This document shows, piece by piece, positions 1 through 33,593 of a stretch of DNA of 33,593 nt. How positions within the stretch are numbered: the stretch's first letter is position 1; the number at the start of each line of letters is the position of its first letter. The translations under genes and the position numbers were made by a program. The notes under the pieces are model-generated. The model saw only the letters and a list, made by a program, of their open reading frames with translations. It was not told the origin of the DNA and searched no databases. Origin of the DNA: an uncultured Acidobacteriota bacterium (lineage in GTDB: Bacteria; Acidobacteriota; UBA6911; CAINFC01); contig CAINFC010000017.1 of NCBI GenBank assembly GCA_903847975.1, positions 1-33,593 on the forward strand. Direction: 5' to 3'.

Positions 1-2252
1 TGCAAATTGATGCTGGCAAAGGCCCCGCGCTGCGGATCGAAGGGATCGTTGCGGCTGTCGTTGTAAAACGCGGCCGAAAAGCTGGATATCTCGATGGGGC
101 AGGACTCCCGCTGAATGCCGCTGGTCTGGGACGACTGGCAGGCGCTCTCCACTTCGCTGGGAGGCATGTTGGTCACCGAGACGCGCTCGAAGTTGTATCG
201 GAAAATAAGGGCGTTGACCCGGCTCAGATCGCGGATCGTCTGAAACGACGTCCCGTAGCGCGTTTCGGTAAAACTGGTCTCCTCGCTGCGCGAAGCCTGT
301 ATCTGGGCATACGATTCCAGGTTCCGGTTCAGCGGCCGGGGCTGCCGCAAACTGAGGACTGCGCTCTGGTTGACCACGCTTCCCTTGAGCCGGATCTGGG
401 CGGTACGCAGCAGGCCGCCGGGATTGAGGTGGGAAATTTCCACCAGGCCGCGCGGCCCCTCGTACTCCCGGAAGCCGAAGCCGAAGTTCAGAAGCCGGGA
501 GCGCCCTTCGCGCACTCCCACCACCACCGGCTGCCCCGCTTCCGCATCGCTGTTGCCCACCGGCCGGATGTGCACCTGGTCGAAAGCCCCGGTATTGTAG
601 AGCTTCTGCTCTCCCTCGAACATCTGGCGAACCACCACCGGCTGCCCCGTTTTCAGATCGATGTTGCGCCGCAGGGCCTTCAGGCGGGTCTTCTCCTGGC
701 CGACAAAATAGACGGGCCCGATGGAATGGGCCTTCCCCGGGTCGATCTGAAACTGGACATCCACCTTGTCTTCGACCCGCTGGTACCTGGCCTCCACCCG
801 GCAGAGCGTATAGCCCCGGCCGAGGACATGCTCCTGAAGCGATTTTCGCTCCGCCTCCAGGGCCTCGGCGGAGAAGGGATCCCCTTCCCGCAAAGCCAGC
901 TTGGATGGCAGCTCGCCTCCCGGAATCCGGTCCTCGCCCTGCAGCTCAATCCGGCCGATCCGGGCGATCTTCCCTTCCGAAAGGTCCAGGTCGACCAGGA
1001 TGTGGCCATTCTCCAGGGCGGTCAGTTCCGCGCGCTGGATGGAGGCATCCTGGTATCCCAGCCGCCGGTACTCCGCCAGGATTCTCTCCTGCCCGGCCTC
1101 GAATCCGAGCCGCGTAAAGTACCGGCCCTCCCGGATCCCCCGGTTTTCCTGGCCCATCCAGCGCAGCAGATCCCGGCGGGGAACCGCGCTGTTTCCCTGA
1201 AAGGCGATGCGGTCCACCGGCTGCTTGTCCTCCAGGGCGGCCCGATAGAAAAGCCGCGTGGCGCCGTCGCTGCCGGACTGGACTTCGTAGCTGATCTTGG
1301 CGGAAGTGTAGCCTTTGGCCAGCAGCTCGGTCTGCAGGTTCGAAGCTCCCTCGCTGAGCAGGTCCCGGTCCAGGGAGGATTCCCGGTAAACGGGAAGCAG
1401 CTCCTTCAGCTTGCGGCCCGACAGCGAGGCTCCCTCCAGAATGACGTCCACGCGCGGCCCGGCCTGGATGTCAATGCCGACGTCGACCGTGCGCCCGGGC
1501 TTATCCTGGCGGACAAAGGCCAGGGTAATCTGCGGAGTGAGATATTTCTCGCGCATGTAGAGAGCCCGCAGCTGCCGGATGGCCTCCCGCACCCGGTTCT
1601 GGGAAAATGTCTGGCCGGGCTTGAGCCGGGAGGCCTTTTGAATTTTCTCCTGGGGAAGCACCCGATCCCCGCTCCAGGATATCCCGCGCAAAATGGCGGG
1701 CAGGGACTGGTCGACCAGCAATACCAAGTCCGCCCCGCGCCCGGCAGACTGATATTCCATTCGGCTCTTGAGCATGGGGGGAAAGAAACCGTAATCGTTC
1801 AGCAGCTTTTCCGCGGCAGCCAGGAACTGCTGCTCCTTGGCGGTGCTGTAAGCCTCTCCCAGCGGGTAAAAGCGCATCAGGGCCTCTTCCATCCTCCGCG
1901 GGTCGAGCGGGCCTTTCAGGATGAGCTTGCCGAAATAGCGCTTGCCCACCAGGCGGAATTCGAGCCGGACGCCCCCGGCGGCCGGCTGGCGCAGGCACTC
2001 GATGTAGTGGAATTCGTTGAGCCGGTAGAGATTTTCGATGGCCTGGCGGATCCCCGCAGCATCCAGGTTCGAGCCGGAGGAAAAGGGGAGTAGCGCCGCC
2101 AGTTTCCGGAAGTCGACATCGATATCGGCGGAAAAAACAATTTCGGCGATCCGGTCGGGATCCTCCGCGCCGCGTGCCGACATGAATTCCGGCAGGCATG
2201 CCGCCGCCAGGCAGCCGATGAGCCATGCCAGAATGTAGCCTTTGCGCTTCAT
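1..2252 (-). CDS. Omp85 family outer-membrane protein (BamA/TamA-like), C-terminus beyond window
   Basis: The frame is open from an ATG at 2252 to the window edge, giving about 750 residues without the C-terminal end. It starts MKRKGYILAWLIGCLAAACL, a Sec signal peptide. About seven consecutive segments then show the POTRA pattern, a beta strand ending in G followed by a helix pair and a strand (for example RISWSG-like, VILEG, IAFQGNSAVP, IELQG and VYFVGQ stretches). A barrel domain begins near residue 600, where GVREGRSRLLNFGFGF and, at the edge, DSRNDPFDPQRGAF match Omp85 barrel strands. Omp85 proteins insert beta-barrels into the outer membrane or translocate polypeptides across it. E. coli BamA has five POTRAs, so this is either a long BamA or a paralogue. 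It follows the serine hydrolase by 11 bp on the same strand, likely one transcript. Family assignment is firm; the BamA role is inferred. Confidence 0.85.
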   Translation of the reverse strand, partial: MKRKGYILAWLIGCLAAACLPEFMSARGAEDPDRIAEIVFSADIDVDFRKLAALLPFSSGSNLDAAGIRQAIENLYRLNEFHYIECLRQPAAGGVRLEFRLVGKRYFGKLILKGPLDPRRMEEALMRFYPLGEAYSTAKEQQFLAAAEKLLNDYGFFPPMLKSRMEYQSAGRGADLVLLVDQSLPAILRGISWSGDRVLPQEKIQKASRLKPGQTFSQNRVREAIRQLRALYMREKYLTPQITLAFVRQDKPGRTVDVGIDIQAGPRVDVILEGASLSGRKLKELLPVYRESSLDRDLLSEGASNLQTELLAKGYTSAKISYEVQSGSDGATRLFYRAALEDKQPVDRIAFQGNSAVPRRDLLRWMGQENRGIREGRYFTRLGFEAGQERILAEYRRLGYQDASIQRAELTALENGHILVDLDLSEGKIARIGRIELQGEDRIPGGELPSKLALREGDPFSAEALEAERKSLQEHVLGRGYTLCRVEARYQRVEDKVDVQFQIDPGKAHSIGPVYFVGQEKTRLKALRRNIDLKTGQPVVVRQMFEGEQKLYNTGAFDQVHIRPVGNSDAEAGQPVVVGVREGRSRLLNFGFGFREYEGPRGLVEISHLNPGGLLRTAQIRLKGSVVNQSAVLSLRQPRPLNRNLESYAQIQASRSEETSFTETRYGTSFQTIRDLSRVNALIFRYNFERVSVTNMPPSEVESACQSSQTSGIQRESCPIEISSFSAAFYNDSRNDPFDPQRGAFASINL

Positions 2253-2263
2253 CCCTTCGACAA

Positions 2264-3274
2264 TTATTTCACCGTGCGCCCATACCGGTTGGACGCCGCA
2301 ATGCGGGCCAGCCAGGAATGGACCAGAGCTCCCGCCGAGACGATGAACTCCTCTCCGACAGCGTCCCGGGGAAGATACTTGGTCATCACCGCAAGGATGT
2401 ATGGGCGGTCCGGCAAATAGACGATGCCGGCATCGCACCAGACGCCATCCACATTGCCCGGCTTGTTGGCCACGGCAATATCCGCCGGTACGGCCTTGCG
2501 CAAGGGGCTGTCCTTGTCCTGCCTCAGAAGATCCAGCAGGCGCGCGTTCGCGGCGGCGGACAGGAACTTACCCTGGTAAAGGCCTTCCAGCAAACGCACC
2601 AGTTCCCTGGGGCTGGAGCTGTTCTCCCGGCCGGCGCGCGCCGCTACGAGGTCCATCATCTTTCTCCGCAGGCGGGTTGCCTGGAAGTTGTGGGAGGCCA
2701 GAAAAGTGTTGACGGCCTCCATGCCCGTTTTGCGCAGAAGCAGATTGGTGGCGCTGTTGTCGCTGAGCACCACCATCATCGCGGCCAGCTGGTCCACCCG
2801 CCAGCGGGGCAGCGGGCCGGGAAGCGCGTGGAGGATTCCGCTGCCGGCGACCAGGTCCTCTTTTTCCAGGAGCCATTCGTCCTCCAGCCGGAAGCGGCCC
2901 TGCTCCGATTGCCGGAACAGCTCGAGGAGCAGGGGAACCTTGATGGTGCTGGCGGTGGCGAACACTTCATCCGCATTCCAGAGCCACTCCTGCCCGCTCC
3001 TCAAATCCTTGACCGCATACCCCGCCACGCCGTCCAGGCTCTGGGCCAGGGCCCGCAGCCGCTCCTCCAGCAAGACAGCGGTCGGCCGGGAAAGGGCCGC
3101 TTCCTCCGCGGACGACGCAGGCGCTCCGGTTTGGGCCCGCAGGAGGGGGAAAGCCGCGGAGACGACACCGATCCAGAAGAGGACGGCGAGGGATAAGGAG
3201 CCCGTGCCGATCCTGAAAAACAGCGGACGTTCCTGCTTCCCTTTACGCGGAAAGGTTTGCAGATGGAGCGACAA
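2264..3274 (-). CDS. Class A beta-lactamase-fold serine hydrolase (PenP/COG2367-like)
   Basis: Residue numbers assume a TTG start at 3274 (336 aa). A hydrophobic N-terminal segment acts as signal or anchor. The S-x-x-K motif is S109-T-I-K112 and the SDN motif is S171-D-N. The KTG position reads K271-P-G. Where class A enzymes carry the omega-loop E166-x-x-L-N170, this protein reads about RRKMMDLVAA, so the deacylating glutamate is not evident. It may therefore be a slow or non-lactamase peptidoglycan-directed serine hydrolase rather than a resistance enzyme. The frame stays open upstream to 3556, but that part lies in repeat family copy A and is not protein-like. A TTG at 3274 (weak AAGGG upstream) or a CTG at 3223 (AGGA seven bases upstream) is more plausible; the choice is uncertain. 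It lies immediately upstream of the Omp85 gene. Confidence 0.75.
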   Translation of the reverse strand: MSLHLQTFPRKGKQERPLFFRIGTGSLSLAVLFWIGVVSAAFPLLRAQTGAPASSAEEAALSRPTAVLLEERLRALAQSLDGVAGYAVKDLRSGQEWLWNADEVFATASTIKVPLLLELFRQSEQGRFRLEDEWLLEKEDLVAGSGILHALPGPLPRWRVDQLAAMMVVLSDNSATNLLLRKTGMEAVNTFLASHNFQATRLRRKMMDLVAARAGRENSSSPRELVRLLEGLYQGKFLSAAANARLLDLLRQDKDSPLRKAVPADIAVANKPGNVDGVWCDAGIVYLPDRPYILAVMTKYLPRDAVGEEFIVSAGALVHSWLARIAASNRYGRTVK

Positions 3275-3293
3275 TAAGCCCTTCGTTATTGGG

Positions 3294-3533
3294 GAAGCTC
3301 TGAAAGGGCTTCGTAACACAGCCCGGGGTTGCGTCGCATAGGCGCTACCCCGGGTAGGGGCGCCCAGCGATGTCAACCCGGAAAGGGTTGCGCAAAATCC
3401 GACGAAACCCGCCATTTGCGCAACCCTTTCCGGGTTGATGGAAGAACAAATCCATCTACCCGGGGTAGCGACTGCGTCGCAACCCCGGACTACGATCCGG
3501 AACCCCTTCATGGTTCCGGATCGCTTGCACCAC
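3294..3533. repeat. Dispersed nested inverted repeat, copy A
   Basis: This fills most of the 331-bp gap between two minus-strand genes. It contains the core CAGCCCGGGGTTG at 3319-3331 and GCTACCCCGGGTAG just after. A central hairpin follows, with CAACCCGGAAAGGGTTGCGC on one side and GCGCAACCCTTTCCGGGTTG on the other. The right side mirrors the left: CTACCCGGGGTAG, then GCAACCCCGG, then a GGAACC...GGTTCC hairpin. The same blocks recur at 9151-9427 and 21824-22086. I see no coding pattern in it, although frames run through it by chance. Confidence 0.85.
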
Positions 3534-3605
3534 CATTTTGGCTGTTTGGCTGTCATAGACCTTGGTCACCGACCTTGGCCGGCGGAAAAAAGACCCGGGA
3601 ATGGC

Positions 3606-6017
3606 CTATCGATAGATCAGATATTTCTCGCGAATTTTCATAAAGCGGCCCAGATCCTCCTTCCAGGATGCGGCGATCCGGCGCGGGTCCTCGCCGTTTT
3701 TCAGCCGGGCCAGCGAGTCCTGGTTGGCCAGCAGCCGCAGGTACTTGTCCACTTCGAACTGCCTGGGATACATCTTCCAGAGCGCCGAGGCGATTTCCAC
3801 GCCGCACAGCACCGCGGGGAAGGATTCGCGGTGCAAAAGCCGGATCCGGACTCCCTGGCACGGGGTCTTGGCGAACACACTGGCCGTGGGCGTAAAGCGC
3901 GCCGCTTCGAAGCGCACCCCGGCGATCCGGCGGCGGTTCAGGCGCTGCGCCAGGGCCTGGCCGTCGATCCAGGGCGCGCCGATCAGCTCGAAGGGTGTAT
4001 CCGTGCCGCGCCCGACGGAAAGATTGGTGGTCTCCAGGGTGCCGATGCCGGGATAAAGAATGGCCTCCGTCTCGCTGCGCATGTTGGGAGAAGGGTTGAT
4101 CCAGCTGAGCCCCGTGTCCCGGAAGTAGTCCTGCCGCGCCCAGCCCCGCATGCGCACCACCTTCAGATCCAGGTCCAGCTTCTTTTCGGAGCGGAACATC
4201 TCCGCCAGCTCGCCGATGGTCATCCCGTGGCGCACGGGCATCGGGAAATAGGCGGTGAAGGATAGTTTGTCCGTGTCGGCGGTGGGCCCGTCCACGCTCC
4301 AGCCGTTGATCACATTGGGGCGATCCAGCACCACGAAAGCGATCTTGTGCCGGGCCGCCTCCTCCATCGCCAGGCCCATCGTGCTGATGTAGGTGTAGAA
4401 GCGGCAGCCGATATCCTGAATGTCGTACACCAGAACGTCGATTCCCTTCAGCATCTCCCCGGTCGGACGCGTGGTATCGCCGTACAGGCTGTGTACCGGA
4501 AGGCCGGTTTTCGGATCCCGCCCGGAGGCCACCTTTTCATCCTTTACCCCCTGCAGCCCGTGCTCCGGGCTGAACAGGGCCACCAGCTGAAAAACCCCGG
4601 ACGAGGCCAGCAGATCCACCGTGCTCTGCCCGTCCCGGGTTCGGCCGGTATGGTTGCTGATCAGGCCGACCCGCTTGCCCCGCAGCATCTCGAAGCCTTC
4701 CTCGCGGAGAACGTCGACCCCCAGGAAGATCGGCTTGGGCGGCGCTCCGTCGCTTCCCGCCAGGGATACGATGGCCGCGCCGGCCGCCTTGGAGTGGGGC
4801 AGCCGGGCCCAGGTGGCCGCATCGACGTCCAGGATGGAGGCAGCGACCACGTTGGCCACCTGGCCCCGCAGCGGAACGGCATCGCCTTTCCCCCCGGGGT
4901 GCAGGCGGCTGGTCAGCAGCACGATGAAGCTCTGGGTAAACGGATCGATCCAGAGGGAAGTGCCGGTGAAGCCGGTGTGGCCGAAGGAGCCGACGGGGAA
5001 AAAATCGCCCCGGTTGCTGGAATAGCGGGTGTCGATATCCCAGCCGTATCCCCGCCAGTCCCTGCTTTCCGCGGGATTCTGGCGGGAGCTCATGGCCCGC
5101 ACCGCGGCCGGGCTGAGCACCCGCACCCCGCCGTATTCGCCGCCGTTGAGGATCGTCTGGGCGTAGACGGCGGCATCGGCGGCGGTGGAGAACAGGCCGG
5201 CATGTCCGGCAATGCCTCCCATGCGGTGGGTGGTGTAATCGTGAACCGCCCCGCGGATCATGGCCCCGTCACGCTTTTCCGTCGGGGCAATCCGGGGCAG
5301 CCACTCGGAGGGAGGCATGTAGGAGGTGTTTTTCATCCCCAGCGGGCGGAAAAGCTTCTCCTGGCAAAGCTGCGCCAGGGGCAGCCGGGAAACGCGCTGC
5401 AGAATGTCGCCGAGCAGGAAAAACCCGATATCGCTGTAGATGAACCGCTCGCCGGGAGGAGCCGCCAGCACCTCGTCGCACCCCAGCCGGATGGTGTTTT
5501 CATAGCCGCTGAAAGGGAGACTTTCCGGAATATCCGGCCGCAACCCGGAAAAGTGGGTCAGCAGGTGGCGCAGATTGATGGCCTCCTTGCCGTGAGCGCC
5601 GAATTCCGGAAGATACTGGGCCACGCGATCCGTCAGCCGCAGCTTCCCCTCTTCCGCGGCCTGCATCATCAGCGGGGCGGTCACCATTACCTTGGTGAGC
5701 GAGGCCATGTCGAAAATGGTGTCCAGGGTCATCGCCTCGCGCTCCGGCACCATGGAGCGGAATCCGTAGGCTTTCTGAAAAACGATGGTCCCCTTGCGGG
5801 CCACCAGCAGCACCGCCCCGGGCACTTCCGACCGCTTCATCGATTGCTCCACGACGGCATCGAGCTGGGCGAGCTTTTCGGCAGACATCCCCACCGATTC
5901 CGGAGGTCCGCTTTTTAAAACCGGGCCGCCGGCCCCGGCCGGGCGCGCCGCACCCAGCAGGAAAAGCAGACAAAAACACACAACCGCCCATCCGTTCTTT
6001 CCGAATAATGTCTTCAT
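3606..6017 (-). CDS. Secreted fusion: class C beta-lactamase-like serine hydrolase + NamZ/DUF1343 exo-muramidase
   Basis: 803 residues from the ATG at 6017, chosen because MKTLFGKNGWAVVCFCLLFL starts a good signal peptide; the frame is open up to 6116. Residues about 30-410 are a PF00144-type serine hydrolase with S106-L-T-K109, Y194-S-D and H347-T-G at the three active-site motifs. Residues about 430-803 are DUF1343, with GVDVL, GLISNHTG, FSPEHGL and a DIQDIGCRFYTYISTM stretch. DUF1343 proteins of the NamZ type release terminal MurNAc from peptidoglycan fragments. The class C-like partner of NamZ in Bacillus, AmiE, is an amidase that removes peptide from MurNAc. I infer a single polypeptide doing both steps outside the cytoplasm. 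The divergent neighbour carries the NagZ activity. The stop at 3606 is followed by repeat copy A. Domains are firm, substrates inferred. Confidence 0.88.
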   Translation of the reverse strand: MKTLFGKNGWAVVCFCLLFLLGAARPAGAGGPVLKSGPPESVGMSAEKLAQLDAVVEQSMKRSEVPGAVLLVARKGTIVFQKAYGFRSMVPEREAMTLDTIFDMASLTKVMVTAPLMMQAAEEGKLRLTDRVAQYLPEFGAHGKEAINLRHLLTHFSGLRPDIPESLPFSGYENTIRLGCDEVLAAPPGERFIYSDIGFFLLGDILQRVSRLPLAQLCQEKLFRPLGMKNTSYMPPSEWLPRIAPTEKRDGAMIRGAVHDYTTHRMGGIAGHAGLFSTAADAAVYAQTILNGGEYGGVRVLSPAAVRAMSSRQNPAESRDWRGYGWDIDTRYSSNRGDFFPVGSFGHTGFTGTSLWIDPFTQSFIVLLTSRLHPGGKGDAVPLRGQVANVVAASILDVDAATWARLPHSKAAGAAIVSLAGSDGAPPKPIFLGVDVLREEGFEMLRGKRVGLISNHTGRTRDGQSTVDLLASSGVFQLVALFSPEHGLQGVKDEKVASGRDPKTGLPVHSLYGDTTRPTGEMLKGIDVLVYDIQDIGCRFYTYISTMGLAMEEAARHKIAFVVLDRPNVINGWSVDGPTADTDKLSFTAYFPMPVRHGMTIGELAEMFRSEKKLDLDLKVVRMRGWARQDYFRDTGLSWINPSPNMRSETEAILYPGIGTLETTNLSVGRGTDTPFELIGAPWIDGQALAQRLNRRRIAGVRFEAARFTPTASVFAKTPCQGVRIRLLHRESFPAVLCGVEIASALWKMYPRQFEVDKYLRLLANQDSLARLKNGEDPRRIAASWKEDLGRFMKIREKYLIYR

Positions 6018-6152
6018 GATCCTGATAAATCCGCTGCCGGCCGCGGGCGATCCTGCTGGTGATCCGCCGCCGGAAATGTATGCTATAGTTTCGAGGTCAG
6101 CGGGGCACCCTGCCACCCTGCCGATCCCTGGTTCGTAATGCGAAAAATTTTC

Positions 6153-6181
6153 ATTATAAGACGTAAAGCTTCCTGATTCAA
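6153..6181 (-). promoter_or_regulatory. Sigma70-type promoter for the serine hydrolase-NamZ gene
   Basis: On the minus strand TTGAAT (6176-6181) and TATAAT (6153-6158) are separated by exactly 17 bp. The -10 is a perfect consensus and the -35 matches TTGACA at four of six positions. Transcription would begin near 6146 and give a leader of about 130 nt before the ATG at 6017. The surrounding 200-bp region separates two divergent genes. For the plus gene only a weak TATAAG (6155-6160) with TTCGTA (6132-6137) is visible, overlapping the minus -10, so the two directions may compete. Confidence 0.55.
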
Positions 6182-6217
6182 AGGATAAAAGATAGAAATG
6201 CCCGAGAGGAAAGCCCC

Positions 6218-9109
6218 ATGAGAATTGCTTCCACGTTCCGGCTGTGCTCCCTTCTTGCGATCTTTGCCCTGGTGCTGCCTGCCATCCGGGCGGCCGCGCC
6301 GCCGCGGCGCGGGACCGGTTCGGATCCGGGCTTTCTGCCGCCGGACACCCGGTGGGTCCAGCGCACGCTCAAACGGATGAGCCTGCGCGATCAGATCGCC
6401 CAACTGATCCAGGTCCGCATCTTCGGCCGCTACTACCCGAAGGAGAGCGCGGAGTTTCAGTCCCTGGTTCGCGAGATCCAAGAGAATCATGTCGGCGGCC
6501 TGATCCTGTTTGCCGGAAACATCTATGAATCGGCGCACCTGATCAACCGGCTGCAGGAAACCTCCGCTCTCCCCTTGATCGTTGCCGCCGACTTCGAGTC
6601 CGGGGCATCCTTCCGCATCGCCGATACGACGTCTTTCCCCTGGACCATGGCGGTCGGGGCGGCCGGCTCCGAAGACCTGGCCTTCCGGCAGGGCGCGGTC
6701 ACCGCCCGCGAGTCGCGGGCCATGGGTGTGCACTGGATTTATGCGCCGGTCATGGATGTCAACAACAATCCCGACAACCCGGTGATCAGCATCCGCTCCT
6801 TCGGCGAGGATCCGCAACAGGTGGCCCGGCTGGGCTCGGCCTTCATACGCGGGGCCCGCTCCCAGGGGGTGATGACCACCGCCAAGCATTTCCCCGGGCA
6901 CGGCGACACGGCCACCGACACCCACATCGGACTGGCCCGGATACCCGCCACGCGCGAGCGGCTGGAATCGCTGGAGCTGATCCCGTTCCGCGCCGCCATC
7001 CGGGCCGGCGTGGATTCCATCATGACCGCCCATCTCGCGGTGCCCAACCTGACCGGGGAGGCGGACATCCCCGCCACCCTGTCTCCGCGAATCCTGACGG
7101 ACCTGCTCCGTAACGAGCTGCAGTTCCCGGGGCTGCTGGTCACCGACGCCATGGAAATGGGCGGAATCACCACGCGCTACTGGGGCGGGCTGGCCGCGGT
7201 CAAGGCCATCCAGGCGGGGGCCGATGTGCTGATCCTTCCGCCGGACAACACGGTGGCCATCGACGAGATCCTGCGGGCGGTGCGGGACGGGCGGATACCG
7301 GAAGCGCGCATCCGCCAGTCCGCGGAAAAGCTGCTGCTGGCCAAGACCCGTCTGGGTCTGCACAAAAGGCGCACCGTCGACCCGACGCGCATTCCCGATC
7401 TTATCGCCGCGCCGGAAAGCCGCAAGCTGGCCCAGGAGCTGGCGGACCGCTCCCTGACCCTGGTGCGCAACGAAAAAGGACTGCTCCCCTTCCACCCGGT
7501 CCGCCCCCCCTCCCGGATGGTTCACCTGCTGCTGGCCGGAGAGCAGGAAGCTGCGCCCCTGCCCTCCTATCTCGCGGAGCTGAAAAAGCGGTTCCCCGAA
7601 ATGCGCACTCTCATCGCCACGCCGAGGCTCGCTCCGGACCAGGTGTCCGAGATCCTGCAGCAGGCGGATTGGGCCGATGCCGTTCTTTGCAGCTCGCTCG
7701 TGCGGGTGATTTCCGGGAAAGGAACCGTCGCCCTGCCGGGAGCCCTGCACCGGCTGATGGAACAGCTCTTCCTCAAAGGCAAGCCGGTCGCCTGGGTCAG
7801 CTTCGGCAATCCCTACCTGCTGCGCGTCTTCCCCCAGGGCCCATCGGCCTACGTCTGCACCTTCAGCTATTCCGATGTTTCCCAGGTGGCGGCCGCCAAG
7901 GCGATCTCCGGCGAGATCCCCTTCCTCGGGAAAATGCCGGTCTCCATCCCGGGTTGCACCTCCGTCGGCGCGGGCCTGGAAACCCGTCCGGTCTTCACCG
8001 GGCTGAACTTCCCGCCGCCGGACGCCGCCGCCGTTCCGCCGGCTGCCTTTCAGCCGATCCGGGAGCTGCTGGCCTCCTACGTCGAGCGGCGCGCTTTTCC
8101 GGGCGCCGCGCTCCTGGTCGGATACCGGGGCTCGGTGGTTTTGGATGCGGCGGCCGGGAGGCTGGACTATTCCCCGCAGAGCGCCGCGGTGGATCGCAAC
8201 ACGGTTTACGATCTGGCTTCCGTTTCCAAGGCCGCCGGAACCACCTCCGCGGCCATGAAGCTCGCGGAGGAAGGGCGACTGCAGCTCGAGGCCGCGGTGC
8301 AGGATTATCTGCCGGAGTTCAAGGGGCAGGACAAAGAAAAAGTCAAGGTGCGGCACCTGCTCGAGCACCGCGCCGGTCTTCCTCCGTTCCTGCTGTTTTA
8401 CAAGGAGGCCAAAGGCTACGAGCCGATTCTCAGGCGGATTTGCGAAACGCCGCTCGAAGCCCCGCCCGGCAGCCGGACGAAATACAGCGACCTGGGGATG
8501 ATCCTGATGGGGGAGATCCTTTCCCGGGTTTCCGCCAGGCCGCTGAACCGTTACCTGGCGGAAGAGATTTTTCAGCCCCTGGGAATGACCTCGACGACCT
8601 ATCTGCCGCCGAAGTCCTGGCTGGCGCGCATTGCCCCGACGGAGCAGGACCCCTGGCGCGGGCGGGTGGTGCGCGGCGAAGTGCACGATGAAAACGCCTT
8701 CGCCATGGGCGGCGTCGCCGGCCACGCCGGCCTGTTCGGGTCCGCACGCGACCTGGCTGTTTTCGCCCAGATGATGATGAATCGCGGGCTTTACGACCAT
8801 CGCCGCACCTTCCAGCCGGCAACCGTTTCGCTCTTCACCCGGGCGCAGGAGCCGCCGGAAAGAGCCCGCGGCCTCGGCTGGGGCAAGGCGGTCCCCGGCT
8901 ACTGGACGGAGCGGGTTTTCTCTCCGTCGGCTTTCGGCCACACCGGCTTCACCGGCACCATGATCTGGGTGGATCCCGGGCAGGAGCTGTTCATCGTTCT
9001 GCTCACCAACCGCGTCCATCCGACGCGCAGCAACAACCTGGTGGAGGAGGCCCGGGAGAAAATCTGCGAAGCGGTGGTGAAAGCCGTCCGGGAATCCGCC
9101 CGCCCCTGA
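6218..9109 (+). CDS. Secreted fusion: GH3 NagZ-like beta-N-acetylglucosaminidase + class C beta-lactamase-like serine hydrolase
   Basis: 963 residues with a signal peptide over residues 1-26; AGAGGAAA lies just upstream of the ATG. Residues about 45-600 are a GH3 catalytic barrel plus a C-terminal alpha/beta domain. The NagZ signature KHFPGHGDTATDTH occupies 223-236, supplying the His/Asp general acid-base loop, and the nucleophile is D310 in LLVTDAMEMGGI. NagZ enzymes cleave GlcNAc from GlcNAc-MurNAc fragments. Residues about 610-963 are a second PF00144 domain with S668-V-S-K671, Y756-S-D and H908-T-G, closely resembling the serine hydrolase half of the divergent gene (shared GGVAGHAGLF and GHTGFTGT stretches). 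Together the two genes could strip GlcNAc, MurNAc and peptide from muropeptides in the periplasm. Activities are inferred from families. Confidence 0.9.
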   Translation: MRIASTFRLCSLLAIFALVLPAIRAAAPPRRGTGSDPGFLPPDTRWVQRTLKRMSLRDQIAQLIQVRIFGRYYPKESAEFQSLVREIQENHVGGLILFAGNIYESAHLINRLQETSALPLIVAADFESGASFRIADTTSFPWTMAVGAAGSEDLAFRQGAVTARESRAMGVHWIYAPVMDVNNNPDNPVISIRSFGEDPQQVARLGSAFIRGARSQGVMTTAKHFPGHGDTATDTHIGLARIPATRERLESLELIPFRAAIRAGVDSIMTAHLAVPNLTGEADIPATLSPRILTDLLRNELQFPGLLVTDAMEMGGITTRYWGGLAAVKAIQAGADVLILPPDNTVAIDEILRAVRDGRIPEARIRQSAEKLLLAKTRLGLHKRRTVDPTRIPDLIAAPESRKLAQELADRSLTLVRNEKGLLPFHPVRPPSRMVHLLLAGEQEAAPLPSYLAELKKRFPEMRTLIATPRLAPDQVSEILQQADWADAVLCSSLVRVISGKGTVALPGALHRLMEQLFLKGKPVAWVSFGNPYLLRVFPQGPSAYVCTFSYSDVSQVAAAKAISGEIPFLGKMPVSIPGCTSVGAGLETRPVFTGLNFPPPDAAAVPPAAFQPIRELLASYVERRAFPGAALLVGYRGSVVLDAAAGRLDYSPQSAAVDRNTVYDLASVSKAAGTTSAAMKLAEEGRLQLEAAVQDYLPEFKGQDKEKVKVRHLLEHRAGLPPFLLFYKEAKGYEPILRRICETPLEAPPGSRTKYSDLGMILMGEILSRVSARPLNRYLAEEIFQPLGMTSTTYLPPKSWLARIAPTEQDPWRGRVVRGEVHDENAFAMGGVAGHAGLFGSARDLAVFAQMMMNRGLYDHRRTFQPATVSLFTRAQEPPERARGLGWGKAVPGYWTERVFSPSAFGHTGFTGTMIWVDPGQELFIVLLTNRVHPTRSNNLVEEAREKICEAVVKAVRESARP

Positions 9110-9116
9110 CGGGCGG
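9096..9116 (+). terminator. GC hairpin over the stop codon of the NagZ fusion
   Basis: CCGCCCG (9096-9102) pairs perfectly with CGGGCGG (9110-9116) around a 7-nt loop holding the TGA stop. There is no following T tract, so it is at best a weak or factor-assisted terminator, or an mRNA end-stabilising hairpin. Confidence 0.3.
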
Positions 9117-9150
9117 TGGAATGTCCCGGGACCTCGGATTTGAATTGGGG

Positions 9151-9427
9151 AAAGCCCCGGAAGGGCTTCGAGGGAACCCTGCAAGGGTTCCGGATCACAG
9201 CCCGGGGTTGCGCCTCACAGGCGCTACCCCGGGTAGGCGGATTTGTTTAATAATCAGCCCTGAAAGGGCTGCGCAAACACCTGTCATGGCTGGATTTTGC
9301 GTAACCCTTTCAGGGTCGTCCCATCGGAACATCCCTACCCGGGGTTGGCGCGCTTCGCGCCTACCCCGGGCTGCGATCCGAAGCCCTTGCAGGGCTTCCA
9401 CGAGAACTTTCGACTTTTTGCTCCTTC
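9151..9427. repeat. Dispersed nested inverted repeat, copy B
   Basis: This occupies most of the 351-bp gap between convergent genes. It shares CAGCCCGGGGTTG (9199-9211), GGCGCTACCCCGGGTAG, the central CCCTGAAAGGGCTGCGCAAA / TTTTGCGTAACCCTTTCAGG arms, CTACCCGGGGTTGG and a GAAGCCCTTGCAGGGCTTC hairpin with copies A and C. Its right end GACTTTTTGCTCCTTC (9412-9427) matches the right end of copy C except for one base. An extra GGAACCCTGCAAGGGTTCC hairpin lies in its left arm. I see no matching left terminal repeat or flanking duplication. Confidence 0.85.
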
Positions 9428-9460
9428 GTCTCTCTTAGGGACTTGTGAGCGCGGGAGGGC

Positions 9461-10855
9461 TCAGGGGCTTTCTTCCCAGGCGCCCTGCAGCAGCCGGCCG
9501 GCGGGCTCCAGGTTGGAAAACTCCACGCCGGCAGCCGGCGTTTTCCGGCGATAGAAATAGAGGGTCCGCGCTCCCGGCACGATTTCCCCTTGGGGAGAAC
9601 CTTCCTTCAAATCGGAGGGCGATACCACCCAGCCGCCGGCAGCCACCTCCTTTTCGCCGGCAAACACCGACAGATCGCCCACATCGGCGACCGCACCCCG
9701 CTCCTGCCGCTGCTTTTTACCGTCAAAGGATTCGTTGAAATTGAGGCCCACATCGGTGGTGAAAGGCCCGGCGGCATTGCCGTTCCAGACGGTGATGCCG
9801 CGGAAGATCCGGCTGAAGATCAGACCGCCCTGGTTTTCGGGCAGGGCATCGTACACCGCCGGATTGGCATCCTGCACCGACCCGTCCGCCAGGGCCTGCA
9901 GCGCTTTGAGCAGCGCCAGGAAATTGACGCGAACCAGAAATTCCTCGCCGCCTTTCCCCGGCCAGCCGGACTCGATCAGCACCGTATAGGTTCCCCAGGC
10001 GGACATCCGGTCGCCGAAAGCGCGGACGTTGAAGCTGTCGTCGTAGCGGGCCATTCCCCCGTAGCAGTAAGGCCCCAGCGCTTCATAAATCAGGGAGCAG
10101 ATTTTTTTGGAGCGCACCCGCCCCAGGTTGTTGCCGCCGCCCGGCTCGTAGGCTACGGCCAGCAGGGAAATCATCACCGGCTTGCGGGTCTCTCCGGCCG
10201 AGGTGCGCCGGTCCTGGTTGTGAAGATTGAAGCCGATCTCCGGCCGGTATCGGTCGCGAATTTCCTTCAGGAACCGCCCTTCCGGCGTGGTCAGGGTGAG
10301 GGCGTCGCGGTTGATGTCGATGCCCTGGGCGTTGCGCCGGCGGGTCCGCTCGGCCCCGTCCGGATTCAGCATGGGGATAAAGAAGAGCTGCAACCGCTCC
10401 TGCAGCTGCCGCACCAGCTTGTGCTTCGGCTGGGAGACCAGGAAGTGGAGAAGATCCAGCAGTGCGGCGGTGGCCGTCGGCTCGTCGCCGTGCATCTGGG
10501 ACCAGAGCAGGATTTTCAGGTCTCCCTGGCCCCATTGCGCCAGCGGGAGCGGCCGACCTTCGGCCGACCGGCCCTCGAACTCCACGCGGAGAGCCCCTTT
10601 GGATTTCTTCCGGAGGTCGTTGAGAGCCGACTGCACGTCCGGGCCGCGCAGCTGATAGGGGTCCGACGGGGATACCTTTACCTTGGGCCAGAGCTCCCAG
10701 ATCCGGGCCGCAGTTATTTTGACCTTCTTCGGCGCCGGTTCGGCCGCCCGGAGCCCCGCGCCGAATGCAAGAACGAGGCAGGCGCATCCCAGGGCCTTCC
10801 GGGTCTTTCGCAAGTGACGGGAAAACGGCTGGTCAGGAAGGAAAGTCTGTCGCAT
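9461..10855 (-). CDS. M14-family zinc carboxypeptidase, exported
   Basis: 464 residues. A basic N-terminus and hydrophobic stretch (about residues 20-38, ending GLRAAEP) indicate export. The zinc ligands H122 and E125 lie in QMHGDEPT, the third ligand is H212 in GFNLHNQ, substrate-binding residues sit in RRRNAQGIDINRD (about 172-184), and the catalytic glutamate is E295 in TVLIESG. All active-site positions of M14 metallocarboxypeptidases are therefore present. About 110 residues after the catalytic domain are of unknown role. M14 enzymes remove C-terminal residues from peptides, and some members cleave peptidoglycan stem peptides; the substrate here is unknown. The start at 10855 has AGGA seven bases upstream and lies 9 bp after the metallophosphoesterase stop, at the end of a five-gene run. 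Confidence 0.88.
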   Translation of the reverse strand: MRQTFLPDQPFSRHLRKTRKALGCACLVLAFGAGLRAAEPAPKKVKITAARIWELWPKVKVSPSDPYQLRGPDVQSALNDLRKKSKGALRVEFEGRSAEGRPLPLAQWGQGDLKILLWSQMHGDEPTATAALLDLLHFLVSQPKHKLVRQLQERLQLFFIPMLNPDGAERTRRRNAQGIDINRDALTLTTPEGRFLKEIRDRYRPEIGFNLHNQDRRTSAGETRKPVMISLLAVAYEPGGGNNLGRVRSKKICSLIYEALGPYCYGGMARYDDSFNVRAFGDRMSAWGTYTVLIESGWPGKGGEEFLVRVNFLALLKALQALADGSVQDANPAVYDALPENQGGLIFSRIFRGITVWNGNAAGPFTTDVGLNFNESFDGKKQRQERGAVADVGDLSVFAGEKEVAAGGWVVSPSDLKEGSPQGEIVPGARTLYFYRRKTPAAGVEFSNLEPAGRLLQGAWEESP

Positions 10856-10864
10856 GCCATGATC

Positions 10865-11722
10865 CTATCGCCATTTCAACGGGAAGCTCTTTCCGTTCAG
10901 GGACAGGTTGCCGCCGACAGCGTGAACGGTAAGCTCGGCGCCGCTTTGGGTAAATGCGGCTTCCACCCACCCGACGGGCTGGCTTTCGTTGAAGTTGTAG
11001 CCCAGGGCGGGCAGGTTCACGAAGTGAATCCCCTCCCGTTCCTCCAGCGACCACTGGTGGGAGTGCCCGTAAACGACTGCCTTGACGTTCCGGTCGCCGC
11101 GGATCCGCTCCCAGAGCCGCGGGAAGTCCATCAGGCTGTCGTCGCGGTCATCGACCGTGTGGTGGAAAAAGAGGACGGTGGGCATCTGGCCGGCCGACCG
11201 CAGAAATTCGTCCAGCCAGGTTCGCTGGGCCTTGCCGAGCAGCCCGGGAACCTGCGGGGTGAAAAGCAGCGAATCGAGGCAGATCAGGCGCACCGCCGCG
11301 GTTTCCGCCACCGTCACGTGCTTGTCCTTGACCGGCTGGGCCCCCTTCTGCGGGCCGAAGGCGGAGAGGAAATTCCGGCGCAGATCGTGATTCCCCAAAG
11401 TCATGTGGAGCGGCATCCGGGCCGCAAGAGGCTGCAGCAGGCCCTTGAGCATCTCGTAGTCTTCCGCCAGACCCTCCATGCGGGCCAGGTCGCCGGTCAG
11501 CACCGCGCCGTCCCAGTTCCGGGTCAGAATTTCCTCCACCGCCTTTTTGAGATTGGCGGAGGGCTTGAATCCCCGGTACTCCTCGTCGGCATTGCGGGAA
11601 ATGTGCAAATCCGAAAGCAGCGCCACGCGCGCGGAATCCGCGGATGCCTTTAAGCTTCCGGCGGCAAAGGCCGCCAGCGAAAGGCCGAAGGCGCGGCGGG
11701 TCATTTTTCCTTGGTAGGTCAT
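10865..11722 (-). CDS. Calcineurin-like metallophosphoesterase with Tat-like leader
   Basis: 285 residues with all metallophosphoesterase blocks: D-x-H in LLSDLHIS, GD in LTGDLAR, GNHD in LGNHDLR, FFHH, and GHSH in YGHSHQW. These ligate two metals for hydrolysis of a phosphoester. The N-terminus MTYQGKMTRRAFGLSLAAFA has a twin-arginine followed by a hydrophobic stretch, consistent with Tat export. The substrate cannot be told from sequence. AGGA stands seven bases before the ATG at 11722; an internal ATG at 11704 also has AAGGA nearby. It sits 22 bp downstream of tsaD and 9 bp upstream of the M14 gene. Confidence 0.88.
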   Translation of the reverse strand: MTYQGKMTRRAFGLSLAAFAAGSLKASADSARVALLSDLHISRNADEEYRGFKPSANLKKAVEEILTRNWDGAVLTGDLARMEGLAEDYEMLKGLLQPLAARMPLHMTLGNHDLRRNFLSAFGPQKGAQPVKDKHVTVAETAAVRLICLDSLLFTPQVPGLLGKAQRTWLDEFLRSAGQMPTVLFFHHTVDDRDDSLMDFPRLWERIRGDRNVKAVVYGHSHQWSLEEREGIHFVNLPALGYNFNESQPVGWVEAAFTQSGAELTVHAVGGNLSLNGKSFPLKWR

Positions 11723-11744
11723 ACGTCGTTCCTTTCTGCGGTTT

Positions 11745-12809
11745 TCAGTTGTTTTTCAAAGGATTGGGCATGGGGATGCGCTCCCGGGTCAGAGGCACGG
11801 TGGCATAGGCGCTGGTGCGAAGGTCGGCAAACTCCCCGCGCCGGGCCTTGGGCAGCGCGGCGGCGGCGATCATGGCGGCGTTATCCGTGGTCCAGGCCGG
11901 CCGCGGGAAAAGAACCCGTATGCCCTGGGGCTCGAAGTGCTCCCGGAAAGCGGCCCGCAGGCCGCGGTTGCAGGCCACGCCGCCGGTGAGGACCACGCAG
12001 CGCGGCGAGAGGTGCGCGGCGGCCCGCTTCACCCGGTCGAGCAGCGTGCCGATCACCGCATATTGAAAGGAGGCGGCGAGGTCCAGGATCTCCCCGGGCT
12101 GCGGAGCATCCGCGGCGGCGGCCCGGGGGATCTGCTGCTCGGCCACCAGGCGGACCACCGCGGTTTTAATGCCGCTGAAGCTCAGGTCCAGGGAGCCGTC
12201 GCTGAAACGGGCCATGGGCAGCGGATAGGCGCGGGGATTCCCTTCCGCCGCCAGCCGGTCGAGGATCGGGCCTCCCGGGTATCCCAGTCCCAGGAGCTTG
12301 GCCACCTTGTCGTAGGCCTCCCCGGCGGCATCGTCCCGGGTCTGGGCCACCAGCTTGTATTTTTCCCGCTCTTCGGAAAAAAGCAGGCTGCTGTGGCCGC
12401 CGGACACGATCAGAATCAGGGCGGGATAGGGGAACGGCCCGTGCTCCAGCTCCGCGGCGAAGACATGTCCTTCCAGGTGATGCACGGCCACCAGGGGAAC
12501 GCCCAAAGCGAAGGAGAGAGCCTTGGCGTAGGTGACTCCCACCAGCAGGGAGCCGATCAGGCCGGGGGCATAGGTCACGGCGACGCATTCGATGTCGCGC
12601 AGCTCCACCGCGGCCTCGCGCAGCGCCTGCTGCACCACCGGACGGATGTTGCGCAGATGCTCCCGGGAAGCCAGCTCCGGCACCACCCCTCCGAAGGCGT
12701 GGTGGACGTCAATCTGCGAGGCCACCGCGCTGGAGAGCACCTGCGGCTCGCCGCTCAGCACCGCGGCGGCGGTTTCATCGCACGACGATTCGATGCCCAG
12801 AATGAGCAC
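11745..12809 (-). CDS. tsaD: tRNA N6-adenosine threonylcarbamoyltransferase TsaD
   Basis: 354 residues, the usual length, starting at a GTG codon (LILGIESSCDETAAAVL). It has the Kae1/TsaD metal-binding HHLEGH, the VSGGHSSL loop, GEAYDKVAKLLGLGYPGGP, and the C-terminal GGVACNRGLR and TDNAAMIA stretches. TsaD transfers threonylcarbamoyl from threonylcarbamoyl-AMP to A37 of ANN-decoding tRNAs, working with TsaB and TsaE in the cytoplasm; neither partner gene is in the window. It begins 12 bp after mtnA and is followed by the metallophosphoesterase. Confidence 0.97.
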   Translation of the reverse strand: MLILGIESSCDETAAAVLSGEPQVLSSAVASQIDVHHAFGGVVPELASREHLRNIRPVVQQALREAAVELRDIECVAVTYAPGLIGSLLVGVTYAKALSFALGVPLVAVHHLEGHVFAAELEHGPFPYPALILIVSGGHSSLLFSEEREKYKLVAQTRDDAAGEAYDKVAKLLGLGYPGGPILDRLAAEGNPRAYPLPMARFSDGSLDLSFSGIKTAVVRLVAEQQIPRAAAADAPQPGEILDLAASFQYAVIGTLLDRVKRAAAHLSPRCVVLTGGVACNRGLRAAFREHFEPQGIRVLFPRPAWTTDNAAMIAAAALPKARRGEFADLRTSAYATVPLTRERIPMPNPLKNN

Positions 12810-12821
12810 GCGGCCCCCCGG

Positions 12822-13862
<1,041 letters not shown>

Positions 13863-13892
13863 GAAGTCTCCGTGGAAAAAGGAAAGAGGGGT

Positions 13893-15389
13893 CTAGGATT
13901 GGAATTTGATTCCTTCGGCGCGGCAAATCTGCCGGATGGCGCTGCGTCCGGACATCAGCACCGCCGGGATGCCGCCGCCCGGCTGCACCCACTGGCCCGC
14001 CATGTAAAAACGGTCCAGCCCTTTGAGGCGGGAAGGGATGCGTTCAAAAAAGGCTTCCGGGGTCATCAGCCACCCCTCCCAGGCGCCCCGGTAGTTGCGG
14101 GTGTAGCGCACGTAGGTGATCGGGGTGGCCACATCGGTCATCTCCACCTGGTTTCGGATCCCCGGGAAGCGCTGCTCCAGGAAGTCCAGGGCCTCCCCGG
14201 CGATGCGCTGCTTTTCGCGGTCGTAGGCCGGGCGGTCCGCAGCCAGCCGGTCCCAGTATTCGTAGCGGGCCTCGAGCAGCACCTGAACCACCGCCTTGCC
14301 CGGGGGAGCAAACCCGGGGTTGCCGTTGAAGATCTTGCAGAAAAGGTTTTCCTGCGGGCATTCGCCCGTATCGAGGATCCGGGCCAGCCGGAAAAGGCTG
14401 GAGGACGGCTCTGCGGAAAAATCGCGGCCGACGCCGAAGCTGATCATCAGCAGCGGCGCAAACAGCGGCCAGCTGGCGTACCGCTTGCGGGTCTCGGCGT
14501 CGACATAGCGCCCGCCGAGCAGCTTGAAAAGGGTGCTGTGCCCGTCGGCGGCGGAAATCACCAGGTCGGCGCGGTGCTCGGTCCCGTCGGTGCAGCGCAC
14601 GCCGACGGCGGCATCCTTTTCCACCAGAATCCGGTCCACTTCGGCGCGGTAGGAGATGCGGCCTCCCAGGCTCTGCAGCCGCCGGGCCACGCCTTCGGCA
14701 AAGTCCAGGCTGCTCTCCTCGATGCGCGCCAGCCGGCCCGAGGTCAGCTCGCCGAGTACCATGAAAAGAAAGAAGAGCGGCATTTCCGGGACGAAGGAAT
14801 TGGTAATCTGCCAGCGAAGAAAGGGGTCGCGGATTCTCTCGGCAAACTGCTGCACCGACATCCGCCACTTGCGGAAATAGGGCAGCTGTTTGCGGCAGTA
14901 CCAGGCCATTTTGATCCGCGAGCCCAGGCTGGACCCTTCCTCCATGGCGTCCCAGTTGCCGTCAAACCCCTGGAAATCGCGGATTCCCCCTTCCAGGATG
15001 TCGATGGCCGGCTTGTCGGCCGGAGAAAGCTTCCGCCAGCCGGCAACCATTTTGGAAAGGTCGGAGGTCAAATCGACCGACCGCAGGATCTGCCCCTTCT
15101 CGTCGAGCCAGGCGAAGCGGCCGAAGTGGTGCAGCGGCTGAAGGTGCACGCCGTCCAGCGCCCCGGTCTGGCGGTAGATCTCATGGAGGAAGGATCCCGG
15201 CCGGGCTCCCATCAGCCAGTGAAGGCAGCCGTCGATTACGAACCCCTTCCGCTTCCAGGAAGTGCAGACTCCTCCGGGAAGGGAGTGGTGCTCGAAAAGG
15301 TGCACGTCAAAGCCGTTGCGCCGGGCGTACACCCCGGCCGCCAGGCCGGCCAGGCCGGCACCCACAATGGCAATCGTTTTGGTCTTCAT
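13893..15389 (-). CDS. FAD-dependent oxidoreductase, CrtI/phytoene-desaturase and retinol-saturase-like
   Basis: 498 residues. The N-terminal dinucleotide-binding motif IVGAGLAGLAAGVYARRNG is followed by an acidic strand end (DVHLFE) and LPGGVCTSWKRKGFVIDGC. A C-terminal FAD motif reads FYMAGQWVQPGGGIPAVLMSG. This arrangement is that of the CrtI-like amine-oxidase superfamily, which includes carotenoid desaturases and all-trans-retinol 13,14-reductases. No carotenoid synthesis gene is nearby, so a lipid or isoprenoid substrate is only a guess. It is the first gene of the minus-strand run ending at the M14 gene and is divergent from the exosortase gene, with 60 bp between. Confidence 0.85.
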   Translation of the reverse strand: MKTKTIAIVGAGLAGLAAGVYARRNGFDVHLFEHHSLPGGVCTSWKRKGFVIDGCLHWLMGARPGSFLHEIYRQTGALDGVHLQPLHHFGRFAWLDEKGQILRSVDLTSDLSKMVAGWRKLSPADKPAIDILEGGIRDFQGFDGNWDAMEEGSSLGSRIKMAWYCRKQLPYFRKWRMSVQQFAERIRDPFLRWQITNSFVPEMPLFFLFMVLGELTSGRLARIEESSLDFAEGVARRLQSLGGRISYRAEVDRILVEKDAAVGVRCTDGTEHRADLVISAADGHSTLFKLLGGRYVDAETRKRYASWPLFAPLLMISFGVGRDFSAEPSSSLFRLARILDTGECPQENLFCKIFNGNPGFAPPGKAVVQVLLEARYEYWDRLAADRPAYDREKQRIAGEALDFLEQRFPGIRNQVEMTDVATPITYVRYTRNYRGAWEGWLMTPEAFFERIPSRLKGLDRFYMAGQWVQPGGGIPAVLMSGRSAIRQICRAEGIKFQS

Positions 15390-15420
15390 GGTTGTTTCTC
15401 GCTCTCCCGATGACGGTGCA

Positions 15421-15447
15421 AGTATAATATCATTCCCGAAGGGACAA
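15421..15447. promoter_or_regulatory. Candidate divergent promoter elements between FAD oxidoreductase and exosortase
   Basis: The 60-bp divergent gap holds a perfect TATAAT on the plus strand (15423-15428), 21 bp before the exosortase ATG, without a recognisable -35 at normal spacing. On the minus strand TATACT (15421-15426) pairs with TTGTCC (15442-15447) at a short 15-bp spacing. The elements overlap, so only one direction could be used at a time. Confidence 0.35.
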
Positions 15448-15449
15448 GT

Positions 15450-15962
15450 ATGCCGAAAAAGAAAATCGATCCGGTCATTCTCCGCTTCCTGGGCGGATTC
15501 CTGGGCATGGCCCTGCTCCTCAGCGTCCTTCTGCAGGTGCCCTGGGTGCAGGAGCAGGTTCAGAATCCCTACACCCGGTTCATCGCCCGGCTGGACGGCT
15601 GGATCCTCGGAGCCATGGGGATCCCGGTTACGGTCAGCGGGACGCTGGTGCGCCAGGGCAATTACGCCGTGGAAATCAAGCGCGGCTGCGACGGGCTGGA
15701 CGTGCTCATCCTGTTTCTATCGGCCGTCGCGGCCTACCCCTTTTCCTGGAAAAGCCGCGCGGCCGGCATTCTGCTGGGCGGCATCCTGATTTTCTTTCTC
15801 AACCTGATTCGCACCGTGGCCCTTTTCCTGATCGGGCGGGTCAGCGATCCGGCCACATTCGAGATCTTTCATGTTTACATCTGGCAGTTTGCGATCATTC
15901 TTCTGGTGCTGGTTTTCTGGATCTACTGGGTCGGACGGGAAAAAAGGGCTGTCGCTGAATAA
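15450..15962 (+). CDS. xrtH: Exosortase, XrtH-like
   Basis: 170 residues with several membrane segments (about 13-31, 84-98, 104-126, 141-160). The exosortase/archaeosortase catalytic residues are present: C80 in EIKRGCDGLDV, R121 in FLNLIRTVALFLIG and H141 in FEIFHVYIWQ. Exosortases are inner-membrane transpeptidase-like enzymes that cleave short C-terminal sorting signals. The small size and the following membrane gene resemble the XrtH subgroup, which is linked to IPTLxxWG-type C-terminal signals. No protein in this window ends with such a signal. GGGACAAGT precedes the ATG. The family is firm; the XrtH subtype is from recalled resemblance. Confidence 0.82.
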   Translation: MPKKKIDPVILRFLGGFLGMALLLSVLLQVPWVQEQVQNPYTRFIARLDGWILGAMGIPVTVSGTLVRQGNYAVEIKRGCDGLDVLILFLSAVAAYPFSWKSRAAGILLGGILIFFLNLIRTVALFLIGRVSDPATFEIFHVYIWQFAIILLVLVFWIYWVGREKRAVAE

Positions 15963-16575
15963 GCGGATCGTCCTTTTCGCCCTCCTGGTATTTCTCGTCT
16001 ACCCGGCCGGACTGCTGGTCCTGCCGCACGCCGCAGCGGTTTATCTTCCGCTGGTCACCGCCGGCCTGGACGGCTGGCACGCTCTTTCGGGGAAGCCCCT
16101 GGCCTTTTTCCAGGAGGGGCGCGCCATCTACTTCCGCAGCACGGTCGCTCCTTTCTTTCAGGCCACCTTCGAAACCCATCTTATCTGGGCCAGCCAGGCT
16201 TTTTTCCTGGCGCTGATCCTGGCCGGCCCCGGCTTGAAGCCCGGCGTGCGGCTTCGCGCCCTGCTCGCAGGAGTGGGAATTCTTTACCTGTACCACGTGG
16301 CTTTCGGCGTGGCCGGCATCGAGCTTTCGATGATCCAGCAGAAGCTGCCCATGGCTTCCCGGGCGGAATACTTCTGGGCCAGCGCGGACTACTTCCTGAA
16401 AATCCCGGGCGTGGTGCTGTTCCCCCTGGCCGCCTGGATGGCCTTCGGGCTGAAGCCGCTGCTGGAGGGGGAGGCCGCGCCGGGCGGCGCTCCGCCGACG
16501 GAGCCCGTCGGCCGGAATCGGCCCTGCCCCTGCGGCAGCGGAAAAAAATACAAGCACTGCTGCGGACGGTCTTGA
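15955..16575 (+). CDS. Exosortase-associated multi-pass membrane protein with C-terminal SEC-C zinc motif
   Basis: About 206 residues. The only sensible starts are non-standard: CTG at 15955 (AAGGG six bases upstream, giving NKRIVLFALLVFLVYPAG) or CTG at 15949. Either start overlaps the end of the exosortase gene, which suggests translational coupling. Four to five hydrophobic segments follow (about 4-30, 68-92, 100-117 and 150-168). The last 21 residues form RNRPCPCGSGKKYKHCCG, a textbook SEC-C zinc-binding motif, usually found at the end of SecA and on assorted soluble proteins. On a membrane protein beside an exosortase it may contact the secretion machinery or ribosomes; that is inference. 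It resembles proteins annotated as exosortase H-associated. Confidence 0.72.
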   Translation: MNKRIVLFALLVFLVYPAGLLVLPHAAAVYLPLVTAGLDGWHALSGKPLAFFQEGRAIYFRSTVAPFFQATFETHLIWASQAFFLALILAGPGLKPGVRLRALLAGVGILYLYHVAFGVAGIELSMIQQKLPMASRAEYFWASADYFLKIPGVVLFPLAAWMAFGLKPLLEGEAAPGGAPPTEPVGRNRPCPCGSGKKYKHCCGRS

Positions 16576-16578
16576 ACT

Positions 16579-16599
16579 CGTTACACGGAAACCGCGGAT
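16579..16599 (-). repeat. Inverted copy of the short motif found around the GxxExxY genes
   Basis: Read on the minus strand this is ATCCGCGGTTTCCGTGTAAC plus one base, differing from the copy at 33375-33395 at only two positions. It lies just after the SEC-C membrane protein stop and before the propeller gene, in an otherwise featureless 71-bp gap. Confidence 0.5.
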
Positions 16600-16646
16600 T
16601 GGCTGGATTACAGCGGATTCCCCTTGCATGCATGGAGGTGCGCGTT

Positions 16647-18239
16647 ATGCCTGTTTTTCTTTTTTTGATGCTGATCGGCTCCCTTTCGGCCCAGCCGGCG
16701 CTGGAGGTGGGCTCCCGGAAGCAGCTGTTCATCGACACCAGGTTCATCGAATCGTCGGAGGGAATCCGGCTGGAGGTTCCGCAGCCCCGGCAGACCCGCG
16801 AAAAGCTGATCGTTGCCGACCAGCCCTGGGAGCGGGATGCGCGGATCGCCAGCTACTGCACCATCGCCCGGGAAGGCGACCTCGTCCGGCTCTGGTACGA
16901 CGTCGTTGCCGGCACGCCTCCGCCGGGCCAGAATCCGCCGTTCATGGGGGTGGCCTACGCCGAATCCCGCGACGGGATCCACTTCACCAAGCCGGTCCTC
17001 AACCTGGTGGAAAAGGACGGATCGCGGAGCAACAACCTGGTGATGCCGCCCGACACCGGCGTGATGACCATCGGCGGGGGCTCCGTCTGGCGCGACGACA
17101 ATCCCAGGTGCCCGCCGGAGGAGCGCTACAAATCCTGGATCAAGATCTATCCGAAAAAGGGTTCAGGCATTACCGGGCCCCACCGCGTCTTTACCAGCCC
17201 GGACGGCATCCATTGGAAGCTCGACCCCAGGCCGGTGACCGGGCTGCGGGCCGCGGACACGCAGCCCTCCTGGTTCTGGGAGCCGCGGATCGGGCGCTAC
17301 ATCGGCTTCAGCCGGGAGTGGATCCGGGAAAAGGCCGGGTTCGGCGCCCGCATGGCCAGCTACAACGAATCGGACGACCTCTTTCATTGGGATAGCATGA
17401 CTATGGCCCTGGAGCCCGACGAGCTCGACTCGGCGGCCGCGCCGGCCATACGCATCGATCCCGGCCGGATCGAGGTGCGCGGGGAGGACATCCTGCCGCA
17501 GCGCGCGACGCGGAGCGGAGCGGCCACAGGCGGGGAAGACCAGGTCCTGACGCCTTTTGTGCCGCTCGATTTTTACGGCCCGGGGGTCTTTCCCTACGAG
17601 GACGTCTACCTGGCCCTGATCCCGGTCTTCTACCACTGGCGCGGGAGCGGGCGAGACACCTGGCCGAGCACCGCGGATATCCAGCTGGCCGTTGGCCGCG
17701 ACGGCCGCCATTTCACCCGGCCCGGCCCCCGGCAGCCCTTCCTGCGCACCGGCATGGACGGCTCCTGGGACTCCAAGTGGATTTACCCGGTTCTGAGGCC
17801 CATCCGGATGGGCAATGAGCTTTGGATCTACTATTTCGGGACCAACCACGATCACTCCTCCCGGCTGGACCCGGCAGCGGAGCGCGACGAAAACGGAATC
17901 TCCCGGGCCATTCTGCGGCTGGACGGCTTCGTGGCCGCAACCGCCGATTACGCCGGGGGAATCTTCCTGACGCCGGCCATGCGCTTTGAGGGAAAGCGCC
18001 TGGCGCTCAACCTGGACACCGGCGCCGGCGGCTATGCGAAAGTGGAAATCCTGGAGGAATCCGGGAAGCCGATCCCGGGATTCACCTTCCAGGAAGCCGA
18101 CGAGCGCAACGGCAACAGCGTGTCGATGCCGGTGACCTGGAAGGGGAACCCGGATATCGCGGCGCTCTCCGGCAAAGCCGTCCGGCTGCATGTCCGCATG
18201 CGCAGCGCCCGGCTCTATGCCTTTCAGTTTCTTCCCTGA
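16647..18239 (+). CDS. Secreted five-bladed beta-propeller protein, GH43/GH32-superfamily-like
   Basis: 530 residues from the ATG at 16647, chosen because GGAGG lies eight bases upstream and the protein then begins with a signal peptide MPVFLFLMLIGSLSAQPA. The body has repeated propeller-like sets of strands: KQLFIDTRFIES, LVRLWYDV, GVAYAESRDGIHFTKP, RVFTSPDGIHWKLD, QLAVGRDGRHFTRPG and ELWIYYFGTN. The SRDGIHF and SPDGIHW blades are typical of glycosidase-like five-bladed propellers. A beta-sandwich region about 420-530 ends the protein. A glycoside hydrolase or sugar-binding role is inferred; I cannot assign a numbered GH family. It converges on the GH2 gene with only 8 bp between the stops. 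Confidence 0.65.
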   Translation: MPVFLFLMLIGSLSAQPALEVGSRKQLFIDTRFIESSEGIRLEVPQPRQTREKLIVADQPWERDARIASYCTIAREGDLVRLWYDVVAGTPPPGQNPPFMGVAYAESRDGIHFTKPVLNLVEKDGSRSNNLVMPPDTGVMTIGGGSVWRDDNPRCPPEERYKSWIKIYPKKGSGITGPHRVFTSPDGIHWKLDPRPVTGLRAADTQPSWFWEPRIGRYIGFSREWIREKAGFGARMASYNESDDLFHWDSMTMALEPDELDSAAAPAIRIDPGRIEVRGEDILPQRATRSGAATGGEDQVLTPFVPLDFYGPGVFPYEDVYLALIPVFYHWRGSGRDTWPSTADIQLAVGRDGRHFTRPGPRQPFLRTGMDGSWDSKWIYPVLRPIRMGNELWIYYFGTNHDHSSRLDPAAERDENGISRAILRLDGFVAATADYAGGIFLTPAMRFEGKRLALNLDTGAGGYAKVEILEESGKPIPGFTFQEADERNGNSVSMPVTWKGNPDIAALSGKAVRLHVRMRSARLYAFQFLP

Positions 18240-18247
18240 AACCGGCG

Positions 18248-21200
18248 CTACCTGGGCCAGGTGAAGTCTTTCCCGGACGGAGGCAGCGCGGCCAGTTCCC
18301 GGGCCTGCCGGTCGCTGAGGAAGTGAACCGTGAACCCGCCTTCGGCCGGCGCGCCCGGAGCCAGCTTGCGGTCCACCGGAAAGAAATCGAAGCGGCCCAG
18401 GAAATCGTCTCCGCCCAGGTAGTCGCTGACGGCCACTTCGCCGGCTTTTCCCAAAGCCCGCAGGTTGGTGGACTCCCCGTTGGGGTGCAGGAAAAGGGAG
18501 CCGGAGCCCTTTCCCGAAGAGAGCCAGAACACCTTGCGGAGGCTGCCCAGCCGCTCCAGCACGGCCGGGGGCGCCGTTTCCAGGTTGCCCTCCGGCAAAC
18601 CTTTTTCCGGCCAGACGAGCAGTGCGTCCCGGTTCCAGGTCATTTCCGCCCCGGCGGGAAAATGCACGCGGACGCCGGTTTCCCGGATGGTTATCTCCCT
18701 GGGCGTTTCCAGCCGGTAGGAAAAGCGGACGGCGTTCGATGCGAATCCGGCCTGCAGCGCCCCCTGGAGACGGACCTGGCTCTGGTCGGGCAGGGACCCC
18801 TGGATTTCGAAGGGAATGCTCAACCCGCCCGGCGTTGTTTGCGGCGCCAGGCACCGGGCTTCCCCGAGCGGCAGGTTGGCATTCCAGCTGCGCCCCTGGG
18901 AAACAAGGACCTCCTGCACGGTGAACAGTTCCCTCCCCCGGCGGTCGAGCAGCTCCACCCGGCAGGGGGCCGCGTAGCGCACCCGGTAAAAGGGCGTCTG
19001 CATCTTTTCCAGCGAAGCCGCCGAGAGAGGGTTGCCGGGCTTGACGGAGATTCTCTCCAGCAGCTCGGCTGCAGTGCGCGCCGGCCGGGCGGCGGGCACC
19101 CGGAACTCCTCGTTCATTACGGAAAAGCCCTGCGGATCCGTGACTGAAACCCGCACGCGGTCCGGCTTCCGCGAGGCAGAGATCGAAAGGGGAAACTCGG
19201 CCGACCTGCCCGGCTCGACCCGGGGATGGGTGTCCGTCGTCCCCAGGGAATCGCTGCCGGAGAGAAGCTCCCAGCGGAAGGTGTAGCCCGCCAGATCGGT
19301 GAAGGAATTCCTGCTGGAAAGCGCCCAGGCGCTTTTCAGGCCGGTTTCGGAGGCCTGCAGCTCCCTGGGCTGCAGGGTCAGAGGGGAAAAGGAGCGGCGG
19401 ATGTGGGCATGGACCCCCTTGGCCTGCCGGCGGCTGTCGAGCACGCCCCACTGGCGCGGGCCGATGTCGCCGTTGACCGACCCGTCGTCCCAGCAGCAGA
19501 TGAGCCCGCCGGCCACCCAGGGCCGCTTCTCGAACTCCGCCCACTCCAGCCGCAGGCTGCGGCCCCAGCTTTCCACCAGGCCGCGGTCCCGCAGCCGGTC
19601 GACGAGTTCCGGGAGGGCATGGAACTCGCCGTAGATGACCGGGGCGGCGGTCGGCTCCCGGAAATAGGCCTTGCCGATCGGGTTGTAGTGGTCGTCGTGG
19701 ATGGCGGTACCGAACTCCAGCAGGTCCGCCCGGTTGCTGCAGGCCATCACCGGACGGGTGGGGTCGGCCACGTGCAGCCAGCGCCCGGCGTGTCCCATGC
19801 CGAGGGATTCCGAGGAAGCGCCGTTCTCGTTGCCGATATGCCAGAGGATCACCGAGGTGCGGTTCCTGTGCTGGCGGTATATGTCAGCAGCCCGCTCCAC
19901 GATGCCGTCGGTGAGGAAGCGGTAGTCCTCCTCCCGCACCCAGACGTAGGGGACGTCGGGCATGACGTAAATCCCGTAGCGGTCGCAAAGATCCAGGAAC
20001 TCCTCCTCGAGGGGGGTGGTGTGGCTGCGGATGGCGTTGATGTTGGCTTCCTTGAGCAGCCGGATTTCGCGGGCGAAGATCTCCGCTTGCGGCTCTCCGG
20101 CGTCGTTGGGGTTGGCCCGGGTGGTCACCACCCCGCGCAGCCGGATCGGCCTGCCGTTGAGCAGCAGCTCGCTGCCGCGGACCTCGACCTGCCGGAAGCC
20201 GAAGGGCTGGCTGAATTCATGAGCGACCTTCCCCTCCTGCTTCAGCCGCACCAACAAAGTATAAAGGTAGGGGGTTTCCGCGCTCCAGGGGTGCGGTGCG
20301 TCCACTTCGCCGGTCAGGGTCAGGGAAACCGGCTCCGGGCCGGTCGCATCACCCGAAAGGCGGAATCCCCGAACGGCCACCTCTTGCCGGTCGCTGTCGA
20401 AAAGCTGCCCTTCCAGCTCGAATCCGTGCGGCATGCCGTCCCCTTCCGGTTTCAGGAGCAGGTCCACGCGCAGCCGGCCGTTTTTATATCCGCTGTCGAA
20501 CCCGGTGCGGATGGTGTAATCGTCGATCCGGGTGGCGGGCAGGGCGTAAAGATACGCTTCCCGCCAGATCCCGCCGAGGAACCAGACGTCGTCCGTATCG
20601 TAGTCGTGGGTCAGGGTCCATTTGGAGACCCGGACCGCCAGTGTGTTGGGCTTCCCGAACAGCAGGTGCGGCGTGATGTCGTACTCGAAGGCGGTAAAGC
20701 CGCTCTCGTGGTAGCCGACCTCCCTGCCGTTGAGCCAGACCTGGGCGGCATTGTTGACCCCCTCGAAGCGCAGCCGGACGGCCCGGCCTTTCCAGCTCTC
20801 CGGCAGGGAGAAGGTGCGGCGGTAGCAGCCGACGGCATCGTCGGGATGCCACCAGGTCGGCGGGGAGAATTTCCGGACCTCCCAGTAGCCGGGAACATGA
20901 ATCACGGGCCAGCGACGGTCGTCGAAGTCGGCCGCGGGAAATCCGTCCTGCGGCACGAAGCGGCGCAGATCCTCGTACCAGCTGCGCTGGACGACCGGAG
21001 CCCAGGTGACGCTCGAACCGTCCTTTCCAAGGAAGGCGATGTCGATTTTCCCTGTTCCCGCAAACGGAGCCGGTAGGAAGTCGAGCCTCAGGTAGCGGCC
21101 CCTCTGCCCTTTTCCCCGGAGCAGTGTGCGGGGCGCTTCCGGCTCGCCGGTCCCCGCGGCCCAAACAGCCCATTCTTTGCCGTCCGCAGAAAGTGATGCG

Positions 21201-21652
21201 GTGACCTTTACTTCGCCGGACCGGGCCCACTGGATTTCCACCGCGACGAGGGTCTGCTCCGCGCCGAAATCGGCCTGCCACCAGGAAGGCCCCTCCTGCT
21301 GCGGGTGGGGCCGCCAGATCTGGCGGCCGGGAGCCGGGTAGCTGTTCTGCAGCGTGCCGGTCAGGGTGGCCGCCAGCGGCCAGGGCGTGGAAGTGTGGTA
21401 GCGCCCCTGCTGCGACTGCCCGATCCAGGGTTCCAGGAAAAGCGCCTGGGACGAAGCCGACACCGGGCCGAAGCGCACCGGACCGGTCCGGGTGAGGGGA
21501 TTGTCGTGCCGCAGCTCGAACTTCCAATCCCCGGACAGGGTGATCCGTTCGCCGCGGAACGGACCTGCCGCGGCGGAAATGGCTGCCGGAAGGCTCAGGA
21601 GGATAAAGAGGATGAAAAGAATGGTTCTTGGGATCAGGGATGAACAGTTCAT
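18248..21652 (-). CDS. Secreted GH2-family glycosidase with inserted discoidin-like domain
   Basis: 1134 residues with a signal peptide (about 1-28). A discoidin/F5-8C-like segment lies at about 120-210 (SWWQADFGAEQTLVAVEIQW to RYLRLDF). The GH2 sugar-binding domain follows (VPGYWEV, RTFSLPESWKGRAVRLRFEG, VNNAAQVWLNGREVGYHESG), then the immunoglobulin-like domain and the barrel. The acid-base is E609 in WHIGNENG and the nucleophile E676 in VIYGEFHAL. The usual GVN-(R/K)-H-E loop at the barrel entrance reads RLRGVVTTRANPND, so substrate contacts differ from standard beta-galactosidases and glucuronidases. About 350 C-terminal residues are beta-rich and unassigned. AAGGA precedes the ATG. It probably cleaves a plant or microbial polysaccharide in the periplasm or outside. 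Confidence 0.85.
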   Translation of the reverse strand: MNCSSLIPRTILFILFILLSLPAAISAAAGPFRGERITLSGDWKFELRHDNPLTRTGPVRFGPVSASSQALFLEPWIGQSQQGRYHTSTPWPLAATLTGTLQNSYPAPGRQIWRPHPQQEGPSWWQADFGAEQTLVAVEIQWARSGEVKVTASLSADGKEWAVWAAGTGEPEAPRTLLRGKGQRGRYLRLDFLPAPFAGTGKIDIAFLGKDGSSVTWAPVVQRSWYEDLRRFVPQDGFPAADFDDRRWPVIHVPGYWEVRKFSPPTWWHPDDAVGCYRRTFSLPESWKGRAVRLRFEGVNNAAQVWLNGREVGYHESGFTAFEYDITPHLLFGKPNTLAVRVSKWTLTHDYDTDDVWFLGGIWREAYLYALPATRIDDYTIRTGFDSGYKNGRLRVDLLLKPEGDGMPHGFELEGQLFDSDRQEVAVRGFRLSGDATGPEPVSLTLTGEVDAPHPWSAETPYLYTLLVRLKQEGKVAHEFSQPFGFRQVEVRGSELLLNGRPIRLRGVVTTRANPNDAGEPQAEIFAREIRLLKEANINAIRSHTTPLEEEFLDLCDRYGIYVMPDVPYVWVREEDYRFLTDGIVERAADIYRQHRNRTSVILWHIGNENGASSESLGMGHAGRWLHVADPTRPVMACSNRADLLEFGTAIHDDHYNPIGKAYFREPTAAPVIYGEFHALPELVDRLRDRGLVESWGRSLRLEWAEFEKRPWVAGGLICCWDDGSVNGDIGPRQWGVLDSRRQAKGVHAHIRRSFSPLTLQPRELQASETGLKSAWALSSRNSFTDLAGYTFRWELLSGSDSLGTTDTHPRVEPGRSAEFPLSISASRKPDRVRVSVTDPQGFSVMNEEFRVPAARPARTAAELLERISVKPGNPLSAASLEKMQTPFYRVRYAAPCRVELLDRRGRELFTVQEVLVSQGRSWNANLPLGEARCLAPQTTPGGLSIPFEIQGSLPDQSQVRLQGALQAGFASNAVRFSYRLETPREITIRETGVRVHFPAGAEMTWNRDALLVWPEKGLPEGNLETAPPAVLERLGSLRKVFWLSSGKGSGSLFLHPNGESTNLRALGKAGEVAVSDYLGGDDFLGRFDFFPVDRKLAPGAPAEGGFTVHFLSDRQARELAALPPSGKDFTWPR

Positions 21653-21690
21653 AGGGGTTTTCCTTCCGCAACAAAAAAATCTATTACATT

Positions 21691-21727
21691 ACTATAGCAT
21701 GACTATTCTTCTTTGATGTGCTATATT
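21691..21727. promoter_or_regulatory. Inverted extended -10 pair upstream of the GH2 gene
   Basis: TATAGCA (21693-21699) and TGCTATA (21719-21725) form a perfect inverted repeat with centres 26 bp apart. On the minus strand TGCTATAGT is an extended -10 about 40 bases before the GH2 ATG; on the plus strand TGCTATATT is another. No convincing -35 is seen. It may be a divergent promoter or a dimeric regulator site. Confidence 0.4.
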
Positions 21728-21807
21728 TGAGTCCAGAAGGTTAAGGATGATTGCAGGAAATGAGATACATTGAGGAAAACCTTCCGCATCCTTCCGGATT
21801 GACCGGA

Positions 21808-21819
21808 ATGTAAGTATGA
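21808..21819 (+). repeat. 12-bp direct repeat, left flank of copy C
   Basis: ATGTAAGTATGA is identical to 22087-22098, on the other side of copy C. It ends four bases (TAGT) before the left terminal inverted repeat. Confidence 0.7.
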
Positions 21820-21823
21820 TAGT

Positions 21824-22086
21824 GAAGGTCCAAAAAGCTCTGACGGAAGCCCTGAAAGGGCTTCGGATCGCAGCCCGGGGTTGGCACGTTTCGCGCCTAC
21901 CCCGGGTAAGGATGTTTGGATGGGACAACCCTGTAAGGGTTGCGCAAATCCCGGCAACATCAGGTAACTGCGCAGCCCTTACAGGGCTGGTTGTGAAACA
22001 AATCCGCCCACCCGGGGTAGCGCCTACGGCGCAACCCCGGGCTGTGATCCGGAACCCCTTTGGGGTTCCCGACTTTTTGCACCTTC
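21824..22086. mobile_element. Putative non-autonomous inverted-repeat element, copy C
   Basis: This 263-bp element has terminal inverted repeats GAAGGTCCAAAAAG (21824-21837) and CTTTTTGCACCTTC (22073-22086), matching at 13 of 14 positions. An exact 12-bp direct repeat flanks it, adjacent on the right and four bases off on the left. Inside are the family blocks: CAGCCCGGGGTTG (21871-21883), GCGCCTACCCCGGGTA, CAACCCTGTAAGGGTTGCGC, GCGCAGCCCTTACAGGGCTG, CACCCGGGGTAGCGCC and GCAACCCCGGGCTG. It carries no transposase and no credible gene. Copies A and B lack clear flanking duplications. Confidence 0.7.
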
Positions 22087-22098
22087 ATGTAAGTATGA
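22087..22098 (+). repeat. 12-bp direct repeat, right flank of copy C
   Basis: ATGTAAGTATGA directly follows the right terminal repeat of copy C and is identical to 21808-21819. Confidence 0.7.
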
Positions 22099-22156
22099 GC
22101 GGCAGCCGGAATCGGAATACGGCCCGGCTGAAACATAAACGAGGCAGCTGTCGCAA

Positions 22157-22804
22157 ATGTCAATGACTGTTGTGATCGGGTGTCAGAATCACCTTTTCGC
22201 CGAGGGCATCAAGAAAATAGTCGAAGAGGACAGCAAGGTCAACGTCGTAGGGCTGTTTGACGAGGCCAGGGACTACCTGGAGATCGTCAAGCTGAAGCCG
22301 GACCTTTTTATCCTGGACACCTACCTGCTCAGCGAACTGGAGGAGGGGCAGTCCATTCAGCCCGGCAACCGGCTGCTGGTGATCGGCGAAAAGAGCCTTT
22401 ACGCCTCGGAGGAGCGCATCTCCAACCTGGTTTACAAGGGAGTGGTTGGAATTATGCCCCCGGCCTCCACCGCCGAACTGCTCAAGAAAGCCATCAAGGC
22501 TATCTCAGAAGGAGAACTCTGGCTCGATCGCAAGATCATGAGCCGTATCATCGACAGCAAGTCCCACCTCAAGAAGGAGGAGATTCACCTTTCCAAGACA
22601 GAGAAGGAAGTCGTTTCCCTCATCTGCCAGGGTTTCCGCAACAAGGAAATTGCCGTCAAGCTCAATATCAGCGAGCAGACTGTCAAGTCGCACTGCAACC
22701 GGGCCTTCAAAAAAGTCCGGGTTACCGACCGGCTGCAGCTGGCCGTCCAGGCTTATAAATACTGGCCGGAGCTCGTTTTTCAAAAGCCCAATCCCCAGAA
22801 CTGA
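22157..22804 (+). CDS. LuxR/NarL-type regulator with atypical receiver domain
   Basis: 215 residues. Residues 1-120 have receiver-domain layout with the phospho-acceptor position kept as D54 (KPDLFILDTYLL). The acidic pair near residue 10 is replaced by Q10-N11-H12, and the lysine expected in GYLLK-type beta5/alpha5 loops reads GIMPPAS, so normal phosphorylation is doubtful. Residues about 144-200 are a LuxR helix-turn-helix (LSKTEKEVVSLICQGFRNKE, then ISEQTVKSHCNRAFKKV). It probably controls the polysaccharide locus that starts 0.8 kb downstream, possibly by binding a ligand or partner rather than phosphate. An ATG two codons later (22163) is an alternative start. It lies just after mobile-element copy C. 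Confidence 0.82.
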   Translation: MSMTVVIGCQNHLFAEGIKKIVEEDSKVNVVGLFDEARDYLEIVKLKPDLFILDTYLLSELEEGQSIQPGNRLLVIGEKSLYASEERISNLVYKGVVGIMPPASTAELLKKAIKAISEGELWLDRKIMSRIIDSKSHLKKEEIHLSKTEKEVVSLICQGFRNKEIAVKLNISEQTVKSHCNRAFKKVRVTDRLQLAVQAYKYWPELVFQKPNPQN

Positions 22805-22882
22805 TGAGCAGTTTCGTTCACGCAGGTTGCAACTTTTGGGTGCGTCGAATTCCACCTTTTTCCCGTTTGACGAAATGAGCGG

Positions 22883-22899
22883 AACCATTTACAATGGTT
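22883..22899. promoter_or_regulatory. Perfect inverted repeat before the PilZ gene
   Basis: AACCATT (22883-22889) and AATGGTT (22893-22899) pair around TAC, 26 bp before the PilZ ATG. No T tract follows, so it looks more like an operator or leader hairpin than a terminator. The 121-bp gap is AT-richer than its surroundings. Confidence 0.3.
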
Positions 22900-22925
22900 A
22901 CAAAATTTTACGTGAAAGGTGAGAA

Positions 22926-23285
22926 ATGATTCGAATACCATGCCCAAGTTGCACGGATACCTTTTTTTCCGATAAGGTGGACAACCTCATCGGTTGCCCT
23001 CATTGCGGGCTTACTTTCAGTTGGGAAGCCCTGATGAACCGCCGGCGAGAGGCCCGACGCAAAATCGAAATCCCGCTGGAATTCGATTATCAGGGAAAAC
23101 AGTACCAGGCAGTTACAGTGGATACCTCTCTGCGCGGATTCGGTATCAAAGTCATGGACGAACTTTCCTTCAACGCCGAGGATATATTGAATTTCAAAGT
23201 CGAAGACGACCTGGTGGCGTCCAGGGTGGTCTGGCAGAAAAACCTGAGCGGCTGCGCGTATGCCGGGCTGCAAAGAGTGAATTAA
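22926..23285 (+). CDS. PilZ-domain protein with N-terminal zinc ribbon
   Basis: 119 residues. C6-P-S-C9 and C24-P-H-C27 form a small zinc ribbon. Residues 38-115 are a PilZ domain: the arginine box RRREARR (39-45) and the D66-T-S68-L-R-G71 motif are the two c-di-GMP-binding signatures, and a beta-barrel sequence follows (ILNFKVEDDLVASRVVW). PilZ proteins bind c-di-GMP and act on partners, often exopolysaccharide or motility machinery. AAGGTGAG just before the ATG is a good ribosome site. Lying between the regulator and the polysaccharide operon, it probably links c-di-GMP to polysaccharide production. What the zinc ribbon binds is unknown. Confidence 0.82.
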   Translation: MIRIPCPSCTDTFFSDKVDNLIGCPHCGLTFSWEALMNRRREARRKIEIPLEFDYQGKQYQAVTVDTSLRGFGIKVMDELSFNAEDILNFKVEDDLVASRVVWQKNLSGCAYAGLQRVN

Positions 23286-23393
23286 TAAAAACTTGGCACA
23301 TCAATCACGCATTATTACCAATCATTTTCCTATTTCCGGACAGCGACGGGAGGAACCGGATCGACAACAAATGATTCTGCCGGAAAGCGCAAG

Positions 23394-23414
23394 AAAGCGA
23401 AATTCGCTTTTTTT
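23394..23414 (+). terminator. Candidate intrinsic terminator after the PilZ gene
   Basis: AAAGCGA (23394-23400) and TCGCTTT (23404-23410) form a 7-bp stem with a 3-nt loop, and the T run continues to 23414. The stem is short and AT-rich at its base. It would separate the PilZ gene from the polysaccharide operon. Confidence 0.5.
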
Positions 23415-23544
23415 CGCTTTGAGTTTGCAGGTTTATCCGATATTCTTTTAGCTTTCGGTTTCAGATAAAAAAAGAACGGCCGGGCGGACAGCCGGGCAGG
23501 CATATTCAGCTCAGTTTAAAAGCGTCGCCTTCAAGCAGTAAATG

Positions 23545-23641
23545 GACGGGAACAAGCCCCGGCCAATTCCGGCAGATCCCCCGAGTGGGACTGAAGGGGC
23601 GGAGCTATAGGCGGTCGGGTAAAATCGAAGCATTCCTGGAG
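23545..23641 (+). ncRNA. Possible structured 5' leader of the polysaccharide operon
   Basis: This lies in the 363-bp gene-free stretch 23286-23648. GCCCC (23556-23560) can pair with GGGGC (23596-23600). Between them, G62-C64 of 235xx pairs with GGC (23571-23573) around a 6-nt loop, and TCCC (23577-23580) pairs with GGGA (23587-23590) around another, so a three-way junction is possible. GGAG (23638-23641), seven bases before the ATG, is the ribosome site. I could not match it to a named riboswitch class. The rest of the stretch holds only the terminator candidate and a GCCGGGC direct repeat (23479-23485, 23491-23497). Confidence 0.3.
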
Positions 23642-23648
23642 ACGATCT

Positions 23649-24269
23649 ATGAAATCCCCAAGCAGCATGCGGAACGGCATTACGGCCGCTTTTCTTCTGA
23701 CCATGCTAGTTCTCTCTCCCTGCTTTGCACAAAAAAAGCCGGCCGGCCGGGGGACGGCATTGGAAACCCCGGCCCCGGCATCCGATGCTCTTTACATTAT
23801 CCAACCCAACGACATTCTCGAAATCTTCGTCTGGAAGGAACCCGATCTGACCCGCAAGGTCCTGGTCCGCCCGGACGGACGAATTTCGTTTCCCCTGGTG
23901 CAGGACCTGCAGGCGGCCGGCATCAACCCCGGGGAGCTGAAGGAAAAAATCGAAGAGCGGTTGAAGGAATACCTGAAGTCCCCCAACGTAACCATAATCG
24001 TGGACGCCATCCGGAGCTACAGCGTCTTCGTAGTCGGAAAAGTGCAGAAGCCGGGCAGCATGATCGTCGAAAAGCCGATCAGCGTGCTGCAGGCCGTGGC
24101 CCTGGCCGGAGGATTTCAGGACTACGCCAAGGAGGACGAGATGACCATCGTCCGCAACCTGGGCAAAGAGAACAAGGTCTTCGACTTCAATTATAAGGAA
24201 GTCGTAAAAGGGCGCCGCGCGGAACAGAATATCCTGCTGCAGTCGGGAGACGTTGTCGTAGTTCCATGA
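23649..24269 (+). CDS. Wza-type polysaccharide export protein (Poly_export + SLBB)
   Basis: 206 residues with a signal peptide (about 1-28, ending PCFAQ). The polysaccharide export domain runs about 48-125 (YIIQPNDILEIFVWKEPDLT, VRPDGRISFPLV). An SLBB domain follows (VFVVGKVQKPGSM, LQAVALAGGF) and the protein ends LQSGDVVVVP. This is shorter than E. coli Wza and lacks its C-terminal membrane helix region, like exporters in many exopolysaccharide loci. It would form the periplasmic/outer-membrane conduit, possibly with the barrel encoded next. GGAG is seven bases before the ATG. It is the first gene of the operon. Confidence 0.9.
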   Translation: MKSPSSMRNGITAAFLLTMLVLSPCFAQKKPAGRGTALETPAPASDALYIIQPNDILEIFVWKEPDLTRKVLVRPDGRISFPLVQDLQAAGINPGELKEKIEERLKEYLKSPNVTIIVDAIRSYSVFVVGKVQKPGSMIVEKPISVLQAVALAGGFQDYAKEDEMTIVRNLGKENKVFDFNYKEVVKGRRAEQNILLQSGDVVVVP

Positions 24270-24340
24270 TGGCCGGCACCCAAACCACGGGCAGGCGCCG
24301 GCGCCGCTTGAGCCCGGAACCAAGTCGAGGCTTTTCGCCT

Positions 24341-25594
24341 ATGAGAAAAATCCACAGCATCCTGATCGGCCTGGCCGTCACCCTGGCGCTTGCGCCGCCT
24401 GCAAGGGCGGAACAGAAATATACCCTGGGGTTCACCTCCGATTTCCTGGGCGGCATCGGCAACCAGAGCGGCAGCGGCGGCAGCAATGCCGGCCGGGTAT
24501 TGACCGGGACTCCGCCCTTTTTTGCGCTTTACCCCTCCCTGACCTTAAAAGCGGTAGGGGCCCATTCCAATTTTAATATTGCCTACGGCTTTACCATGGA
24601 TCACTACTGGTCGGACCCGGAGGCGCTGACCACCACCTACCATGCCCTGACGCTGAACCTGGACACCCGCATCGGCCGGCGCACCAGCCTGAAATTTTCC
24701 AACTCGCTGCGGAATACCCCCGATGTTTCCATGCTCAACGTGCTGAAAGGCTTCGTCTTCACCCCGGACGGGTTTCAGTCCATTTACGAGCCCATGCTCT
24801 TCAAGAACCACAGCTACAGCGAACTGTCACGGCTCAGCATGGATGTGGAAGTGACCCGGAAATCCTTTCTGACCTTCGCCGTCGACGGCACGATCCGCCG
24901 GTACGGAAACATCGCCGTCGACGAGACCTGGACGTTTCAGGACCAGACCCGGATCGGAGGCACGATCTCCTACTCCCGCAAGTCGGGCAAGCGCGGCTCC
25001 TTCGGGGTGAACTACAAGATCTACCAGAACGACTACCGCGACTACGGACCCACCCGGTCCCATGCTCTCCAGTTTCACGCATCCCGGGAGCTGGCCCCGT
25101 CGCTGATGTTCACCTTCGAAGCCGGCCCCTCGCTGACGGAAAAAAACCAGTATCTCCCGGAAGACCGCATCAGCATCAATTTTTCCGCCTCGCTGAGCAA
25201 GAAGCTCAACACCAGCCTGCTTTCCATGCACTTTTCCAAAAGCTCCGGAGACAGCAGCGGGATGGGCTATGCGAGGGACAGCTACCAGGCCGGGCTCGGC
25301 TTCTCCCGCCCCTTCGGGCCCCGGACCTCGCTGAATGTGGACGTCAGCGCCTTCCAGCAGAAAGGCCAGTCCTTCTACAACCAGGACAAGCAGGTTCCGG
25401 CCTACGATTACTGGGGCCTGAGTGGTTCGGCGGTGCTGTCCCGCAAGCTGAGCAGGCTCTGGACGCTGAGCTTCGGGGGAAATTACCAGGACTTTAAAGG
25501 ACAGAAAGCGGTGTCCATGAATCATATGTCCTACAAGCGTCTCTACGTATCGCTCAGCTTTCAGCTGCCGGAACTATGGAGGGCGGCAAGATGA
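24341..25594 (+). CDS. Outer-membrane beta-barrel protein of the polysaccharide locus
   Basis: 417 residues from the ATG at 24341, where MRKIHSILIGLAVTLALAPP is a signal peptide and GAGG lies ten bases upstream. The frame is open from an ATG at 24266 that overlaps the preceding stop, but that adds an arginine-rich leader of doubtful meaning. The mature protein is made of alternating amphipathic strands and tight turns (FNIAYGFTMDHYW, ALTLNLDTRIGRRTSLKFSN, TISYSRKSGKRGSFGVNYKI), ending LYVSLSFQL. This pattern and the place in the operon recall the outer-membrane proteins found in PEP-CTERM-type exopolysaccharide clusters. A role as secretion pore or barrel partner of the short Wza-like protein is inferred. 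Confidence 0.72.
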   Translation: MRKIHSILIGLAVTLALAPPARAEQKYTLGFTSDFLGGIGNQSGSGGSNAGRVLTGTPPFFALYPSLTLKAVGAHSNFNIAYGFTMDHYWSDPEALTTTYHALTLNLDTRIGRRTSLKFSNSLRNTPDVSMLNVLKGFVFTPDGFQSIYEPMLFKNHSYSELSRLSMDVEVTRKSFLTFAVDGTIRRYGNIAVDETWTFQDQTRIGGTISYSRKSGKRGSFGVNYKIYQNDYRDYGPTRSHALQFHASRELAPSLMFTFEAGPSLTEKNQYLPEDRISINFSASLSKKLNTSLLSMHFSKSSGDSSGMGYARDSYQAGLGFSRPFGPRTSLNVDVSAFQQKGQSFYNQDKQVPAYDYWGLSGSAVLSRKLSRLWTLSFGGNYQDFKGQKAVSMNHMSYKRLYVSLSFQLPELWRAAR

Positions 25595-27246
25595 CCACCC
25601 CGATGAAAAGGACGCGTTTTGTCCATGTGGAAGACTACCTGGCCCTCCTCATCCGCAAGAAATGGTGGGTGGTTCTTCCTTTTATCGCCCTGAGCACGCT
25701 GCTCTCGCTGCTGGCCACCATGATGCCGCGGGTCTATGTCTCCGAATCGATGCTGCAGATCGAACCGCGCGACGTCCCCACGGAATTCGTCAAGGACCTC
25801 ATCGGCGGAACCCAGGATCAGCGCCTGACCGCCCTGGAAAAGCTGATCCTCAGCCGCACCAATCTCCTCAAGATCCTGAAGGAATTCGAGAACGGGATGC
25901 CCTCCTACCGGCGCCTGAACGACGAGCGGAAGGTGCTGCGGCTGCGCAACCAGATTAAAATCGATTTCCTTTCGGAAAAAATCGCCGGCCGCAACATGCC
26001 GGTGGCCAACGTCCGCATCGCCTACCGCGATCCGGATCCCGACCAAGCGCAGAGGGTCACCGAGCGGCTGACCACTCTCTTCATCGAACAGGAGAGCCGC
26101 AACCGGGAAAACCTGGTATCGGGAACCGCCGAGTTCCTGACCGCCGAACTGGGCAAAATCGCTGCACAGCTCAAGCAGTCCGAGGACAGCCTGAAGGCAC
26201 TCAAGGAAAAGTACCGCTACGAGCTTCCCGACCAGCTGGACACCAATCTGCGCACCCTGGACCGGTTGCAGATGCAGATGACCAGCAACATGGAAGCCCT
26301 GGACCGCCACATGACCATGCAGCTCAACCTGGAAAAGCAGCTGGCCGAAACCCCGACGATGATCACCCGGGAATCGGCGGCGGCCATCAACCGGGTGATC
26401 CAGGAAAAGCCCGCCAATCCCAAGCTGGCCGCCTACAATAAAAAGGAGCAGGAATACCGGGAGATGCTGACCAAGCTGACCCCCAAGCACCCCGATGTGC
26501 AGCGCCTCAAGACGGAGCTGGACCAGCTGAAAAGCGAGATCCCTCCGGAGGAGCTGCAGCCGGAGGAAAAGGTATCCACCGAAACCACCCTGCCCCCCAT
26601 GGTGCCCAACCCGATTTACCAGAACATCGCCGCCCAGCTGCGGCAGGTGAAGACCGAAATCGAGATCCGCCAGAGGGAGAAAAAGCAGATCGAATCGGAG
26701 ATTGCCCGCTTCAACCAGAGGGTGCAGAACACGCCGCGCACCGAGCAGGAGATGGCGGCCATCGTCCGCTCCAACGCCGACCTGATGAAGCAGCACGAGG
26801 ACCTGAAGATCAAGCTGACCCAGGCTCAGCTGGCTGAAAGCCTGGAAAGCCGCAACAAGGGATCGCAGTTCGTGCTCATCGATCCCGCCTTCCGCCCCCT
26901 GGAGCCGGCCACTCCTTCGACGCGCACCATGATCCTGGCCTGCGTCCTGCTGAGCCTGGGGGCCAGCCTGGGGCTGGCCTTCCTGGTCGGCTTCCTCGAC
27001 CAGCGCATCTGGACGCAGCCCGAGCTGGAGCGCTTCCTGGGTGCCCCGGTGCTGATCGAAATCCCCAAAATGCAGGACCGGGCCGACCTCCGCAAAGCCA
27101 TGCGGTTGCGGATTGCCTTCGCTCTGTCGATTGCCGTCGGATTCAGCCTTTACGCCGTTTGTCTCTACTACATTTACCTGCACCAGTCCGCTGTCGTTCA
27201 GCTGCTCGACCCCCTGTTTGAAAGGATTATCTCCCGCTATGCCTAA
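25591..27246 (+). CDS. Wzz/GumC-like chain-length and export protein
   Basis: 551 residues from the ATG at 25591, with GGAGG eight bases upstream and an ATGA overlap with the preceding stop. An N-terminal Wzz domain includes the first membrane helix (about 24-46, WVVLPFIALSTLLSLLATM). A long coiled-coil periplasmic part runs about 170-430 (AELGKIAAQLKQSEDSLKAL, QRLKTELDQL, IEIRQREKKQIESEIARF). The proline-rich exit motif PAFRPLEPATPS precedes the second helix. A third hydrophobic segment lies near the C-terminus (IAFALSIAVGFSLYAV), which is more than most Wzz proteins have. Such proteins set chain length and activate the partner tyrosine kinase, here encoded by the next, overlapping gene. Confidence 0.9.
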   Translation: MTTPMKRTRFVHVEDYLALLIRKKWWVVLPFIALSTLLSLLATMMPRVYVSESMLQIEPRDVPTEFVKDLIGGTQDQRLTALEKLILSRTNLLKILKEFENGMPSYRRLNDERKVLRLRNQIKIDFLSEKIAGRNMPVANVRIAYRDPDPDQAQRVTERLTTLFIEQESRNRENLVSGTAEFLTAELGKIAAQLKQSEDSLKALKEKYRYELPDQLDTNLRTLDRLQMQMTSNMEALDRHMTMQLNLEKQLAETPTMITRESAAAINRVIQEKPANPKLAAYNKKEQEYREMLTKLTPKHPDVQRLKTELDQLKSEIPPEELQPEEKVSTETTLPPMVPNPIYQNIAAQLRQVKTEIEIRQREKKQIESEIARFNQRVQNTPRTEQEMAAIVRSNADLMKQHEDLKIKLTQAQLAESLESRNKGSQFVLIDPAFRPLEPATPSTRTMILACVLLSLGASLGLAFLVGFLDQRIWTQPELERFLGAPVLIEIPKMQDRADLRKAMRLRIAFALSIAVGFSLYAVCLYYIYLHQSAVVQLLDPLFERIISRYA

Positions 27247-28732
27247 TCCGAACCAGTTGATGGAAAGGATCCGCCGGATCCAGGAGGACCGGCAGACCGG
27301 CGCCCTGGCCCTGGAAAAGGACGGGGATGTGGTGATGGTCTATTTCAATGACGGGCTGATCAGCGCCATCCGCAGCACCCGGCCCAATTTCCAGCTGGGG
27401 CAGTTCATCGTCAGCCAGGGATTTGCCGACCCGGCCGGGGTGAAAATGCTTGCGGAAGAGGGGAAAAAGAAGCGGCTGCTGATCGGCCAGACCGCGCTGG
27501 ACCGCAAGGTCGTCGACCCGCAGGAGCTGCAGGAGGTGGTCCGCGAGCAGGTGGCCGAAGTGCTGACCTATGCGCTGAAGAGCGAATACGAGGTGCAGTC
27601 GTTCACCGAGTCCGCCCCGGTTTTCGAAGCTTCGGCGCAGGTCGACCTGGACCGGCTGCTGCTCGAGCTGGCCCGCAGGAATTTCGCCGCCTTCACGCCC
27701 GGCCCCAACCAGCTGCTGGTGCTGCGCGAGGGAGGAGACAGCCTCTGGCACCTCCCCTGGTTTCCGCAGGAGCTCTCGGTTCTCAGCCTGTTGAACTCGC
27801 CGCGCTCCATCCCCGAGCTCATGGAGCTTTCCGGCGTCGATTACCAGCCGCTGCTCAAGATTCTCTCCGTGTTCGACACCCTGCAGCTGCTCACGATAAC
27901 GGAAATGGCCTCGGACAAGGAAGCGCAGACCACTTCCCTGGCCCGCCGCGAGGCCTTCCCCTTCGAGGCTTTCGTGCCGGTAATCTCTCCGGCGGGGCTC
28001 CACAAAAAGCTGGAGATTTTCACCGACGAACAGTCGCTGGTCAGCGAGCAGTTCAAGTCGCTCAAGATCCGGATTGCCGAGCTGACTCGGAACAAGCCGA
28101 TGCGGGTGATGGCGGTGTCGAGCGCCCAGCCGGAAGACGGCAAGTCGCTGGTCAGCTCCAACCTGGCGGCCAGCCTTTCCCGGGACACCGGCCGCCGGGT
28201 GGTGCTCATCGACTGCGACCTGCGCAATCCCAGCATCCACCGCTATTTCGGCACCGGGGTGGAGCCCGGGCTGCTCGGCTTTCTGCGGGGCGATATCCAG
28301 CAGCCTTTCTGCTTTATGCGACGTCTGGAGCGGCTGTACCTGATGACCGCCGGCGGCTATTCCGCGAGCCCGGTGGAGATGCTCTCCATGGAAAAGATGA
28401 AAAACCTGGTGGATTACCTGAAGGAGGAATTCGACACCATCGTTCTCGACTGCCCGCCGTTCGGGCCGATTTCCGACGCCCAGATCATCAGCGGGATGGC
28501 CGACGGACTGGTGCTGGTCACCCGCAGCGGGAAGACCACCTACGGCAACATCGAGAAGGCCTTCCGGAGCATCAACCGCGAAAAACTGATTGGGGTGGTG
28601 TTCAACGACGTGGCCCCGCAGATATTCCACACCCAATACGACTATAAGCAATACCGTTACAAGGACCGCGGCTACAGCCGATATTCGCCCAAGAGCCGTC
28701 GGTCCATACCGAAAAAATATCTCGATTACTGA
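27239..28732 (+). CDS. PATAN (DUF4388) - BY-type tyrosine kinase fusion
   Basis: 497 residues from the ATG at 27239, overlapping the preceding gene by 8 nt; the frame is open upstream but that part only shadows the chain-length gene. Residues about 5-125 are a DUF4388/PATAN-like domain (TGALALEKDGDVVMVYFNDG, LGQFIVSQGF). Residues about 130-225 are a helical linker. Residues about 265-465 are a CpsD/CapB-type BY-kinase: Walker A SSAQPEDGKS (294-303), Walker A' VVLIDCD (321-327), Walker B TIVLDCPP. The last 31 residues hold eight tyrosines (YDYKQYRYKDRGYSRY, then KYLDY), the autophosphorylation cluster. The kinase would work with the Wzz-like protein to control polymer assembly. The PATAN part is unusual on a BY-kinase and could link it to a signalling GTPase or regulator. 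Confidence 0.88.
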   Translation: MPNPNQLMERIRRIQEDRQTGALALEKDGDVVMVYFNDGLISAIRSTRPNFQLGQFIVSQGFADPAGVKMLAEEGKKKRLLIGQTALDRKVVDPQELQEVVREQVAEVLTYALKSEYEVQSFTESAPVFEASAQVDLDRLLLELARRNFAAFTPGPNQLLVLREGGDSLWHLPWFPQELSVLSLLNSPRSIPELMELSGVDYQPLLKILSVFDTLQLLTITEMASDKEAQTTSLARREAFPFEAFVPVISPAGLHKKLEIFTDEQSLVSEQFKSLKIRIAELTRNKPMRVMAVSSAQPEDGKSLVSSNLAASLSRDTGRRVVLIDCDLRNPSIHRYFGTGVEPGLLGFLRGDIQQPFCFMRRLERLYLMTAGGYSASPVEMLSMEKMKNLVDYLKEEFDTIVLDCPPFGPISDAQIISGMADGLVLVTRSGKTTYGNIEKAFRSINREKLIGVVFNDVAPQIFHTQYDYKQYRYKDRGYSRYSPKSRRSIPKKYLDY

Positions 28733-28762
28733 TTTTCCAGAATGAAAGACAGGGTGCACCCT

Positions 28763-29962
28763 ATGAAAGCCGCTCCCAAAGAAACTCCTTTCTCCGGCTC
28801 CTTCGGACGAAAGATCATTCCGCTCAAATCCCGCAAGGGATCCGCGGCGCGATCCTCCGGAAGAGCCGTTGCAGAAACCGCCAACTACGACCTGGTCGAG
28901 GAGGAGGTGTTCAACCGCATGCTGGCGCTGGAGCGCAAGCGTACGGAACGTACCGGGGACACTTTCGTCCTGATGCTCATCGACTGCAGCGGACTGCTGG
29001 TGGATATCGGCGCGGAGAATATCGAGCGGATCGGGAAGGCCATCTGCTCCGGGGCCCGGGACACGGACCTGGCCGGATGGTACGAATACCCGACCAAGCT
29101 GGCGGTCCTCTTCACCGCGCTCTGCAACGAGGACCGCGAGGCCATTCGCGAGACGCTCAAGGAGAAGACCTGCGACACGCTGCTCGAGCTGCTCGAGCCG
29201 GAAGAGCTCAAGAAGCTGACGATCACCTTTCACTTCTACCCCGAAAAAGTGGACGGAGACAGCCACACCTTCCGCGGGGACGAAATCCTCTACCCGGACC
29301 TCGATAAGCAGGACAAGTCGAACAGCCACTACCGCGCCATGAAAAAAATCATGGACATCGTCGGCAGCCTCTGCGGGCTGATCCTGTTTTCCCCCTTTTT
29401 TCTGGTCATCCCGGCTCTCATCAAGCTGACCTCCGAGGGCCCGGTCTTTTTCAGGCAGCGCCGCATCGGCCGCTTCGGCAAGGAGTTCAAGTTCCTTAAA
29501 TTCCGGACCATGTACCTGAACAACGATTCCGAGGTCCACCGCCAGTACGTCAAGAGCCTGATCGAGCAGAGGGAAAAAGCCTCCGCTTCCGGATCCGGCC
29601 GGGCGGTTTTCAAGATCGTGAACGACCCGCGGGTCACCCCGCTGGGGCGGTTTCTCCGGAAAACCAGCCTGGATGAAATCCCCCAGTTCATCAACGTCCT
29701 GCTGGGAGAGATGTCCCTAGTGGGCCCGCGGCCGCCCATCCCCTACGAAGTGGCCGAATACCGCTTCTGGCACCGCCGCCGGATCCTGGAAGTCGAGCCG
29801 GGCATCACCGGCATCTGGCAGGTGTACGGGCGCAGCCGGACCACCTTCGACGAGATGGTGCGGCTGGACCTCCAGTATGTGCGCGAACAGTCGATCTGGC
29901 TGGATATAAAGCTGTTGTTGAAAACCCCGTTTGCCATGATTTTCGGCAGCGGCGCCTATTGA
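28763..29962 (+). CDS. Phosphoglycosyl transferase with N-terminal degenerate cyclase-like domain
   Basis: 399 residues from the ATG at 28763 (AGGG eight bases upstream); an ATG at 28742 in the same frame is possible but has no ribosome site. Residues about 40-170 resemble a GGDEF-type fold without the signature: an FNRMLALERKRTERTGDTFV helix and strand, LMLIDCSG, then RDTDLAGWYEYPTKLAVLF where GG(D/E)EF would lie. Residues about 195-399 are a bacterial sugar transferase (PF02397): a membrane helix GSLCGLILFSPFFLVIPALI, EGPVFFRQRRIG, KFRTMY, DEIPQFINVLLGEMSLVGPR and PGITGIWQVYGRS. It would transfer a sugar phosphate to undecaprenyl phosphate to start the repeat unit. The cyclase-like domain may be a regulatory or nucleotide-binding remnant. 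Confidence 0.87.
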   Translation: MKAAPKETPFSGSFGRKIIPLKSRKGSAARSSGRAVAETANYDLVEEEVFNRMLALERKRTERTGDTFVLMLIDCSGLLVDIGAENIERIGKAICSGARDTDLAGWYEYPTKLAVLFTALCNEDREAIRETLKEKTCDTLLELLEPEELKKLTITFHFYPEKVDGDSHTFRGDEILYPDLDKQDKSNSHYRAMKKIMDIVGSLCGLILFSPFFLVIPALIKLTSEGPVFFRQRRIGRFGKEFKFLKFRTMYLNNDSEVHRQYVKSLIEQREKASASGSGRAVFKIVNDPRVTPLGRFLRKTSLDEIPQFINVLLGEMSLVGPRPPIPYEVAEYRFWHRRRILEVEPGITGIWQVYGRSRTTFDEMVRLDLQYVREQSIWLDIKLLLKTPFAMIFGSGAY

Positions 29963-29986
29963 CCCTCTCACAGAAAGGTTGAATCT

Positions 29987-30988
29987 ATGATCCGAATCGG
30001 AATTATCGGTTTCGGCTACTGGGGTCCCAACATTGTCCGAAATTTTCAGGGCACCCCCGGAGCCTCGGTCCGCCTGATCTGCGACCTTAACCCCCGCTCG
30101 CTGGAAAGAGCCCGCAAGGCCTTCCCGCACATCGAAGCGACCGCGCATGTTCAGGACGTGCTGACTTCTCCCGAAATCGACGCCGTAGCAATCATTACCC
30201 CGGTGGCCACCCACTACCCGCTCTCCAAGCAGGCCCTGGAGCACGGCAAGCACATTTTCGTCGAAAAGCCCTTCACCCACAGCTCCGCCATGGCCCGGGA
30301 GCTGATCGAGATCGCCGAACGGAAAAATTTAAAAATCATGGTGGACCACACCTTCCTGTTCACCTCCGCAGTGCGCAAGATCAAGGAGCTGATCGACGCC
30401 GACAGCCTGGGCAAGCTCTACTACTACGACTCCATGCGGGTCAACCTGGGACTCTTCCAGACCGACGTCAACGTGGTCTGGGACCTGGCCCCCCACGACC
30501 TTTCCATCATGCAGTACCTGCTGCCGCAGAAGCCGCAGGCGGTGGTGGCCACCGGCGTGGACCACGTCAACGGCAAGGAGGACGTGGCCTACATCACCGT
30601 CTATTTTCCGGACAACATCATCGCCCACTTCAACGTCAACTGGCTCTCCCCGGTCAAGGTGCGCACCACGCTGATCGGCGGGGAGAAAAAGATGCTGGTC
30701 TGGAACGACCTGGAAATGGACGAAAAGATCAAGATCTACGACAAGGGGATCAGCACCAACAACGGCGAAGGGGTCTACGACCTGTTGGTCAGCTACCGCA
30801 TGGGCGACGTCTGGGCCCCGCGGCTGGACCAGGTGGAGGCGCTGAAGATGGCGGCCCAGTATTTCGTGCAGTGCGTCGAAAAGAACGAAACGCCGTTTAC
30901 CGACGGGGTGGCCGGGCTGCAGGTGGTGCAGATCCTGGAAGCGGCCGACACCTCGATGCAGAACAAGGGAGGCATGGTTTACTTATGA
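29987..30988 (+). CDS. wlbA: Gfo/Idh/MocA oxidoreductase, WlbA-like
   Basis: 333 residues with the Rossmann motif IGIIGFGYWGPNIVRNF, the family motif VEKPFT (E-K-P) and the C-terminal domain. WlbA/WbpB enzymes oxidise the C3 hydroxyl of UDP-GlcNAc uronic acid to the 3-keto sugar. The next two genes encode an acetyltransferase and a DegT aminotransferase, in the same order as wlbA-wlbB-wlbC, which supports the assignment. The UDP-GlcNAc 6-dehydrogenase that should supply the substrate is not in the window. AAAGG lies eight bases before the ATG. Another 3-keto-sugar oxidoreductase remains possible. Confidence 0.82.
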   Translation: MIRIGIIGFGYWGPNIVRNFQGTPGASVRLICDLNPRSLERARKAFPHIEATAHVQDVLTSPEIDAVAIITPVATHYPLSKQALEHGKHIFVEKPFTHSSAMARELIEIAERKNLKIMVDHTFLFTSAVRKIKELIDADSLGKLYYYDSMRVNLGLFQTDVNVVWDLAPHDLSIMQYLLPQKPQAVVATGVDHVNGKEDVAYITVYFPDNIIAHFNVNWLSPVKVRTTLIGGEKKMLVWNDLEMDEKIKIYDKGISTNNGEGVYDLLVSYRMGDVWAPRLDQVEALKMAAQYFVQCVEKNETPFTDGVAGLQVVQILEAADTSMQNKGGMVYL

Positions 30989-31473
30989 GCGATCCGAACA
31001 CCTATCTCTCCATCGCCCCGGACGTCAAACTGGGGGAAAACGTCAAGCTCTCCAAGTTCATCAACCTCTACGGCTGCACCATCGGCGACAACACCAAGAT
31101 CGGGGCCTTCGTGGAAATCCAGAAAAACGCCTTTGTCGGCCGGAACTGCAAGATTTCCAGCCACACCTTCATCTGCGAGGGGGTGACCATCGAGGACGAC
31201 GTCTTCGTCGGCCACAGCGTGGCCTTCATCAACGACCTCTACCCCCGGGCCACGGCGGGCGGGCAGCTGCAGACGGAAGCCGACTGGAAAGTCGAGCCCA
31301 CCCTGGTGAAAAAGGGAGCCTCCATCGGCTCCGGCGCCACGATCCTGGCCAAAGTCACCATCGGCGAAAACGCCATCGTCGGCGCCGGCTCGGTGGTAAC
31401 CCGCGACGTGCCCTCCAACACCATCGTGGCCGGCAACCCGGCACGGCGGCTGCGCAGCATCGAACCGAAATAA
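30985..31473 (+). CDS. wlbB: Hexapeptide-repeat (LbH) N-acetyltransferase, WlbB-like
   Basis: 162 residues from the ATG at 30985, which overlaps the preceding TGA (ATGA). Isoleucine- and valine-rich hexapeptide repeats form a left-handed beta-helix (KLGENVKLSKFINLYGCTIG, NTKIGAFVEIQKNAFVG, TIGENAIVGAGSVVTRDVPS), ending with NTIVAGNPARRL. The loop around SHTFICEGVTIEDDVFVGHS holds candidate catalytic histidines. It would acetylate the 3-amino group made by the aminotransferase encoded next, giving a UDP-2,3-diacetamido uronic acid. It is a little shorter than recalled WlbB/WbpD proteins. The acetyltransferase family is firm; the exact sugar is inferred. Confidence 0.83.
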   Translation: MSDPNTYLSIAPDVKLGENVKLSKFINLYGCTIGDNTKIGAFVEIQKNAFVGRNCKISSHTFICEGVTIEDDVFVGHSVAFINDLYPRATAGGQLQTEADWKVEPTLVKKGASIGSGATILAKVTIGENAIVGAGSVVTRDVPSNTIVAGNPARRLRSIEPK

Positions 31474-31515
31474 AATTCCCCTTCCCCTGAACCTCAAAAT
31501 CATCCTGGAGAACCT

Positions 31516-32643
31516 ATGAGCACGGAAATTCCCTTTTTGGATCTGGTCACGCCCCATGTGCAGCTGGAAGAAGAGCTCCTGGCCGTAGTCCGCAGCGCGT
31601 TGCGCACCGGCCGCTTTATCGGCGGCCCCGAGGTGGAGGGCCTGGAGAAGGAATTCGCAGCCTACTGCCAGGCCGCCCACTGCGTGGCGGTCAACAGCGG
31701 AACGGACGCTCTGCGCTTTGCGCTGATCGCCGCCGGCATCGGCAAAGGCGACATCGTCGTCACCGTCCCCAACACCTTCATCGCCACCACGGAAGCCATC
31801 ACCCAGACGGGGGCCACTATCGCCTTCGTGGACATCGACGAGCGCACCTACAATATGGACCCGGCAAAGCTCGAGCAGTATCTTGCCGCCCATGCCGGAG
31901 AGCCGGTCAAGGCGGTCCTGCCGGTGCATCTCTACGGCCAGACGGCCGACATGGATGCCATCGCGGACATCGCCGCCCGGTACGGCCTGCTGGTTTTCGA
32001 GGACGCCTGCCAGGCGCACGGCGCCGAATACTTTTCGAGGAAAGAGAATGCCTGGAAGCGGGCCGGTTCGATGGGTGTGGCCGGGGCGTTCAGCTTCTAC
32101 CCCGGCAAGAACCTGGGAGCCTGCGGGGAGGGCGGGGCGGTAACCACCAACGACCCGGCTATCGCCCAGAAGGTACGGATGCTGCGCGACCACGGACAGT
32201 CGAAGAAGTACTACCACGAGGTCGAAGGCTACAACGGCCGGCTGGACAGCATCCAGTGCGGGATGCTCCGCGTCAAGCTGCGCCATCTGGACGAATGGAC
32301 CGCCGGCCGGCGAGAGGCCGCGGCGCGCTACCGGGAGCTTCTCGGAGATGCCCCGGGGATCACCATTCCCTATGAGCCCGACTGGTCGAAAGCCGTCTAC
32401 CATCTTTACATCGTCCGGATTGCGGATCGCGACGAAGTCCAGAAGAAGCTCAACGACGAGAAGATCTGGACCGGACTGCACTACCCGGTCCCGCTGCACC
32501 TGCAGAATGCCTACCGGTACATGGGCCACAGGGAAGGCGACTTCCCGGTCACCGAAAAAGTCGCTAAAGAAATCCTCTCGCTCCCCATGTTCCCCCAGCT
32601 GACCGGAGCGCAGCAGCAGGTGGTTGCCGCAGCCCTGAAATAA
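31516..32643 (+). CDS. wlbC: DegT/DnrJ/EryC1/StrS sugar aminotransferase, WlbC-like
   Basis: 375 residues, usual family length. The PLP site is clear: NSGTDALRFAL binds phosphate, VFEDACQAHGAEY holds the Asp and Gln that contact PLP, and the Schiff-base lysine is in FSFYPGKNLGACGEGGAV. NGRLDSIQCGMLRVKL and YPVPLHLQ are further family motifs. It would aminate the 3-keto sugar, probably with glutamate as donor. GGAGA lies just before the ATG. It closes the sugar trio and is the last recognisable polysaccharide gene in the window; no glycosyltransferase, flippase or polymerase is seen, so the locus continues elsewhere. Confidence 0.88.
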   Translation: MSTEIPFLDLVTPHVQLEEELLAVVRSALRTGRFIGGPEVEGLEKEFAAYCQAAHCVAVNSGTDALRFALIAAGIGKGDIVVTVPNTFIATTEAITQTGATIAFVDIDERTYNMDPAKLEQYLAAHAGEPVKAVLPVHLYGQTADMDAIADIAARYGLLVFEDACQAHGAEYFSRKENAWKRAGSMGVAGAFSFYPGKNLGACGEGGAVTTNDPAIAQKVRMLRDHGQSKKYYHEVEGYNGRLDSIQCGMLRVKLRHLDEWTAGRREAAARYRELLGDAPGITIPYEPDWSKAVYHLYIVRIADRDEVQKKLNDEKIWTGLHYPVPLHLQNAYRYMGHREGDFPVTEKVAKEILSLPMFPQLTGAQQQVVAAALK

Positions 32644-32661
32644 GCCGCTTCCGCGCAACCA
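32644..32661 (+). repeat. Short motif, copy 1 (18-bp exact direct repeat)
   Basis: GCCGCTTCCGCGCAACCA, immediately after the aminotransferase stop and 12 bp before the first coiled-coil gene. It is identical to 32951-32968. Confidence 0.7.
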
Positions 32662-32673
32662 AGGATTGTCCCG

Positions 32674-32925
32674 ATGGAGAAGAAAGACCGAATCGAAATC
32701 CTGATGGAAGACATGCAGTCGAATTTCAAGTTGGTCCTGGAAGGTCACGCCGTTCTAAATAACAAAATCGATCATTTGGCCCAGGAAACGAGCGAACGGT
32801 TCGAAATGGTGGATGCCAAGCTGAATCTCCTGAACCAAAAGATCGATGCCGTAGCAAAAGATCTTGCTGCCCATCGAGCCGACACCGAAATCCACCGCGC
32901 CCCCTACCGCGTCAGCGAAACATAA
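32674..32925 (+). CDS. Small coiled-coil protein
   Basis: 83 residues, no signal peptide. Heptad-like hydrophobic spacing runs through most of it (EILMEDMQSNFKLVLEGH, then LNLLNQKIDAVAKDLAAH), ending HRADTEIHR and YRVSE. AAGGA stands eight bases before the ATG. The start MEKK-RIEI-(L)-ED and the VLEGH block recur in the partial gene at 33428, on the far side of the GxxExxY gene, so the two are paralogues. Function unknown; the shape suggests an oligomer or a partner-binding helix. Confidence 0.7.
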   Translation: MEKKDRIEILMEDMQSNFKLVLEGHAVLNNKIDHLAQETSERFEMVDAKLNLLNQKIDAVAKDLAAHRADTEIHRAPYRVSET

Positions 32926-32950
32926 AAGAAATACACACCGATCCAAATCC

Positions 32951-32968
32951 GCCGCTTCCGCGCAACCA
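32951..32968 (+). repeat. Short motif, copy 2
   Basis: GCCGCTTCCGCGCAACCA, identical to 32644-32661. Its last A is the first base of the GxxExxY start codon, so it stands where a ribosome site would be. ATCC precedes it, as in the copies at 33375 and 16579. Confidence 0.7.
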
Positions 32969-33393
32969 TGAAGCATCACGAGATCACCCAGCGGATCATC
33001 GGCATCTTCTATGAGGTCTACAACGTCCTTGGTTACGGCTTCCTGGAGAAGGTTTATCAGAGTGCCATGGAGCTGCGCCTTAACAAAGCGGGCCTTTCGG
33101 TCGCTCCCCAGCATCCCATCGAGGTCCATTTCGACGGCCAGGTCATCGGCGAGTACTTCGCCGACCTGGTCGTCGAAGAAAAGATAATCATTGAACTCAA
33201 GGCCGTGCAGCAGCTGACTGCCGAACACGAGGCGCAGCTGCTGCACTACCTGCGAGCCACCGGCTATGAAGTAGGCCTCCTCTTGAACTTCGGCCCCCGT
33301 CCCGAAATCCACCGGAAAGTCTACGACAACGCCAAAAAGAAGTTGCACGGATCCGATCCGCCGTTATCCATGGAATCCGCCGTTTCCGTGTAA
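32968..33393 (+). CDS. GxxExxY protein (PD-(D/E)XK nuclease-like)
   Basis: 141 residues. The family-defining motif is GYGFLEKVYQSAM (G-F-L-E-K-V-Y), followed by a PD-(D/E)XK-like core: EYFADLVVEEKIIIELKAV gives the acidic residue and the E-x-K pair, and QLLHYLRATGYEVGLLLNFG completes the fold. No clear ribosome site precedes the ATG because the repeated motif abuts it. The C-terminal tail (about 127-141) is encoded partly by the next copy of the motif, so it may be a recent extension. GxxExxY proteins are widespread and of unsettled function; a nuclease activity has not been shown as far as I know. Confidence 0.88.
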   Translation: MKHHEITQRIIGIFYEVYNVLGYGFLEKVYQSAMELRLNKAGLSVAPQHPIEVHFDGQVIGEYFADLVVEEKIIIELKAVQQLTAEHEAQLLHYLRATGYEVGLLLNFGPRPEIHRKVYDNAKKKLHGSDPPLSMESAVSV

Positions 33394-33395
33394 CC
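33375..33395 (+). repeat. Short motif, copy 3, overlapping the GxxExxY stop
   Basis: ATCCGCCGTTTCCGTGTAAC plus one base, matching copy 2 except for C/T transitions. It encodes the last residues (SAVSV) and stop of the GxxExxY protein and lies 32 bp before the second coiled-coil gene. Confidence 0.65.
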
Positions 33396-33427
33396 GTTCA
33401 ATCAAAACATAGGACGAAAGTTACCCT

Positions 33428-33593
33428 ATGGAAAAGAAACACAGAATCGAGATCATCCTGGAAGACGTACGGTCAAAGTTTGATTTGGTACTGGAAGGCC
33501 ACGACGCACTGAGAAGCGAGATCGCTCGTACGGCTTGCCAGACTCAAGATAAAATTGACCTGATGGAAGAAAAGATTTCCATTCTGAACTACA
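33428..33593 (+). CDS. Second small coiled-coil protein, C-terminus beyond window
   Basis: 55 codons are visible from the ATG at 33428. It begins MEKKHRIEIILEDVRSKFDL, then VLEGHDAL, clearly related to the gene at 32674 (MEKKDRIEILMEDMQSNFKL, VLEGHAVL), then diverges (TQDKIDLMEEKISILNY) while keeping helical heptads. AGGA lies 13 bases before the ATG, which is far, and GAAAG is closer. Tandem paralogues around the GxxExxY gene point to duplication. Confidence 0.65.
   Translation, partial: MEKKHRIEIILEDVRSKFDLVLEGHDALRSEIARTACQTQDKIDLMEEKISILNY

Follow-up and report, generated by a model that had tools for sequence, protein, structure and literature searches.

Two divergent genes encoding fusions of putative muropeptide-degrading enzymes in an uncultured Acidobacteriota bacterium

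Organization of the locus and properties of its domains

The window investigated in this study, a stretch of DNA of 33,593 nucleotides from the genome of an uncultured Acidobacteriota bacterium (contig CAINFC010000017.1), contains two divergently oriented genes, each of which joins a glycosidase to a serine hydrolase (SH) domain. The first gene, termed P1 (3606-6017, minus strand), encodes a serine hydrolase (PF00144, 5e-69; 4884-5864) followed by NamZ_N (8e-82; 4074-4670) and NamZ_C (3e-45; 3612-4061) domains, an organization assigned with Pfam, and full-length homologues of the protein were aligned. The second gene, P2 (6218-9109, plus strand; 963 aa), encodes a NagZ-type GH3 N-terminal domain (GH3_N, 8e-86; 6383-7336), which is followed by a GH3 C-terminal-like domain defined by a weak match below the cut-off (GH3_C, 5e-5; 7457-7954) and by a second serine hydrolase (PF00144, 2e-72; 8060-9040). 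The Pfam assignments thus confirm the presence, location and opposite domain order of both fusions, as proposed in a preliminary description of the locus, with a revised start of P1. The mechanically defined reading frame begins with a GTG at position 6116 (3606-6116, minus strand), but the ATG at 6017, which would result in a protein of 803 aa, is the likelier start, since it opens a stretch resembling a signal peptide (MKTLFGKNGWAVVCFCLLFLLGAARPAGA) and has an AGGA in front of it, as judged by eye. In P2, a ribosome site (AGAGGAAAG) precedes a protein beginning with MRIASTFRLCSLLAIFALVLPAIRA, and the signal peptides that had been proposed for both proteins were found plausible on inspection by eye. 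On the minus strand, the 200 bp between the likely start codons (6018-6217) hold a single sigma-70-like site (6181-6153, TTGAAT-17-TATAAT), a match to the consensus only, compared to a mean of 0.1 in shuffled sequences.

The integrity of the catalytic features, claimed initially from the sequence, is borne out in alignments, where the motifs SLTK, YSD and HTG are found in the first serine hydrolase (SH1) and SVSK, YSD and HTG in the second (SH2). Aligned with Bacillus NagZ, the GH3 domain of P2 displays the KHFPGHGDTATDTH loop, the D234-H236 dyad and the nucleophile D310 and thus carries the features that define NagZ-type enzymes, namely an Asp-His dyad on the loop KHFPGHGDT..D-x-H and an Asp nucleophile. 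The NamZ region of P1 scores above the cut-off for both of its families (PF07075, 274 bits; PF20732, 155 bits), and is 45% identical to NamZ of B. spizizenii; its clade in our tree is sister to that of Bacillus NamZ. The glutamate of its PEHG motif aligns with residue 92 of the 414-aa Bacillus NamZ, a position which, in work on NamZ from 2021, is said to play a catalytic role. AlphaFold models of the two proteins, calculated from alignments without plasmid-derived rows, are of moderate confidence (pLDDT 75 and 72, pTM 0.52 and 0.63), with a disordered linker between SH and NamZ, and they match DUF1343 (4k05), serine hydrolase folds of the EstG type and, as best match of the GH3 domain of P2, B. 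subtilis NagZ (3bmx).

The fusion genes are surrounded by several other frames. Next to P2, Pfam identifies an M14 zinc carboxypeptidase (9461-10855, minus strand). Directly downstream of P1 lies a class A lactamase-like protein (PF13354; 2264-3556, minus strand) with STIK and SDN motifs and a KPG replacing KTG, whose scores stay below the cut-off of all listed class A models. An outer-membrane protein of the POTRA/Omp85 type (BamA/TamA-like; 3-2438, minus strand) is truncated by the edge of the window, and a frame at 15450-15962 (plus strand), upstream of a region resembling polysaccharide-export genes, appears by eye to be related to the exosortase/archaeosortase family.

Family placement of the serine hydrolase domains

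Both serine hydrolase domains were at first assigned to class C. Their membership in the serine hydrolase family PF00144 is retained, but scores and phylogeny place them close to AmiE and PBP4B instead. The best NCBIfam model for either domain is PBP4B, with 175 bits for SH1 and 192 bits for SH2, compared to 67 and 65 bits for the class C lactamase model, whose cut-off of 415 bits is not reached, and both domains carry HTG instead of the KTG motif of class C enzymes. Since their scores are also below the curated PBP4B cut-off of 385 bits, the two domains are not assigned to this equivalog, although a mode of action like that of AmiE is possible for them; AmiE of B. spizizenii, to which they are 32-34% identical, reaches 764 bits with the same model. 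HTG and YSD motifs are common to the domains of the window, AmiE and PBP4B; AmpH contains KTG and YSN. In a maximum likelihood tree of 66 rows, which is rooted by midpoint only and includes few references and outgroups, 61 rows comprising AmiE, PBP4B and both domains of the window are split off (96/93) from EstG/EstU and AmpC/AmpH. Within this group, AmiE forms a sister pair with E. coli PBP4B (100/99), SH2 is part of a clade of GH3-fused domains (100/96) and SH1 of a clade of SH and SH-NamZ proteins (98/98), both as sister clades to the AmiE/PBP4B equivalog. Scores, motifs and tree, the latter within the sampled references, thus led us to reject a true class C lactamase or family VIII esterase, and the grouping with beta-lactamases or esterases that would have spoken against the original proposal is not observed at the level of sequence. 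Similarly, a recent duplication of the domain was rejected, as SH1 and SH2 are 45% identical and reside in two separate, supported clades.

On this basis, the two domains are likely amidases. We have also considered that they would instead be D-Ala carboxypeptidases, endopeptidases or esterases, which would trim the peptides or the acyl groups and leave the sugars to the glycosidases. Such activities would be in line with the penicillin-binding protein in the name of their best model and with the envelope esterase EstG as their closest structural match. However, PBP4B has as its sister AmiE, whose activity as a MurNAc-L-Ala amidase is established (PMC5061867) and which matches the same model, whereas EstG and EstU are outside of the clade, which renders this alternative improbable. 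The fusions themselves provide independent evidence of the Rosetta-stone type for a joint action of the poorly characterised PBP4B-like serine hydrolases with NagZ and NamZ.

Gene context and arrangements in relatives

The gene context of homologues provides strong evidence for a role of the family in muropeptide breakdown. In two genomes of the same phylum (G025 and G075), genes for a LysR protein, a BadF-type kinase, MurQ (above cut-off in G025), a sodium:solute symporter (SSF), GH3 and SH-NamZ are found together, and in a third (G073), a MurQ-like gene with SIS domain adjoins an SH gene divergent to SH-NamZ. A Deinococcus plasmid shows the gene order AnmK-MurQ-SH-GH3, and in E. coli yfeW, which encodes PBP4B, comes after murQP. 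As stated in the preliminary description, amiE, nagZ and namZ are separate neighbours in B. subtilis, where they belong to the operon murQRP-amiE-nagZ-ybbC (PMC5061867), and we find them in this order in the loci of Bacillus species. The combination of SH-NamZ and GH3 with the MurQ etherase, a BadF-type kinase and a symporter in one operon of relatives makes the breakdown of muropeptides the best-supported function.

The divergent pairing of both fusions was searched for in 297 genomes of the phylum and 38 genomes of the class, and both two-domain fusions are found together in the window genome only. A second genome with both was rejected, since the long GH3 frames of nine candidates contain no detectable SH domain. 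The single fusions are more widespread. SH-NamZ matches, either near-full-length or long, are present in 58 of the 297 phylum genomes, often adjoining a GH3 gene, and about a dozen genomes of this sample contain GH3-SH with intact motifs, four of which (G001, G017, G044, G069) encode it divergent to a separate NamZ. One further genome (G015) unites all three enzymes as NagZ-SH-NamZ in a single open frame of 1390 aa (L147:7553-11722, plus strand), which follows genes for an M14 peptidase and a sodium:solute symporter, and two families of the class sample (f7 and f9) contain stand-alone SH proteins, 52-57% identical to those of the window, near NamZ, with an M32 peptidase in between. Beyond the phylum, where our comparison is based on plasmid records, SH-NamZ is found in Burkholderia and Cupriavidus and GH3-SH in Bacteroidota. 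Genes for AnmK, SH, NamZ and NagZ are also located close together on a plasmid of Halorussus halophilus (NZ_CP044525), and NagZ and NamZ are neighbours on other haloarchaeal plasmids. As archaea do not contain murein, this cluster suggests a scavenging of bacterial walls.

A distinct pattern is observed for a subset of the GH3 fusions. In eight genomes and in one of two copies of a ninth (G300), including a related (sister) genus, the GH3-fused SH has lost its SxxK, YSD and HTG motifs, and at nine loci (L154-L160, L244, L052) the GH3 domain has remained intact, leaving what appear to be pseudo-amidase domains. The appended domain can thus persist without catalysis, and fusion does not by itself imply amidase activity of the SH. 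It is therefore conceivable that SH would mainly bind the stem peptide and position the glycosidase and, when fused to GH3, would itself catalyse little or nothing, as the inactive domains keep their place in these relatives. Yet both domains of the window retain every motif, as does each SH-NamZ fusion inspected within the phylum sample, and we thus consider a mere binding function highly improbable for the proteins described here.

Proposed function and relation to known systems

By their sequence features, P1 and P2 make up a functionally coherent pair of putative muropeptide-degrading proteins, predicted to release GlcNAc, peptide and MurNAc. In light of the known activities of NagZ, AmiE and NamZ, it appears probable that the pair constitutes a secreted or periplasmic set for the stripping of muropeptides. 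In such a set, the NagZ domain would take off the terminal GlcNAc and thereby expose MurNAc, whose stem peptide would be cleaved by an AmiE-like domain before NamZ cuts away the peptide-free MurNAc, so that P1 and P2 would alternate along the glycan or muropeptide from its non-reducing end. Two old SH lineages would have been joined independently to NagZ and to NamZ, which provided each glycosidase with an amidase of its own. The neighbouring M14 carboxypeptidase possibly acts on the released peptides. In a more far-reaching proposal, which we regard as doubtful in its entirety, the fusions would form a dedicated pair for alternating exo-degradation, with amidases from distinct lineages on the two glycosidases. 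Across the phylum, the SH module would have shifted between NagZ, NamZ and the two combined, with a single chain of three enzymes as the extreme, and in one lineage it would have become catalytically dead and perhaps peptide-binding.

The remainder of the host genome bears on the purpose of such a set. It encodes a second, stand-alone NagZ (C35), with dyad and nucleophile preserved, and a second, stand-alone NamZ (G000:C205:18998-20158; L142:9448-10659, plus strand), where the equivalent of Glu92 is replaced by Gln. A full replacement by the fusions was thus rejected, and the set is not simply condensed from separate genes, as had been suggested. The Gln-containing NamZ variant (PQHG) is a stand-alone protein that is widespread in the phylum, and its 23 sequences, the host paralogue and 22 others, share one clade (98/92), which indicates an old and conserved change rather than decay. 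HMM searches of the assembly, rated 99% complete, detected neither MurQ nor AnmK and no convincing MurK-type kinase. The sole BadF match, a double-domain frame of 1023 aa, resembles dehydratase activators by its size, and among 36 matches of the APH family obtained in a search for AmgK, the latter was not singled out. Known pathways of MurNAc catabolism are thus not supported for this organism, which raises the question of the destination of freed MurNAc. From the function assigned initially, the extracytoplasmic stripping of peptidoglycan accords with the MurNAc-catabolic operons of homologues, but its use for self recycling is weakened by the absence of MurQ and AnmK. The same enzymes could serve to feed on the peptides and GlcNAc of other bacteria's walls instead of recycling the own murein, a purpose compatible with the proposed stripping activity. 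The missing MurQ and AnmK, the adjoining M14 peptidase and the apparent secretion of both proteins, as judged by eye, would agree with such feeding, but exo-acting enzymes require prior lysis and no genes for predation or lytic endo-hydrolases were noticed in the locus, and we thus find it possible but rather unlikely.

Irrespective of its purpose, the stripping set turns the known recycling route of NagZ, AmiE and NamZ into multi-enzyme chains that are accessible to experiment, and the natural variants SH-NamZ, NagZ-SH, NagZ-SH-NamZ and NagZ with a dead SH could readily be compared to learn if the processing of muropeptides benefits from fusion. The double fusion also illustrates how freely the known three-enzyme recycling set is re-wired. 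Among its closest known counterparts is the AmiE-NagZ-NamZ system of B. subtilis (ybbEDC in the murQRP operon), which resembles the window in its three enzyme families, their extracytoplasmic location and adjacent genes, as well as in the NamZ glutamate, the NagZ dyad and the SH motifs. In contrast to the separate genes of Bacillus, the window contains two divergent fusions with two SH domains and no mur genes nearby. The architecture of P2 is shared, by its description, with RmNag3 of Rhodothermus marinus, which consists of GH3 domains 1 and 2 and a C-terminal domain of lactamase fold and carries a signal peptide, and for which beta-N-acetylglucosaminidase activity was measured with action on acetyl-chitooligosaccharides and a role in peptidoglycan turnover proposed by analogy to NagZ/AmiE, but no adjacent NamZ fusion is described (PMC6987092). 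On plasmids of Burkholderia savannae and Cupriavidus, SH-NamZ proteins show the same fusion in the same order as P1, to which they are 37-40% identical across roughly 90% of the length; they form a very long branch in the trees and adjoin genes for a polysaccharide deacetylase and a DUF4015 glycosidase. A survey from 2008 already listed exactly both architectures, DDPept-DUF1343 and GH3-DDPept (e.g. YP_439122.1, NP_811352.1 and YP_444518.1), in different organisms and without tested function or pairing (PMC2605481). Neither fusion is thus new by itself; novelty lies in the divergent double fusion, a rare pairing, and in the pattern of shuffling.
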